Part shown: one piece after another, positions 1-64,000 of the stretch
Numbering within the stretch: position 1 is the first letter of the stretch
Layout of the letters: the number at the start of each line of letters is the position of its first letter
DNA from: Thermoplasmata archaeon
Lineage (GTDB): Archaea; Thermoplasmatota; Thermoplasmata; Lutacidiplasmatales; UBA184
Assembly: GCA_027306505.1 (NCBI GenBank)
Contig: DAHUZP010000021.1
Coordinates: forward strand, 62,001-126,000
DNA: 64,000 bases
Direction of reading: 5' to 3'
Notes under the pieces: model-generated
Database searches by the model: none
The model's input: the letters and a program-made list of their open reading frames with translations, nothing else
Told to the model about the DNA's origin: nothing
Position numbers and translations under genes: made by a program

Positions 1-400
1 CAGCCCCTCCTCGTGGGCCATGTACTCGTTGGAGTAGAGGACCACCAGGAAGCCCACCACGTTCACGACGACCAGCATGAGGGCACCGAGCGGGCTCACG
101 AGCGTGCCCATGACGAAGTTCGTACCATCGGGCAGGCCTAGCCAGACGAAGCTCGCGTCGTGGTAGAGCTGTGAGGCGGAGGCTTCCGTCACCGCGATCC
201 AGAGCCCCACCCCGAGCGCCGCCGCCTCGAAGGCGGCCGCGATCCAGCCGTGGAACTTGCCGAGCGACCGGCCGCCCAGCCCGAGGAGGACGAAGGCGAC
301 CGCCGGGAAGAGCGGGACCAGGAAGGCGAGCTCGAAGGGGAGCGCGAGAGAGCTCAGGAGCCACCCCCCCTTCCGTGCTCGGAACGACCTCGGACCGACA
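1..400 (-). CDS. nuoL: NADH-quinone oxidoreductase-like subunit L, N-terminal part, truncated by window edge; start codon unresolved
   Basis: Minus-strand translation ...WLLSSLALPFELAFLVPLFPAVAFVLLGLGGRSLGKFHGWIAAAFEAAALGVGLWIAVTEASQLYHDASFVWLGLPDGTNFVMGTLVSPLGALMLVVVNVVGFLVVLYSNEYMAHEEGL, typical NuoL TM1-TM3; directly follows nuoK. Confidence 0.85.
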
Positions 401-430
401 TGCGAACCTCTCCCTCGGAATCGTTGCGAC

Positions 431-754
431 CTAGAGCTTGAGCTGGATCGCTTCGGCGACGTTCAGCGTGCCCCGCAGGCGGTTCAACGCGAGGACGATC
501 GCGAGCCCGACCGCGACCTCGGTCGCAGCGAGCCCGATCAGGATGACGGCGATGCTCTGCCCGGGGATGCCGCCCGCCGCGGGGCCCGGGGAGAAGAGCG
601 AGAAAGCGACGAAGTTGAGGATCGCGGCGTTCATGATCACCTCGACCGAGATCAGGATGAGGATGAAGTTGCGCCGGGTGAGGACCCCGAAGAGCCCGAG
701 CGCGAAGAGCGCCCCGGAGAGGGAGAGCAGGTCCACCAGCGGGATCGTCGTCAT
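431..754 (-). CDS. nuoK: NADH-quinone oxidoreductase-like subunit K
   Basis: 107 aa, three TM helices, conserved LxRRNxILILISVEVIMNAAILNFVAF; operon position. Confidence 0.95.
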   Translation of the reverse strand: MTTIPLVDLLSLSGALFALGLFGVLTRRNFILILISVEVIMNAAILNFVAFSLFSPGPAAGGIPGQSIAVILIGLAATEVAVGLAIVLALNRLRGTLNVAEAIQLKL

Positions 755-761
755 GCTCGCC

Positions 762-1298
762 TCAGTCCTCCCGGATCTTCCGGACCGCGGGGGTCCGCCA
801 CTCCCGGGCGAGGTGGACCGCGCCCGCGAGCGCGCTCAGCATCACGAACCCCAGCAGCAGGAGCCAGCCGCCGTTGTCGAGGAAGAGGTTCTGGGCGAGG
901 AGCGAGACGCAGTAGGGGTCACTCGCCGGGCAGGCGGGGGCGGAAGCGTAGGCCGGCACCCGTTGGGCGAGGTCGAGGAGCACCGCCCCGACCAGCAAGG
1001 CGAGGATGAAGGTGGGGGCCTTGATCCCCAGCACGGCCTCCCGCGCGAAGATCCTCCGTTTGATCACCATCACCGCGAACATGAGCAGGATCGTGACGGC
1101 CCCCGCGTAGACCGCGAGCTGAAGGAGCCCCAGGAAGGGGGCGGAGAGGAGGAAGTAGACGACCCCCAGCGAGGCGAAGAACCCGCCGATGTAGATGACC
1201 GTGTGCACGATCTCCCGCGAGAGGAGCGCGAGGGCACCGGCGAGGAAGGCGGCGATCCCCACGAGGAGGAACGCGAGGGTGGCGGCGTCCACGCTCAA
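762..1298 (-). CDS. nuoJ: NADH-quinone oxidoreductase-like subunit J (TTG or GTG start overlapping nuoI stop)
   Basis: VDAATLAFLLVGIAAFLAGALALLSREIVHTVIYIGGFFASLGVVYFLLSAPFLGLLQLAVYAGAVTILLMFAVMVI, typical NuoJ. Confidence 0.9.
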   Translation of the reverse strand: MSVDAATLAFLLVGIAAFLAGALALLSREIVHTVIYIGGFFASLGVVYFLLSAPFLGLLQLAVYAGAVTILLMFAVMVIKRRIFAREAVLGIKAPTFILALLVGAVLLDLAQRVPAYASAPACPASDPYCVSLLAQNLFLDNGGWLLLLGFVMLSALAGAVHLAREWRTPAVRKIRED

Positions 1299-2161
1299 CC
1301 GTGGGACCCCCAGTAGAGACAGTCCTTGGGGCAGACCGAGATGCAGGTCCCGCACCGGACACAGTCCTCGTCGTTCACGCTCGGCTCCTTCCAGATCCTC
1401 TTCGGGAGCTTCTCCCCCGGCTTCGCCGCTCCCGGCTTGGGGATCTCGATCATCGTGATGCACTTGGTCGGGCAGTCGCGGGCGCAGGCGTTGCAGCCGA
1501 TGCACAGGTCCTGGTCCAGGAGGATGTTGTCCTCGTTCTCCGGCCGCGCGAGCCGGACCGGGTTCATCGGGAGCTTCGTCTTGTAGACGGTGTACAACAT
1601 CTCGGGCGAGTAGACCATGTGGTGCCGGTCGTTCGTCGTGAGGGTGTAGCGGGCCGTCATGGACAGGCACCCCTCGGGGCACGCGTCCGAGCAGAAGCCG
1701 CAGAACGAGCACTTGCCGTAGTCGATCTCGGGGCACTTCTTCGCCTTGCCGTCCGGCCCCTCCGTCGTGACCATCTCGATGCAGGTGTCCGGGCAGCTGA
1801 ACATGCAGAGGTTGCAGGAGATGCAGGTCCGGACGTTGAGCGCGTGGACCCCCCGGTAGTTGTCCCAGATCTCCCCCACGCCGAGGGGAGCCCCGGAGCG
1901 GATCCCGACCTCCTTGCGGAAGGCGGGGCTCTCCAGGCGCTCCGTCGTCTTCCCGAAGGGGGTCTTGTACGGGTAGACGATGGTCGAGGGCCTCCAGAGG
2001 CTCTTGACGAACTGGCGGGCCGCCCGGGCGAGCGGGTGCACCACCAGCGAGGAGACGCCGGTGGGCTCAGGAGGGGGCAGCGTGAACTTGATGTCGTCCC
2101 CGGGAGCGGCGGCCGCGGGGTGGGGGGTCGCGTCGGGCGGACGGGTGGCGGGTGTCGACAT
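1295..2161 (-). CDS. nuoI: NADH-quinone oxidoreductase-like subunit I with four [4Fe-4S] motifs
   Basis: 288 aa; CISCNLCMFSCP, CSFCGFCSDACP, CIGCNACARDCP and CVRCGTCISVCP. Confidence 0.93.
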   Translation of the reverse strand: MSTPATRPPDATPHPAAAAPGDDIKFTLPPPEPTGVSSLVVHPLARAARQFVKSLWRPSTIVYPYKTPFGKTTERLESPAFRKEVGIRSGAPLGVGEIWDNYRGVHALNVRTCISCNLCMFSCPDTCIEMVTTEGPDGKAKKCPEIDYGKCSFCGFCSDACPEGCLSMTARYTLTTNDRHHMVYSPEMLYTVYKTKLPMNPVRLARPENEDNILLDQDLCIGCNACARDCPTKCITMIEIPKPGAAKPGEKLPKRIWKEPSVNDEDCVRCGTCISVCPKDCLYWGSHG

Positions 2162-2211
2162 CTCTCCTCCTTCTCCTCAGGACCTGACGGACGCGCTGCT
2201 CGTTCCCTCGC

Positions 2212-3330
2212 TCAAAACATCTTCGGGAGCGGCCACCACCCCGTCACCACGAGCACGGCCGCCAGCAGCACGTTCGCGAGCGAGAGCGGCACCATCCGCT
2301 TCCACCCGATCTGGAGCAGCTGGTCGGTGCGCACGCGGGGGAGCGACGCTCGGACCCAGACGAAGACCGCGAAGACCAGGTAGACCTTGACCTGGAACCA
2401 GAGGATCCCGGCGAGCGGGAAGCCGTTCACCACGTTGGTGAACTGCCCCGCAGGCATCCACCAGCCTCCCAGGAAGAGCAGCACCACGAGGTAGCTCCCC
2501 ACGAGCCCGCGCACGTAGTCCGCGAGCGTGGTCATCGCGAAGAGCATCCCACCGTACTCGGTGTTCCAGCCCTCGACGAGCTCCGCTTCGGCTTCAGGCA
2601 GGTCGAAGGGGATCCGCTCCACCTCCGCCAGCATCGCGACGAAGAAGACCACCAGGCCCAGGATCAGCGGGAAGGCGAACCAGCCCTCCTTGATCTGGGT
2701 GTTGACGATGGTGGTGAGGTCGAAGGAGCCGGTGAGGAGCACCACCGAGACCACCGCGAAGAGGAGCGGGACCTCGTAGGCGACCAGCTGGGCCGCGGTC
2801 CGCATCCCTCCGATGAGGGAGTACTTGTTGTTGGAGGACCAGGCGCCGATGAAGATGAAGAACGGCGCGAAGGAGAAGAGCGCGAGGGCCATGAGGAGCG
2901 AGAGCGGGGCGACCCCGGGGACCCAGCCGGTCGAGACCGGCAGGAACCCCACGATCATGAGCGAGGTCGCGAGGTAGGCGGTGGGGGCGAGCCAGTAGCC
3001 CAGCGGGTCCGCTTCGCGGGGCATGAGGGGCTGCTTGCGGAAGAGCTTGAGGCCGTCCGCGAAGTTCTGCAGGAGCCCCGCGTACCCCACGTGCATCGCG
3101 CCGCGACGGTCCATGAACCGCCCCAGGAGCTTGCGCTCCCACCAGATGAGCATGATCGCGTTGACGAGGCCGGTAGCGAAGACAAAGGTCCCCACGAGGA
3201 GGTAGGCGGTGGCCGACTGCGCCTGCGCGCCGAGCAGCGGCTGCATCGGGGCCGGAGCGATGGGGCGCAGCATCCCGAACATCTGGGCCGCGAGCCAGCT
3301 GGAGAAGCCGAACAGGGTCGCGCTGCTCAT
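2212..3330 (-). CDS. nuoH: NADH-quinone oxidoreductase-like subunit H
   Basis: 372 aa; ERKLLGRFMDRRGAMHVGYAGLLQNFADGLKLFRKQ and ERIPFDLPEAEAELVEGWNTEYGGM signatures. Confidence 0.96.
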   Translation of the reverse strand: MSSATLFGFSSWLAAQMFGMLRPIAPAPMQPLLGAQAQSATAYLLVGTFVFATGLVNAIMLIWWERKLLGRFMDRRGAMHVGYAGLLQNFADGLKLFRKQPLMPREADPLGYWLAPTAYLATSLMIVGFLPVSTGWVPGVAPLSLLMALALFSFAPFFIFIGAWSSNNKYSLIGGMRTAAQLVAYEVPLLFAVVSVVLLTGSFDLTTIVNTQIKEGWFAFPLILGLVVFFVAMLAEVERIPFDLPEAEAELVEGWNTEYGGMLFAMTTLADYVRGLVGSYLVVLLFLGGWWMPAGQFTNVVNGFPLAGILWFQVKVYLVFAVFVWVRASLPRVRTDQLLQIGWKRMVPLSLANVLLAAVLVVTGWWPLPKMF

Positions 3331-3431
3331 CGCCCTCCCTCCGTCCCGTCCTTCCGCCCGGACCCCGTGTGTACCTGCACCTTGCTTCGACCTCCGTCCC
3401 TACCCGTTCCTATCCGTTCCCGGCCCGCCCT

Positions 3432-4577
3432 TCAGCGGTCGGACTCCCCGACGCAGATGTCGACCGACCCCATGATCGCGGGGATGTCGGAGACCCGGTA
3501 GCCGACCAGGTACTCCCGGGCCGCCGAGATGTTGACCATGACCGGGGAGCGGAACTTGACCCGGTAGGGCTGCTCGCCTCCCTCGTTGACGACGTAGGCC
3601 ATCGCCTCGCCGTGGGGCTCCTCCATGGCGGAGAGCCCGACCCCTTTGGGGTACCCACGCCGGACGATGTAGGACTCGGAGCCCGGAGGGGGCGAGGGGG
3701 TGCCCACGAACCGGGGGACCTTTTCCGCCATCACGCGGCCGGGCCTCTTGTCGAGGTGGTCCAGGCACTGCCGAACGATCCGGATGGACTGTCGCATCTC
3801 CTCCATCCGCACCCGGTAGCGGCCGTAGACGTCCGCCGCGTCGTGGACGGCGACCTGGAAGTCGAGCTCCGGGTACACCGAGTAGGGCCGGTCACGTCGG
3901 AGGTCGCGGGGGACCCCGGCCGCGCGGAGCATGGGACCGGTGATCCCGGTGCGGATGCAGTCCTTCGCCTTGAGGACACCCACGTCGACGCAGCGCTTGA
4001 GGAAGATGTCGGAGCGGTCGCAGAGGTCCTCGTAGTCGTCCACCCGGTGCTCGAGCCAGTCCATGACGCCGCGTGCCCGGTCGGTGAACCCGACGGGGAA
4101 GTCGTTGCGCACGCCGCCCACGCGCATGTACTCGTAGGTCATCCTGGCGCCGGTGAAGGACTGGAAGAGGTCCAGGATGACGTCGCGGTCGCGCATCCCG
4201 TAGCCGAAGGGGGCCATGAGCCCGATATCCATGACGAAGGCCGCGAACCACATGAGGTGGGAAGCGAGCCGCTGGAGCTCCTGGCAGGTGACGCGGATGT
4301 ACTCCGCCCGCTCGGGGACCTCCACGCCGAGCGCCTGCTCGCTCGCCATGAGGTAGAGCTGCTCCCAGGCGAGGCCCGCGACGTAGCAGCAGCGGTCCAT
4401 GAGGGTCACGACCTCGTTGTACTGCCGGTACTCGCAGATCTTCTCGATGCCGCGGTGGAGATAGCCCATCTCCGGGACCGCGTCGATCACGAGCTCCCCG
4501 TCCACCTTCACGCGCAGGTTCCACAGCCCGTGCGTCATGGGGTGCTGGGGCCCCATGTTGATCCACATCTCGCTCAT
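3432..4577 (-). CDS. nuoD: NADH-quinone oxidoreductase-like subunit D
   Basis: 381 aa; NMGPQHPMTHGLWNLRVKVDGELVIDAVPEMGYLHRGIEKICEYR. Confidence 0.96.
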   Translation of the reverse strand: MSEMWINMGPQHPMTHGLWNLRVKVDGELVIDAVPEMGYLHRGIEKICEYRQYNEVVTLMDRCCYVAGLAWEQLYLMASEQALGVEVPERAEYIRVTCQELQRLASHLMWFAAFVMDIGLMAPFGYGMRDRDVILDLFQSFTGARMTYEYMRVGGVRNDFPVGFTDRARGVMDWLEHRVDDYEDLCDRSDIFLKRCVDVGVLKAKDCIRTGITGPMLRAAGVPRDLRRDRPYSVYPELDFQVAVHDAADVYGRYRVRMEEMRQSIRIVRQCLDHLDKRPGRVMAEKVPRFVGTPSPPPGSESYIVRRGYPKGVGLSAMEEPHGEAMAYVVNEGGEQPYRVKFRSPVMVNISAAREYLVGYRVSDIPAIMGSVDICVGESDR

Positions 4578-4626
4578 GTTCGCTCCTCCTCTGAGGTCCC
4601 GGGAGGGACCCCGTCCACGTCCCGGC

Positions 4627-5265
4627 CTAGCGGCCGAGGCGCGCCTTCACCTCCAATTCCTCCGGCTCGTGCAGCTCGAAGGTCTTGAGCAGCGGGTTGA
4701 ACTTGTAGCCCTCCATCAGCAGCAGGTGACGGAGGTCCGGGTGGTGGTCGAAGCGGATCCCCAGCATCTCCCAGACCTCCCGCTCGTGCCAGTTCGCTCC
4801 GAACCAGACGGAGGAGACGCTCTCGAGGTGCGGGTCGCTCGAGGGGACCCTCGTGGTGAGCTCGATGTAGGCGCTGAAATGGTCGGACCAGAGGTGGTAG
4901 AGGACCTCCCTCGTCTCCCTCCAGTCGATCCCCGCGACCATGGCGCAGTGCCCGAAGGTCCCCTCGTCGCGCAGCCAGGTGCAGATCGGTAGCACGGCGG
5001 TCGAGGGGAAGCGGACCCGGGCGAGCACCCCGGGGCGAGAGGTGATCTCCAGGTTCTCGCCGAGGAAGCGCTCCTTGAGCCGGGTCATCATCTCCTGCGT
5101 CGCCCGCTCCCGGACCTCAGGGGAGGCGCGGGCGATCACCACGGTCCGGGCCTTGTCCGACCGAGCCGGGACCGCGGCGGGGGAAGCGCCCGATGACGCC
5201 GCCGGAGCTCGGGGGCCCACGGGCTTCGCCTCCCCGGTCGCCTTCGCCCCCCCTCCTTCGCTCAC
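4627..5265 (-). CDS. nuoC: NADH-quinone oxidoreductase-like subunit C (likely GTG start at 5265; track ORF opens at 5388)
   Basis: DWRETREVLYHLWSDHFSAYIELTTRVP...SVSSVWFGANWHEREVWEMLGIRFDHHPDLRHLLLMEGYKFNPLLK. Confidence 0.93.
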   Translation of the reverse strand: MSEGGGAKATGEAKPVGPRAPAASSGASPAAVPARSDKARTVVIARASPEVRERATQEMMTRLKERFLGENLEITSRPGVLARVRFPSTAVLPICTWLRDEGTFGHCAMVAGIDWRETREVLYHLWSDHFSAYIELTTRVPSSDPHLESVSSVWFGANWHEREVWEMLGIRFDHHPDLRHLLLMEGYKFNPLLKTFELHEPEELEVKARLGR

Positions 5266-5296
5266 GTTCCACCTTCCTTGGTCCCGCGCGGTGGGC

Positions 5297-5986
5297 CTAT
5301 TCCTTGCGCTCCTGGATGAGGCGCTCCAGGCGGAGCACCCCGTCCAGCATCGCCTCGGGCCGGGGCGGGCATCCGGCGATGTAGACATCGACCGGGACGA
5401 GCTTGTCGACCCCGGGGACGACGGAGTAGGCCGAGCGGAAAGGCCCGCCTCCCGTCGCGCAGTTGCCCATGGCGATGACCCACTTGGGCTCGGGCATCTG
5501 CTCCCAGAGCGTGATGAGCTTGTGGGCGACCTTCCACGTGACCGTCCCGTTGACGATCAGGAGGTCGCATTGACGGGGGGAGGAGCGGGGGACGAGGCCG
5601 AAGCGCTCGCCGTCCCAGCGCGAGCCGAAGGCGGCCGCGAACTCGATCGCGCAGCAGGCGAGGCCCCAGTGGAGCGGGAAGAGGCTGTTGCGCCCGGCCC
5701 AGTTGAAGACCGGCTTCACGATGGGGGCGACCCCTTCGCGCGTGATCATGCTCCAGAGGCCCTCCTTCGCCCGGGGGATGAACTCCTTCGCCCGGACCAC
5801 CTCGATCTCCCAGGGCTCGACCTGGGGCGGCGACTCGGCGATGGGCGTGCCGGCGGCGACCACCGCGGTCGTGAGGGTAGGGGGCACGGCCACGGGCGGA
5901 GCGCTCTTCGGGGCCGAGGCGCCCAGCGCGGCATTGGTCCGCTCGTCAGCACGGCGGGCGGGAGGGGCGCTCGCGTTCGCGCTCAT
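5297..5986 (-). CDS. nuoB: NADH-quinone oxidoreductase-like subunit B
   Basis: 229 aa; [58 protein letters not shown]. Confidence 0.97.
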
Positions 5987-6351
5987 ACCCAGAGGGACCT
6001 CTCGCCCCGGAGGACGTAGTAGATGCCGGCGAGGGCGAGGAGCGTGAACCCGCCGAGGATGACCGCGAAGGTCGACCAGGCCTCGTGGAACGCGCGGAAC
6101 GACACGGCCCAGAGCGCGAGGACGAAGCCCAGGATGTCGACCGCGACGAAGACGATCGCGTAGATGTAGTGGGCACTAGGGAAGTCGATCTGCGCCTCTC
6201 CCTCGGGCTCCTGCCCGCACTCGTAGGTGGTGCGCTGCAGGTAGGAGTACTTGCGCCTCGCCCCGAAGATCTGGTTCATGATGATGGAGCCGAGGGCGAA
6301 GCCTACCGAGACCCCGATGAAGACCAGGAACCCCAAAGTTCCGCTATCCAT
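5983..6351 (-). CDS. nuoA: NADH-quinone oxidoreductase-like subunit A
   Basis: [57 protein letters not shown]...[23 protein letters not shown], NuoA signature. Confidence 0.93.
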
Positions 6352-6502
6352 GGTACCGTACCCGGGAACGCGGGCCTCCCGAAGCGTCGCACCCGAGGGG
6401 GGATATAAGAGCACCCCGCGGCCTAGTGGCAGTTCGCGCACCGGAGACCATTAAGGCGGTCGTGGGCTCTTCGAACGGTCCAGCGCGGGACGCGCGCGGG
6501 AC

Positions 6503-9500
6503 CTACGGGAGGGGAGGGGGTCCCTCGCCCGTCCCGCTGTCAGGCATGTCCGGCTCGCCCATCCCGCCCATGTCCCCGGAACTGTCGGGGAGCGGCGGCG
6601 CGCCGGTGTCCGGTGGCGGGGGCGCGGGCGCCGGGGTGATCTCCCAGGGGGTCTCGGGTGGAAGAGCCTCAGAGGGGGGCGCGGAGGGTGGCGGTGCCCC
6701 GGGGGCCGGGAGGGCCGCTGGCGTCTCGCCGCCAGGGAAGATCTGCTGCTCGGCGGTGGGGGCCGCAGGGGCCCCGCCGGGGCCGCCCGGCTTCCCCTCC
6801 TTCTCGTCGTCCTCCTCCGGACCCTTGTGCATGAGCCGGAAGGCGACGACCGTGATGAGGAGCATCGCGATCGCGAGGAGCGGGATGATGACCCAGCCGG
6901 AGACCGTGAGCAGGTTGTGGTAGCCGCTGTAGGCCTGCTGCTGGGTCGGGGTGAGCGTGGGCTTGACCGGTTCCAGGACCAGGTCCACCTCCTCGCTGGA
7001 GCCGTTCACCACGAACTGCGTGCAGGAGGCCGTTTGGTAGCCCGCGGCGCTGGGAATCGCGTAGTAGGTCGCGTTCGCGAGCGACGCGTAGTAGACCCCG
7101 GAGCTCCCCGTGGTGGTCGTCTGGACAGCCGCGCCGCCGCAGGTGGACTCGATCGTCACCTGGGCGCCCGGTAGCCTAGCCCCCGCCGTGGAGACGACAA
7201 CGCCCCAGATGGGATAGAGGCAAGCGGAGGTCGCGCAGGTGGAAGCGAAGTTCGGGACCAGGTAGACGGAGGTCATCGCGTCGCCCGTCCACCCGAGGTT
7301 GCCGACGGAGACCACGATGGTGTCCAGGTAGGAGCTGGTGAGGAACCCTGCGGAGAAGTTGAGGAACGCGACCCCTGCCGGGGGCTGCCCGGGCCCGCCC
7401 AGGCTCACCGAGACGTTGGAGCTCGAGAAGGTCCCCAGATGGACGCCGTTGACGACCATGTCCGTCGGGAAGAGGTAGATCCCCAGCTGCGGCTGGAGCG
7501 TGAGGGAGTTGTTCGCCCAGACCTCGATCGTGAGCGAGCTGCCGCTCATGAGCGTCGGAGTGCCCTGGGGCGTCTTGACGGGGTCGATGACCTTGAGCTG
7601 GACGTTCACCTGCGTCGTCCTCGAGCCGTCGGGGGTGAGGTAGAGGATGAGCCCGTGGGCCCCGCTCTGCCAGACATGGAGCTGCTCCGTCGCTGGCAGG
7701 TAGGGGTAGACGCTCCCGCTCAAGGTCCCGTAGCCCTCGGGCAGGTGGAGGAAGAACTCCCCGGTGGCACCGGTCGTGAAGTTCGAGAGGACGGTGGTGG
7801 TGCCCTCCAGAATGGAGCCGATGACGCTCGCGCCCCAGACCGGGACGTTCCCGATGTAGGAGAGGACGAGGCCCTGCACGGTCTCCCGGATGTAGTTCAT
7901 CTGGATCGTGAGGCCCATCGTCGGACCTGTCACCTGCACAGTGATCGAGGAGGAGTTGAGGTAGGGAGCGGTCGCCGTGAGCGTGTAGGCGCCGCTCGGT
8001 AGCCAGAGCGTGAAGAGGCCGTTCCCGTTCGTCCCGGTGGAGCCCGTGGGAGCCGTGCCGCCCTTGTAGGCGGAGACCACGGCGTTGGTGACCGGCGCGC
8101 CGGTCTCGGTGAGGACGGTCCCCGAGACCTGGAAGGAGGAGCCTGGATAGAGCGTGATGTTCACGTCCGAGAGGTCCGTCGTGTTCACGAGGACGCCCCG
8201 GCTCGCGGTGGCGTAGCCGGCCGCGCTCGCCGTGAGGGAGAGCGATCCGGAGGGAGCGTAGAGCAGGTAGTAGCCGGCCGCGTTGGTGATCGAGAGCGCG
8301 GCGCCGTTGTTGACCGAGGCCCCCGCGACGACCCCGCCGACCGAGGAGAGCACGTAGCCGGAGACCTGGTACCAGGGCGGGAAGGTGTTGTTCCAGTTCT
8401 GCGTCAAGTTCGCGACGTCCGGGGAGCCCCAGCCTGAAGCGGGGTCCCACGCCGTCGTCGCGGAGTAGGCCGAGCAGCCCGAGCCGCCCACGTTGCAGTT
8501 GGAGCCTTGCGTGATGTCGTGGAAGTCACGGGCGTAGGTCACGTTCGTGACGCCGATCGCATAGATGTGGGAGTCAATGAGCCCCGCCGGCCGCTGGCCG
8601 TACCCGATCGCGTCCAGCATCACGTCCGCCATGGCGGCCCACATAGGTGAGGCGAGGGACGTTCCGCCCTCGGGGATCCACTCGTGGGAGAAGTAGACCG
8701 CCGCCCACGTCGCGGCGTCCGCCGAGACGTCGGGGAGGCCCCGGGGGTCCTTGATGGGCCACGGGGGCACCGGGGGCTGGGCCCAGCCGCGGTCGTTCCC
8801 GGGCATGCCGGATTGGAAGACGGGGGCCTGGAAGACGCGGCTCCATCCGCCGCCGGTCCCCTCGTTGTTCGAGCAGGCGGTCGTCGAATAGGTGCCGTTC
8901 CAGACGTACTCGTTGACGAACACGCCCTCGTGGTTCATCTGCTGGATCGTCCCACCGACCGCGACCCCGTCCGGGTCGCTCGCGGGCCAGCTCACGTTGA
9001 GCGCAGGGGTGCCGTCGACGGACCCGCAGTCGCCCGTGGAGGAGAAGAGCGAGAGGCCCTCCGCCGCCGCCTGGGCCCAGGTCTGGTGGAAGAGCGAGTA
9101 GGCGCCGGTGGACTCGTCGATGCCCCAGCTGTTGGAGGCGACGAACACCCCGTCGTTGAGGTTGTTCGCCCACAGGACATCACCGCCGTCGATGTCCATG
9201 TAGTTCATCCAAGGCATGTTGTTACCGTCGACGCCGAAATAGACCTCGAGGGTCGCGTTGGGGGCCATCGCGTGGGCCCACTCCATGTCGAGCAGGGTCT
9301 CCCCGGCCCAGCCGGCGATGCCCCACTGGGGATAGCAGTAGGTGCTCCCCTGCCCCACGTACTGGACGCTGAGGGCGGTGAGGCCCATGATCGCGGAGAA
9401 CGCGTTGGTCTCGCTGGTGTAGAGGGAGGTGCCGTTGTCGTAGGTCGGGTCGCACATCTCGTTGAGCCCGATGACCGTGCCCGCCCCCGAGCTCCCGTGG

Positions 9501-10603
9501 TTCAGCATCTGGATCTCGCCGTAGAAGCGCTGCATCCACTGGGTCGACATCGAGGGCACCACGGTCGCGTTGTAGGTGCCCGCGTTACCCGCGGTGTCCG
9601 TGTAGTCCACGATGATCGCCTGCGGGCTCGTCGGATAGAACTGATTGAACGGGACGAGGTACTCGTGCGTCACGGTGTTCGAGGCGCATCCCGCCTTGTC
9701 GTTCGTGACCGTGGTGCTGTTGGTGGTGCCGTCCCCGAGGGTCCAGGACCACGTGCAGTTCCCCGAGCCGGTGGCGGGCGTCGCCGTCGCGGTGATGGAG
9801 ACGTTCATCCCCACGGGGGGGACGAAGAGCGGGGTGGTCCCCCCGTAGAGGGAGAAGAAGATGCTCGAGAAGGTGATGGTGACCGTCGCGTGCGGGCCCG
9901 CCCCGACCTTCCCCGCAGCGTCCCCCGAGGCGGGAGGGGCGGCGGCGACCGGCGAGCGGATAGGCGGGACGAGGAAGTCCGGGTGAGGGGCGCCGAAGGT
10001 GTTGAGCCCCGCGACGGACCCGACGACGGGCGCGAGCTCGGCGGGGAGCGTGGGAGCCTCCGACGGGGCCCACGCGTGTCGGCCATCGGCGGTCGCGTAG
10101 GAGACGAGCGTGGTGTGGAAGGCCCGGTCGGCCGCGCCCACCGTGCCCATGAGCTCGTAGGTCCCCGGCCCGCTGGGGGTCCAGGAGAACCCGTAGCCCG
10201 CGAAGTAGCGCTGGACCGCCGAGACCAGCGAGGGGGACGGGTCGAACTGGGTGTGGTACTGCTGGGGGGTGAGGAAGCGCTGGTACTCCGGAGATCCCGG
10301 GGTCTGTTGCTCCTGGATGAGCTGGTTCAAGGCCGAGGAAGAAGAGGGTTGGAGCTCGATGCCGAGCCCGATCGATTGGGAGACGGGCACCGCCCCCAGG
10401 GAGCGGCCCGCGCTGGCCGGAGCGAGCGAGACCGGGAGCGCGGATCGGCCCACGGCGGGGGCCGGGAGGCCGACGGCCCCCCCCCCTCCCACGGAGTGAC
10501 CCGTGGAGAGCGCGAGGGTCGACCCGGGCACGAGGAGGGTGAGGAGGATGAACCCCAGGGCGAGCCACCCCACGGACGTCGCCCGTGGACCACGCATTGG
10601 CAT
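6503..10603 (-). CDS. S53 family (kumamolisin/sedolisin-like) serine-carboxyl peptidase, secreted; PKD-like insert, carboxypeptidase-regulatory-like repeats, C-terminal TM and Pro-rich tail
   Basis: 1366 aa; signal peptide; Pro-kumamolisin segment SIGLGIELQPSSSSALNQLIQEQQTPGSPEYQRFLTPQQYHTQF; ETLLDMEW (Glu/Asp) and GGTSLASPMWAAM (Ser); C-terminal TM helix. Confidence 0.92.
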   Translation of the reverse strand: MPMRGPRATSVGWLALGFILLTLLVPGSTLALSTGHSVGGGGAVGLPAPAVGRSALPVSLAPASAGRSLGAVPVSQSIGLGIELQPSSSSALNQLIQEQQTPGSPEYQRFLTPQQYHTQFDPSPSLVSAVQRYFAGYGFSWTPSGPGTYELMGTVGAADRAFHTTLVSYATADGRHAWAPSEAPTLPAELAPVVGSVAGLNTFGAPHPDFLVPPIRSPVAAAPPASGDAAGKVGAGPHATVTITFSSIFFSLYGGTTPLFVPPVGMNVSITATATPATGSGNCTWSWTLGDGTTNSTTVTNDKAGCASNTVTHEYLVPFNQFYPTSPQAIIVDYTDTAGNAGTYNATVVPSMSTQWMQRFYGEIQMLNHGSSGAGTVIGLNEMCDPTYDNGTSLYTSETNAFSAIMGLTALSVQYVGQGSTYCYPQWGIAGWAGETLLDMEWAHAMAPNATLEVYFGVDGNNMPWMNYMDIDGGDVLWANNLNDGVFVASNSWGIDESTGAYSLFHQTWAQAAAEGLSLFSSTGDCGSVDGTPALNVSWPASDPDGVAVGGTIQQMNHEGVFVNEYVWNGTYSTTACSNNEGTGGGWSRVFQAPVFQSGMPGNDRGWAQPPVPPWPIKDPRGLPDVSADAATWAAVYFSHEWIPEGGTSLASPMWAAMADVMLDAIGYGQRPAGLIDSHIYAIGVTNVTYARDFHDITQGSNCNVGGSGCSAYSATTAWDPASGWGSPDVANLTQNWNNTFPPWYQVSGYVLSSVGGVVAGASVNNGAALSITNAAGYYLLYAPSGSLSLTASAAGYATASRGVLVNTTDLSDVNITLYPGSSFQVSGTVLTETGAPVTNAVVSAYKGGTAPTGSTGTNGNGLFTLWLPSGAYTLTATAPYLNSSSITVQVTGPTMGLTIQMNYIRETVQGLVLSYIGNVPVWGASVIGSILEGTTTVLSNFTTGATGEFFLHLPEGYGTLSGSVYPYLPATEQLHVWQSGAHGLILYLTPDGSRTTQVNVQLKVIDPVKTPQGTPTLMSGSSLTIEVWANNSLTLQPQLGIYLFPTDMVVNGVHLGTFSSSNVSVSLGGPGQPPAGVAFLNFSAGFLTSSYLDTIVVSVGNLGWTGDAMTSVYLVPNFASTCATSACLYPIWGVVVSTAGARLPGAQVTIESTCGGAAVQTTTTGSSGVYYASLANATYYAIPSAAGYQTASCTQFVVNGSSEEVDLVLEPVKPTLTPTQQQAYSGYHNLLTVSGWVIIPLLAIAMLLITVVAFRLMHKGPEEDDEKEGKPGGPGGAPAAPTAEQQIFPGGETPAALPAPGAPPPSAPPSEALPPETPWEITPAPAPPPPDTGAPPLPDSSGDMGGMGEPDMPDSGTGEGPPPLP

Positions 10604-10859
10604 GGCAACCTAGCGCGTGTATTTGAACGCTATGCCCGGGACTTCGCCCTCCACGGCGATGCGGTGCCCCACCCTCGGCCCGGCGGCCGCGCGGGGGGGG
10701 CGCGGTGCGGGCTTGCGACACCATCCATCCCTCTTCAACCAGGCGCCCTCGCGAAGCGCCCACGTTGCCTCCCGACGCCTCCGCCGTTCGTGCCATCGCC
10801 CCGGCCCCTTCCCGAGGGGGCTATGCTTAGAGCCCTCGCTCCTTCCCCAGCGCGTCAAG

Positions 10860-13139
10860 ATGACCGAGTCCTCGGAGAGGAGGGGTTCGCTGCCCACCTC
10901 GGTCCCCGAGGTGACGGAAAGGCTCTCCCACGGTCACGGGGTCGTCCTTCTAGTGTCTAGCGGGGACCAGGCCGCGCGCCGGCGCCACCTCGATGCGCTC
11001 GACGAAGAGGCGGGTCGTCGGGGCATCGGGAGATTCCGTGTCGAGGCGACCCCCTTCGACACGAACGTCCCGTTCGGAGCGATCGAGCCCTGGCTCTCCC
11101 GGCTCGCGGCGAGGAGGGCCCGTCGTGCTCCCCCGGAGAGCGGGGAGGTCCCTCTGCCCCTGGTCGCCCTTGCGGGCCTCCTCGGACCGGGGCTGGGAGC
11201 GGACCATCCCTCCCCCCATCCGATCGAGCCCACCGGGAAGGGAGGGAAGGCTCCGTCGCCCACGGGGTCCGACACCTTCTCTGAGGAGCACGCTCTGGTC
11301 TATCCCCCCGAAGAGGTCCGCTCGGCGCTGGTGGACCTCGTCGAACACCACGCCAGGAGCGGACCGACGCTGCTCCTCGTCGACGCGGCGGGGCGTCTCG
11401 ACTCGGCCTCGCGCGCCTGGATGCTCTCCCTCATGGAGCGCATCCAGGAGTTCCCGCTCGGCTTCGCCCTCTCTTTCGATCGCGAGGACGACCCGTTCCT
11501 CGCCCAGTGCCGCTCCCCGGAGAGGAAGGCTCTCTGGGACCGCCTCGATCCTGACGGCGCGGCCCCGACCCAGCCTTCGCCCCGCGACGTGGCGAGGCTC
11601 CTGCGAGGGCTCCCGGAGGGCGCGCTCCGATCCCTGAGAGTGCTCCAGCTCGCCGGACCGGACACCGAGGAGGAGATCCTCGACCGCGCCCTGAACCTGG
11701 GGAAGGGCGGGGCGCGCGAGGCGCTGGCGGAGGCCGAGGGGGCGGGGCTCTGCCGCTGGGTCCGGACCCGGTGCGAGCTCGTCGGACCCCTTCCCCTCGA
11801 GGAAGGCTCCCCGCTCGCTCCCGCGACCACAGAGGACCCCCCGCTCCACCGGGCGCTCGCCCTCGCGATCGAGCGGCGGACCCCCACGCTCTCGGGAAAG
11901 GTCTGCTTCCGGGTCGCGGACCACTGGGACCGGGCGAAGGTCCTGGAACCGGGGGTCCTGCGTCTCCTCGCGGCCGCGCGCGAGAGCGAGCGCTGGGGGG
12001 CGGAGGAGCTCGCCGACGCCTGGTACCACCGCGCGCTCCTGCTCGCCCAGAGCGACCCGTCCCCCGCAGCCCGGGAGATCGAGGAGAGGGTCCTCTCCCA
12101 GCTGGCCGGGCTCCGCCGCCGCAGCGGCAACTACGCCGGGGAGGTCGAGATGATTCGCCGGGCGACCGCGCTCGCGGAAGGGAGGAAGGCCGGCGTCCAG
12201 CAGCTCTCCAACTACGTCGCCCGGTGGGCGGTCGCGACCACCCACATCGGCGGGGACCCGGAGGAGCTGCTCCGGACGACCCTCGAGAAGGTGCGCGGGC
12301 GCTTCCCGTTGGAGGAGGCCCGACTGATGGTGAGCTACGCCGTTTTCCTCGGGATCCGGGGACGTGGAGAGGAGGCGCTGACGACGGCGCTGCGCGCTTC
12401 GGAGATCGCGGAGGCGACGACGGACGTCATGCTCCGGGTCCAGTGCCTCAGGCACATCGCCGTGCTCCGGATCTTCGGCGGAGGGGAGCCCGAGAAGGCG
12501 AGGGAGCCGCTCGAGCGGGCGCTCGCCCTTGCGGACGCGCTGCGCGGGGGTCCGGAGCAGGACACCATCGTGGACCTCAAAGACCATCTGGCGCAGCTCG
12601 AGCTCGATCTGGGGAACCTCCCCGAAGCGGTGCGCCGGGGCGAGGAGGCGTTGGAGCTCGCGAGGAGGCTCGGGACACGGGCGAGCATCCTGTTCGTGCT
12701 GGGCAACCTCTCCGAGATCCACGCGCTCTCGGGCCACGCCGCTCGGGCGGTGGTGCTGAACACGGAGCTCCGTCGCTCCTGCGTCCGCTACCAGGTCCCC
12801 ACGACCGACGAGTTCTACCTGCAGCTCCTCCTCTCCGAGGCGCTCACCTTGGAGGAGGAGGGGGAGAGACCCCGCGCCCTGGAGCGGCTCCAAGAGCTCG
12901 CCCAGCACGCAGAGAAGGGAGGGACCCGCTACTACCTCGCGCAAGCCCTCGCCTGGGAGATGGTCCTCGCGGAGCGGGCCGGTGACGAGACGGGGGCCCG
13001 CCGCGCGCTCCGCAGGATCGAGAAGGACGGCCTGGTCAAGGCCCTGGGGTCCATGAACAGGAAGCGCGTCTCGGAGGCGAAGGCCCGCCTCGAGAGGCCG
13101 AGGGAGGGCGTCTCCCACCGGGAACTGCGGGGCCCCTGA
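10860..13139 (+). CDS. Large AAA-type ATPase/TPR-like regulatory protein (degenerate P-loop)
   Basis: MTESSERRGSLPTSVPEVTERLSHGHGVVLLVSSGDQAARRRHLDALDEEAGRRG; Walker B-like TLLLVDAAGRLD; C-terminal TPR-like helices. Upstream extension to 10617 unlikely. Confidence 0.6.
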   Translation: MTESSERRGSLPTSVPEVTERLSHGHGVVLLVSSGDQAARRRHLDALDEEAGRRGIGRFRVEATPFDTNVPFGAIEPWLSRLAARRARRAPPESGEVPLPLVALAGLLGPGLGADHPSPHPIEPTGKGGKAPSPTGSDTFSEEHALVYPPEEVRSALVDLVEHHARSGPTLLLVDAAGRLDSASRAWMLSLMERIQEFPLGFALSFDREDDPFLAQCRSPERKALWDRLDPDGAAPTQPSPRDVARLLRGLPEGALRSLRVLQLAGPDTEEEILDRALNLGKGGAREALAEAEGAGLCRWVRTRCELVGPLPLEEGSPLAPATTEDPPLHRALALAIERRTPTLSGKVCFRVADHWDRAKVLEPGVLRLLAAARESERWGAEELADAWYHRALLLAQSDPSPAAREIEERVLSQLAGLRRRSGNYAGEVEMIRRATALAEGRKAGVQQLSNYVARWAVATTHIGGDPEELLRTTLEKVRGRFPLEEARLMVSYAVFLGIRGRGEEALTTALRASEIAEATTDVMLRVQCLRHIAVLRIFGGGEPEKAREPLERALALADALRGGPEQDTIVDLKDHLAQLELDLGNLPEAVRRGEEALELARRLGTRASILFVLGNLSEIHALSGHAARAVVLNTELRRSCVRYQVPTTDEFYLQLLLSEALTLEEEGERPRALERLQELAQHAEKGGTRYYLAQALAWEMVLAERAGDETGARRALRRIEKDGLVKALGSMNRKRVSEAKARLERPREGVSHRELRGP

Positions 13140-13215
13140 GCGACCCGATTCGGGCCCCGGCGCTCCCGCTACCCCGTTCGAGGAATGCTCATGGGCCTCG
13201 AGGGCTCGGGCGCCC

Positions 13216-14172
13216 ATGCAGTTCCGCGCGTTGGACGAGCTGACGACCGAGCAGGAGCTGACCCGGCTGCTGACCCACACCTCCTCCTTCGAGGCGACCT
13301 CCCGCAAGCACCTGCTGGCCCTGCGTCGGCAGGGCTCGCTCTCCGACTATGGGGGAGTGTTCGCGGTGGAGAAGGGGGAGGTCGTCGGCCAGACGCTGGT
13401 CTTCCGCGCTCCCTACGTCTTCCCCCACGGTACCGAGACCCTCGGTTGCATCGCCGCCGTGACCACGCGCCCGGACCACGGCCGGTCGGGGGTCGCCTAT
13501 CAGGTCCTGCGCGAGGTGCACCGGCGGGAGCGGGAGGCCGGGGAAGAGCACGTCGCGCTCTGGACGAACCTCTCCTGGGGCGCCCACCGCCTCTACGAGA
13601 AGCTGGGGTACCGGGACGTCTACCTCATCCCGAGGGCCTCGACCCTGCTGCCCCCTCGCCAGCGACGGGCCCCTCACGGCATCGTCAGACCGGGCCGCAC
13701 GAGCGAGCTGGACGCCTTCGACGAGCTGCATCGGGAGACGACCAGGGGCCGTTGGGGCTTCACCCCACGCACCCCCCACCACGCCCTGACCGAGAGCCGG
13801 CTTGGCTACTTCGACCCCAGCAAGGACATCCGGGTCTACGCGAGGGGAGGTCGCATCGAGGGGTATGCCTTCCGCCAGGAGAAGTTCGGACGGATCCGGT
13901 GCCCCGAGCTCGTCGCCTCGACCTCGCGCGCCCGGGAGGCCCTCGTGAACGACCTCGAGCGAGGGGGGGCGGGCATGCTGCTCACCTTCGACTTCTCGGC
14001 GGCCTCGGACTCGGCCGTCTCGCTCCGGCGCCGGGGCTACCGGTTCATGCAGGGCTCGTGGTACCGACTGCTGGGCGCCTCCTTGCGCCGCTCGCTCAGC
14101 GCGAAGGAGGCCGTGCGGGAGTTCGGCACCTCCGACGCGCGCTTCGTCTGCCATCTTGGCGACATGTTCTGA
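13216..14172 (+). CDS. GNAT-family N-acetyltransferase
   Basis: 318 aa; IAAVTTRPDHGRSGVAYQVLREVHRREREAGEEHVALWTNLSWGAHRLYEKLGYRDVY, acetyl-CoA binding pattern. Confidence 0.8.
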   Translation: MQFRALDELTTEQELTRLLTHTSSFEATSRKHLLALRRQGSLSDYGGVFAVEKGEVVGQTLVFRAPYVFPHGTETLGCIAAVTTRPDHGRSGVAYQVLREVHRREREAGEEHVALWTNLSWGAHRLYEKLGYRDVYLIPRASTLLPPRQRRAPHGIVRPGRTSELDAFDELHRETTRGRWGFTPRTPHHALTESRLGYFDPSKDIRVYARGGRIEGYAFRQEKFGRIRCPELVASTSRAREALVNDLERGGAGMLLTFDFSAASDSAVSLRRRGYRFMQGSWYRLLGASLRRSLSAKEAVREFGTSDARFVCHLGDMF

Positions 14173-14190
14173 GCGGCGGACGCTCGCCGC
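14173..14190. terminator. Stem-loop in 22-bp gap between convergent genes
   Basis: GCGGCG-GACGCT-CGCCGC. Confidence 0.4.
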
Positions 14191-14194
14191 CGCC

Positions 14195-15010
14195 CTAGGG
14201 AAGGGCGTCGAACTTCGGAGGACGCTTCGCGACGAAGGCCCGGATCCCCTCTGGAAGCTCGCGTCCTCGGGCCGCTTCGACCATCCCTCGGCGCTCGAGG
14301 GCGAGCTGCGTCTCGAGGGTGCCTCCGAAGGAGGTGAGCAGGAGACGTTTGGTCCAGCCGAAGGCCGAGAGCGGCATCTTGGAGAGCTCCTTCGCCCGTT
14401 CGCGTCCGCGCGCCTGGAGCTGCTCCGAGGGGACCACCTCGTGGACGAGCCCGAGCTCCCGGGCCCGGTCCGCCTTGACCTTCCCGGCTCCGAAGAGGAG
14501 CTCCTGCGCTCCCCCCATGCCGAGGTAGTGGGGCAGGAGGTAGGTGAGCCCCCCATCGGGGATCCCCCCGAGCTGGAGGAAGGCGGTCACCAGGGTCGCC
14601 TCAGGAGCGGCGATGCGCCAGTCGCAGGCGAGGGCCATCGAGAGCCCGCCTCCGGCCGCGACCCCGGGGAGCGCAGCCACCACCGGCTTCCCCATCTCCA
14701 CGATCTCCCGGATGCAGCGCTCCTGCTCTCCCACCAGGTCGTGGAAGGCGACAGGCAGTTCCCCCCGCTCCAGCCACTCCTTCATGATCGCGACGTCCCC
14801 GCCGGCCGAGAAGGCCCTGCCGCTCCCGGTGAGCAGGACCGCTCGAACCGAGGTGTCCTGGGCGAGCTCCCCCAGGGTTCGCCGAAGCGTGCGCAGCTCC
14901 TCCGCCCCGAAGGCGTTCATCCTCTCGGGCCGGTCGAAGGTCACGACGGCGACGGTTCCGTCCTTCTCGACGCGCAGCGATGAACGGGGCTGGGTCTCCT
15001 TCGCCTGCAT
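14195..15010 (-). CDS. Enoyl-CoA hydratase/isomerase family protein
   Basis: 271 aa; VAVVTFDRPERMNAFG, LTGSGRAFSAGGDVAIM, KPVVAALPGVAAGGGLSMALACDWRIAAPEA. Confidence 0.93.
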   Translation of the reverse strand: MQAKETQPRSSLRVEKDGTVAVVTFDRPERMNAFGAEELRTLRRTLGELAQDTSVRAVLLTGSGRAFSAGGDVAIMKEWLERGELPVAFHDLVGEQERCIREIVEMGKPVVAALPGVAAGGGLSMALACDWRIAAPEATLVTAFLQLGGIPDGGLTYLLPHYLGMGGAQELLFGAGKVKADRARELGLVHEVVPSEQLQARGRERAKELSKMPLSAFGWTKRLLLTSFGGTLETQLALERRGMVEAARGRELPEGIRAFVAKRPPKFDALP

Positions 15011-15197
15011 GATGCTCTCTCCCTGGTCGGGGACGCTTCGGGCGAACGGCGGGGCCCGTTTAGGCTTTCGCGACGCCCCCTCCCCGGGGGACCTCCGGGG
15101 GGCCGAGGTCGAGAGGAAGCAGGCCTTCTTTCGTCGGGAAGTGCCCCCGTCCCTCCCCCGACTAAGCTAATCAGGGGGCTGGTACCTTCTCGAGCGA

Positions 15198-18128
15198 ATG
15201 GAACTTCGACCAGGGGTAGTGCGAGAGGGCCCCGCAGCTACGCGAAACCCCTCGGTGCCCGCGCTCGGCGCTCTCCTCGGGATCCTCCTGCTCCTGCTCC
15301 TCTCTCCGGTGGGTCCCATGGGGACCCACGCGGTGCTGGCGCCCCTGCCCAGCCCCAACGGGGGCCACACCCAGGGCCCGGCATCCACCACAGTGAGCGC
15401 CCCCCGGTCGGCCCCGACGAGGACGCTCGCCGAGACGATCATGATGGAGGCGATCGGAAGCCTCAGCTCTGGCGCCGGACCGGCCTCGGGGACCTCAGGG
15501 TGGTCCTGCGACCTCGACGCAGCCCCCTCCGCCCCTTCCACCCCCTCCACGTCGGCGAGCTGCTCCACCTCCGCCGCTCAGCGCGCGGGGGTCCCTTCGG
15601 CCACAGCGCCCCCCACTCCGGTCGCCTGGCAGGACGTTAGCCCCACCGTGGGGACGGCCCCTTCCGCCCGCGTCGGGGCCGCGATGAGCTACGATCCCGG
15701 CGACGGGTACGTCCTCTTCTACGGCGGAGGCAACGGCGCGGGGACCGCCTTCTTCCACGACACCTGGTCGTTCTCGAACGGCGTGTGGACCAACCTCACC
15801 AGCAGCGTGGGCACGCCCCCGCCCGGCCGGGTCTCCCCGTCGATGGCCTACGACACCGCGGACGGCTACATGGTCCTCTACGGCGGGCTCACGCTGAGCG
15901 GAGGCGGCACCTGGCTCGACGACCTCTCCGACACCTGGAAGTTCAGCGGCGGGGCCTGGACGAACATCACGACCTCCGCAGGCACGCCCCCGTCCGGCCG
16001 CTTCTCGATGGGGCTCGGCTACGACCCCTCCGACCACGAGCTCGTCGGCTTCGGCGGGGAACAGGTCATCTTGAACGCGCTCGGCGCGACCGCGACGATG
16101 GACGGGGGCACGTGGGCCTTCAGCGGTGGGAGCTGGAGGAACCTTGTGGGCACCGTCTCCACGCCTCCCAGCGCGCGGGCGGGCGTCAACATGGCCTACG
16201 ACGCGGCGGACGGCTACCTGCTCATGTACGGCGGCCTCTGGGAGTCCATCTCGGGAACCTCCGTCTCGGGCTACGAGACGTCTGACACCTGGTCGTTCTC
16301 CTCCGGGTTCTGGCTGAACCGGACCTCGGCGGTCACGGGGACGCCGGGGGACCTCGCGCTCTCAGGGATGGCCTACGACTCGGGAGCGAAGGAGGTCGTG
16401 ATGTTCGGCGGGTGCGTCCCGCCGGTGAGCTCGAGCTGCCCGCTGGTCAACACGACCTGGGCCTACCATGCGGACCGGTGGACGGACGTGAGCCCGCTCA
16501 TCTCCGTCGCCCCCTCGGCCCGGGCGTCCGTCGCGATGTCCAACGACACGCACGACGGCTACCTCCTCCTCTTCGGGGGGAGCTGCGGGTCGGCCGCCGG
16601 ATGCGCGCTCGGTGACACCTGGACGGAGAACGGCGCCGGTTCGACCGTCCACCCCATCACGTTCACCTCGATCCCCGTCGCCTGCGGGCCGATCCAGTTC
16701 GACGGGCTGTCCCTCGCGAGCGGGACGACGGTGGGCGCGGCGACCGGGACCGGCAGCCTCTCCATCGGAGCCTGTCCTCCGGACAACTTCGTCTCGTGGA
16801 ACGTGAGCGGGGGGCTCTCGCTCTCCGCTCCCCACTCCCCCTCGACCCAGGTGGCGATCTGGGGGACCGGTAGCCTCTCGGCCTGGTTCGTGGGCCCGCT
16901 CCACGTGAACCTGACCACCTCCGCCCATACGGTGGGGCTGAACGCTTCGAGCACGCTCGACGCGACGACCTGGGGAGGCGTCGGGCCCTACAGCTACCTC
17001 TGGTCCTTGAACGGCACCAACACCTCGGCGGTGCAGGACCCCTACACGGTCACCTTCGTGCACGCGGGGAACTACACCTACGGCTGCTGGGCGATCGACT
17101 CGCGCGGGACCATCGCGTGGGGCGGGTCCTCCTCCATCCAGGTGCTGAGCTACACGCCGAAGCCGCTCGGCGTGAACGTGAGCGCGACGTCCTACTACCC
17201 CCCGACCGGGTCCACGATCTACTTCACCGCGACGACGACCGGTGGGACCATCTCCACGTATTCCTGGACGGAGAACGGCACCCAGTCGCTCCCCTGCTCC
17301 GGACCCACGTGCCCCATCTACTTCCCGCATGGCGGCACCTATCCGGTCGCGGTCACGGTCGTGGACTCGCTCGGCCGCTCGGCCACGGATTCCACGCGCG
17401 TCTCCGTCTACACCTACTTCACCTCCGGCCCGCCCGCCCCGCTCACCCTGACCCTCAAGTCGAACCTCACCACGGCCTACGTGGGCGAGCCCATCGCCTT
17501 CACGGGGACGCCCGCCGGAGGGATCGGGACCTACCACGGCTACGTGTTCTGGATGAACGGCACGGGGAACTCCTCGCCGATGAGCTCCGGCCAGTTCGAC
17601 CACGCGTTCACCTCGGCCGCGACCTACACGGTCCAGCTCTGGGTCTTCGACAGCGCTGGCGAGGCCGCCTCCAGCAACAAGCTCACGATCACCGTCCAGC
17701 CGGACCCCTCGGGGCCCTCCTCTTCCCCTGGGATCTGGGAGACCTCGGCAGGAGGCATCCCGATCCTGGCGCTGGCCCTGGTCATGGTGGTGGTGCTGAT
17801 CGTCGCGGCCGTGGCCTTGCTCGTCGCGCGCTCCCGACGTCGACGCTCCTCCCCGCCCCAGGGCCCCCAGGAGGCCTACGAGGGCCCCTCGGGACCCCAG
17901 GCGCCGCCCCAGGGCTGGGAGGGCGGCATGGCCCCCTCGCCGTACGGGGCTCCCGGCTATCCTCCGGGCTACCCCCAGGACCCCTACGCGCCCTCCCCGT
18001 ACCCGGACCCGGACCCGAACGCCGCACCGTCCCCGTACCCGCCGTCGAACCCCCAGGGGTACGGCTACCAGCACGACCCCCAGGGGGTCGCCCCCGGACC
18101 TCCGCGCGGACGGTACCAGGGCCGCTGA
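15198..18128 (+). CDS. Secreted Kelch-repeat/PKD surface protein with C-terminal TM and Pro/Tyr-rich tail
   Basis: 976 aa; repeated (S/G)ARxxxAMxYDxxDGYxxLYGG..DTWxFxxGxWxN; PKD-like domains; TM GGIPILALALVMVVVLIVAAVALLVARSRRRR. Confidence 0.88.
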   Translation: MELRPGVVREGPAATRNPSVPALGALLGILLLLLLSPVGPMGTHAVLAPLPSPNGGHTQGPASTTVSAPRSAPTRTLAETIMMEAIGSLSSGAGPASGTSGWSCDLDAAPSAPSTPSTSASCSTSAAQRAGVPSATAPPTPVAWQDVSPTVGTAPSARVGAAMSYDPGDGYVLFYGGGNGAGTAFFHDTWSFSNGVWTNLTSSVGTPPPGRVSPSMAYDTADGYMVLYGGLTLSGGGTWLDDLSDTWKFSGGAWTNITTSAGTPPSGRFSMGLGYDPSDHELVGFGGEQVILNALGATATMDGGTWAFSGGSWRNLVGTVSTPPSARAGVNMAYDAADGYLLMYGGLWESISGTSVSGYETSDTWSFSSGFWLNRTSAVTGTPGDLALSGMAYDSGAKEVVMFGGCVPPVSSSCPLVNTTWAYHADRWTDVSPLISVAPSARASVAMSNDTHDGYLLLFGGSCGSAAGCALGDTWTENGAGSTVHPITFTSIPVACGPIQFDGLSLASGTTVGAATGTGSLSIGACPPDNFVSWNVSGGLSLSAPHSPSTQVAIWGTGSLSAWFVGPLHVNLTTSAHTVGLNASSTLDATTWGGVGPYSYLWSLNGTNTSAVQDPYTVTFVHAGNYTYGCWAIDSRGTIAWGGSSSIQVLSYTPKPLGVNVSATSYYPPTGSTIYFTATTTGGTISTYSWTENGTQSLPCSGPTCPIYFPHGGTYPVAVTVVDSLGRSATDSTRVSVYTYFTSGPPAPLTLTLKSNLTTAYVGEPIAFTGTPAGGIGTYHGYVFWMNGTGNSSPMSSGQFDHAFTSAATYTVQLWVFDSAGEAASSNKLTITVQPDPSGPSSSPGIWETSAGGIPILALALVMVVVLIVAAVALLVARSRRRRSSPPQGPQEAYEGPSGPQAPPQGWEGGMAPSPYGAPGYPPGYPQDPYAPSPYPDPDPNAAPSPYPPSNPQGYGYQHDPQGVAPGPPRGRYQGR

Positions 18129-18178
18129 GGGCTGAGGACGCGGGGCCTCCTCGCGCGAGCGCGGTCCACGTAGAAGGA

Positions 18179-18196
18179 GAACGGCACCCGCCGTTC
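18179..18196. terminator. Stem-loop between convergent genes
   Basis: GAACGGC-ACCC-GCCGTTC, perfect 7-bp stem. Confidence 0.5.
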
Positions 18197-18215
18197 CCGG
18201 CCCCTGAGAGGGACC

Positions 18216-20744
18216 TCAGTACTGCCGCTCGATCACGTACCAGCCGAAGGCGCGGAGCATCATCTTCGCGATGCTGTCCGGGAGCAGGGGCTGGACGTTC
18301 GCCCAGCTCTCCTCGATGAGCTTGCGGGCCTCCTCCAGGCAGTCGTCGAGCGCGTGGACCTTCTCGAGCGACTCGATCATGCCGTGGAGGACGGCGGGGT
18401 CCTTGGTGTGCTGGCGCAGGAGCTTCACGAAGGAGGCCCGGGCCTCCGGTTCCATGCGGCCGAGCGCTCGCGCGACCGGGAGGGTCGCCTTCCCCTCGGA
18501 GAGGTCCTCGCCCACGTTCTTGAGCTTCCCTTCGAACCCGCGCAGGTTGAGCACGTCGTCGACGATCTGGAAGGCGATGCCCAGGTTCTCGAAGAACCGG
18601 CTGAGCCCGTCCTCCTGGGCGGCGGAACCGTGGCCCGCGATGACGCCCATCCGGGCGAGGCCCGCCACGGGCGCGCCCGTCTTCAGGCGGTGGACCCCGA
18701 GGATGTGGGCCTCGAGCTTCCGGGAGTCGCCGCTCTTCACCACCTCGTCGACGAGGTCGTCGCACCCGGCGATGTCGAGGGCCTGTCCCGCGTGGGCCGC
18801 CCGCATCCCCTCGAAGTAGAGGTCGTAGACGCGCAGCTTCTCCTGCGCGGTGGGCTCGCCACGTTCCTCGTCCGAGCCCAGGCCCTGCCCCATGAAGTAG
18901 GCGGCGCAGCCGGAGTTGATCGCGAGCGCCTCCCCGTACATCACGTGGGCCGTGGGGGCGCCCCGGCGGACGGTGGAGCGGTCCTCCACGTCGTCCACGA
19001 TCAAGGAGCCGGTGTGGAGGATCTCGAGCAGCCCCAGCCAGCGCGTCGCCCGGCGGGAGTCACCGCCGACCGCGTCGCAGCAGGCGAGCGCGGCGTAGGA
19101 GCGCCAGGCCTTCCCTCCCCGCTTCGCGATCTCGCGCACCGGTCCGAAGACGTTGGTCGAGAGCCGGTCGTACTCGAGGCCGTCCAGCATGTGCGGGTGG
19201 TCCCGGCTCGCGAAAAGCTCCAGGGCCTGCTGCTTGGTCGGACGCTCGGGCAAGAGCTCGAAGACCGACCGGCGGACGATGCGGCCCACCGCGTTGAAGA
19301 AGTCGGGGAGGGTCTCGGCGGTGGAGTAGCCGCTGTGCTCGAAGTAGCAGAGCCCCTCGACCGGGACGCCGTCGACCCAGCCTCGGACCTTCGCCTCTCC
19401 CTCCCAGAAGGAGGGCTTGGAGATGAGGGTCACGAACTCCTGGTCGTCCATGACCGACTGGAGCTCGAGGTCGACGCCGAGCTCGGGGACCTTGAGGAAG
19501 CCCTCGGCCGGGTAGCGCTCGAAGGTCCGGACGCTCTGCCACCAGCGGGTGACCCCCTCGGACATGTTGTGCGTCCGACGGGAGGTCCCGTCCTTCTCGA
19601 CCAGGACCGCGATGCTGAGGATCACCTTGCGGGTCGATAGCTCCTCGATGACGTAGGCCGAGAGCTCCCGTTGGTCCGCGAGCTGGATCGAGAACCAGTT
19701 CCAGGCCGTGTCGCGCTGAGCGGGGCGGTAGCGCGTCGTGCCGGAGCGCTGGCCCCCGAACTCGTGGTCGTACCAGCCCTCCCCGGTCACCTTGACCGTC
19801 TTCCCCTCGATGGTGACCTCGCCCTCGACGGTGTTCCGCGGGATGAAGTAGTAGAACATGTCCTCGCCGTTCATCCCGTAGACCAGGCCGCGGTCCCCGT
19901 GCAGGACGGGCGCCTTCTGGGGGCGGAAGCGCAGCTTCGCACCCGCCTTCTCCCCGGTGAACCGAACGAGGTAGCTCCCATCCGTCTCCTTGGTGAGCGT
20001 CGAGCCTGCGTAGTCGAGGAAGAGGCGGTCATGGGCGACCTCGATGGGCCCGGAGAAGTAGCGGTCGGGCAGGGGAAGGTTCCCCCGGTCCAGGATCTCC
20101 TCGAGGGAACGGCGGATGCGGGGGTCACGCACCCCCTCGCCGCGGCGCAGCCGGACCAGTCCCTCCTTCTGGACCTCCCGTTCCACGCGGGAGTCGCTGA
20201 GGTAGCGCTTCGCGGAGGGGTCGCTCACGGCCCAGGTGAGCAGGTGGCCGTGGACCGGCTCGCCGGTCTGCTCGTCCTTCTTCACGACGACACGGAAGAA
20301 GGAGCCGAAGACCCCGATGGACCGGCCATCCTCGGTGCGAAGATGGGAGTTGAAGTACCACCACTCGACGAGCGAGGAGGCGTGGGGCAGGTCATGGAAG
20401 GAGAGCTGGAGGCCTTCGACCGGCCAGTCGCTGGGGTAGTCCGCGTCCATCACCGAGTAGCCCTGCTCGGCTTGGGCGACCGGGAGGGACCCTGCTCCCG
20501 CCCCTGCCGAGGCTTCGCGCCCGGTAACGGGGAGCACCCGCGGGCTCACTGCACCGGAGGAAGCGGAGGAGGAGACGGTGGCCCGGGGGAGCGAAGCAGC
20601 GGTGGGCGCGGCCGGCGAGGTGGGAGAGGTGGACGAGGAAGACCCCGTCCCCTGCCCTCGTGAGGAGGGCCTCTGGGGTTCCTGGCTCAACCGAGCCTCC
20701 CGCTCGTGCAACGAAAGAGAGGGGGAAGAGGGGGCACGTCGCAC
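18216..20744 (-). CDS. Fusion: N-terminal AttH/CrtC-like lipocalin-fold domain and C-terminal polyprenyl (GGPP-type) synthase
   Basis: 842 aa; SLVEWWYFNSHL, GEGWYDHEFGGQ, WNWFSIQLADQRELSAYVI (AttH family); then GLLEILHTGSLIVDDVEDRSTVRRG and IAFQIVDDVLNLRG (Asp-rich motifs of trans-prenyltransferases). Confidence 0.88.
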   Translation of the reverse strand: MRRAPSSPSLSLHEREARLSQEPQRPSSRGQGTGSSSSTSPTSPAAPTAASLPRATVSSSASSGAVSPRVLPVTGREASAGAGAGSLPVAQAEQGYSVMDADYPSDWPVEGLQLSFHDLPHASSLVEWWYFNSHLRTEDGRSIGVFGSFFRVVVKKDEQTGEPVHGHLLTWAVSDPSAKRYLSDSRVEREVQKEGLVRLRRGEGVRDPRIRRSLEEILDRGNLPLPDRYFSGPIEVAHDRLFLDYAGSTLTKETDGSYLVRFTGEKAGAKLRFRPQKAPVLHGDRGLVYGMNGEDMFYYFIPRNTVEGEVTIEGKTVKVTGEGWYDHEFGGQRSGTTRYRPAQRDTAWNWFSIQLADQRELSAYVIEELSTRKVILSIAVLVEKDGTSRRTHNMSEGVTRWWQSVRTFERYPAEGFLKVPELGVDLELQSVMDDQEFVTLISKPSFWEGEAKVRGWVDGVPVEGLCYFEHSGYSTAETLPDFFNAVGRIVRRSVFELLPERPTKQQALELFASRDHPHMLDGLEYDRLSTNVFGPVREIAKRGGKAWRSYAALACCDAVGGDSRRATRWLGLLEILHTGSLIVDDVEDRSTVRRGAPTAHVMYGEALAINSGCAAYFMGQGLGSDEERGEPTAQEKLRVYDLYFEGMRAAHAGQALDIAGCDDLVDEVVKSGDSRKLEAHILGVHRLKTGAPVAGLARMGVIAGHGSAAQEDGLSRFFENLGIAFQIVDDVLNLRGFEGKLKNVGEDLSEGKATLPVARALGRMEPEARASFVKLLRQHTKDPAVLHGMIESLEKVHALDDCLEEARKLIEESWANVQPLLPDSIAKMMLRAFGWYVIERQY

Positions 20745-20886
20745 ACCGAACGACGGTGTTCATCTTCGGGCGCGTATAAGTAGAACCGGCCTCCGCGGAC
20801 GGCTCGCGCTGACGTGGCCCGGGGGGGCGAAGGGGGTCGCGTACCGCCCTAGGCAAACCTTACTGGTTTGGCGTTCTCCCCCCATT

Positions 20887-21849
20887 GTGGAGCCCCCGAC
20901 CCCCCTCGACCTCACCGGCGGCGTGGTGGCCCACAATGAGGAGGGGAAGGTCGCCCAGGCGGTCCGCTCGCTCCTGGACCAGACCCTCCCTCCGGGCGTC
21001 CGGTGGGAGCGGGTGTGGGTCATCGCGAGCGGCTGCACGGACGGCACCGTAGCGGTCGCGCGGGAGCTTGCGCGGCACGATCCCCGCGTGGAGGTGGTGG
21101 TGGACCCCGTCCGGCGGGGAAAGGCGGCCGCGGTCGCGGAGGTGTTGGAGAGGGCCCAGGGGCGAAGGATGGTGCTGCTGAACGGGGATGCGAGGGCGGA
21201 GCCCGGGGCGGTCCAGGCGCTCTTGGAAGCGTCGAAGGACCTCGCCTCCCCCTTCGGCGTGATGGCCCGTCCGCTCCCACCTCCCGCCGGAGCCTCGGGG
21301 TTCCTCTCCTCGGTGGAGCTCCTATGGGACCTGCACCACGCGGTCCACGACCGGCTGCTCACGACCGGCCGCGGGACCCACCTGTCCGACGAGATGCTCC
21401 TGCTCTCCTCCCCCGAGGGCCTCCCCACGCTCCCCTCAGACGTGGTGAACGACGGGGCGTACCTCGCCGCCCGTCTCAAGGAGGAGGGCGGAGCGCTGAG
21501 GTACGCTTCGCGCGCGCGGGTCATCGTGAGCGTGCCGCTCACCTTCCGTGACCACGTCGCCCAGCGACGGAGGATCCTCTACGGGCACCATCAGGTCACG
21601 GAACGCCTGGGCGTCCCTCCGACCACGTTCCCCCGCTTCGCCCGAACCAGTCCGGGAGAGGCGGTGGTCCTGCTGGTCGACACTGTGCTGCGCAGGAAGC
21701 GCGGCGTCCGCTCCTTCCTGCTGCTCGCGACCGCCGAGCTCACGGCCTTCGGCCTCTCGCTCTGGGACCGCCTGCCGCCCAGGCCGGACCACGTCAGGTG
21801 GGTGCGCTTGCCGGAGGGCGCGCCGAGGCCCGAGCATACGCCGCCATGA
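20887..21849 (+). CDS. Family 2 glycosyltransferase (GTG start)
   Basis: VEPPTPLDLTGGVVAHNEEGKVAQAVRSLLDQTLP...IASGCTDGTVAVARELARHDPRVEVVVDPVRRGKAAAV...LNGDARAEPGAVQ; C-terminal hydrophobic region. Confidence 0.8.
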   Translation: MEPPTPLDLTGGVVAHNEEGKVAQAVRSLLDQTLPPGVRWERVWVIASGCTDGTVAVARELARHDPRVEVVVDPVRRGKAAAVAEVLERAQGRRMVLLNGDARAEPGAVQALLEASKDLASPFGVMARPLPPPAGASGFLSSVELLWDLHHAVHDRLLTTGRGTHLSDEMLLLSSPEGLPTLPSDVVNDGAYLAARLKEEGGALRYASRARVIVSVPLTFRDHVAQRRRILYGHHQVTERLGVPPTTFPRFARTSPGEAVVLLVDTVLRRKRGVRSFLLLATAELTAFGLSLWDRLPPRPDHVRWVRLPEGAPRPEHTPP

Positions 21850-22747
21850 GCCGGTCGAAGCGGTCGGAGACGTAGGCGAGCTTGCTGAAGTGGGTCTGGG
21901 TCCGGAAGGCCTCGTCCGCTCGCCCGCTCCGCCGGAACCTCCAGTTGCGGAGCAGCCCCTGGACCTGCAGGTAGGAAGCGAGCGGCACGAAGACCATCGC
22001 GTTCAGCGCTCGGACCAGGACCGGCGCCCTGCCCTGGGGGGAGGGACGGGGGTCCGTCGCGAACTCCTCGAGGCAACGCTCGTAGAGCCGAGGGAGCTCC
22101 GAACGCATCCAGTGGGCCCCGCCCAGCAGCTCCCGGTAGAACCCGGAGCCGAGGAGCGGCCTCGCCGTGAGCGCCTCCCGGGCGAAGAGGAGCCCGCGCG
22201 AGGTCGCGTAGTCGCTCCGGGCCGCGCCCTCGCTAAGGACGTGGTTGAAGCACCAGTCGGACGGCCGGTCCGAGGAGCGGGGGGCCCTGAGGCGCACCGA
22301 GAGGTAGGTGAAGGCGAGGAAGGCCCAGAGCGCGCCCTCCCGCGCGATCACGAGGAAGTCGAGGTCGTCCCCCTCCTCCGGGTTCCCATAGGCGACGGAG
22401 CCGGTGATCGCCACGCACCGGGTCCACCGGGCCGCGGGAGCGAGCGGTCCCGAGAGGAGGTCCAGCGCGCACCGCTCGTAGTGCTGCGCCCGGGCCCTGC
22501 GCTCGGGGTTGGGAGGGTGGGCGTGCCCAGGAAGGAACGCGACCCCCTCGTGCACCTCCGCGAGGGCAGGGCGGTCGCGCAGCCACTGCTCCACTTGCCC
22601 CGGGGTCGAAGGGTCCTCGGACCCGGCCATGAGCCATCGGAGCTGCTCGAGGGGGATGCCCATGCCGAAGTCCCTCGCGATGGCGAGGAGGACCTCCACG
22701 CGCTGCTCCGTCGCGCCCGGCCCGGGGACGTCCACGCCTCTCCCCAT
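21794..22747 (-). CDS. Nucleotidyltransferase-fold protein (MNT-like)
   Basis: GSVAYGNPEEGDDLDFLVIAREG (GSxxxG...DDLDF) with winged-helix-like N-terminus; ATG at 22747 with TATA box upstream. Confidence 0.65.
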   Translation of the reverse strand: MGRGVDVPGPGATEQRVEVLLAIARDFGMGIPLEQLRWLMAGSEDPSTPGQVEQWLRDRPALAEVHEGVAFLPGHAHPPNPERRARAQHYERCALDLLSGPLAPAARWTRCVAITGSVAYGNPEEGDDLDFLVIAREGALWAFLAFTYLSVRLRAPRSSDRPSDWCFNHVLSEGAARSDYATSRGLLFAREALTARPLLGSGFYRELLGGAHWMRSELPRLYERCLEEFATDPRPSPQGRAPVLVRALNAMVFVPLASYLQVQGLLRNWRFRRSGRADEAFRTQTHFSKLAYVSDRFDRLMAAYARASARPPASAPT

Positions 22748-22770
22748 GAGAGGCTTCAACGCCAGGGGAA

Positions 22771-22776
22771 GTATAT
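22771..22776 (-). promoter_or_regulatory. TATA-type promoter element for the 21794-22747 gene
   Basis: TATATA about 25 bp upstream of the minus-strand ATG, consistent with a leaderless archaeal transcript. Confidence 0.5.
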
Positions 22777-22922
22777 ACCGCCCGAGAAGGAGGGGACCTT
22801 CGGCCAGCTCCTGGCCTCGATGGGCCTTAACTACCGACCCGGGGTCCTCAGCGAGACGGGCACCCCTGGGCCGAGCGACCGACACGGCCCCCCGAAGGCT
22901 CGGTCCGGAGGCGCCTTCCCTC

Positions 22923-24173
22923 ATGGCAGAACCGAAGGCCCCTACCGACATCCTCCTGCGCGTGCTTCCTCCCGACGGACCCCCGGTCCCGCTGCGCTAC
23001 GTGGAGGAGAAGGGCCGCTACCTGGTCATCCCGACCGGGGAGGGCTCCGCGTGGTCGACCTCGGCGCTACGGAGCGGCGGAGCGGAGGTGGAGCGTGGCC
23101 CAGGCGGTCCCATCCCCTGCCACGCTGAGCTGCTCACCCGGCCGGAAGAGCTCGAGCGGGCCCGCGCCGCGTTCCGTCGCAAGTACGGGGAGGAGCTCTG
23201 GCAGCATTACTTCGCCTCGTCCACCAAGGTCCTCGTCCTCGATCCCCACCGACCGAAGGGCCCGCCCCTCGACCCGGTCGCGATGGCCCTGCAGGAGTTC
23301 GAGGCCGTCTCCTCCCGATACTCGGAGGTGAACCTCTCCAACCCCTTCGTGCGTCGCCTCAAGCGCCGTTCCGTCGAGCGGATGCTGCCGCTCTTCCGCG
23401 ACCGCGTCCGGCTGCTCGAGATCGGGGGGGGCACGGGGCTCGAGACCCTCCCGTTGCTCCAGGCGGGGCATCGGGTGACGGTGGTGGACCTCTCCCCGCG
23501 CATGCTGGAGGAGCTCCGCTCCCGGGCCGACAAGGCCGGTCTGGGGAAGGCGCTCGAGACGGTCGTGGGAAGGCTCGGCGAGCTGGCAGAGGTCCTCGCG
23601 GACGCCCCTTCGGGGTCCTTTGATGGGGCGTTCTCCACCTTCGGCGCGATGAACCTCGAGCCGAGCCTCTCCTCGGTCCCCCGAGCGCTCCATCGGGCCC
23701 TCCGTCCGGGCGCTCCGCTCTTCCTGGGCGTGCTCGGCTCCACGCCTCTCCTCGCCCAGACCTTCGAGGTCGCCGCCCTCAAGCCTCGGCAGGCCGCCGC
23801 CCGGCTCGCCCACCTCATCCCGGCGGGGGCCCTATCGAACACGCTCGACCTCTACGTCCCACGGAGCGCGGAGCTTGAGGAGCTCTTCCGCTCCCGCTTC
23901 CGTCTGGAGCGCGTGGAGGCGGCCTCGGTCCTCTCGCCCCCCTGGCCATCGCCGAGGCTGCTCTCGAAGTTCTCGAGCTCAGGGCTCGACCTCCTGGACC
24001 GGTGGGACCGCGCCCTCTCCGCGACCTGGCCCTGGGCTCACCTGGGCGAGTGGCTCTTCCTCACGTTCCGCCGGTCCTCCGACCCCGTAGCGGGGACGGG
24101 GGGCCCCGCGGACCCGCCCCCACGGACCGCCGGCGCTCGGAAGGGGAGCGGCTCGACCGACACGGCGAGCTGA
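22923..24173 (+). CDS. SAM-dependent class I methyltransferase with an additional N-terminal domain (possibly split beta-barrel, flavin/F420-reductase-like)
   Basis: VRLLEIGGGTGLETLPLLQAGHRVTVVDLSPRMLEELRSRADKAGL (motif I/II); N-terminal YVEEKGRYLVIPTGEGSAWSTSALRSGGAEVERGPGGPIPCHAELLTRPEELERAR. Confidence 0.82.
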   Translation: MAEPKAPTDILLRVLPPDGPPVPLRYVEEKGRYLVIPTGEGSAWSTSALRSGGAEVERGPGGPIPCHAELLTRPEELERARAAFRRKYGEELWQHYFASSTKVLVLDPHRPKGPPLDPVAMALQEFEAVSSRYSEVNLSNPFVRRLKRRSVERMLPLFRDRVRLLEIGGGTGLETLPLLQAGHRVTVVDLSPRMLEELRSRADKAGLGKALETVVGRLGELAEVLADAPSGSFDGAFSTFGAMNLEPSLSSVPRALHRALRPGAPLFLGVLGSTPLLAQTFEVAALKPRQAAARLAHLIPAGALSNTLDLYVPRSAELEELFRSRFRLERVEAASVLSPPWPSPRLLSKFSSSGLDLLDRWDRALSATWPWAHLGEWLFLTFRRSSDPVAGTGGPADPPPRTAGARKGSGSTDTAS

Positions 24174-25471
24174 GGAGCGCTCGAGAGCTTTGGGAGAGGG
24201 CCGCCGGTCGGAGCGAGCGTGCCCGCCGGGAGAGCCGTGCGGTTGAACGAGTAGTTCGTCGAGACCTGCGGGAGGGGCCGCGGGGTCATTCCGAAATCGA
24301 AGAAGGGATCGAGGGGGTGGGCCTGCGCGACGCGGGCGTTGAGGTAGGGGAGACCCCAGTTCGCGTCGATCCACTTGAGCACGCTCGCCGGGTCCACGAC
24401 GCTCTGGACGATCCCGGGAGGGGTCCAGGGAGAGAGGACCAGCAGGGGCACGCGGAAGCCGTCGCCGGTGGGCGGGAGGTCGGGAGGTGCGACCGGGTCC
24501 CAGAACCCCCCCGCCTCGTCCCAGCTGATGAGGACCACGGTCGAGGCGGCGATCGGGCTCGCGGCGATCGCGTTCACGAGCCCCGCGGTCCAGGAGGCGC
24601 CCAGGCTCACGTTCCCCGGGGGGTGCTCACTGATGGTGAGGTCGTGGGAGGGGTCCACCATCAGGAGCGCGGGAGGGTCGGGTGAGTAGAGCTCGGAGGT
24701 GAGGTCGCTCATCGGGACCAGGCGCGAGAGGGCGCAGGAGCTCGAGGTGAGCCCCGAGAGGTCGAATGGCGTGAGGTTGGCGGGGCTCCCCGCATAGTCG
24801 TAGGCCCAGGGCAATCCCGCGCTCTCAAGCTGTCCCAGGACCGAGGGAGTGTCCGAGAGGGCCGCCGGGGCGTGCCCGTCCTCCGTCCAGTTCCCCGAGG
24901 CGGCCGTGAGGTCGAAAAAGCGGTTGGGGTCGGTGGGACCCAGCACCCCGGTGAAGTAGTGGTCACCGAGAGCGAAGGTCCGCGCGTACTGGTAGTACGC
25001 CGGGATCTGGGAGGAGGTGTAGTACCCCACCGCGTCCTCGGGAGCGAGCGCGTGGTCCGCCCGGGCCTCCGCGACGAACAGGTCGTTCCGCCCTCCATCG
25101 AGGTCGACCAGCTCCGAGGCTCGGTCGTGCGGGAGGTCCGGAGTGTTGTAACCGGGCAACGGGAACGAGCGGACCGTGGCGTTCGAGCCGAAGGCCACCG
25201 GCAGGCTCGCGTTGGGAGGGTAGCCCCTGACCCCTGGGAACGCGCCGAAGTAGTTCTCGAGCGCGTGGTTCTCCTTCACGATCCAAACGACATGCTGGAT
25301 CGGGGAGCGGGCGGCGGGTGGCGCCACCGACGAGGGGCACGAAGAGCCCCAACCGGAGGGCGGGGGCGCGGCTCGGGGAAGGACCGGCATGAGCAGGAGG
25401 ACGACCACGGCGAGGGCGATCCCGGGGACGATGGCCAGAGCCTCCCGTCTCCCTCTAAGCATCGCGGACAT
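24038..25471 (-). CDS. Phosphoesterase family protein (phospholipase C/acid phosphatase type), secreted
   Basis: Signal-like N-terminus; SPIQHVVWIVKENHALENYFGAFPGVRGYPP; LLMVDPSHD; VVLISWDEAGGFWDPVAPP. Confidence 0.87.
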   Translation of the reverse strand: MSAMLRGRREALAIVPGIALAVVVLLLMPVLPRAAPPPSGWGSSCPSSVAPPAARSPIQHVVWIVKENHALENYFGAFPGVRGYPPNASLPVAFGSNATVRSFPLPGYNTPDLPHDRASELVDLDGGRNDLFVAEARADHALAPEDAVGYYTSSQIPAYYQYARTFALGDHYFTGVLGPTDPNRFFDLTAASGNWTEDGHAPAALSDTPSVLGQLESAGLPWAYDYAGSPANLTPFDLSGLTSSSCALSRLVPMSDLTSELYSPDPPALLMVDPSHDLTISEHPPGNVSLGASWTAGLVNAIAASPIAASTVVLISWDEAGGFWDPVAPPDLPPTGDGFRVPLLVLSPWTPPGIVQSVVDPASVLKWIDANWGLPYLNARVAQAHPLDPFFDFGMTPRPLPQVSTNYSFNRTALPAGTLAPTGGPLPKLSSAPQLAVSVEPLPFRAPAVRGGGSAGPPVPATGSEDRRNVRKSHSPR

Positions 25472-25656
25472 CCTGCTCGATCCCCTCGGTCCCCTGCGGA
25501 CGGCGGCGAAGGGCCCGGTCCCCCCTGGGGGAACAGAGCCCGACGGGGCCGCCACGGCTCCTGTCCCAGGAGGGGGATCGCCCTTTCAGGTTTGAAGTCC
25601 CAAGGGCCCGCCCCGTCCCTCGCCCGCTCTCCTACCGATAAGAGCCCTCCCCGGCT

Positions 25657-26886
25657 GTGGGGTGCGTGCCCCCTCCCCTCCGCGCTCCCCCTCTCGCGAT
25701 CGCCCTCGCGGTGGCGGCGCTCCTGGTGAGCGTGATCGCGCTCCCCCAGGTGAACGACGTGGGGGCCCCGCCCGGCCCGCCCTACACCTACAACGTGGAC
25801 CCGTTCTTCCTGCGGTCGAACAACGACCAGGTCTGGGACCCGAACTTCCTCCCGGGATTCCCCTCCGAGCCCGAGGCCAGGATCCTCTGGCAGGACCCGA
25901 CCGGGGGCCCCGCCCAGCTCTCCTACCTGGTGGGGCCGCTCGCCACCGCGCCCAATGCGAGCGAGGTGCCGCACTTCGCGGTGGGCCCTCAGACGTTCAA
26001 TTTCGTCGAGGTGCCCCGGACCCAGGTCTTCCGAAGCCCCTCGTGGGGCGACTACCACTACGTGCAGGAAGGGTTCCTTCCGTGCGCCGTGAACGCTGGC
26101 AACGTGACGCCCAACGCGACGCAAGCCCTCCACCCGCTCTACCTGGGCATGCCCGAGACCGGGGTGGACTGGCAGCTCCAGGTGGGCCTGGGTTGGGTCG
26201 GGGCGGAGCCTCTGTTGGGACTCCCGTACGAGGGGAGCCTCGCGATCGATCTCACCACGACGCTCCCGGCGACCTCCTCCGACGCCTACCCGAGCCTGGT
26301 CTACACGGACCTCATCCTCTGGCAGGGAGCCTCCAGCGGGTCATCCTCGTTGGTGAGAGCGGGCGCGGTCTCCACGAACTCCACGCGGGGGGGGACGGTG
26401 AGCTTCGTGGTCGATGACCTCTCGGCGAGCGTCCCAGAGGCCCGCAGCTACGTCCTCGACCTCACGAACTACCTCGGCTGGACGTTGGGAAGGCTCGGTC
26501 TCGATCCCTCCGGCGCGCTGCTCTCCTACACCTACCTCTCGGCGACCGGGTACAACGTCCAGGTGCAGGCGTCCCTCTCCTCCTGGTCGCTCCAGAGCTC
26601 GAGAGCGCTCTGCCCGCTCCCTTCGAGCTCGGGCGGCTGGCTACCGGCCTGGGGAGCCCTGGTCGGGGGGCTCCTCGTCGTGGCCGCGGTCACGGTGCTC
26701 GCGAGCGGACGCTCCGGGACCGGAGCTCGAAGGGGTGCGCCCCTCTCCGCTCCGAGGCAGGCTTCCGGAGCCCCTGCCCTTCCTCGCTCCGAACCTGAGG
26801 AGGACGAAGGCCAGGAGCGCCCCCAGGAAGACCCCCCCGAAGGCGGCAAGCCCCAGGGACAACCAGGGGCTCCACCCGTTCGCTGA
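25657..26886 (+). CDS. Secreted membrane-anchored protein of unknown function
   Basis: 409 aa; N-terminal signal helix, extracellular Asn/Thr-rich domain, C-terminal TM GWLPAWGALVGGLLVVAAVTVLASGR, charged tail. Confidence 0.6.
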   Translation: MGCVPPPLRAPPLAIALAVAALLVSVIALPQVNDVGAPPGPPYTYNVDPFFLRSNNDQVWDPNFLPGFPSEPEARILWQDPTGGPAQLSYLVGPLATAPNASEVPHFAVGPQTFNFVEVPRTQVFRSPSWGDYHYVQEGFLPCAVNAGNVTPNATQALHPLYLGMPETGVDWQLQVGLGWVGAEPLLGLPYEGSLAIDLTTTLPATSSDAYPSLVYTDLILWQGASSGSSSLVRAGAVSTNSTRGGTVSFVVDDLSASVPEARSYVLDLTNYLGWTLGRLGLDPSGALLSYTYLSATGYNVQVQASLSSWSLQSSRALCPLPSSSGGWLPAWGALVGGLLVVAAVTVLASGRSGTGARRGAPLSAPRQASGAPALPRSEPEEDEGQERPQEDPPEGGKPQGQPGAPPVR

Positions 26887-27630
26887 GGGGCCGGTCGTGG
26901 AGGAGCTCAGGACCGGCGGCAGTCCCGTCAGGTTCGCCCAAAGGTCCCCCCCGACGAAGGAGTCCGTCCGGAGCCCGTAGCCGTAGAGGGAGGCGAGCGT
27001 CGACCAGGTGATCGGATAGTGGGTGGTGAGAAGCCTCGCGTCGAGGCTTACGTCGAGGTAGCCCGTCACGTTGCCGTAGGTCCCCCAGGGAAGGTAGGGA
27101 GCGACCGGGGTCCCGGTCTCGTTGAACCGCAAGGTGAGGGTGTGGGAGGAGAAGGCGGAGGGTCCGGGCGGGACCGGATATCCCTGGTACACCAGGAACC
27201 CGTAGGTGTCGTTCATCGCGAAGGGGATGAACTCGATGCGAAGCAGCCCGGTCGCCGCCTCCTGGACGATGAGGATCGGGGTGATGTCCGTCTCGTCCCC
27301 GACGGTGGGCCCCGGGCCCATGCTGAGCTCCGCTTCGGAGAGGGCGGGAGGGATGGCGGGGGAGGAGACCAGGTGGTTCTGCAGCGTCAGCACGAAGGAG
27401 GCGGGGGCCGGAGGGTCGAGGACGACCTCGTTGGTCGTGAAGGTGAGGTTGTGGTCGGTGATGTTGAAGTCGGAGCAAGGGACCTGGTAGCTCGTCGGAG
27501 AGGCGGCGGTGGCCGCTCCCACGCTCGGGGTCGAGAGCCCGCTCAGGAGCGCGGCGCCCAGCAGCAGGGCGAGGGAGGCCCGGGCCCACCGAAGGGCCTC
27601 TGGCCTCTGCCGTGGGGTAGGACCGGACAT
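26641..27630 (-). CDS. Secreted membrane-anchored protein of unknown function (convergent overlap with 25657-26886)
   Basis: 329 aa; signal peptide ASLALLLGAALLSGLSTPSVGA; C-terminal TM WLSLGLAAFGGVFLGALLAFVLLRFGARKG. Confidence 0.6.
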   Translation of the reverse strand: MSGPTPRQRPEALRWARASLALLLGAALLSGLSTPSVGAATAASPTSYQVPCSDFNITDHNLTFTTNEVVLDPPAPASFVLTLQNHLVSSPAIPPALSEAELSMGPGPTVGDETDITPILIVQEAATGLLRIEFIPFAMNDTYGFLVYQGYPVPPGPSAFSSHTLTLRFNETGTPVAPYLPWGTYGNVTGYLDVSLDARLLTTHYPITWSTLASLYGYGLRTDSFVGGDLWANLTGLPPVLSSSTTGPSANGWSPWLSLGLAAFGGVFLGALLAFVLLRFGARKGRGSGSLPRSGEGRTPSSSGPGASAREHRDRGHDEEPPDQGSPGR

Positions 27631-27655
27631 GGGAGGTTGGAACGAGAGCAGGAGC

Positions 27656-27883
27656 CTACGCTCCCTCCGGATAGAGGCGCCGGATGAGATCGAGGGTGCA
27701 CCGGGTGTTGTAGTGGGCCTTCGCGACGACCCGGTCCTGGGTGCGGATCCGCTTCAAGCCCACGAAATGGCCCGAGACGATGAGGAGGTAGGAGTAGGTC
27801 TTCATGGTGAAGGCGACGATCGCCCCTTCCGGTTCCAGGAGGACCTTCACGGTGTGGTGCTCCGTGATCCAACGGTGGCCCAT
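27656..27883 (-). CDS. Small conserved-looking hypothetical protein, 75 aa
   Basis: MGHRWITEHHTVKVLLEPEGAIVAFTMKTYSYLLIVSGHFVGLKRIRTQDRVVAKAHYNTRCTLDLIRRLYPEGA; balanced composition. Confidence 0.5.
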   Translation of the reverse strand: MGHRWITEHHTVKVLLEPEGAIVAFTMKTYSYLLIVSGHFVGLKRIRTQDRVVAKAHYNTRCTLDLIRRLYPEGA

Positions 27884-28026
27884 GGAGGGGCATTCCGCTC
27901 CGCCCGCTTAATCCTCACGGGTGCGGTCTCATGCTGCCCCCCCGGGTGGCCGGGGATCTCGAAGGAAAGAGCAGGGGCAAGGATGGAGCCACGAGGGAGC
28001 CCCGAGCGGTCTCGTCCCTCGCGGGT

Positions 28027-31000
28027 CTAAGGCGACGCGCGACCGGCGTCCGAGGAGGGCAGCGGCGGGGTCGAGGAGGGAGGCCCCGTGATGTCGTCGC
28101 TCCCAGAGTACCCTCCGGCCCCACCACCCGGGGAGGGGGGTGAGGCGGGGGAGGCGGGAGCGTCCGGCACAACGAAGGGAGCGGCGGGCGGGAGCTCGGC
28201 GGGAAGAGGAGAGCCGCCGGCGTCCAGCGGGGGAGGACCGGCCTCGGCGACCTCCTGCGGGGGCGTCGCGGGGGGCAATGGGGAGACCGGGGCGGGACCT
28301 TCCGCGGCCGGTGGACCGCCGGAGCCGCCCTTCTCTTCGTCGTCGCCCTTACCGGAGCCTCCGCGCTCGCGGTTCAGCCGATAGAGCGCGATGAGCATGA
28401 AGTAGATCACGAGGCCCACCAGGCACCCGACCAGGACGGCGACCAGGTCGGAGACGAGGCGGTACTCTGGCACGGGGCCCACCAGCGGGACCTCCACCAG
28501 GACCGGGAGCGCCCGTAACGTGAGGTTCGTGGTCGCGGAGACGTTCTCGTAGGCCGAGTCGGCCACGTGGACGGTCACCTGGTAGAGGCCGGTCGCGGTG
28601 GGGGTGCAGTCGATCTCCTCGAAGTTCCCTCCGGTGCAGCCCGGTGGCAGGTTCGTCCAGGAGTAGTAGAAGGGCCACAGGCCCCCGTTCGTGATCGAGG
28701 CGTTGAACGAGACCGAACGCTGAGCGTACGGGTTGTTGTCCGGCAGGACCTTCAAACCGACCTGCATCGGGCTCACGGTCACCACGGTCATGAAGGCCAC
28801 CGCCTCGCCTCCGACCGCGTCCGTCACGGTGAGGCTGATCCGGTAGTACCCCGGCCCCAGGTAGGCGTGGTGGGCGGGCAGCGTGGGGCTGTCGTTGAAC
28901 CGGTCACCGAAGGAGAGGTCGTAGGTGTACGGAGGGAGACCTCCGGTCACGTTCGCGGAGAAGACCGTGAAGAGCGGGGGCACGCCGAACTGCGGCGAGC
29001 CCGTGAGGGGCGCGACCGGGTCCGGATGGACGACGAGCGTGTACTGCCCGGAGCCGGTGACCCCGTGGGAGTCCGTCACCGCGACCTGCACCTGGTAGGT
29101 GCCCACGGCGGTGGGGGTACAGGAGATGACGGGCAGGTCGGCCGCGAGACAGCCCGGCGGCAGGTGCGACCAGGCGTAGCCGTTGCCGCCGCTCCCACCC
29201 AGGATCGTCGCGGTGAGGGTGGTGGTGTAGGTCCCCGGGAGCGGCTGCGTCGGTTTCACGTCGATGCTCGCGGGGGAGGCGGAGATGTCCACCACCGGCC
29301 CGGAATCGTAGACGGTGACCATCCCGGGGGGGAAGGACGCGGAGACCGGGGGCGGGGCGTTGGTGTAGGGGAGGTACTGGGCCGCCGAGATGCTGCCGTT
29401 GATCGGCCCGCCGCAGGAGGCGAAGAGCTGGGCCTGGCAGGCGTCCACCGAGATCGGGGTGCCGAGCGCGGAGCCGTTCAACGTCGCGGAGGCCTGGATG
29501 TTGAAGGAGACGCCCCAGCTGTCGCTGAGGTACATCGTGCTGTCGGGCCATGACCACCCCACACCGCCGTTGGTGAGCCCCGTGTGGGTGGGCGTCGCGG
29601 AGCAGGGGCCGGGCATCGGGGGCTGGCTCGGGGAGCGGTAGCAGCTCACGATCGAGTAGGCAGGCGCGCTGGTGAGGGAGAAGCCGTGGGCCGGGATGAA
29701 CTGGAAGGCGTTCCCCGTGGTGTTGATTGCCGTCCGGTTGGTCCAGGTGAGGGGGAACTTGACCGAGGTGAGCGCCGTGCCCAGGAGCGGGTTCGAGCTC
29801 CACGCGGTGGGCGGGTTCGCGTTCTGTCCGGCGGGGATGAACCCGCCGGTGAGGTAGCCGTTCACGCCGTTGCAGGAGTACCCGACGGGGCCCGCCCAGT
29901 TGCCACCGGTAGCCGTCGCGAGGTCGCAGGAGGCGTTGATGATGTTCCCGACGTCCCTGGCGGCGGTGGAGGTCTGGGGCGAGAGGTAATCGCCCCCGAA
30001 CTGCAGCGTGGTGCCCGTGTCGAGGGCGATGGTGTTGATGATGACGTGCTTCTGCGCGGCGAGGTCCGCGATGGAGTTGTTCGCGCTCGAGGGGACGACC
30101 CACCCCTCGCAGCTGGGGGAGGCGAGGTAGGCGTTGTAGGTGAAGGCGGGCTCGCAGCTGGCGGTGGGGTCCGGAGTGCCCTTCACGCTGTAGTCGGAGT
30201 CGAAGACGCTGTAGTCGTCGACGTAGTGAGGGTCCCGGGGCACGGTCGAGCCCATCCAGATGACCACCAGGTCCGCCTTCGGGTCCAGTCCCAGGCCGCT
30301 GCCGCGCAGGGTGCCGTAGAGGGAGGTGATGGAGGAGGAGTCGAGCTGGTTGTCGGAGAAGTCGCTGTCACAGTACATCCACCCGACCACGTTGCACCCG
30401 GCCCCGGCGCCGTTGCTCAGGGTGTAGTTCTGGAAGGTGGGGGGTACGAGCTTGCCGAACTTGACCGCGTCGACGAAGCTCGAGATGTCCACGTGGTACT
30501 CGCAGCCATCGCCGTCGTCGTTGTCGCCCTGGATCGTCGTGCCGGTCGTGCAGGGGGGATTGCACCCGCCGCTGCCCGGGGCGCAGTTGCTGGTGGAGAA
30601 GTAGTCCACCATCGCGAAGGTGACGTTGCTCCCGGGGAAATCCCCGGTGATGTCCTTCGCGATGATCCCCGCGTTGGAGACGAAGAAGGGCACCGCGTTG
30701 GACTCAGAGCAGGGTCCGTTGCAGGCGGAGAGCCCGACGTCACCCGCGGTCGGGTCGTACACGCCGTCGAAGAGGGTCGTCTCGACGTCGAAGACCACCT
30801 GGACCTTGGGGGGATAGACCAACTGCTGCTGCCCGGTCGCGTTCGCCCACAAGGTCACCCGGGCGGTGCTGGGGACGCCACTGGGACAGGTCGCGCCGGT
30901 CTCACAGATCTCGGAGGGGGCGACGGAGATCTGGGTCTGGAGGTGGGGGCAGGTGCCCCCCCGCCCCACACTGCACGAGCCCATGGGGGTCACGAAGGAG

Positions 31001-31236
31001 CCCAGGCTCGAAGGGAGGTGGACCACGTTGGAGGAGGGGGAGGTGGCGAGGGGGGAGGCGACCATGGCGGGGCCCGGGGCCCTTGCACCCGGAGATAGGG
31101 TAAGGGTCTGGAAGGAGCTCAAAGAGGGAGGGTAGGCCAGCCCCTGGCCGACCGTCAGGACCAGGACCGCGCAAGCGACGAGAACGACCACGTTGCGCAG
31201 CGGAGCACGTCGCCGGTTCATGCTAAGGATTGCCAC
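28027..31236 (-). CDS. Very large secreted surface protein with Ig/PKD-like repeats, C-terminal TM and acidic/Pro-rich tail
   Basis: 1069 aa; signal peptide; PPLFTVFSANVTGGLPPYTYDLSFGD (PKD-like) and repeated GNGYAWSHLPPGCLAADLPVISCTPTAVGTYQVQVAVTDSHGVTGSG; TM LVSDLVAVLVGCLVGLVIYFMLIALY. Confidence 0.85.
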   Translation of the reverse strand: MAILSMNRRRAPLRNVVVLVACAVLVLTVGQGLAYPPSLSSFQTLTLSPGARAPGPAMVASPLATSPSSNVVHLPSSLGSFVTPMGSCSVGRGGTCPHLQTQISVAPSEICETGATCPSGVPSTARVTLWANATGQQQLVYPPKVQVVFDVETTLFDGVYDPTAGDVGLSACNGPCSESNAVPFFVSNAGIIAKDITGDFPGSNVTFAMVDYFSTSNCAPGSGGCNPPCTTGTTIQGDNDDGDGCEYHVDISSFVDAVKFGKLVPPTFQNYTLSNGAGAGCNVVGWMYCDSDFSDNQLDSSSITSLYGTLRGSGLGLDPKADLVVIWMGSTVPRDPHYVDDYSVFDSDYSVKGTPDPTASCEPAFTYNAYLASPSCEGWVVPSSANNSIADLAAQKHVIINTIALDTGTTLQFGGDYLSPQTSTAARDVGNIINASCDLATATGGNWAGPVGYSCNGVNGYLTGGFIPAGQNANPPTAWSSNPLLGTALTSVKFPLTWTNRTAINTTGNAFQFIPAHGFSLTSAPAYSIVSCYRSPSQPPMPGPCSATPTHTGLTNGGVGWSWPDSTMYLSDSWGVSFNIQASATLNGSALGTPISVDACQAQLFASCGGPINGSISAAQYLPYTNAPPPVSASFPPGMVTVYDSGPVVDISASPASIDVKPTQPLPGTYTTTLTATILGGSGGNGYAWSHLPPGCLAADLPVISCTPTAVGTYQVQVAVTDSHGVTGSGQYTLVVHPDPVAPLTGSPQFGVPPLFTVFSANVTGGLPPYTYDLSFGDRFNDSPTLPAHHAYLGPGYYRISLTVTDAVGGEAVAFMTVVTVSPMQVGLKVLPDNNPYAQRSVSFNASITNGGLWPFYYSWTNLPPGCTGGNFEEIDCTPTATGLYQVTVHVADSAYENVSATTNLTLRALPVLVEVPLVGPVPEYRLVSDLVAVLVGCLVGLVIYFMLIALYRLNRERGGSGKGDDEEKGGSGGPPAAEGPAPVSPLPPATPPQEVAEAGPPPLDAGGSPLPAELPPAAPFVVPDAPASPASPPSPGGGAGGYSGSDDITGPPSSTPPLPSSDAGRASP

Positions 31237-31292
31237 GCCATCGCGAGGGTAGTTTAAGAGGGTATTGACGGGGGCGTTGCCCCTAAGGGTGG

Positions 31293-31310
31293 TCCATCGG
31301 GCATAAGTTA
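31293..31310. repeat. IS left terminal inverted repeat
   Basis: TCCATCGGGCATAAGTTA, 18/18 match to reverse complement of 32795-32812. Confidence 0.95.
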
Positions 31311-31317
31311 GGCCCGC

Positions 31318-32719
31318 TCACCTCGAGAACACCTCGCGGGACCAATGGCGGTTGACGTGCGGGTCCAGCGCCTGTTTCGTCAGGAACTCCCTGGCCATCT
31401 CGTGATCCTCCCTCGACCACGGCCGTCGGCCCAGCGCCGCCATCATGTCGATCAGAAGGAACGACGAGGCGGCTCGGAAGGCTTTCGGCCACCGCAGCTG
31501 GGTGTACCGGGCTCGCAACTCCTCGTGGGCCCGTTCTCGCACGAGGTTGTGCAGTCGCCGACTCGCCACCAACGTCAGGAGGGCGGCCAGGATCAGCGCC
31601 TTGATCGCGTGCTCGTTCTTCGTCTTGAACTTGTCCAGCGCGTACGACGACTTCAGTTCTTTGAAGGTCAGCTCGATCTCCTGGCGCATCGAGTAGAGCT
31701 GCGCGACCTCCTCCGCACCCAATTGCTCGGGCGAGATGTTGGTCACATAGAGGTGGTACCGGCGCGCCTCCTCGTTCCACACCGCCACCAAGCGGCAGAC
31801 GAAGGTGTCCGAGGAGCGCGTGCCCGCGTAGACGCGATGCTTGTAGGAGAGTTCCACCTCGGCGTCCAGGACGCCCCGGTCCAGCCGGGCGAGCACCTCG
31901 GAGAGACGCATCCCTTCGAGGTCGATGGCCCGGCCCCGGTGGACCTTCAGCGAGCGGACGAAGGTGGGGTCCACGTTCTCCTTCAGGCGGCTGACGAAGA
32001 ACCCCCCATGCTCCGCGATCTTCGCGAAGAGCCGGTGGCTGTAGTACCCCAGGTCGGCCAGGAGAATACGTCCCTTGATCCAGGGACCGGGCCGCAGGGT
32101 CTTGACGTCGGCGGTCCGCTCCCCGACCAGGGCCACGCTCCTGGGGCCGTTGGCGCACACGCTCACCAGCGTGTCGATCTTGAGTCCGGCGGCGACCTTG
32201 CGGGAACGGGTGGCCGGGAACTTGGTGGCGAGGCTCGCGTGGAGGCGGACGATGCTGGAGCCCTTGATCAGCACGTCCTGGGCGAACGCCTTCAAGCGAG
32301 GGTCGAGGGTCGAGGGTCCGCCCCTGCACTCCTGCCAGGTTCGCCAGGGCGAGCTCCAGGCAGCGCTGGAGGAAGAGGACCAGCTCGGGGGTGAAGCGGA
32401 GATAGTAGCCGGCGTAGGTGAGGTTCTTGACCCGGGCCCAGAGCATGAACGCCGCGTGGAGTCCGACGAGGGAGCGATGGGCATCGACCCCGAAACCGAG
32501 GACGATGGCCCAGAAGAAGGGAACGGGCTTGATCTTGCGTTCCCGCTCGATGAAGCCGGTCTCCTTGGCGATCCGCTTGATCTCCGCATCAGGGACCAGC
32601 TGGCGGAAGGTCTGCTCGACCTCTCCCTTCTCCAACGGGGTCGGGTGCAGGCTCCGCTTGGATGGAGTGGACTGTTCGGGTTGGGGCTGGGTAGAGGGAT
32701 TGGGGGTGGCCACCGCCAT
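31318..32719 (-). pseudogene. Transposase, frame-disrupted (two overlapping ORFs 31283-32719 and 31318-32589)
   Basis: N-terminal half reads MAVATPNPSTQP...ELALANLAGVQGRTLDPR in one frame, C-terminal half LKAFAQDVLIKGSSIVRLHASLATKFPATRSRKVAAGLKIDTL...LLADLGYYSHRLFAKIAEHGGFFVSRLKEN...LYSMRQEIELTFKELKSSY in another; junction at a 7-bp tandem repeat. Confidence 0.88.
32297..32317. repeat. 7-bp tandem repeat (CGAGGGT)x3 inside transposase gene
   Basis: CGAGGGTCGAGGGTCGAGGGT. Confidence 0.95.
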
Positions 32720-32794
32720 GAAGGACGGGTGGCGACCCCATCAAGAAGGCGACAGGTTCCACTCGAGGAGAGGTTCGAGGAGGGCGTTGTCGCT

Positions 32795-32812
32795 TAACTT
32801 ATGCCCGATGGA
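32795..32812. repeat. IS right terminal inverted repeat
   Basis: TAACTTATGCCCGATGGA. Confidence 0.95.
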
Positions 32813-33054
32813 AGGTCTTCCTGTGGGAGGCCCGGAAGAGGCTCAAGACCCGACGGTTCCCGGCGCATGCGCCGGAGATGAACCCGGACGAACTGGTCTG
32901 GTCGGCGCTGAAGTACCAGCGGCTGCCGAACTTCTGCCCCAAGACCGAGGAGAAGATTCGAGAAGGAGTAAAGCGGGAGTTGCGGTGGCTACAGGCTCGC
33001 CCCGACTTCGTGGCAGGGTGCATCCAGCACGCCGCCATCCCCCTCCCGACGTGA
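32812..33054 (+). pseudogene. C-terminal remnant of an IS630-like DDE transposase
   Basis: Plus-strand KVFLWEARKRLKTRRFPAHAPEMNPDELVWSALKYQRLPNFCPKTEEKIREGVKRELRWLQARPDFVAGCIQHAAIPLPT*, IS630 catalytic-Glu region (aPxxNPxExvWsxLK); starts at the IS right end. Confidence 0.75.
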
Positions 33055-33080
33055 GCTGGCCATCTGGAGAGGCGGACATC

Positions 33081-33326
33081 GTGGGGGGACCTCCTCGGCT
33101 GACCCGGAAGCAAGGTCAACTGGTGGCCTACGTTTACTGGTACACGAAGGTGCACCGCATCCCTCCGGCCGAGAACGAGATCGCCACCTTCCTGGGAATC
33201 CAGGGTCCCTCGGCCCATCAGATGATCCTCCGCCTCGAAGCGAGCGGATGCCTCTCCCGCATCCCCGTGCAGCCCCGGACCCTCAAGGTCCTGCTGCCGA
33301 GAGCGGAAGTCCCAGATCTGGAGTAG
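33081..33326 (+). CDS. Small LexA-type winged-helix DNA-binding protein
   Basis: VGGPPRLTRKQGQLVAYVYWYTKVHRIPPAENEIATFLGIQGPSAHQMILRLEASGCLSRIPVQPRTLKVLLPRAEVPDLE; LexA-like pattern (LTxxQ..l..fi......PP...EIA..lgi....a......L...G.i.r.pg..R). Confidence 0.65.
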   Translation: MGGPPRLTRKQGQLVAYVYWYTKVHRIPPAENEIATFLGIQGPSAHQMILRLEASGCLSRIPVQPRTLKVLLPRAEVPDLE

Positions 33327-33867
33327 CATCCTCGAAGACTGTTACGTTCTCAAGTCAAGGTAGAATAGACGGACCTTGCGCTGGGGTCGGACTCCTCCGG
33401 GGTGCCGTCCCTGGTAAACAACGCTGTGCGCGAGGTGCCTGCTGCAAGGAGTCTCACATCTGGTGGCTCGAGAGCTATCCTCCACAGAGGCTCCCGATGC
33501 TGCTGGAGGACACCAAGGCGTGGGCCGTCCCCCCGGGCCTCGCCTCCTTGAACAACAAGAGGGCGGTGCGCAGGGTCATGTGCTCCGTCCTGCGCCTCCG
33601 GACGAGCCCGGGGGGGAGCTCTGTCTCCCGCCGAGGGACGCCCTATCCCCAAAGCACACCCGGCCCTCCGCCAATGCGACAGAACCCATGGACGACAGGA
33701 TCCTCGCCCCGGAGGGGGACTGGACCTTGCGAACAGGTTCTCGTGGAGCTCATCCTGGCGAGGGCCGGGTGTCGCCCGCCGTAGGGTAGGCGCAGCTGGA
33801 CGTGGGGGAGGAGCCCGCTCAAGGCCTCGAGTATCCACAGAATCAGTATTATCCTGACATCTAAGAG

Positions 33868-36045
33868 ATGGACCCCTCTGCCCGTGCGGACCAGCGCGAG
33901 GGCCCTACAGCCGCAGAAGGCCCTCCGAACGATGCGAACGCTTCAGGGACCGGGGGGTCTGTGACCTCTCCCGACCTACTTCTTCTCGCCCTCTCGGTCT
34001 CGGCGTTCGCCGCCTCGACCCTCGCGGGCCTCGTCGACCGAGGGGAGGAGCCCCGTCGTGGCCGCGTCTCCCTCGGGCTCGCGCTCCTCGGAGCGGGTGC
34101 GGGCGGGGTCTGGGCGGCCTGGAGGCTGGTCGAAGGAGGCACGTGGACGTTGGACCTCGCGCTGCCCGGGTTCACCCCCTCCGGCGGGGCGCCGACGGCC
34201 CTCCAGGTCTCCATCGGGCCGCTGGGATCGGTCTTCCTGCTGCTGGAGTCCGTGGTCGGAGGGGCGGTGCTGCTCGCCTCCCTGGGGTACCTCCGCGAGC
34301 ACGTCCACGAGCGGAGAGGGAGCCTCGCCGGGATGCTCGGGCTCTTCCTCCTCTCCCTGGAGCTCGTCGTCACGTCCGGTACGGTCTTCCTTTTCATGGT
34401 CGCCTGGGAAGGGATGACCCTCGTCTCCTACTTCCTAGTGGTCCACGAGCACGGGTCGTGGGAGGTCCGCCGGGCGGGGCTCTTCTACTTGGTGATGAGC
34501 CACGTCGCCGGCGCGGCCGTCCTGACCTCGCTCCTCCTGCTGGCCGTGGGGACCGGCTCGTGGACCTTCGCCGGGATGGCGCCGGAAGTGAGCCATCTGG
34601 GAGGCTGGTGGACCGGGGCCATCTTCCTCGCGGCGACGCTGGGGTTCGGGACGAAGGCCGGCCTCGTGCCGCTGCACGTCTGGCTCCCCGAGGCGCATCC
34701 GGCGGCCCCGTCGAACGTCTCCGCGCTCATGTCAGGCGTGATGATCAAGATGGGCGTCTACGGCCTGGTCCTGGTCGGCTTCGAGATCCTCGGCCCTACC
34801 GCCTCGCTCTGGTGGGGGTTCCTCCTCCTCGTCCTGGGGGCGACCTCCGCCCTGGTGGGCGTCCTCAACGCGATCGCCCAGCAGGACCTCAAGCGGCTCC
34901 TCGCGTTCAGTTCCGTCGAGAACGTCGGCATCATCTTCATGGCGCTCGGCGTGGCGCTGGTCTTCCTCTCGCTGGGCCTCCCCGCGCTCGCGGGCCTCGC
35001 GCTCCTCGCCGCGCTCTTCCACTCGTTCAGCCATGGCCTGTTCAAGTCGCTCCTCTTCCTGGGCGCGGGGGCCGCGACCGGGGCGGTCGGCACCCGGGAC
35101 ATGGAGCGCCTGGGCGGGCTCGCGCGCCCGATGCCCTCGACCTCGCTCCTCTTCCTGGGAGGCGCGCTCGCGATCTCGGCGCTCCCGCCGTTCAACGGGT
35201 TCGTCGGCGAGTGGCTGCTCTTCCAGGCCCTCTTCGCCTCCTTCACGACCGGCTCGCTCGCGACGGAGCTCACCTTCACCGCGGCCGCCGGGGTCTTGGC
35301 GCTCGCGAGCGGGCTCGCGGCCTACGCCTTCGTGAAGGCCTTCGGGGTCAGCTTCCTCGCGCACCCGCGCACCTTGGAGGCGGCGGCGGTCAAGGCCGAT
35401 GCACCAGGGACGATGCGGGGTGGGATGGCCCTCCTGCTGGGGCTCTGCCTCCTCCTGGGCGTCGCTCCGTTCCTTCTCCTGGGGCCCCTCTCCGCCCCGG
35501 TCGCAGGGCTCGTCGGCGCTCCCGCCTTGGACTACGGCTCGGGCGGACCGCTCGGCGAACTGCCCCGACCGGGCTCGCAAGGGGGAAGCCTTGCGATCGG
35601 GGTGGTCGCCCTCCTGCTCGCCGGTGGGATCCTGGTCGCCTGGGTCCTTCGCCGGGCCCCATCGGTCGTCGCCGCGCGCTCCGGTCCCACGTGGGACTGC
35701 GGGATGGACGCCCCCACGGCGCGGATGGAGTACACCGCGAGCGGCTACGCCCAGCCCATGATGCGCCTCTTCGCCGGCTTCTACCGAGCACGGCCGCACA
35801 CCGAGCCCGCGTCGGGGGCCTCGGGACGCTCGGGGGTCCTCTCGCGGATCGGACGGTACGAGATGGAGGTCGAGTACCCCCTCCTAGGGGAGCTCTTCCT
35901 TCCGCTCTCCCGCGGGGTCGAGCGGCTGGGGAGCCGGATCAGCCGGCTCCAGTCGGGAGGGATCCACACCTACCTGGGGTACATGGTGCTCACGCTGGTC
36001 GTCCTGCTAATCCTGCTTCGTATCGCCGGGGGAGGTTCTCCGTGA
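33868..36045 (+). CDS. Proton-conducting antiporter-like membrane subunit, HyfB/NuoL-like
   Basis: 725 aa; FLFMVAWEGMTLVSYFLVV, GFGTKAGLVPLHVWLPEAHPAAPSNVSALMSGVMIKMGVYGL, FHSFSHGLFKSLLFLGAGA. Confidence 0.92.
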   Translation: MDPSARADQREGPTAAEGPPNDANASGTGGSVTSPDLLLLALSVSAFAASTLAGLVDRGEEPRRGRVSLGLALLGAGAGGVWAAWRLVEGGTWTLDLALPGFTPSGGAPTALQVSIGPLGSVFLLLESVVGGAVLLASLGYLREHVHERRGSLAGMLGLFLLSLELVVTSGTVFLFMVAWEGMTLVSYFLVVHEHGSWEVRRAGLFYLVMSHVAGAAVLTSLLLLAVGTGSWTFAGMAPEVSHLGGWWTGAIFLAATLGFGTKAGLVPLHVWLPEAHPAAPSNVSALMSGVMIKMGVYGLVLVGFEILGPTASLWWGFLLLVLGATSALVGVLNAIAQQDLKRLLAFSSVENVGIIFMALGVALVFLSLGLPALAGLALLAALFHSFSHGLFKSLLFLGAGAATGAVGTRDMERLGGLARPMPSTSLLFLGGALAISALPPFNGFVGEWLLFQALFASFTTGSLATELTFTAAAGVLALASGLAAYAFVKAFGVSFLAHPRTLEAAAVKADAPGTMRGGMALLLGLCLLLGVAPFLLLGPLSAPVAGLVGAPALDYGSGGPLGELPRPGSQGGSLAIGVVALLLAGGILVAWVLRRAPSVVAARSGPTWDCGMDAPTARMEYTASGYAQPMMRLFAGFYRARPHTEPASGASGRSGVLSRIGRYEMEVEYPLLGELFLPLSRGVERLGSRISRLQSGGIHTYLGYMVLTLVVLLILLRIAGGGSP

Positions 36046-37007
36046 GCGGGTGGGGAGAGGCGCAGACCGCGGCGCTGCTGCTCTCCGAGGTGCTGCTCGC
36101 CCTGGGGCTGGGGCCCCTGCTCATCGGTCTCGTGCGCCGCGTCAAGTCCCGCAGCCAGCGAAGGACCGGGCCGGGGCTGCTCCAGCCCTACCGGGACCTC
36201 GCGAAGCAGCTCGGGAAGGGCACGGTCTACTCCGAGACATCCTCCGGCCTCACCCGCTACTCGACGTGGATCGGCTTCGGAGCGCTCCTCGCGGCGGTGC
36301 CCTTCGTCCCCTGGTTCTTCCTGCCCTCCCCGATCGGGTTCTCCGGGGACCTCATCGTCCTCGTCGGGCTCCTCGCGCTCTCCCGGTTCATGACCGCCGT
36401 GACGGCGCTCGACGCGGGGAGCACCTTCGGAGGGATGGGGTCGACCCGGGACATGTGGCTGGGGGCGCTCTTCGAGCCCACCTTCCTTCTGGTCATCTTC
36501 GCCTGGGGCGCGCCCAGCGGCTCCACGCAGGCGAGCGCGATCGTCCTCCACGGCGCGTCGCTCGGGCTCACCCACCTCTCTCCCGCGCTCCTGCTCGCCT
36601 CCGCCGCGTTCGCCGTCCTCCTCCTCGCCGAGACGGGACGGCTCCCCGTGGACAATCCTGCGACGCACCTCGAGCTCACCATGGTGCACGAGGCGATGGT
36701 CCTCGAGCTGGGAGGGAGGGACCTCGCCCTCATCGACTGGGGGAAGTCGGTGCGGTTCCTGCTCCTCCTGGAGCTCTTCGTCGCGGTGCTGCTCCCGTGG
36801 GGCGACGCCCTCAGCTTGGGGCTCGCCTCGCTCGCCCTGGCGCTGGGGCTCCTCGTGGCGAAGCTGTTCGGCGCTTCGCTCCTCCTGGGCAACCTCGAGA
36901 CCCGCGTCGCGAAGTGGCGGCTCTTCCGGGTGGGGGACCTCGCGGTGCTCTCCTGGGTCCTCGCCCTGGGGTCGATCTCCCTCACCTATCTCGTGGGGGT
37001 CGGATGA
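36042..37007 (+). CDS. HyfC/NuoH-like membrane subunit
   Basis: GTG start overlapping previous TGA; RRTGPGLLQPYRDLAKQLGKGTVYSE, ETGRLPVDNPATHLELTMVHEAMVLELGGRDLALIDWGKSVR. Confidence 0.93.
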   Translation: MSGWGEAQTAALLLSEVLLALGLGPLLIGLVRRVKSRSQRRTGPGLLQPYRDLAKQLGKGTVYSETSSGLTRYSTWIGFGALLAAVPFVPWFFLPSPIGFSGDLIVLVGLLALSRFMTAVTALDAGSTFGGMGSTRDMWLGALFEPTFLLVIFAWGAPSGSTQASAIVLHGASLGLTHLSPALLLASAAFAVLLLAETGRLPVDNPATHLELTMVHEAMVLELGGRDLALIDWGKSVRFLLLLELFVAVLLPWGDALSLGLASLALALGLLVAKLFGASLLLGNLETRVAKWRLFRVGDLAVLSWVLALGSISLTYLVGVG

Positions 37008-37663
37008 GCCTCGGTCCCGGCCAACAGCTGCTCGAGGTGGTGGCGGCGGTGATCCTCGTCACCGCCTGGGTCTCCCTGGTCCACCGGCGGTTGGACGCCC
37101 TCGTGGGGCTCTACGCTCTCCAATCGGCGGCCATGGCGGGCGTTGCGGTGCTCGTCGCCTACCTCTACGACGCGCCGCTCCTCTACCTCACGGCGGCGAC
37201 GATCGCGGGGCTGAACGCCGTGATCGTCCCCCGGGTGCTCCTGCGGATCCGCCGCGACCTCGAGATCCCCGGCGAGGTGAACATGTTCGTCTCGGTGCGC
37301 ACGAGCGCGCTCGCGGGCCTGGGCTGCCTCCTCCTGGCGGAGCTCGTGGTGGGCCCGCTCACCCCCCTCGCCCAGATCCCGGCGGCGGGGCTCCTGCCGA
37401 TCTCGGTCACCGTGGTCCTGATCGGGCTCTTCCTCGCGGCGACGCGCCGCAAGGCCTTCACCCAGGTGGTGGGCATGCTCGAGATGGCGAACGGCGTCTT
37501 CCTCGCCGGGCTCGCTCTCACCTTCGGGCTGGGGCTCCTCCTGGAGCTCGGTGTCGCCGCGAACCTGCTCATCCTCGCGATCGTGGGGCGGCTCTTCCTC
37601 TACCGGATGAAGGACTCCTTCGATACGGTCGACGCGGACACGCTCCGGGCGCTGGAGGGCTGA
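37004..37663 (+). CDS. HyfE-like membrane subunit
   Basis: ATGA overlap; RRLDALVGLYALQSAAMAGVAVLVAY, LNAVIVPRVLLRI, FTQVVGMLEMANGVFLAG. Confidence 0.9.
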   Translation: MSLGPGQQLLEVVAAVILVTAWVSLVHRRLDALVGLYALQSAAMAGVAVLVAYLYDAPLLYLTAATIAGLNAVIVPRVLLRIRRDLEIPGEVNMFVSVRTSALAGLGCLLLAELVVGPLTPLAQIPAAGLLPISVTVVLIGLFLAATRRKAFTQVVGMLEMANGVFLAGLALTFGLGLLLELGVAANLLILAIVGRLFLYRMKDSFDTVDADTLRALEG

Positions 37664-37669
37664 GGGAAC

Positions 37670-39151
37670 GTGACCGACCTCCCCTGGATGCTCCTCGTGC
37701 TCGCCGCGCCCGCGATATCCGCCCTCGGGACCTTCTTCGCCCCGGGGCGCCGCAGCGTCAACGCGATCGCGGTCGCGGGCGCCCTCGCGGGCCTCCTCTT
37801 CGTCCTCTTCCTGGTCGCGCAGGTCCTCTCGGTGGGAAGCGTGAGCGAGCCCTACGGGCTCCTCGCGGTGGACGCGCTCTCCGGCGTCCTGCTGCTCCTC
37901 CTCTCCCTGGTGGGCCTCGCGGCGGTCGTGTACTCGGTGGACTACCTGGGGTGGGAGGACAGCCCGCACCCGGTCTCGCTGGACCGGCTGCGCCGCTACT
38001 ACGTGTTCATCCTGCTCTTCCTCTTCACCATGTTCCTCGTGGCCGAGGCGAACAACCTAGGCCTCCTCTGGATCGCCCTCGAAGGGACGACGCTCGTCTC
38101 CGCGCTCCTGGTCGGATTCTACCACACGAAGCGCGCGGTGGAGGCGTCATGGAAGTACCTCGTCCTGTGCACCGTCGGGCTCGTCTTCGCCCTCTTCGGC
38201 ACCATCCTCCTCTATCTCGCCTCCCAGGCGTCCCTGGGTCCCTCGGACGCCTCCTTGGAGTGGACGACGCTCGTGGTGGCCGCGCCCCGGCTCGACCCCG
38301 GGCTCGTTCGCCTGGCCCTCGTGTTCCTCTTCATCGGCTACGGTACGAAGGCGGGCTTCGCCCCGCTGCACACCTGGCTCCCCGACGCGCACTCGGAGGC
38401 GCCGACGCCGGTCTCGGCCCTCCTCTCAGCGGGATTGCTCAAGTGCGCGATCTACGCGCTCCTGCGGGTCGACGCGATCACGCTTCGGATGCCGGGCTTC
38501 ACCTTCGGGACCTGGCTCTTCCTCGGATTCGGGGTCTTCTCGGTCCTCCTCGCGGCCTTCTTCATCCTCGTCCAACGGGACCTCAAGCGGCTCCTCGCCT
38601 ACCACTCGGTCGAGCACATGGGCATCATCTCCATCGGCATCGGCTTCGGAGGCGCCCTGGGGCTCTTCGGCGCGCTCTTCCACATGATCAACCACGCCGC
38701 GACCAAGGCGACGCTCTTCCTGGCGGGCGGCAACCTAGCCGTGAGCGCGCACACGAAGGACCTCGAAGAGGTCTCGGGGGCCCTGGCGGCGCTCCCCGCG
38801 ACCGGCACCGTCCTGCTCGTGGGTGGGCTCGCCCTCGCGGGGGTCCCGCCCTTCTCGGTCTTCACGAGCGAGTTCCTGATCCTCACCGCGGGCTTCTCCG
38901 GGTCGAACTGGATCGTCGCGGTGCTGCTCCTGCTCGCCCTGGCGATCGTCTTCGGGGGGCTCCTCCTGCACCTCACGCGCGCGCTCCTCGGTCCCCGGCC
39001 CCACCAGGGGTTTAACACCCTCCCGAAGCGCTACCTCGCGACCTCCCTCGCCCTGGGGCTCCTCTTCCCCATCGTGGTGGGGCTGGGGCTCTTCCTCCCC
39101 ACCCCGCTCGCCGCCCTCCTCCACCAGGCCGTCCGGGTGGTGAACGGATGA
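37670..39151 (+). CDS. HyfF/NuoN-like antiporter membrane subunit
   Basis: 493 aa; LLWIALEGTTLVSALLVGFYHTKRAVEASWKYLVLC, GYGTKAGFAPLHTWLPDAHSEAPTPVSALLSAGLLKCAIYALLR. Confidence 0.93.
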   Translation: MTDLPWMLLVLAAPAISALGTFFAPGRRSVNAIAVAGALAGLLFVLFLVAQVLSVGSVSEPYGLLAVDALSGVLLLLLSLVGLAAVVYSVDYLGWEDSPHPVSLDRLRRYYVFILLFLFTMFLVAEANNLGLLWIALEGTTLVSALLVGFYHTKRAVEASWKYLVLCTVGLVFALFGTILLYLASQASLGPSDASLEWTTLVVAAPRLDPGLVRLALVFLFIGYGTKAGFAPLHTWLPDAHSEAPTPVSALLSAGLLKCAIYALLRVDAITLRMPGFTFGTWLFLGFGVFSVLLAAFFILVQRDLKRLLAYHSVEHMGIISIGIGFGGALGLFGALFHMINHAATKATLFLAGGNLAVSAHTKDLEEVSGALAALPATGTVLLVGGLALAGVPPFSVFTSEFLILTAGFSGSNWIVAVLLLLALAIVFGGLLLHLTRALLGPRPHQGFNTLPKRYLATSLALGLLFPIVVGLGLFLPTPLAALLHQAVRVVNG

Positions 39152-40800
39152 GCAGGACCATCCCGTTCGAGGGGGACGACGCCCCGAAGAGCGCGCCCGC
39201 CCCGCTCCCTCCGAGGAGGCGCTCCGACGGGGAGCGGGGGAGCGAGGAGGAGCGCTGGGTCCTCGGGGCGGGCCGCGCTGGACCGACCGAGCTCGGCCGC
39301 TCGGGCCTCTGGGAGCTGGGGGTGCCCCCCGGCTGGTGGAGGGCGACCTCGCTCGACCTCCTCACCGCAGGTGCCCACCGGATCTCCTCGCTCTGGGCGG
39401 AGAGGGACCCGAAAGGGGTCCTGCTGCGCGCCCTCTGGCTGGGCGAGGCCGGGACCCGGGGCATCCTCGTGCGCACGCTCCTGGACGCCCCTCCCCCCCG
39501 CGTCGAGAGCCTGCTGCCGGAGCTCTCCCCAGCGCTCTACTTCGAACGGGAGATCGCGGAGATGTTCGGCGTGGAGTTCCACGCTTCCCCGGACCCGCGC
39601 CCGCTGCTCCTCCACTACCGGCACGCCCTCCCCCCCATGATCGCCGCCCCCGACCGCGCCCCGCCTCTCGACGAGCGCTCGCGCTTCGACTTCGCGCCGG
39701 TCGAGGGTGAGGGGGTCTACGAGGTACCGGTGGGGCCGGTGCACGCGGGGATCATCGAGCCGGGGCACTTCCGCTTCCAGGTGGTGGGCGAGGAGATCCT
39801 GGACCTCGAGGTCCGCCTGGGTTACACCCACAAGGGCACGGAGAGGCTCTTCGAGGGCCTGGACCCCCGGCGGGGGACGCAGCTCGCTTCCTCGATCTCG
39901 GGCGACCACTCCGTCGCGGGGGCCGTCGCCTACGCGACCGCGGTCGAGCATGCCCTGGGGCACCCGCCGCTCGAGCGCCCGACGGAGATGCGGCGCGGAG
40001 CGCTGCTCGAGGTCGAGCGGATGGCGCACCTGCTCGGGGACATCGCGGGCATCGTGCTCGACGTGGGCTACGCGGCGGGCGCCGCCCAGGCGAACGTGCT
40101 GCGGAACGAGGCCTACACGGTCCTGGAGGAGCTCACCGGCTCGCGCCTGGGACGGGGCGCGGTCGCCGTGGGCGGGCTCGCCCGACCGCTCCCTCGCGAG
40201 GGCCTCCGTCCCCTCGCCGCGCGGGCGGACGCGGTCGCCAAGGCGACGGTGGCCCTGCTGAGGCACCTCGAGGAGCGTCCCAGCGTCATGGACCGAGTGC
40301 GGGGGACCGGGGTGGTCTCCAAGGAGGTCGCCCGGGCCCTGGAGCTCGTGGGGCCGGTCGCCCGGGCGTCCGGGCTGGACCGAGACGTTCGGAGGGACCG
40401 GCCGTACGGGGCCTACCGGGGGACCGAGCTTCGCGTCACCCACGGGTCGACCGGCGACGTGGAGGCCCGGCTCCGGGTGAAGGTCGATGAGGTCGTGGAA
40501 GCGTCTCGGCTCTTCGGGACCTTCCTCAGACGCAGCGGCGAGGCTCCAGCGGTCCCGCCGGCGGAGCCACCTCGCGACGGCCCGGGCTTCGGCGTAGGGC
40601 TCGTGGAGGCTCCTCGGGGCGAGCTCCTGTTCGCGGTGTCCTTGGACCTGGAGCGTGGGAAGCTTTCCAGGGTGCACGTCCGAGAGCCCTCCTACCTCAA
40701 CTGGCCCGCGATCGAGTACGCGGTCCACGGGAACATCCTGCCGGACTTCCCCCTCTGCAACAAGAGCCTCAACCTGTCCTACTCGGGGTTCGACCGATGA
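39148..40800 (+). CDS. HyfG-like NuoC/NuoD fused large subunit lacking [NiFe]-ligand cysteines
   Basis: 550 aa; NuoC-like SPALYFEREIAEMFGVEFHASPDPRPLLLHY then NuoD-like EEILDLEVRLGYTHKGTERLFEGLDPRRG; single Cys in whole protein (PLCNKSLNLSYSGFDR). Confidence 0.92.
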   Translation: MSRTIPFEGDDAPKSAPAPLPPRRRSDGERGSEEERWVLGAGRAGPTELGRSGLWELGVPPGWWRATSLDLLTAGAHRISSLWAERDPKGVLLRALWLGEAGTRGILVRTLLDAPPPRVESLLPELSPALYFEREIAEMFGVEFHASPDPRPLLLHYRHALPPMIAAPDRAPPLDERSRFDFAPVEGEGVYEVPVGPVHAGIIEPGHFRFQVVGEEILDLEVRLGYTHKGTERLFEGLDPRRGTQLASSISGDHSVAGAVAYATAVEHALGHPPLERPTEMRRGALLEVERMAHLLGDIAGIVLDVGYAAGAAQANVLRNEAYTVLEELTGSRLGRGAVAVGGLARPLPREGLRPLAARADAVAKATVALLRHLEERPSVMDRVRGTGVVSKEVARALELVGPVARASGLDRDVRRDRPYGAYRGTELRVTHGSTGDVEARLRVKVDEVVEASRLFGTFLRRSGEAPAVPPAEPPRDGPGFGVGLVEAPRGELLFAVSLDLERGKLSRVHVREPSYLNWPAIEYAVHGNILPDFPLCNKSLNLSYSGFDR

Positions 40801-41750
40801 GCGCGCCCCGAGCCTCCTCCAGCGCCTCCACCTCCACCTCCACCTCCTCCCCGCCCCGTTCCATCAAAGGAAGGCCCGAGGGCGGACTGGGACAGGTGCG
40901 CGGGGAGCTGGTGACCCGCCCCTACCCCGAGGGCCCCCGCCCCCGATTCCCGGCGGCGATGAGGACCCCGGTGCACGACGCCGCACGCTGCGACGCTTCC
41001 GGGGCCTGCGCGCGCGCCTGTCCGTCGGAGGCGATCGAGGTGCAGGCGAGGGGCCAAGGAGAGGGAGCCGTCTTCCGGCTGGACTACGGCCGCTGCACGT
41101 TCTGCCGCGCGTGCGTCGACGCTTGCCCGACCCAAGCGCTCAGCGCGACCGACCTCTTCGAGCTCGCCGTCCGGGACCGCCGCGACCTGGTCTTGGAGCA
41201 TCGCGCAGGTTCGCGCGCTCCGACGGCCCCCACCCCTCCGACCTCCCCTTCCGCTTCCGCGATGTTGACGGAGGTCCAGGAGCGCGTCCAGCGGCTCTTC
41301 CGGGGCTCCCTCTCCGTCCGGGCGGTGGACGCGGGGAGCTGCAACGGCTGCGAGGTGGAGGTGGGGGCCCTCACCTGGCCCAGCTACGACCTGGAGCGGC
41401 TGGGCATCCACTTCGTCGCCTCGCCCCGGCACGCGGACGCGCTGCTGGTGACGGGACCGGTCACGGTCAACATGCGCCTCGCGCTGGAGAAGACCTTCCG
41501 AGCGACGCCCGATCCCAAGTTGGTCATCGCGGTGGGCGCCTGCGGGATCTCTGGAGGGCCCTTTCGGGGCTCGCCGGAGGTGTTGAACGGAGCCGGCTCC
41601 TCGGTCCCCGTGAACGTCTGGGTGCCGGGCTGCCCTCCACGGCCGGAAGCGCTGCTCTACGGCCTGTGGCTCGCCCTGGGGCGGCTCGAGCAGCGGCTCG
41701 AGCGCGGCGAGGTCCCCGCCGCCCGTTCGGGGAGCGGCCAGAAAGCATAG
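40797..41750 (+). CDS. Ferredoxin-HyfI/NuoB-like fusion small subunit
   Basis: 317 aa; RCDASGACARACPSEA, CTFCRACVDACPTQA, then [74 protein letters not shown]. Confidence 0.93.
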   Translation: MSAPRASSSASTSTSTSSPPRSIKGRPEGGLGQVRGELVTRPYPEGPRPRFPAAMRTPVHDAARCDASGACARACPSEAIEVQARGQGEGAVFRLDYGRCTFCRACVDACPTQALSATDLFELAVRDRRDLVLEHRAGSRAPTAPTPPTSPSASAMLTEVQERVQRLFRGSLSVRAVDAGSCNGCEVEVGALTWPSYDLERLGIHFVASPRHADALLVTGPVTVNMRLALEKTFRATPDPKLVIAVGACGISGGPFRGSPEVLNGAGSSVPVNVWVPGCPPRPEALLYGLWLALGRLEQRLERGEVPAARSGSGQKA

Positions 41751-41763
41751 GTGGAGGAAGGTC

Positions 41764-42918
41764 TTGGGCAGAGGGATGCCGAAGCGGGCGGAACCGACCG
41801 GGAGCGCCCCTTCGCCCCCCGAGCCCCCGGAGGACCGCGCCGCTCCGGCCCGGGGCCCGGTCCCCCGGCTCGTGCAGCGCTCAGGCCCTTCGACGCTGGT
41901 GGTGAGCCTACCCAAGGCCTGGGTCGAGAAGGAGGGGGTCCGTCCCGGGCAGGCCATCTCGTGGGTCACCGGCGAGGACGGCGAGCTGAGGCTCGTGCCC
42001 CCTGAGCGGCGCTCCAGGAACGCGGAGCCTCGGACCTTCCAGGTCCGGGCGCACCACCTGGTCCAGCGCGAGATCGCCCAGCGCCTCCTGCTCTCGGCAT
42101 ACGTGTTGGGCTACGACCGGATCCGGATCGAGGACGGCCAGGGCATCGATGAGGAGATACGGGCCGCGGCGGAGCAGACGGCACGGGAGCTCCTGGGCTT
42201 CACGCTCACCGAGGCCACCCCCCACTTCCTCGTCGCGACGAGCTTCCTCGACCCTGCCGCCCATCCGGTCGCCGAGGTCCTCACCCGTGTCGGCTACACC
42301 CTGGACCTCTTCCTGGAGCGGCTGGAGACCGCCTTCGCTGAGGGCTCCTCCAAGGCGCTCCAACGGATCCCCGAGATGCGCATCGAGGTCCGGCGCCTGC
42401 ACGCGCTCGCGCTCAGACAGCTCAACCTCGCGGTGGGGGACCCTCGGCTCGCACGACAGCTGGGGGTGCTCCGTCCGAGCCACCTCCTGGGTTCGCGCGT
42501 CGTCGCGAAGCTCCTGGACGACATCGCGGACGCCGGGGAGGCGGTCGCCGGAGAGCTCTCCCGGCTGAGGAAGCCTCCCGCGACGGCGCGGGAAGTGCTG
42601 ACCGACCTCAAGGAACGGGTGGCCGCCCTGCGGACCATGTTGCGGACCGCCTTGGGAGCGCTCCGGTCGGAGAGCACGCTCGAGGCCGAGGAGGCGCTCG
42701 CCCACCGGCAAGAGGCGATCGAGGACCTCCTGCGCACGGAAGCGCGCCTGAGGCGCATGCCCGGACGGGGCGACGTGCGACACTCGCTCTCGCTCTGCTC
42801 CTGGTGGGTCGGCGTCGCCCGGCAGCACGCGATGACGATCGCGGAGATCGCCTTCACGCGCTCGCTCGCCCGCTCGCCCCCCGTCCTCGACCTGGGTCGG
42901 GCCCGCGAGCGTGATTGA
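41764..42918 (+). CDS. PhoU-family protein with N-terminal SpoVT/AbrB DNA-binding domain
   Basis: RLVQRSGPSTLVVSLPKAWVEKEGVRPGQAISWVTGEDGELRL followed by helical PhoU-like region. Confidence 0.85.
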   Translation: MGRGMPKRAEPTGSAPSPPEPPEDRAAPARGPVPRLVQRSGPSTLVVSLPKAWVEKEGVRPGQAISWVTGEDGELRLVPPERRSRNAEPRTFQVRAHHLVQREIAQRLLLSAYVLGYDRIRIEDGQGIDEEIRAAAEQTARELLGFTLTEATPHFLVATSFLDPAAHPVAEVLTRVGYTLDLFLERLETAFAEGSSKALQRIPEMRIEVRRLHALALRQLNLAVGDPRLARQLGVLRPSHLLGSRVVAKLLDDIADAGEAVAGELSRLRKPPATAREVLTDLKERVAALRTMLRTALGALRSESTLEAEEALAHRQEAIEDLLRTEARLRRMPGRGDVRHSLSLCSWWVGVARQHAMTIAEIAFTRSLARSPPVLDLGRARERD

Positions 42919-42993
42919 GGGTCGGGGGACGCTCCCGACCCCAAGGGGGGAGGGCGCGTCCCGCCACGTTCCCCGTACTATCCTGATTATCCG

Positions 42994-43302
42994 GTGACGG
43001 AATGTTTGAGCCGGGGGCCCTATCCTTGTTCGACCAAGGAGCGGACGTCCGTGCGCAAGCGGTTCCGGTGCAAGGACCTAGGCTGGAAGTGCGGCTACCT
43101 CCAGACCGCTCCCACCGTGACCGAGCTCATGGTCAAGGTGGAGGAGCACCTGCGCCACTTCCACGCGCTCCCGGTGCTCCCCGCCGACCTCCGGCAGCGG
43201 GCGGAGAGCGTGGTCTACGAGGTCCCCCCGCGCGAGCGCCCTGAGGTCAGGGGCACGGCAGGGAGGGAAGCCTCCAGGCCCGTGCCTCGAGAGGGCCCGT
43301 AG
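42994..43302 (+). CDS. DUF1059-like small protein (possible GTG start at 43051)
   Basis: VRKRFRCKDLGWKCGYLQTAPTVTELMVKVEEHLRHFHALPVLPADLRQRAESVVYEV. Confidence 0.7.
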   Translation: MTECLSRGPYPCSTKERTSVRKRFRCKDLGWKCGYLQTAPTVTELMVKVEEHLRHFHALPVLPADLRQRAESVVYEVPPRERPEVRGTAGREASRPVPREGP

Positions 43303-43329
43303 GCGAGGGTCCTCGAAGGACCCCCTCGC
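43303..43329. terminator. Stem-loop between convergent genes
   Basis: GCGAGGGTCCT-CGA-AGGACCCCCTCGC, 11-bp stem with a 2-nt bulge. Confidence 0.5.
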
Positions 43330-43334
43330 GCCGT

Positions 43335-44873
43335 TCAGGACCCCGCGTCGCTGTCCTTGCTGGTGGAGGAGCTCCCCGGGCCCGGCTTCGGCCGAGGGAG
43401 CGAGGGGGAGGTGGGCTTCGCTGCAGGGGCCGCCGCCGGCCGCGGTGCGGGGGTTGCGGGGGCGCTCGGCGAGGGCGGAGGGGGAGCGGCCGCCGTCATG
43501 GGGGCGGAGGGGCGGGGCGAGAACTGGGAGCGCGGGGAGGGAACGGGCGGGGCGGGGTTCGTGAGGTCGTCGTCGTCCACGTTCTCCGCCTTGAGCTCCT
43601 CCTCGATAGCCTGGACCTCCGTCGCGAGCTCCTCCTGGCGCGGGATGGGCCCCAAGACGTCGTCGGGGCTCCCGATGATCCTCTCGAGGGACTCCAGGTC
43701 GTTGATCTGCCGCTCGGGCACGGTCCGACCGACGCCCAGGTACTCCGAGGCCCCCTCCATGAGCCGGGTGAACTCGAAGGGGAAGAGGATCTTCGTCGCC
43801 TGACCGGCGGCCATGCTGGTCGCCGTGTCCAGCGAGAGGACCGTGAGCGCCTTCGCGTCGAGCGAGGCCGCCCCCACGGACATGATCCTGAGGCGCTGGG
43901 CCTCTCCCTGGGCCTCCAGGATGGTCGCCATCCGGGTACCCTCGGCCTCAAGGATGCGGGACTGCCGGACCCCTTCCGCCTGAAGGATGCGGGAGCGTTT
44001 CGCCCCCTCGGCGACCAGGATCGCGGAGCGCTTCTCCCCGTCCGAGCGCAGCACGGCGGCGCGCCGCTGACGCTCGGCGGAGGTCTGCTCCTCCATCGCG
44101 GCCTTGACGGGACCGACGGGGTCGACCTCCTTGATCTCCACCGCTTCGACGCGCACGCCCCACTTGTCCGTCGCTTCGTCGAGGATGTCCCGCAACCGGG
44201 CGTTGATGGTCTCGCGGTTGTAGAGCACCTCGTCGAGCTCCATGTCGCCGATGACGCTACGGAGCGTCGTCTGGGCGAGCGCGACGGTCGCGAGCCGGTA
44301 GTCCTGGACGCGGAAGACCGCGGAGGCCCCGTCTACGACCTTGATGTAGATGATCGCGTCGACGTTCGTCGGCGAGTTGTCCTTGGTGATGACCTCCTGG
44401 CGAGGCACCTCCAGGACCTGCGTACGAAGGTCCACGCGGAAGACCTTCGCGACCGGGTTCACCACGTTGAACCCGGGGTTGAGGTAGCCCTTGTAGGACC
44501 CCAGGACCGTGACCAGCGCGATCTCGTAGGGCTGGATCGAGTAGATCGCGTGGAAGAGGATGACGAGGACGAGCGCGGCGAAGAAGAAGGAGAGCGCGGC
44601 GAAGACGACCCCGCCGGAGACGAAGGAGAGCGCGACCCCCATCGAGATGAGGAGGACCATCATCACCACGAACGTCAGCAGCATCCGGCCGGTGACCGAG
44701 TAGACCCCCATCGCGCGGTTCGGTTCCCACCCGATCGGCGGCGGTCCCGCGGAGCCGGGGGTCATGTTGGTCAGGGTGACCGCGGAAGGGGCCTGGGCGC
44801 CGGGAGCGTTCGACGGGCCGGCGGAGGAGGTGCTCGACGGTCCGGGGTTCGGGTTCGTGGGTCTACCTGCCAT
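43335..44873 (-). CDS. SPFH/Band 7 (stomatin-like) membrane protein
   Basis: 512 aa; YSIQPYEIALVTVLGSYKGYLNPGFNVVNP, VLEVPRQEVITKDNSPTNVDAIIYIKVVD, KWGVRVEAVEIKEVDPVGPVKAAMEEQTSAERQRRAAVLRSDGEKRSAILVAEGAK. Confidence 0.96.
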   Translation of the reverse strand: MAGRPTNPNPGPSSTSSAGPSNAPGAQAPSAVTLTNMTPGSAGPPPIGWEPNRAMGVYSVTGRMLLTFVVMMVLLISMGVALSFVSGGVVFAALSFFFAALVLVILFHAIYSIQPYEIALVTVLGSYKGYLNPGFNVVNPVAKVFRVDLRTQVLEVPRQEVITKDNSPTNVDAIIYIKVVDGASAVFRVQDYRLATVALAQTTLRSVIGDMELDEVLYNRETINARLRDILDEATDKWGVRVEAVEIKEVDPVGPVKAAMEEQTSAERQRRAAVLRSDGEKRSAILVAEGAKRSRILQAEGVRQSRILEAEGTRMATILEAQGEAQRLRIMSVGAASLDAKALTVLSLDTATSMAAGQATKILFPFEFTRLMEGASEYLGVGRTVPERQINDLESLERIIGSPDDVLGPIPRQEELATEVQAIEEELKAENVDDDDLTNPAPPVPSPRSQFSPRPSAPMTAAAPPPPSPSAPATPAPRPAAAPAAKPTSPSLPRPKPGPGSSSTSKDSDAGS

Positions 44874-44924
44874 CGTTCTTGCCCTCGCTCAGTGCTCCGG
44901 TCCTGTGGTGTGGATCGTCCGCTC

Positions 44925-45446
44925 CTACGCCGCCGAGGAGGCCTTGCCGCCCTCTGCGTCCGGTCCGGAGGATAGGGAGGTCGCGGGCATGTCCAAGGGC
45001 TCCACGTTGAGGATGACCCCCTGGCCTCCCAGGATGCGCACCCTGGCGCCCACCGGTATCGGGACGGTGCCCCGAGCGCTCCAGATCTCCCCCCGCACCC
45101 GGACCTTGCCCTTCATCGTCCCGGGGACCACCGCGACGGTGACCTCCGCGGTCAGGTTCTGCAGGGTGTCGAAGGTGCTGGCCATGGGGGGGTGCGTCGG
45201 AGCGAGGCGGGAGTAGAAGAGGATCGCGAGGACGCCCGCACCGATGAGGACCCCTCCGACGATGAAAGGCCCGCCGACGGTCTGGAGGATGTTGAGGGAG
45301 CCGAACGCGAGGAGCAGGATCCCCGCGACCAGCAGGATGGTCCCCGGGAGCACCATGAGGGCGCCAGGGTGGACGAACTCCATGATCAGGAGGACGACCC
45401 CGATCAGGATGAGACCGAGACCCAGGACCAGGACGTCGGTGACCAT
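44925..45446 (-). CDS. NfeD-like membrane protein
   Basis: 173 aa; TM region then LTAEVTVAVVPGTMKGKVRVRGEIWSARGTVPIPVGARVRILGGQGVILNVEP (OB-fold NfeD C-terminus), next to SPFH gene. Confidence 0.88.
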   Translation of the reverse strand: MVTDVLVLGLGLILIGVVLLIMEFVHPGALMVLPGTILLVAGILLLAFGSLNILQTVGGPFIVGGVLIGAGVLAILFYSRLAPTHPPMASTFDTLQNLTAEVTVAVVPGTMKGKVRVRGEIWSARGTVPIPVGARVRILGGQGVILNVEPLDMPATSLSSGPDAEGGKASSAA

Positions 45447-45535
45447 GGTTGGGCGACCGATGTCGTGACCACCTCTTAAACGATTCCCCGCTGTCGGGAG
45501 CGGCTATATCCTAGGACCGAGGGGGGGCTCCGAGC

Positions 45536-46303
45536 ATGCCACGCGTGAGAGATCTGGTCTTCCCGCGCCGCGAGCGCAAGGAGGACCGACGCAAGGAGCG
45601 CTGGCACCGCGACGTCCTCGACGAGGTCTTCGACCGGCCCACGCTGCTCTCGGTCTCCCGGATGGTCACGGCGGGGCAGTTCCAGGAGGTCGACTTCTCC
45701 GTCTCCACCGGCAAGGAGGCGAACGTCTTCCGGGTGAGCGGCCCCCAGGGGTTCCGGGCGCTCAAGGTCTACCGCATCTCCAACACCATCTTCCGCAACC
45801 TCCCGCCCTGGGCGCTCGTGGAGATCCACCGGGAGGTGGGCGGCTCGAGCTTCCAGAGGATGGTCTACGCGTGGGCCCACCGGGAGTTCACCTCGCTCAA
45901 GCGCTGCCACGAGGCGGGGGTGCCCGTCCCCCGGCCGATCTCGCAGCTGCGCAACCTCCTCCTCATGGAGTTCGTGGGGGAGGAGGGGCTCCCCTCCCCT
46001 CCGCTGGTCAAGGCGGTGATCGCGGACCCGGAAGGCCTGCGCAAGGAGGTCGCGGACGCGTCGCGCAAGATGGTGAAGGAGGCGAAGCTGGTCCACGGCG
46101 ACCTCTCGCCGTTCAACGTGCTCTACCACCAGGGCCACGCGGTCCTGATCGATGTGGGCCAGGTGATCCGCGTGGACCACCCCCAGGCGAAGGAGCTGCT
46201 CCGCCGGGACTCGGCCCATTTCGCCCGCTACTTCACCCGGCTGGGAGTGGAGACCCCGCCGGAAACCCTCTTCACCGAGATGGGAGGTGACCTCCTGCCA
46301 TGA
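45536..46303 (+). CDS. rio1: RIO1-type serine protein kinase
   Basis: STGKEANVFRVSG, LKVYRISNTIFRNLPPW, LVHGDLSPFNVLYHQGHAVLIDVGQVIRVDHPQAKELLRRD. Confidence 0.96.
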   Translation: MPRVRDLVFPRRERKEDRRKERWHRDVLDEVFDRPTLLSVSRMVTAGQFQEVDFSVSTGKEANVFRVSGPQGFRALKVYRISNTIFRNLPPWALVEIHREVGGSSFQRMVYAWAHREFTSLKRCHEAGVPVPRPISQLRNLLLMEFVGEEGLPSPPLVKAVIADPEGLRKEVADASRKMVKEAKLVHGDLSPFNVLYHQGHAVLIDVGQVIRVDHPQAKELLRRDSAHFARYFTRLGVETPPETLFTEMGGDLLP

Positions 46304-46932
46304 CCGAGATCTTCGTCCGCATCCCGGAGGAGCGGATCGCCGTGCTGATCGGCACCGGCGGGGCCGTGAAGAAGGCGGTGGAGCTCAAGAGCGGCTCCAA
46401 GCTCTTGGTCAACCGGGAGGACAACTCGATCCTCGTGACCTCTCCCCCCGAGAACGACCCCTGGGGCGCGATGAAGGCGCGCGACGTCGCCCTCGCCATC
46501 GGGAGGGGGTTCTCCCCCGAGCGGGCCTTCCGTCTCTTCCGGGGGGAGCAGTACCTCACCATCCTCGACATGAAGGAGATCTCGGGGAAGCGCACGAAGG
46601 ACGCCCTTCGGCGCCTGAGGGCCCGCCTCATCGGCGAGCACGGACGGGCGCGGGAGCGGGTCGAGGAGCTCTCCGGCTGCTCGGTCTCCATCTACGGGTC
46701 CTCCGTCGCGCTCATCGGCACCGCGGAGCAGCTGGACCGCGGCGCCCGCGGGATCAAACTCCTGCTCCATGGCAGCGAGCACGGGGCGGTCTTCTCCTAC
46801 CTGGAGCGGGCCCGCCAGCGGTCGATCATCGCACCGGAGGAGCCGACGCTCTCGGACGCGGGGGACGCGGAGGGCGACGTGGAGGGGGACGCGGAGGGCG
46901 ATCGCCTCGACCTCAGCCCCCCTGGGCCCTGA
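46300..46932 (+). CDS. KH-domain RNA-binding protein, archaeal Dim2/PNO1-like
   Basis: MTEIFVRIPEERIAVLIGTGGAVKKAVELKSGSKLLVN, WGAMKARDVALAIGRGFSPERAFRLFRGEQYLTILDM; ATGA overlap with rio1. Confidence 0.93.
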   Translation: MTEIFVRIPEERIAVLIGTGGAVKKAVELKSGSKLLVNREDNSILVTSPPENDPWGAMKARDVALAIGRGFSPERAFRLFRGEQYLTILDMKEISGKRTKDALRRLRARLIGEHGRARERVEELSGCSVSIYGSSVALIGTAEQLDRGARGIKLLLHGSEHGAVFSYLERARQRSIIAPEEPTLSDAGDAEGDVEGDAEGDRLDLSPPGP

Positions 46933-46982
46933 GGGGAGCCCTCACCCCTGGGACCCGCTCGACGCCAGAAGAGGGAACACGG

Positions 46983-48323
46983 ATGGGCAAGACCGTCGCG
47001 CTCTCGAATCCCTCGCTGGAGGTCGCCCAGCAGCTGTTCCAGGAGCATTACCGCGACCACCCGCCCCCTCCCCCCCCGAACTATCCCCGACGGGAGTTCG
47101 CCTACGTGCCGTTCGTAGGGAGCGGCATGCGCCGGCACATCGCGATCGTGGGGCCGGAGCCCTTCCAGCAGGCCCTCGCACGCGAGGTCCCGCGCCACGC
47201 CTACTACTCGAGCGCCTACTACGAGGACCCCGCCCACCCCATCATGATCTCGAAGAAGTGGGCCGGGGCGGACCTCATCTTCGACCTCGACGCGGACCAC
47301 CTGCAGGACGCGGCCGGTTTGAGCTACCCCCGACAGCTCGAGCTCGTCCGGGGCAAGTTCCAGACCCTCGTCGAGGACTACCTCTTCCGTGACTTCGGGC
47401 TCTCCGAGGCGGACGTGACCCTGGTCTTCTCTGGCGGCCGGGGCTACCACGCCCACGTCCACAAATCCTCCTTCCTGGGGCTGGGGAGCGCCGCGCGCCG
47501 GGAGATCGTCGAGTACCTGGGGGGGGACGGTGTCGACCTCGGACCTTACCTCGGCCCCCTCGAGAAGGAGAAGCTCCAGATCCTCACGCGTCCGAGGGAG
47601 GGCGCGGGCGACGGGCCAGCCCATGAGGTGACCGCGGGGGAAGGCCCGCGCGAGCGCGAGAGCGAGCAGAAGAAGAAGCGCACCACCTCCGAGCTGCCGA
47701 AGCTCCCCGCGCAGGACGCCCCCGGATGGAAGGGGCGCTTCACGCGCTCGTTCTTCCGGCTGCTCAGCTCGTGGGAGACCATGTCCGTCGCCGAGGTGAC
47801 CCGGGACATCCTGGAACGCTCCCGCCGCCTGGGCGTGGAGACGATGCGGGCGGAGGACGCCTTCACCGTCGCGAAGGCCCTCATCGCTGGAGGGAAGGCG
47901 AAGAAGGCCCGGGACAACTACGTCCTGGACGTGGGGGGCAAGGGACGGGGAGCCCCGATCCCGTTCGTGACGCTCGTGCTGCGCGAGGGGGCGATCGGGC
48001 TCCAGGGCGAGACCGATGCTCCGGTCACGACCGACATCCATCGGCTCATCCGTCTACCGGGCTCGCTGCACGGGGGGACCGGCTTCCGCGTGCTGCCCCT
48101 CGCCCGGGAGCAGCTGCGAGACTTCATGCCGATGCGGGACGCGCTTCTGCCGCCCCCCGAGAAGGGCCACAAGACCCTCCGGGTGAAGCTCACGACCGGG
48201 GTGGACTACCCGCTCGGCGAATCCCGGGTCAGCGGTAAGGAGGAGGAGGTCCTGGACCTCCTGCCTTCGCACGCGCTCTTCCTGCTGCTGAGGGGCGAGG
48301 CCGTGGTCCCCGCCGAGCCCTGA
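46983..48323 (+). CDS. priS: DNA primase catalytic (small) subunit
   Basis: REFAYVPFVGSGMRRHIAI, YYSSAYYEDP, ADLIFDLDADHL, VTLVFSGGRGYHAHV; D-x-D and SGGRGYH hallmarks. Confidence 0.97.
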   Translation: MGKTVALSNPSLEVAQQLFQEHYRDHPPPPPPNYPRREFAYVPFVGSGMRRHIAIVGPEPFQQALAREVPRHAYYSSAYYEDPAHPIMISKKWAGADLIFDLDADHLQDAAGLSYPRQLELVRGKFQTLVEDYLFRDFGLSEADVTLVFSGGRGYHAHVHKSSFLGLGSAARREIVEYLGGDGVDLGPYLGPLEKEKLQILTRPREGAGDGPAHEVTAGEGPRERESEQKKKRTTSELPKLPAQDAPGWKGRFTRSFFRLLSSWETMSVAEVTRDILERSRRLGVETMRAEDAFTVAKALIAGGKAKKARDNYVLDVGGKGRGAPIPFVTLVLREGAIGLQGETDAPVTTDIHRLIRLPGSLHGGTGFRVLPLAREQLRDFMPMRDALLPPPEKGHKTLRVKLTTGVDYPLGESRVSGKEEEVLDLLPSHALFLLLRGEAVVPAEP

Positions 48324-48362
48324 GACCGGCCGAGAGGACCTGGGCCCGCCGGTCGCGGGGGT

Positions 48363-48977
48363 TCAGGCGATCTTCGTGCCGCAGGAGGCGCAGAACTTCG
48401 CTTCCCCTGCGAGGGGCTTCTGACAGGAGGGGCAGGTGCCCAGCGCGCCGGGGGCGGCCGGGGTGGAAGGAGGAGGTCTGGGAGCGCCTGCAGGGGCCGG
48501 AGCGCCCGGGGGGGTGGGGGCCGGTGCAGGCGCACTGACGGCGGCGGAGCCGGGAGAGGGCGGAGGGGGCGCGACGGAGCCAGAGGCGAGCGACGCGTGC
48601 ATCTGGGCGCTCAGGAAGTTCCAGTAGGCCCACCGCTCGTTGGTGAAGTCCGTCTCGTAGGTGTGCCAGGAGATCGCCCCACCCACCACCGCGACGGGGA
48701 GCAGGACCACCGCGAGCACCACCCCGCCCACGGCGCCCGACTCGCTCACGTCCGCCCGGTAGCGGAACTGGACGACCGCCCCGTTCCCGGCGGGCACCAC
48801 CGTCACGTCCACGACCCGGTAGAGCCCGAGCCGGGACTGGAAGGAGCGGCCCTGGAAGCTCGTAGGGCCGGTCGAGAGCATCCGATAGCCGCGCTGGCCC
48901 CAGAAGGCCCACGAGGAGTTGAACACCTGGTCGGCGGCGGGGGAGAGCAGCGTCCAGGCCTCGAACTTCTCGAACAT
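48363..48977 (-). CDS. Membrane protein with Pro-rich linker and C-terminal zinc ribbon
   Basis: 204 aa; one hydrophobic segment and GTCPSCQKPLAGEAKFCASCGTKIA. Confidence 0.75.
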   Translation of the reverse strand: MFEKFEAWTLLSPAADQVFNSSWAFWGQRGYRMLSTGPTSFQGRSFQSRLGLYRVVDVTVVPAGNGAVVQFRYRADVSESGAVGGVVLAVVLLPVAVVGGAISWHTYETDFTNERWAYWNFLSAQMHASLASGSVAPPPPSPGSAAVSAPAPAPTPPGAPAPAGAPRPPPSTPAAPGALGTCPSCQKPLAGEAKFCASCGTKIA

Positions 48978-49046
48978 GGGACCTTGAGGCGACCCCCTGT
49001 CCTCGACCCGCCTCGGTGGACCGACGAGCGGGTAGCGAAGCCGACC

Positions 49047-50045
49047 TCACGCCGGAGCGGAGGTGGGCTTCGAGGCGACCTTCTCCGGGGCGAGGACGTT
49101 CCTCAGCGTGCCGATCCGGTCGATGGTGCCCTCGATGACGTCCCCCGGCTTGAGGATCCGCTCGGGCTTCCCGTACTCGAAACCGGGGACGCCTCCCAGG
49201 CTGCCCATCGCGATGAGGTCGCCCGCTTCGAGCGTGATCCCTTGGGAGAGGTGCTGGACGACGTCCGCGACCTTGAACACGTAGTCGTCGGTGGTGCCTT
49301 CCTGGCGGACCTGCCCGTTGACCTTGAGCGAGAGCTTGAGCCCGACCGGGTCGGCGACCTCGTCCCGGGCGACGATCATGGGCCCGACGCCGAGCGACAT
49401 GTCGAGCCCCTTGCCCATGACCCAGTCAGGCTGGGCGCCGGGCTCCGGGTACTGGAGGTCTCGGTACCCGAGGTCGTGCACCACGGTGAAGCCGGCGACG
49501 TGGTCGAGCGCGCTCTCCTTCGGGATCCTGCGCCCGGTCTTGCCGATGACGACGCCGAGCTCGAGCTCCACGTCGGGCTTCTGCCCCACGGTGGGCTGGA
49601 AGAGGAGCGGCTGGTCGTGCCCCACCAGGGTGTTGGTGAAACGGGCGAAGGCGAAGGGGCGCTTCGGAGGGTCGCGGCCGTGCTCCTTCGCGTGGGAATA
49701 GGAGTTGACCCCCATGCAGAAGATCTTCGCCCCTGGGAGGATCGGAGGGAGGTAGGAGACCGCCTCCTCCGACTTGAAGAGGAACCGGGCGCCCGTCGCG
49801 GCCCGGGGCGTCCATCCACCCTTGCGCCGGCGCTCGATGTACTCCTGGATCGTGTTCGCGAGCTTGACCGAGTCCGACCCGCCGTCGAGGAACGTCCGGA
49901 GGCTGCGGAACCGGCTGGGGTCCGCCCCCTTCACCGGGTTCGTCGCGAAGTAGTCACGGCACGCCGTGTCCAGGTCCAAGAACCCGTCCGGTATCCTCGC
50001 GCCGAAGTGTCGATCGCCGTCCAGCAGGAAGTAGCCGAGCCGCAT
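49047..50045 (-). CDS. Fumarylacetoacetate hydrolase family protein
   Basis: PPILPGAKIFCMGVNSYSHAKE, ELELGVVIGKTGRRIPKESALDHVAGFTVVHDLGYRD, GDLIAMGSLGGVPGF. Confidence 0.95.
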   Translation of the reverse strand: MRLGYFLLDGDRHFGARIPDGFLDLDTACRDYFATNPVKGADPSRFRSLRTFLDGGSDSVKLANTIQEYIERRRKGGWTPRAATGARFLFKSEEAVSYLPPILPGAKIFCMGVNSYSHAKEHGRDPPKRPFAFARFTNTLVGHDQPLLFQPTVGQKPDVELELGVVIGKTGRRIPKESALDHVAGFTVVHDLGYRDLQYPEPGAQPDWVMGKGLDMSLGVGPMIVARDEVADPVGLKLSLKVNGQVRQEGTTDDYVFKVADVVQHLSQGITLEAGDLIAMGSLGGVPGFEYGKPERILKPGDVIEGTIDRIGTLRNVLAPEKVASKPTSAPA

Positions 50046-50163
50046 GGTGGGACCCAGGGGAGGCCCGGGTGTGATATGCTTTCCTCTCCCCCCACCCTTC
50101 TGGACCGGAAGGGCTCGCCGATGGGCCGAGGGCCCGTCGGGACGGACGTCCTCCCCTGGGGGT

Positions 50164-51966
50164 CTACGTGCCCTGGTGCACCCTGTGGATCGCGGCCTGG
50201 TAGGCGTAGAACCCTGCCTTGGGCTGGTCCGCCTGGGTGACGAGACCGAGCGAGTCCAGGTGGAGGTAGGAGAGGCCGAGGCCGACGTTGTCCTCGAGCC
50301 CCCACACGCAGAGGCCCGACGCGTTCCAGCGCTCCGTCGCGCGGGAGACCATCGTCGCGATGAAGTGCGCCTGGGCCTCCGTCCCGAAGGTGGCCGTCTC
50401 CATCCCCATCTCCGAGATCCAGAAGGCCTTCGAGGGGTCGCTCCGCACCACGTTCGCGTAGGCGTCGACCTTCGACAGGTCGCTCACCGACCCCGGGTAC
50501 AGATCGAAGCCGATCGCGTTCACGTTGGGGTCGCTCAAGAGCCCCTGAGCGAGCGAGAGCCCCTGGGGTCCGTCCGCGATCTCGATGAGGACCTGGGTGG
50601 AGGGGGAGGCCGCCCGGACCGCGGCCGCGGTGGCCGAGATCATCCCGAGCCACTGGGCGGTGGGCAGGGCGTGTCCCAGGTTCACCTGGACCTGGCCGTT
50701 CGGCTCGTAGAAGGGGAAGAGGTAGTCCGGATGGAAGCCCGCGAGGTAGAGCGACTCGTTGTAGATGGTCGCGTTGAGCACCGTCAAGGAGGGGTGGTTC
50801 GAGCCCCAGGACTCGTAGCCGAACGGGGAGAGGATCACGCCGAAGCTCGCGTTCCTGAGCTCGTCCACGGCCATCCTGAGGTCGGCCGGGCCCTGGGGGC
50901 TGTGCAGGAGCTCCTCCTGGATGTCGAACCGTACGTAGTTCACGCCGAGGGACCTCGCGAGCGAGATCTCCTCCGCGAGCACCCGGGGGAAATCCGGGGG
51001 CGGGGCGAGCGTGTCGGTGAGGGAAGCTGCGACGATCCCGAACCGGAAGCCCGGCTCCAGCGCGTAGGAGGAACCGCCCACGCCGGGGAGGGCGTCGAAG
51101 CCTCCCACCTCATCGTAACCGAGCGGGGTCAGGACCACCATGTAGGCGGAGGTGAGGACCACGGTCACCGCGACCGCGACGCGCAGGGTCCGGACGGCGG
51201 TCGTGAGGAGGCGGGGACGCGGGCGGAGCCTCGCCGGCGGGGGCACGCGCGCTCCCGATGCCGAGGGCTCGGCAACGACCGGTCCCGTCGGTCCGGTGAC
51301 GGCCGGGACCGCCGCGGGCTCGAGAGGTTCCGGAAGGACCGGGGGGAGCACGAAGACGACGAGGAACCCCGCGAGCAAGCTCACCCCGAGCTCCTGGAAG
51401 AGCGCGTTCCCCCGGACCAGGCCGTAGAAGAGGAGGGAGGGGACGCCCTCGGGGAAGAGGGCGTAGTTCGCGAAGGTCCAGGCGAGAGCGGTCAGGAGCG
51501 CGAACAGGTCGTAGACCGGCAGGAAGATCGCGAGCCGCGAGCGGGCGGACCCTGCGGGGGTCGCCCTGCGCAGTCTCACCATCGCCCAGATGCCAGCGAA
51601 GAGCGCCCCCAGCAGCTCGAAGGCTGCGAAGGGGGTGTAGAGCAGGGGATAGAGCGGGCCCCAGAAGACGGCGCATCCCAGCGACCCCAGGAAGAGGAGG
51701 AGCTCTCGCCTCTTCCGCGTCCCATCCGTCCGCGGGACCGCCCTGAACCGCTTCCAGGCATGCCAAGCGGTGCGGAAGTTCCACAGGGCGACCAGCACCA
51801 GCACGAGGACCCATAGCTCGATCCCCACCGGGTTGCCGAGGGAGAAGGTGAGGAGGAGCGAGAGCGGGATCCCCACCGCCACGAGCAGGAGGACCGGTCC
51901 CCAGCGACGCACCCCCGACCTGGCGGGGCCCGGAGGGGAGTCGAGCGACCGGAACGGGTCCTCCAC
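50164..51966 (-). CDS. Polytopic membrane protein with extracytoplasmic glycoside-hydrolase-like TIM barrel
   Basis: 600 aa; about six N-terminal TM segments then LARSLGVNYVRFDIQEELLHS, ILSPFGYESWGSNHP, AIGFDLYPGSVSDLSKVDAYANVVRSDPSKAFWISEMGMETATFGTEAQAHFI, CVWGLEDNVGLG. Confidence 0.75.
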   Translation of the reverse strand: MEDPFRSLDSPPGPARSGVRRWGPVLLLVAVGIPLSLLLTFSLGNPVGIELWVLVLVLVALWNFRTAWHAWKRFRAVPRTDGTRKRRELLLFLGSLGCAVFWGPLYPLLYTPFAAFELLGALFAGIWAMVRLRRATPAGSARSRLAIFLPVYDLFALLTALAWTFANYALFPEGVPSLLFYGLVRGNALFQELGVSLLAGFLVVFVLPPVLPEPLEPAAVPAVTGPTGPVVAEPSASGARVPPPARLRPRPRLLTTAVRTLRVAVAVTVVLTSAYMVVLTPLGYDEVGGFDALPGVGGSSYALEPGFRFGIVAASLTDTLAPPPDFPRVLAEEISLARSLGVNYVRFDIQEELLHSPQGPADLRMAVDELRNASFGVILSPFGYESWGSNHPSLTVLNATIYNESLYLAGFHPDYLFPFYEPNGQVQVNLGHALPTAQWLGMISATAAAVRAASPSTQVLIEIADGPQGLSLAQGLLSDPNVNAIGFDLYPGSVSDLSKVDAYANVVRSDPSKAFWISEMGMETATFGTEAQAHFIATMVSRATERWNASGLCVWGLEDNVGLGLSYLHLDSLGLVTQADQPKAGFYAYQAAIHRVHQGT

Positions 51967-52051
51967 ACCGTGGACACTCGGGTGACCCGCTATTTAATCG
52001 GAACAGAACGATTCGACCGGCCCCTGCGCCCTGCGTTCGCGCTCGGAGGGC

Positions 52052-52795
52052 TCACGCCTCGCGGGGAGGCCCGCGCACCGGCTCGTAGGTGGTGAGGAGC
52101 CCATCGCCGAGCTTCTCGGTGGAGAGGAGACGGAATCGGACGTGCGCCTCCGGTTCCTCCGCGTCCGGCCCGGACATGACCGTGGGGGCGGACCTCCCTC
52201 CGATCGCGATGGGGGCGGTGTAGAGCGTCCAGTGGTCCACGAGGCCCTCGCGCACGAAGGAAGAGATGACCTCGGACCCTCCCTCCACCAGGATGGAGCG
52301 GGTCCCCCGCTTCAAGAGCCAACGCATGGCGGCCTTGAGGCCGATCCGACCGCGTCCGAACCCGCCCACCGTGATGCTCGGAGGGAACCGACGGTGACAA
52401 CCCTCGACCGTGAGCACCACGGTGGGCTGCTTCCCATCGAGGACCTGGGAGCCCTCCGGGGTCCGGCCGTGGGAGTCCAGCACGATCCGGAGGGGGCCGC
52501 TGCGCATCCCGTCGTGGGAGGCCGCCGGGTCCTCCCCCAGCAGTTCGCGGTGCACGCGCAAGGACGGATCGTCCGCGATCACCGTGCCGACCCCCACGAG
52601 GATCGCGTCGACCCTGAGCCTCAGGCGTTGGACCCGCCGCAGGTCCTCGATGGAGGAGAGGCGCGCCCGCTTCCCATGGGCGAAGGCGAGGCGGCCGTCG
52701 AGGCTGGAGGCACAGTTGATCCAGATGTACGGCCGCTCCCCGGGGGGGGACATGTCCGGCCAGGCTTCCCCCACCACGCCCGGCCCGAGGCTCAT
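52052..52795 (-). CDS. RibD C-terminal/DHFR-fold reductase (2,5-diamino-6-ribosylaminopyrimidinone phosphate reductase-like)
   Basis: PYIWINCASSLDGRLAFAHGKRARLSSIEDLRRVQRLRLRVDAILVGVGTVIADDPSLRVH, ILVEGGSEVISSFVREGLVD. Confidence 0.9.
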   Translation of the reverse strand: MSLGPGVVGEAWPDMSPPGERPYIWINCASSLDGRLAFAHGKRARLSSIEDLRRVQRLRLRVDAILVGVGTVIADDPSLRVHRELLGEDPAASHDGMRSGPLRIVLDSHGRTPEGSQVLDGKQPTVVLTVEGCHRRFPPSITVGGFGRGRIGLKAAMRWLLKRGTRSILVEGGSEVISSFVREGLVDHWTLYTAPIAIGGRSAPTVMSGPDAEEPEAHVRFRLLSTEKLGDGLLTTYEPVRGPPREA

Positions 52796-54324
52796 GGCCC
52801 GGACCCCAGCGCCCGGAGGCGCTGGAGAAGATCGTCCGCCGTCACCTGGGAGTCCCGCAGCGAGGCGAGGTTGATCTCGGCGTTGGCGATCGCCCCGGCC
52901 TTCCCGGCACGGAGGAGCTCCTCCGCCGTCCGCACGTCGGAGCCGAAGATGGGCTTGATCCGGGGCTTGACCGAAGCGAGCAGCGACTCGGCCTTTCTGA
53001 TGGCCTCCGCGGTCTCCAGGGGGACGAGCGCCGCTCCGCGCAGCGCATCGAGGTAGGCCCCCTGGGCCCTGGGGTCCTGGGGAGAGGCCTTCCTCGCGGT
53101 GCGGGCGGCCCTCACCGCGTCGTACGACCTCGCGTCCTCGTCGATCCCCTTGGTGAGCTGCTGGCGAAGGCGGTCGAGCTCCTCCACCTGGGAGGTGAGG
53201 TCCGCGGGAAGGTTCCCGGCGGGGGCCGCGAACCGAACGACCATCTCGGCGAGGGCGCATCCCATCGCGCCGGAGAGCGCGGAGGCGCTCCCTCCTCCCG
53301 GGGTCGCCGTTCGAGCGGCGAGGACGTCGAGGAAACCGGAGACGGCGCTCGAAGCGAGAGGGCCCTCACCCGCGGGTGAGCTCGCGGTGGGGGCAACGGC
53401 CGCTGCGGGGCCCCCCTTGGAGGCGAGCTTCTCGCGGACCCGGCGCTCCAGGACCAAGTGGCGGTCGAACCGGTTGAGCTGCAGGTAGTGCTCGGCCGCA
53501 TCGATCAACGCGTCCTCCGGGATGAGCCCCACGATCTCGGACTCCTCCAGCCCCACCCCGTAGCGGTGCGCTTCCGAGCGGACCATCTCGAAGGCCCGGT
53601 GGAGGGGCGTGCGGCGGTGGTCGGTCATGTTCATCGAGACCTGGGCGCGGTTGCGCTCTTTGATCTCGAAGCCCATCGCCTGCACCTCGGCAAGGCCGCC
53701 ATCCCGGGCGCGGACCGCCTTCGCGATCTTCTTCGCGACCGCGACGTCGGGCGTGTTGAGATAGATGTTGTAGGCGACGAGGATGGGGCGAGCGCCCACG
53801 GCCATCGCTCCCGCGGTGGGGTGCACGGCCCGCTCCCCCTCGTCGGGGGCCCGGGCAGGGTCCGTTTGGATCGCCGTGCGGATCCCCTCGAACTGTCCCT
53901 CGCGGACCTTGGGGAGGGCGAAGCGTTCGGGACGCGTCGCGGCGGCGCCGTAGTAGTACACCGGCACCCGGAGCTCCTTCGCGACACGAGCCCCGAAGCG
54001 ACGGGCCAAGGCGACCGCGTCCTCCATGGTCGCCTCCCCGAGCGGGATGAAGGGGACCACGTCCATGGCGCCCATCCTCGGGTGCTCCCCCTTGTGATGG
54101 TTGAGGTCGATCTTCTCCACCGCGAGCTTGCTCGCGCGGAAGGCCGCCTCGACCACCCCGTCGCCGGTCCCGACGAAGGAGAGGACGGAGCGGTTGTGGT
54201 CGGCGTTGGACTCGATGTCCAGGATTGCGACGCCGTCGACGCCCTCGGCGGCCGCGGTCACCGTGCGGATGAGCTCCGCGTCGCGGCCGTTGGAGAAGTT
54301 GGGCACGCACTCGAAGAGCTTCAT
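52792..54324 (-). CDS. Bifunctional glutamate formimidoyltransferase/formimidoyltetrahydrofolate cyclodeaminase
   Basis: MKLFECVPNFSNGRDAELIRTV...DHNRSVLSFVG...EHPRMGAMDVVPFIPL; C-terminal cyclodeaminase ARTATPGGGSASALSGAMGCALAEMVVRFA. Confidence 0.94.
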   Translation of the reverse strand: MKLFECVPNFSNGRDAELIRTVTAAAEGVDGVAILDIESNADHNRSVLSFVGTGDGVVEAAFRASKLAVEKIDLNHHKGEHPRMGAMDVVPFIPLGEATMEDAVALARRFGARVAKELRVPVYYYGAAATRPERFALPKVREGQFEGIRTAIQTDPARAPDEGERAVHPTAGAMAVGARPILVAYNIYLNTPDVAVAKKIAKAVRARDGGLAEVQAMGFEIKERNRAQVSMNMTDHRRTPLHRAFEMVRSEAHRYGVGLEESEIVGLIPEDALIDAAEHYLQLNRFDRHLVLERRVREKLASKGGPAAAVAPTASSPAGEGPLASSAVSGFLDVLAARTATPGGGSASALSGAMGCALAEMVVRFAAPAGNLPADLTSQVEELDRLRQQLTKGIDEDARSYDAVRAARTARKASPQDPRAQGAYLDALRGAALVPLETAEAIRKAESLLASVKPRIKPIFGSDVRTAEELLRAGKAGAIANAEINLASLRDSQVTADDLLQRLRALGSGP

Positions 54325-54461
54325 GGTCGGGCCTCCCGAAGGGGGTGGGCAGAAGAGGAGGACGGGGTCGCCGTTATCCTGTTTTCGGCCGCCTTGGGGG
54401 CCACACCTGTCTGGTGCTCGACGCTACCTTCATCTTCGTCTGGCCGACCCTGGCCGGCCCC

Positions 54462-55442
54462 ATGGACGGTCCTGCCATCCGCGTCCGCGACGTGAAGCGG
54501 ACCTACGAGTCCCGCAAGGGCTTCTTCTTCCAGGAGAAGGTCCGCACGGAGGCGCTGAGGGGGGTCGACCTCGAGGTCGCCCGGGGCGAGCTCTTCGGCC
54601 TCTTGGGGCCCAACGGGGCCGGGAAGACCACGCTGGTGAAGGTCCTCTCGACGCTCCTCCTCCCGACCTCCGGGAGCGTCGAGGTCCTCGGCATCGACGT
54701 GGCGAAGGACCCCCGGAGGGTGCGTCCGCGCATCGGGCTCGTGCTGGGGGGGGAGCGGGGGCTCTACAACCGCATCAGCGCCCGGGAGAACCTGCGCTAC
54801 TTCTCCGACCTCTACGGCGTCCCCCCGTCGCAGCAGGGCCGGCGCATCGACGAGGTGCTCGCGACGGTGGGCCTGACCGAGGCCGCGGACCGTAGGGTCG
54901 AGGAGTTCTCCCGCGGGATGAAGCAGAAGCTCCACCTCGCCCGGGGGATCCTCCACGAGCCGGAGCTCCTCTTCCTCGACGAACCGACGATCGGGCTCGA
55001 CCCCAAGAGCGCCCGGGAGATGCGCAAGTTGATCCGCTCGCTCGTCGCGAAGGGGGTGACGGTCCTCCTCACCTCCCACTACATGTTCGAGGCGGAGGAG
55101 CTCTGCCATCGGGTCGCGGTGCTGAGCCGGGGACGGATCGTCGCCCGCGACACGGTCCAGGGGCTGCGCCGCCTCGTGGGGGGTGACCGGACCATGGAGG
55201 TGGAGGGCTACGGGTTCGACGACGCGGAGCTCCGCGCCCTCAAGGCCCTCCCGGGGGTCTCCCGGGTGGTCACCGAGGAGTTCGGGCCCCGTCAGCGCCT
55301 GACGCTCCGCATCCGCTCGATGGACCTCACCACCGGGGAGGTCGCGGGGCTCCTCCGCGCTCACCGGGGGCTCGAGGTGAAGGAGCGGCGGACGACCCTC
55401 GAGGACGTCTACCTGGACCTGGTGGAAGAGGAGGCCTCGTGA
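54462..55442 (+). CDS. ABC transporter ATP-binding protein
   Basis: GLLGPNGAGKTTLVKVLSTLLLPTSG (Walker A), EEFSRGMKQKLHLARGILHEPELLFLDEPTIGLDP. Confidence 0.97.
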   Translation: MDGPAIRVRDVKRTYESRKGFFFQEKVRTEALRGVDLEVARGELFGLLGPNGAGKTTLVKVLSTLLLPTSGSVEVLGIDVAKDPRRVRPRIGLVLGGERGLYNRISARENLRYFSDLYGVPPSQQGRRIDEVLATVGLTEAADRRVEEFSRGMKQKLHLARGILHEPELLFLDEPTIGLDPKSAREMRKLIRSLVAKGVTVLLTSHYMFEAEELCHRVAVLSRGRIVARDTVQGLRRLVGGDRTMEVEGYGFDDAELRALKALPGVSRVVTEEFGPRQRLTLRIRSMDLTTGEVAGLLRAHRGLEVKERRTTLEDVYLDLVEEEAS

Positions 55443-56281
55443 GCGCTCCCACCACGACCGTCCTTCCGGGGCTCATCGCGCCCGCCCGCCCCCGGGCGAG
55501 CGGGCCCCGGGTGCTCGCGGCCTCCTTCCGGCTCACGGTCTTGATGTTCTCCGCGGACCCGCAGTGGATCATCTCGAGCCTCATGGCCCCCGTGGTCTTC
55601 GCCCTGGCGGCCTTCGAGATGTACCGCTTCTCGAGCCCCGTCCTGGTGCTCTTCTCGATCCTGGGCGCCGGCATGATGAGCATGTGGGCCCAGACGCTCT
55701 ACGGCAGCGGCTGGGCGACCGGGCAGGACCGGGAGTTCGGGACGCTCGAACCGACGCTGGGGGCCCCGGTGAGCTACGTCTGGGTGGTCGGCGGCCGGGT
55801 GGTCTGGAACACGATCTCGGGCCTCATCGGAGGGGCGGTCGTCCTCGCCGTGGTGGGCGGCGCCTACGGGGCTCCCCTGCCGATCCGTGACCCGCTCACC
55901 TTCGTCGCGCTCTTCCTCCTGGTGATGGCCGCGCTCTCGACGGTGGGTCTGCTCTTCTCCGCCGTGTTCGTCTACTCCCGCTACGCGGGGTTCGTCCAGA
56001 ACATCGGCGAGTTCGCCTTCTACGTCGTGACGGGCTGCATGTTCCCGGTCGCCCTCCTACCGGGCTGGACGCTCCCGGTCTCCCTCGCCTTCCCTCCCAC
56101 CTGGGCCCTGGACGCGCTGAGGTCGGCGACCTTCCCCGGGTACGGAGGCCTCCCCTGGGGACTCACGGGGGACCTCTTGGGGACGGTCGGCCTCTCGGTC
56201 CTCTACCTCGCGGTCAGCGTCGGGCTCTTTCGCTACGTGACGCGGCACCTCGCCGAGAAGGGCGCCGCCGAGGAGTGGTGA
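55439..56281 (+). CDS. ABC-2 type transporter permease
   Basis: 280 aa, six TM segments; GSGWATGQDREFGTLEPTLGAPVSYVWVVGGRVVWN; overlaps ATPase stop. Confidence 0.9.
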   Translation: MSAPTTTVLPGLIAPARPRASGPRVLAASFRLTVLMFSADPQWIISSLMAPVVFALAAFEMYRFSSPVLVLFSILGAGMMSMWAQTLYGSGWATGQDREFGTLEPTLGAPVSYVWVVGGRVVWNTISGLIGGAVVLAVVGGAYGAPLPIRDPLTFVALFLLVMAALSTVGLLFSAVFVYSRYAGFVQNIGEFAFYVVTGCMFPVALLPGWTLPVSLAFPPTWALDALRSATFPGYGGLPWGLTGDLLGTVGLSVLYLAVSVGLFRYVTRHLAEKGAAEEW

Positions 56282-56290
56282 GGAGGCCCC

Positions 56291-57097
56291 ATGCCGATGC
56301 CCCGCCCCTCCTTCTGGAGGACCTTCTGGGCGAACGCGGTCTTCGCCCCGCGCACGTCGCTCTCCTTCATGCGCGTCGATTTCATCCTGGGCCAAGTCTT
56401 CGTCCTCTCCTTCACCCAGATGCTCTTCTTCGCCTACGTGGCGGGGCTCGCCGGGAACCCCCAGACCCCGGTCTCCTTCGTGGTCATCGGCAACGCGGTC
56501 GCGACGATGACCTACGCGACCGTCTTCGCCGTTTGCGGGACCACGGACTCGGAGAAGAACGGCGGGACGATCGAGCACCTCCTCGTCTCTCCGGCGAACC
56601 GCATCGCGCTCTACCTCGGCCGCGGCGTCTTCCCCATGCTCGTCGCGATGGCGACGGTGAGCGTCGCGATGCTCTACGCGGTGGAGGTCTTCCACGCGCC
56701 GTTCCCTTCTTCCGCGGTCCTCCCCGCGGTGGTGAGCCTGCTCCTCTGCGTCTTCGCGATGGTCGGCTTCGGACTGCTCCTCGCCGGGGTCGCGCTGTGG
56801 CTGCGGACCTCCAACATCCTCGCGAACATCTTCCTCTTCATCGGATTCGTCCTCGCCGGGGCGAACTTCCCCCTGAGCTACCTACCAGGCCCGCTGCAGG
56901 TCGCGGGGGAGCTCCTGCCCTTGACCTGGGGGATCGCTTCCCTCCGGGCGGCGATCTCGGGGGCCCCGCTCCTCAGCGTCGCCGGGCTCTGGGGGCTCAC
57001 GCTCCTGGGCGGGGGCGTGAGCTACGCGCTCGCCCTCGGGCTCTGGGGGGTCTTCGAGCGGCAGGCGACCCGGACCGGCAGCATCATCCGGTTCTGA
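56291..57097 (+). CDS. ABC-2 type transporter permease
   Basis: 268 aa, six TM segments; EKNGGTIEHLLVSPANRIALYLGRGVFPML. Confidence 0.9.
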   Translation: MPMPRPSFWRTFWANAVFAPRTSLSFMRVDFILGQVFVLSFTQMLFFAYVAGLAGNPQTPVSFVVIGNAVATMTYATVFAVCGTTDSEKNGGTIEHLLVSPANRIALYLGRGVFPMLVAMATVSVAMLYAVEVFHAPFPSSAVLPAVVSLLLCVFAMVGFGLLLAGVALWLRTSNILANIFLFIGFVLAGANFPLSYLPGPLQVAGELLPLTWGIASLRAAISGAPLLSVAGLWGLTLLGGGVSYALALGLWGVFERQATRTGSIIRF

Positions 57098-57119
57098 CGG
57101 GGGGGCGAACGGCCGGGGA

Positions 57120-57138
57120 GGAAGGGCGCGGCCCTTCC
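57120..57138. terminator. Stem-loop between convergent genes
   Basis: GGAAGGGC-GCG-GCCCTTCC, perfect 8-bp stem. Confidence 0.5.
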
Positions 57139-57155
57139 CTGCCAGCATCCCCCGC

Positions 57156-58163
57156 TCAGCCGAAGGCCTCGAGGGAGGTCTGCGTGCCCGGGGTCGGGGC
57201 CGCGGTGGGCAGGCGGCTCAGGACCTTCTGCACGCGGTCCTCGGCGAAGCCGTGCGCGACGACCAGGACCTCGCGCATCTTCGCGGGATCGGGGGCCGTC
57301 CATCGCAGCCGGTAGTCCTCGGTCGTGGGCGGGTGGAGGAAGAGCTCCCGTACGGCTTCCACCCCGGAGGGCTCGAGCCCGGCGCTTTGGAGCGTCGCCT
57401 CCCAGCCCAGGTGCTGGCCGACCAATTTCATCGCCTTCTTGGGGCCGATGCCGTGGACACCCTCGTTGAAGTCGGTGCCGACCAGGACCCCCACCAGCAC
57501 CAGCTCCTCCTGGGAGATCCCGAGCTCTTCGAGGACCTTCGGGGTCTCGAGGAGCTCCATCACGGTGTCCTCTCCGCGGCTCGCGCCTCGGGCAGCCCCG
57601 AGCCCCCTCAGGAGCCGAGGCGCTCCGAAGAGCAGGGTATCGTAGTCCTCGCTCGCGGCCGCCCACACGTCACCTCGTCGGGCCATCCACGCGGCCTGGG
57701 CCTCTCCCTCGGAGGGCGCCTGCACCCAAGGGACCCCCAAGGACTCCAGCAGGGCCTTCGCGTCGGCGACCATCTCCCGGGTGAGCCGGCTCGTCTGAGC
57801 GGCCTTCTTCCGGGCAAGCTCCAGGTCGCCCGCGGCGAGCGCCTCGTCCCAGGCCGCCTGCGCCCGCTCCTTCACCAGGGAGCGGGCCCTCAGGGTCGAG
57901 GCCTTGAGGTCGGAGGGCTTCCCGTCGAAGACGTAGGTTGGAAGCACCCCCCGTTCCAGGAACGAGGAGGTCCGGTAGAGCAGACCCACGAGGTGGCTCG
58001 TCACCCGCCCCTCCGGGTCGGTGAAGGGCTGCCCGTCCGCTTGGCGGATGGTCGCCAGGAACTGGTAGAGCATGTTGTAGGCGTCGACCGCTATCCGCTT
58101 GCCCTTGAGCTCGCTCAAGCGCAGGTTCGCCGGATGGACCAGGTCGCGCAGCTTGACTCCCAC
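57156..58163 (-). CDS. fen: Flap endonuclease 1
   Basis: MGVKLRDLV...KGKRIAVDAYNMLYQFLATIRQADGQPFTD, ALLESLGVPWVQAPSEGEAQAAWMARRGDVWAAASEDYDTLLFG, C-terminal PIP-like TSLEAFG. Confidence 0.97.
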   Translation of the reverse strand: MGVKLRDLVHPANLRLSELKGKRIAVDAYNMLYQFLATIRQADGQPFTDPEGRVTSHLVGLLYRTSSFLERGVLPTYVFDGKPSDLKASTLRARSLVKERAQAAWDEALAAGDLELARKKAAQTSRLTREMVADAKALLESLGVPWVQAPSEGEAQAAWMARRGDVWAAASEDYDTLLFGAPRLLRGLGAARGASRGEDTVMELLETPKVLEELGISQEELVLVGVLVGTDFNEGVHGIGPKKAMKLVGQHLGWEATLQSAGLEPSGVEAVRELFLHPPTTEDYRLRWTAPDPAKMREVLVVAHGFAEDRVQKVLSRLPTAAPTPGTQTSLEAFG

Positions 58164-58266
58164 GGTCCGACCGACGGGGGGCGCTTACTTGAGCGTTCAC
58201 CCGGGAGGCCCAGGGCCCGACGCGGGGGATAATCGGGTTGACGGAAACCTTGACCCGCCCGTGGGC

Positions 58267-59166
58267 ATGGGGTCCGGGAACATGAGCGACCCGGACCCCG
58301 TCATCGTCCCCAGCATCGCCCCCTCCTCCTCCACACCCACCATCGTGGACGAACCGAGCCCGGACGGACCTGGACCGGGCACCCCCTTCCTGGTCTGCTT
58401 CCCGAGCGCGGGGCTAGCGAGCACCATCGTGGGACACCACGCGATCCGGCACCTCAAGCTCCCCCGGGTGGCGACGGTGCGCTCGCGCTACCTCCCTTCG
58501 GCGGCGGTCATCTTCGACAAGCGGCCCAACCCTCCGGTCCGCATCCACGGGAACAGGACCCTCGCCGTCGCGGTCTCCGAGTTCCCCGCCCCCGCCCCGC
58601 TGATGCAGCCCCTCGCCGAAGCGTTCCTGCTCTGGGCGGGGAAGAAGGAGCTCGGCCCCACCATCGTGGTGGAGGGCGTGCTGCGCCACGAGGGGGAAGC
58701 GTCCGGGAACCATGGGGGGACCGCCGACCCGGCGAACGGCCCGACGAGCCCGCCGGTGGGCATCCCGGACTGGGGCAAGGAGGACGTGATGGGGATCGCG
58801 GCCACTCCGGCAGCGGGGCGGCTGCTCGAGACGGCGAAGGTCCCGGTCCTGGTGGAGGGGATCGTGGGCGGTCTCACCGCGGAGCTCCTCAACCTGGCCT
58901 CGATCCTGGACCGCACCCTGGGCGTGGTCTTCGTCCCCACGGCGGAGCCGGGTTACCCGGACTACCATGCGGCGGCGCGCCTCGTCGAGATCCTCGACCG
59001 GCTCGTCCCCGGGCTCGCGCTCGACCCCAAGCCGATGCTGGAGCAGGCGGAGGTGCTCGAGCGCATGATCAAGGATGCGATGAAGATGAACAAGGGGTTC
59101 CCTCCCTCGACCGAGATGGGAGAGCCCCTCGCCGGGACCGCTACGGAACCCTCCATGTACGGGTAG
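58267..59166 (+). CDS. PAC2 family proteasome assembly chaperone-like protein
   Basis: LVCFPSAGLASTIVGHHAIRHLKLPRVATVRSRYLPSAAVIFDKRPNPPVRIHG; VPVLVEGIVGGLTAELLNLA; ends ...PSMYG*. Confidence 0.88.
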   Translation: MGSGNMSDPDPVIVPSIAPSSSTPTIVDEPSPDGPGPGTPFLVCFPSAGLASTIVGHHAIRHLKLPRVATVRSRYLPSAAVIFDKRPNPPVRIHGNRTLAVAVSEFPAPAPLMQPLAEAFLLWAGKKELGPTIVVEGVLRHEGEASGNHGGTADPANGPTSPPVGIPDWGKEDVMGIAATPAAGRLLETAKVPVLVEGIVGGLTAELLNLASILDRTLGVVFVPTAEPGYPDYHAAARLVEILDRLVPGLALDPKPMLEQAEVLERMIKDAMKMNKGFPPSTEMGEPLAGTATEPSMYG

Positions 59167-59261
59167 GCCCCGGCCGGACTCCCTCCGGTCGCCCCGACGA
59201 GGGCCACCTTCCGGGCGAACGCGGTCCTACGGGCGGGCCGACGACCGGCCCATCGAGCGCC

Positions 59262-59432
59262 CTATTCGTGCTCCTGGTAGGTGAGGAGGTACATCCCTCC
59301 CCCGATCATGGCCGTGATGGTCCCGATGACGGCGAGGGGGTTGGACGCGAAGTAGACGATCGCCACCCCGAGCAGGGCCGCAGGGAGGACGATGCCGACG
59401 AGACCGGCGATGGCCTTGCCTTTCGCGGACAT
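59262..59432 (-). CDS. Small two-TM membrane protein, 56 aa (below the ORF-track cutoff)
   Basis: MSAKGKAIAGLVGIVLPAALLGVAIVYFASNPLAVIGTITAMIGGGMYLLTYQEHE*, hydrophobic and start/stop bounded. Confidence 0.6.
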   Translation of the reverse strand: MSAKGKAIAGLVGIVLPAALLGVAIVYFASNPLAVIGTITAMIGGGMYLLTYQEHE

Positions 59433-59565
59433 CCTTGTTCCATCGCCACCTGGGGTCTCTTAAGTACCTTTCCGGCCGGCGCCCCGTCCCCCTGACGGGC
59501 CGCTCCTGAGGGTTGGAGCCGACCACGAGGCCTCCCCCCGGCCCGTCAAGTACGGTCCGGGGTGC

Positions 59566-60230
59566 TCATGGCGTCGCTCTGCAGAGGATGCAGGGGCCCC
59601 CCCCGGTCGGGCCAAGGGAGCTCCGCACTGGGGGCAGATCGCGTCCGGTGGCGAGGGGACCGTGGACAGCTCCCGTCCCGACCTGGGCGGGCGCGAGGGG
59701 TCCGCGCTCGCCGCGGTCTCGTGGATCCGTGCGGGGCTGGGAAGGCTCGGGGGCGCCTCTTCCCTGACCGAGGAGGCGTTGGGCGAGCCCGCCTCGCGAG
59801 GGACCTCGGTCACGACCGGAGCCGCGGGGGGGAAGGGTTCGGGGGCTCTGCTGTGGGACCGCTCCGGCGACACGTGCTCGACCGCCGCGGGTCGCCAGGC
59901 CTTCTCCTTCGGGAGCCCCGCGCGCTTCCCCCGCGGACAATCCTCCTCGGGTGGGGTGGTACAGGTCGGAGGGCTGGGGGGACCCGATGCCGTCGCGGAC
60001 ACTTCCCGGTCCGGGGGAGCTCCGCTCGGCACGGCGGGTTCTTCCGGAAGCTCGGTAGGCTAGGGGGGGTCGTTGGGGGGGGTCGTAGGGGGGTCGGAGG
60101 TCGGCCTCTCTCGGCCCTGGACGACCCCCTCCACCTCCTCGAGGGACAGGACCTGTGCCTGGTCGGTCGGTTGGTCAAGGTCCATGCGTTCGCCGGTTTC
60201 CGTCCTCGTGGGTCTCCGCCTCCTGTGGGT
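59566..60230 (-). pseudogene. Possible frame-disrupted low-complexity protein with C-terminal zinc ribbon
   Basis: MDLDQPTDQAQVLSLEEVEGVVQGRERP...NDPP (TAG) PTELPEEPAVPSGAPP...DAICPQCGAPLARPGG | GPCILCRATP*; ribbon Cys pairs lie in different frames across a C8/G8 run. Confidence 0.4.
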
Positions 60231-60614
60231 TTCGCGGCCCGACAGGCGGAGCGAATCCCCTCGCCTCAACCGACTTTCACACAGCTCTTTCTCCGGCCCC
60301 CAGGACCGCCCTCGGGCCACCGGCAGATATCTGCGTCCTCCTCGGGACCACCCTACAGCATGCGGAGGCGGCCGGGCTTCGCATAGGCCTGCTCCCGCCC
60401 CTTGGGGCGAGAAGCCTCTGCAATCGCCTTCCCTACGGACCTCACCGTAGAAGGGAAGGAAAGGGCAGTGCAGAGAAGGGAGCAGAGCAGAAAAGGGAAG
60501 AGAAGAGAAGGGAGGAGAGCGGAGAAGAGAAGGCCGCGGTGGCGAGGGGGGAACAGGTTGGGAAACTGCCGCGACCTGGCCCGAAGGCCAGGTCGTGCGG
60601 CTCAGGAACGTACC

Positions 60615-61595
60615 TCAGGCCGCGGGCGGGCGGGGGTGCGGCGGCATCTCGCCGCCGACCTCCAGGAGGATCTCCACCTCATCGGAGGGAGGAAGGACCG
60701 AGGGCTCTCTGTTCTCGTTCAGGCTCGCGACCGCGGGCTCCGGGGTCATGGGCAGGGAGTCAGGCAGAGGGCTGAAGCCGGGGGGCACGGAGGGGAGCGG
60801 CGTGGGCCCGCCCGAGGAGGGCAGGACCGGCGGCCGGTTGATCGGGGCCCCGGCTTCGAAGGCGAGCTGGTACTCCTCCATCGCGGCCTCAGCGGGCACG
60901 ATGTAGCGGTCGTGGACGTGGGCCGCGATCACATCGCCCCAGAGCTGGGCCAGGTGGTTGAACGGCTGGCGCGACTGCGTCCGGGCCGCGACCTCGTTGT
61001 CGAGGACGCGGAGGGTCACGTTGGTCGCAGCGACACGGTGGGCGAACTCGCCCTGGGCCTTCACGGCCTCCAGCGCGTGGTCCGCTCGGCGCCGGCGCTC
61101 AGCCTCGCAGGCGAAGGGCTTCAGCAGGAAGACGGAGAGGAAGGGGGCGTGGCGTGCGGCCGCGTCGAGGACGCTCGGCAGCACCTCGGTCCCGGCCTCG
61201 CCTCCGAGGCTCGCGACGACCGTGACGAAGGTCGAGCCCTCGAACACCCGGTCCAGGTCGCCCTGGAGCTGGGGGAGCGGCTGGACCAGGGGCAGGCCCT
61301 CGGAGTCTAGAGCGCCGTCCTGGGGCAGCGCGACGCGGATCCGGCGGTGGAAGTCCAGGGCCTCGACGACCCGGTCGTCCCCGTTGATCGCGACGGTCTC
61401 CACGTAGCGCATCCCCTGGCGGGCGGCAGCGCGGGCGACGCGGATCGCGCCGCCTCCCACCGCCACCAAGAGGAACCTCGCATCATGGCCGAGACGGAAA
61501 TCGCCGGGACCGGCCGCTCTCGCGGCCCGCTCCGGCGGGATCGCTCGTACGTCGCTACGCGTCTGTTCGGACTGCCTGGCCTCGGACTCCTGCAT
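60615..61595 (-). CDS. Divergent FtsZ/tubulin-superfamily GTPase-like protein with Pro-rich C-terminal tail
   Basis: FLLVAVGGGAIRVARAAARQG...VETVAINGDDRVVEAL...STFVTVVASLGGEAGTEVLPSVLDAAARHAPFLSVFLLKPFACEAERRRRADHALEAVKA; FtsZ-like order GGAG - AIN(T)D - GGxxGT - V..PF..E...R...A..AL..L. Confidence 0.7.
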   Translation of the reverse strand: MQESEARQSEQTRSDVRAIPPERAARAAGPGDFRLGHDARFLLVAVGGGAIRVARAAARQGMRYVETVAINGDDRVVEALDFHRRIRVALPQDGALDSEGLPLVQPLPQLQGDLDRVFEGSTFVTVVASLGGEAGTEVLPSVLDAAARHAPFLSVFLLKPFACEAERRRRADHALEAVKAQGEFAHRVAATNVTLRVLDNEVAARTQSRQPFNHLAQLWGDVIAAHVHDRYIVPAEAAMEEYQLAFEAGAPINRPPVLPSSGGPTPLPSVPPGFSPLPDSLPMTPEPAVASLNENREPSVLPPSDEVEILLEVGGEMPPHPRPPAA

Positions 61596-61644
61596 GTCGA
61601 CCACCCCACGGACGCTCTTCCGACATCTCTTCCCCCGTTCCTCG

Positions 61645-62112
61645 CTACGGTCCCAGGTATCCCTGACGCTCGAGCGTTTGCGAGGCGAGCTCGGCGTTCT
61701 CCACCTTGGACCGTCGTTCGGCCGAGTCGCGCACGAGACCCCGCTGCTCGGCGACCACCTGCCGGACCTTCTCCATCGGGATGCCTTGGCGGACGATCGC
61801 CGCCAGGGCATCCGCGACGGAGGCACCGTTCATCACGAGCTCCGCGTACTCCTGGAGCAACTCCGCCTCTTCCGGTCGGAAGGAGGCGGCGATGCCCTGG
61901 GTGGCCGCGGGGGCCGTGTGGGTCCGGGGCTGGGTGGTCGCGTTCGCTTCGGGGACCTCGCGGGAGCGGCGGGCGAGGAAGTCCTTGAGCGCCTCTCGGA
62001 TGAGCTCCGAGCGCGTCCTGAACTCCCCGCTGACCACGAAAGAGTCGAGGAATTGGAGCTCGCGTCGGGAGCACCGTACCCCGACCCGTTCTTCTTCCTT
62101 CGCTGCTTCCAT
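61645..62112 (-). CDS. Ribbon-helix-helix (CopG/MetJ-type) transcriptional regulator
   Basis: MEAAKEEERVGVRCSRRELQFLDSFVVSGEFRTRSELIREALKDFLARRSREV; typical RHH (R-T-R-S-E-x-I-R-E-A-L). Confidence 0.88.
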   Translation of the reverse strand: MEAAKEEERVGVRCSRRELQFLDSFVVSGEFRTRSELIREALKDFLARRSREVPEANATTQPRTHTAPAATQGIAASFRPEEAELLQEYAELVMNGASVADALAAIVRQGIPMEKVRQVVAEQRGLVRDSAERRSKVENAELASQTLERQGYLGP

Positions 62113-62122
62113 CGCTATCCTC

Positions 62123-62175
62123 GGTTGTCGAACAAACCCAGAGAAGGTTTGTCGAACACGTCCGACACGGTCTAG
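62123..62175 (-). promoter_or_regulatory. Putative operator repeats upstream of RHH gene
   Basis: TTGTCGAACA at 62125-62134 and 62149-62158 (24-bp spacing) plus related GTCCGACAC at 62160-62168. Confidence 0.55.
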
Positions 62176-62186
62176 CGTGGAAGTCG

Positions 62187-62194
62187 TATATAAC
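62187..62194 (-). promoter_or_regulatory. TATA box of RHH-FtsZ-like operon
   Basis: GTATATAAC (minus GTTATATAC), positioned so that transcription would start near the operator repeats. Confidence 0.5.
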
Positions 62195-62411
62195 ATCCGC
62201 GCTGAAATGCGGCGCGTATAACACGCACACCTGCGCTCGTCGGAGCCCCTAGCTCGTCCACGGGACCGCCTGCGCGGGGGAAGGGTGTCAAGGTTGCGTT
62301 CCACTCGCTCCCCGGGAACGAGGCGGTGCCTCAGGGTCCGTCGAGGGAGCAGGCACGGCCCCGCGCCCTACGAGGCGGAGGAAGCTCCCCCGCTTCCGGG
62401 GAAAGGGGTTC

Positions 62412-62444
62412 GGTCCTCTCGGGGGAAGGGACCCCGAGAGGACC
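62412..62444 (-). terminator. Strong 13-bp stem-loop 3' of the DoxX-like gene
   Basis: GGTCCTCTCGGGG-GAAGGGA-CCCCGAGAGGACC, perfect 13-bp stem, 7-nt loop. Confidence 0.6.
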
Positions 62445-62474
62445 TTGGTCGTGGCCTCGGGCTTTCGGTCGTCT

Positions 62475-63050
62475 CTAGGTGACCACGAAGCGCAGCACCT
62501 TCTCTCGAAGGGACGTGCCGCTCCACCGGTCACGGAGCTTCAGACGGGAAGCGAGACTGTAGGCGTACGGGGAGAAGACCAGCACCGAGAACGCGAGGGC
62601 GAGCATGAGGTCGCCCCCAGGGTCCGTGTACCCGGCGAAGGACCAGCCCGTGCCCAGCGTGTAGGCCCCGCCGAACCCGCCGGCGACCCAGATCGAGAAC
62701 ATGATGGTCGCGCTCCACATCGCTGCCGGTCGTTGGAACAGCCCGACGATCATGGCCAGGCCGCCGGCCGTCTCTCCGAGAGCGACGAGCGCGCCGAACA
62801 GCATCCAGTTGTCACTGAGCACGGCGTAGCCGAAGCTCTGGACCGTCGCCTGCATGGTCCCCTGCTGGAAGAGGATCCACTTGAACGTCCCGTCGAGGAG
62901 GAACACGGCGCCGAAGATCACCCGCATGGCCGAGTACGTGCGGATCGACATCGATTCCGTTCCGAAGTCGAATCCCTCTCCCGATGAGAGTGCTCGCTTT
63001 TCTCGAAAGGCGAATCCCGGCGCGGTCGTCCCTCTACTATCGGATCGCAT
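62475..63050 (-). CDS. DoxX-like membrane protein (start may be internal at MSIRTYS)
   Basis: RVIFGAVFLLDGTFKWILFQ...GALVALGETAGGLAMIVGLFQRPAAMWSATIMFSIWVAGGFGGAYTLGTGWSF. Confidence 0.75.
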   Translation of the reverse strand: MRSDSRGTTAPGFAFREKRALSSGEGFDFGTESMSIRTYSAMRVIFGAVFLLDGTFKWILFQQGTMQATVQSFGYAVLSDNWMLFGALVALGETAGGLAMIVGLFQRPAAMWSATIMFSIWVAGGFGGAYTLGTGWSFAGYTDPGGDLMLALAFSVLVFSPYAYSLASRLKLRDRWSGTSLREKVLRFVVT

Positions 63051-63307
63051 GGTCGTGGCCTTAGCAGCTCACTGTGGACACCCCCCTTCTTCTCTCCGTT
63101 CGTAGAGGATGGAGAGTAAGGAGAAGCGCCCGACACGTGGTGCAGCACGGCACACCAGTCCCTAGCGGACCCGCGGTGGGTGCGTGGGAGCGGGTCTGTC
63201 CCGCCCCTTCGCCGTCTCCCGGTGCCGAATGGGCCGCACGTCGCGACCGCGGCCAAGCCCGCGCTCCTCGGAGGAAGGATGCCGGGTCGAGGGGCTCGCG
63301 ACCGGGA

Positions 63308-64000
63308 TCATCCGCCCGAGGGCGGAGGGGCCCAGGTCGACTCCGGAGAAGAGGCCGGAGGTGGAGGGGCGGGCGTCGTGGGAGGCGGCGATCTCCTGCG
63401 GTGACGAAGGACCAGCAGGCCCACGACCACCGCGGCCACCACGACCAGAAGCAGGCCGAGCATTTCCAAGGAGGCGGTGGACGTTCCTGAGGACCCGTTC
63501 CCGCTGCCCGAGCCGGTCGAGTTGGTCCAGTACGTCGCCGTGAGCGTGCCGTTCGCTTGGACGGAGACGGTGGTCGGGTTGGTCAGGGAGTTGAGGGGTT
63601 GGACACCACCGCTCGCCGACCAGCCATGGAAGCTCCTTCCGACGCACGAGGGAGCGAGCACGGAGTAGTTCCCTGCGCGGAAGAGGTCCCAGCTCCCGTT
63701 CGTCTGCGCCGTCCCGTTGAAGTTGAAAGCAGCACAGATCGACGGGACCACCACGAAGGTCACGTTGTAGCGGTGCCCCGCGGTTCCCGGAGCGTTCTGA
63801 ACGTAGCTCGCGCCCAGCATCCCGGGTCCCGAGACGGTGATGTTGGTCCTGGTGAGCGCGGAGGACGAGAGCGCGACCCCTCCGGTCGAGCTCCAGGCGG
63901 TGAAGGTGTAGCCGCCGCAGTACGGGGCGATGGCGGGGTAGGTCCCCGCCTTGAAGCTGGCCGAGGTGCCGCTCGCCTGGGTCGTTCCGTTGACGGTGAG
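63308..64000 (-). CDS. Secreted repeat protein with C-terminal TM and Pro-rich tail, truncated by window end
   Basis: Open minus frame through 64000: LTVNGTTQASGTSASFKAGTYPAIAPYCGGYTFTAWSSTGGVAL... and FNFNGTAQTNGSWDLFRAGNYSVLAPSCVGRSFHGWSASGGVQ; TM ASLEMLGLLLVVVAAVVVGLLVLRHRRRS. Confidence 0.8.
   Translation of the reverse strand, partial: LTVNGTTQASGTSASFKAGTYPAIAPYCGGYTFTAWSSTGGVALSSSALTRTNITVSGPGMLGASYVQNAPGTAGHRYNVTFVVVPSICAAFNFNGTAQTNGSWDLFRAGNYSVLAPSCVGRSFHGWSASGGVQPLNSLTNPTTVSVQANGTLTATYWTNSTGSGSGNGSSGTSTASLEMLGLLLVVVAAVVVGLLVLRHRRRSPPPTTPAPPPPASSPESTWAPPPSGG

Follow-up and report, generated by a model that had tools for sequence, protein, structure and literature searches.

A ribbon-helix-helix regulator gene paired with an FtsZ homologue reduced to its GTPase domain in Thermoplasmata

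By the prevailing view, FtsZ depends on two longitudinal faces. In its filaments one of them is formed by the nucleotide side and the other, the plus-end face, by the C-terminal side, which is where MciZ, SulA and MinC act (PMC11938149). What can a homologue do that has only one? The question is raised by two minus-strand genes in a 64,000-nucleotide stretch of a Thermoplasmata genome (the window), where a gene for a ribbon-helix-helix (RHH) protein is followed, about 50 nt on, by one for a short FtsZ-like protein (Table 1). The host may be close to Lutacidiplasmatales, as its genome has ~70% GC and theirs have ~69% (PMC9287336). This gene pair, proposed by an initial annotation, is real and conserved, as judged from the open reading frames and from the RHH gene lying directly upstream in 34/34 loci on sufficiently long contigs in the GTDB family of the window (f1; genome families are labelled f1, f5, f8 and so on).

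The similarity of the short protein to FtsZ is beyond chance. In a phmmer search of the PDB the best hit had an E-value of 7e-8, and the good hits were all FtsZ; the NCBIfam ftsZ profile was matched at 1.7e-6, covering only positions 19-162 of 353, and the Pfam Tubulin profile at 0.0013, which is under the Pfam cut-off. Tubulin, however, matched 32/32 family members (best E 1.9e-15), and FtsZ_C (Pfam) matched 0/32 at E 0.01. AlphaFold, run on the 32-sequence alignment, returned a confident Rossmann domain and a long helix H7, with disorder after them; the best Foldseek hits of this model were all FtsZ, in support of the tubulin/FtsZ fold that the initial annotation had supposed. An AlphaFold model of one short protein from another family, f8, likewise stops after H7. 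The reading frame starts at a conserved ATG (61592) and ends at 60615. The short protein is, thus, an FtsZ homologue cut to the N-terminal GTPase domain and H7, with a Pro-rich, disordered tail attached; sequence and model show that it retains the nucleotide-binding face and H7 of FtsZ and has lost both T7 and the polymerisation face on the C-terminal side. The FtsZ-like motifs quoted in the initial annotation are present, and the loss of T7 and the replacement of the C-terminal domain by the tail, which it had noticed, are borne out by the alignment and the model.

A decaying or truncated ordinary FtsZ gene, devoid of function, might look similar, and the degenerate G-box of the window's genus would suit such a history. 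However, T7 and the C-terminal domain are missing from all family members, so the shape of the gene is not due to a local frameshift, and the same C-terminal truncation was seen in the sampled members of the class. A truncation artefact is ruled out by its presence in all relatives. Furthermore, three congeners, all with the degenerate G-box, give a dN/dS of 0.15-0.20 for the GTPase part, indicating that the gene is under purifying selection. With an identical truncation in all relatives and selection acting on what is left, we find decay hardly credible.

The nucleotide-binding motifs are mostly in place. The alignment shows that the family has preserved T1 (GGG/GGA), T5 (PFxxExxRR) and the Asn of T6; its T2 is mostly NCD, with NGDD in the window's genus, and most members retain all nucleotide motifs of the N-domain. 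The degenerate G-box that the initial annotation had emphasized is indeed seen in the window, but it is not a family feature: most members have GGG-x-G-[TS]-G at T4, GGEAGTE occurs in the window's genus only, and a sister genus shows the milder GGET-x. Being genus-specific, it was discarded as the key feature of the locus. The H7 Asp, which in FtsZ contacts guanine, is not conserved in the family and is altered in the window's genus, where a changed use of nucleotide, as the initial annotation had suggested, is plausible. The tail ends in a conserved peptide of the ELTFEV type, which takes the place of the GID peptide through which the C-terminus of archaeal FtsZ binds SepF (PMC8178401). Short FtsZs of other families have conserved end peptides of their own, LDSFL..Y in loci L106 and L107 and DPMF.GFGP.MFG in L071 and L116. 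Such family-specific ends suggest lineage-specific docking partners.

Table 1. Features of the gene pair and its promoter (positions in the window)
Feature	Position	Strand	Details and basis
RHH (CdrS-like) regulator gene	61645..62112	-	155 aa; weak Pfam VapB/RHH_1 and NCBIfam CdrS matches; orthologue upstream in 34/34 testable family loci
Short FtsZ paralogue	60615..61592	-	325 aa; GTPase domain, H7, disordered tail; C-terminal domain lacking
FtsZ-like GTPase domain and helix H7 (residues 35-250)	60843..61490	-	AlphaFold pLDDT mostly >90; Foldseek FtsZ hits
Degenerate T4/G-box GGEAGTE	61185..61205	-	Alignment; most family members GGG-x-G-[TS]-G
Disordered Pro-rich tail (residues 251-325), at the place of FtsZ T7 and C-terminal domain	60618..60842	-	AlphaFold, domain search, alignment
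Conserved C-terminal peptide EVEILLEV (family consensus ELTFEV)	60657..60680	-	Alignment
Putative RHH operator, copy 1, TGTTCGACAA	62149..62158	-	Promoter comparison
Putative RHH operator, copy 2, TGTTCGACAA	62125..62134	-	24 bp from copy 1
TATA-like element TTATATA, operon promoter	62187..62193	-	From sequence; relatives have a TTTAAGTA-type element in this position

How widespread is the pair? An orthologue of the short FtsZ was found in 34/37 f1 genomes, as a single copy in 33 of the 34 carriers, and a profile search of the class revealed short FtsZ-like frames in many families, 13 of which are represented among the sampled short genes. An RHH gene lay upstream of 12/13 short genes in a first sample (the exception being a 237-aa gene in L108), of 12/12 examined in f8, and of 19/19 testable ones in a second sample of 20 loci, the twentieth having too short a contig. 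The synteny in relatives, for which the initial annotation had suggested a search, is nearly constant across these 13 families. By comparison, an RHH gene adjoined only 1 of 28 full-length genes at 20 loci, a diverged copy (Fisher 3e-12 versus short genes). In the sample and among the listed hits from the phylum outside the class, open frames are of full-length size save in three hits of 247-299 aa, which may be fragments, since a contig ends at two or more of them. Instead of the lone diverged GTPase initially described, the locus exemplifies FtsZs that consist of the GTPase domain only and form a family across the class, the majority with an intact G-box.

This distribution also bears on a toxin-antitoxin-like interpretation, in which an RHH antitoxin would be followed by an FtsZ-derived division inhibitor. 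The order and spacing of the genes do resemble those of RHH antitoxin operons, and the RHH protein has weak VapB and ParD matches. Type II toxin-antitoxin modules, however, are mobile and patchy, unlike a pair that occurs in 34/37 family genomes, nearly always once, with a recurrent chromosomal FEN1-like neighbour, and we regard this interpretation as improbable. The pair is adjoined by a gene for a FEN1-like nuclease and by one that, by eye, resembles a PAC2-type proteasome chaperone (window 57156-58163, minus strand, and 58099-59166, plus strand); the former recurs near the pair in relatives. Clustering of neighbours was noisy, with spurious opposite-strand ORFs in the GC-rich DNA.

In a tree of 83 sequences, from which the long-branched L069, L108, L112 and L114 and a second f8 paralogue were left out, a single branch (SH-aLRT 99) sets the 57 short sequences apart from the full-length ones. 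A more careful tree that included the long-branched rows and the second f8 paralogue separated the full-length group from the rest with support of 97/97, L108 falling among the full-length sequences. The simplest reading, though not a proof, is that the C-terminal domain was lost once. RHH-linked full-length FtsZs exist in two other families, and a third FtsZ of the window's own genome is also RHH-linked, which suggests that the linkage to RHH predates the truncation. This third FtsZ (L069:9413-10905, contig C83) is full-length and very diverged, and has its own upstream tandem-RHH gene. The initial annotation had considered the pair analogous to CdrS-FtsZ2; the RHH partner stands, and we found no earlier description of the module, but more than mere analogy is indicated, since the arrangement appears to share its descent with that of RHH-linked FtsZ of full length.

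Parts of this picture are known already. The cdrS-ftsZ2 locus occurs in haloarchaea and other archaea (PMC7439475, PMC8406309), and ftsZ2 has been noted to be found 'frequently with parD' (PMC8178401). As in the present pair, an RHH gene there directly precedes an FtsZ-family gene, likely in one operon; the FtsZ here, however, has no C-terminal domain, and the RHH protein is far under the CdrS cut-off, longer, and in relatives carries a second RHH-like segment. FtsZl1 also combines an FtsZ GTPase domain with the lack of a canonical C-terminal domain (PMC2875224), but it has a coiled coil and a helical C-terminal domain in place of the ~75-residue disordered tail, and both FtsZl1 and FtsZl2 are large proteins with other gene neighbours. 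Canonical FtsZ1 and FtsZ2 share the N-terminal tubulin/FtsZ GTPase domain and differ in having the T7 catalytic loop, FtsZ_C and the GGGTG(T/S)G signature, which in the window is replaced by GGEAGTE; the CetZ-type C-terminal domain is likewise absent from the short FtsZ. An FtsZ-like clade from Culexarchaeia and Thermoplasmata, placed between FtsZ2 and CetZ (PMC9723716), is similarly uncharacterised and includes Thermoplasmata sequences; the passages compared mention neither domain loss nor RHH linkage. A literature search that covered few subscription papers gave no account, for Thermoplasmata, of an RHH-partnered FtsZ that is reduced to its GTPase domain. Thus, while the cdrS-ftsZ2 locus is established, as are FtsZ-like families that lack the usual C-terminal domain, the pair of half-FtsZ and RHH appears to be new. 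A half-FtsZ that is conserved, selected and class-wide, and that comes with a dedicated regulator, would amount to a naturally occurring dominant-negative or switch version of FtsZ, and would give a new handle on the control of constriction in archaea that lack a peptidoglycan wall.

The best NCBIfam match of the RHH protein is CdrS (E 7.9e-5), with a score of 22.6 bits where 100 is the cut-off; we therefore describe it as similar to CdrS by sequence and do not assign it to that family, even though the window's gene has the RHH fold and the position upstream of an FtsZ-family gene that mark CdrS. Its wider relatives have a tandem-RHH architecture, detected in 7 of 10 proteins, all from outside the window's family, and in none of the reversed controls. 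The sequence TGT[TC]CGACA[AG] is present 5' of the RHH gene in 33/34 loci, the lone miss probably reflecting a misplaced script anchor, and only 13 further copies occur in the 506 kb of these loci. In most loci the box lies 36-37 nt past the start of the TATA-like element, and the window's clade has two boxes at a 24-bp spacing. In most relatives the box can also be read as an in-frame RHH start (GTG TTC GAC AAA), and its conservation there could be partly coding; in the window's genus, however, it is out of frame with the RHH gene, a point in favour of a DNA signal. Boxes of the form TGTnnnACA are also found ahead of RHH genes in other parts of the class (12 observed versus 0.7 expected from mononucleotide shuffles, in 8/17 loci). 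Given the conservation of the TGTTCGACAA box in the RHH promoter, the pair is likely to be autoregulated, with the RHH protein as the presumed ligand of the boxes. A wider TGTTCGACAA regulon was rejected: the genome has 6 exact sites, 2 of them in this promoter, and the extra sites inspected lack the same TATA arrangement. This check covered the own genome and relatives, the module itself excepted, with reverse-strand sites only partly read.

What, then, would the regulated protein do? We infer a role in division or the cytoskeleton, and the short FtsZ probably serves to control division, not to build the ring. Our preferred scheme, offered tentatively and with somewhat less than even confidence, is an autoregulated two-gene operon whose short FtsZ acts on the FtsZ filament wherever full-length FtsZ exists. 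By binding the boxes in its own promoter, the RHH protein would set the level of short FtsZ. With one longitudinal face only, the latter would be unable to extend a protofilament or to complete the hydrolysis site of a neighbour; its nucleotide face could instead dock on the exposed C-terminal (plus-end) face, so that the filament would be capped or shortened, and the tail peptide might bind a partner. The action would be like that of MciZ, SulA or MinC (PMC11938149), in that the same face of FtsZ would be occupied; those proteins are not homologous to it, whereas this modulator would be built from FtsZ itself. The window's genome encodes two canonical FtsZs over the curated cut-off and SepF, which makes it more likely that the short protein modulates the ring than that it replaces it. 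With the third, diverged FtsZ in addition, filaments should be available to it. In the window's genus, with its altered G-box and H7 Asp, this docking face may be a different one.

Capping fits a host with canonical FtsZ but not f8 (G044, G056, G066, G082, G088, G095, G115, G121, G127, G133, G139, G144 and G223; loci L123-L134 and L140-L147), and two other readings therefore stay in play. FtsZ over the NCBIfam curated cut-off was found in 0/13 of these near-complete genomes, yet 12/13 have an RHH-linked short FtsZ, and most also have a second RHH-linked paralogue without T7. As the short form persists there without such an FtsZ, the capping of a canonical filament cannot be its sole role in f8. 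The near-constant RHH companion across 13 families, including these f8 genomes, the single longitudinal face, and a promoter box that points to local control would all agree with a sensor, in which short FtsZ binds its RHH partner instead of filaments and the nucleotide or division state alters RHH-DNA binding. However, RHH genes adjoin full-length FtsZ as well, where their known role is the transcriptional control of a division gene (PMC7439475), and we consider the sensor rather unlikely. Retention of the short form in f8 would equally suit an independent scaffold that forms its own assemblies, via a non-canonical interface or a tail partner, in constriction, cell shape or another process; the full set of N-domain nucleotide motifs in most members and the conserved lineage-specific end peptides agree with this. 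A scaffold, however, would have to manage with both T7 and the C-terminal polymerisation face gone, and with the degenerate G-box in the window's genus, so that we judge it unlikely.

A bolder proposal, which we hold to be doubtful, makes half-FtsZ with its RHH protein a division or cell-shape factor in its own right throughout Thermoplasmata; in f8 it would, together with the T7-less paralogue, have replaced full-length FtsZ, and the cells would divide without a canonical filament. With its near-complete genomes, the f8 lineage would allow one to test how little FtsZ is enough. SepF was detected in 4 of the 10 f8 genomes tested. Snf7, sought as a sign of ESCRT-III as the f8 divider, gave no match, with a model that stays under its cut-off even in Sulfolobus. 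The near-complete genomes of another family, f19 (G061, G070 and G118), gave no match to FtsZ or SepF, and one of them, G118, has a Snf7/ESCRT-III match.
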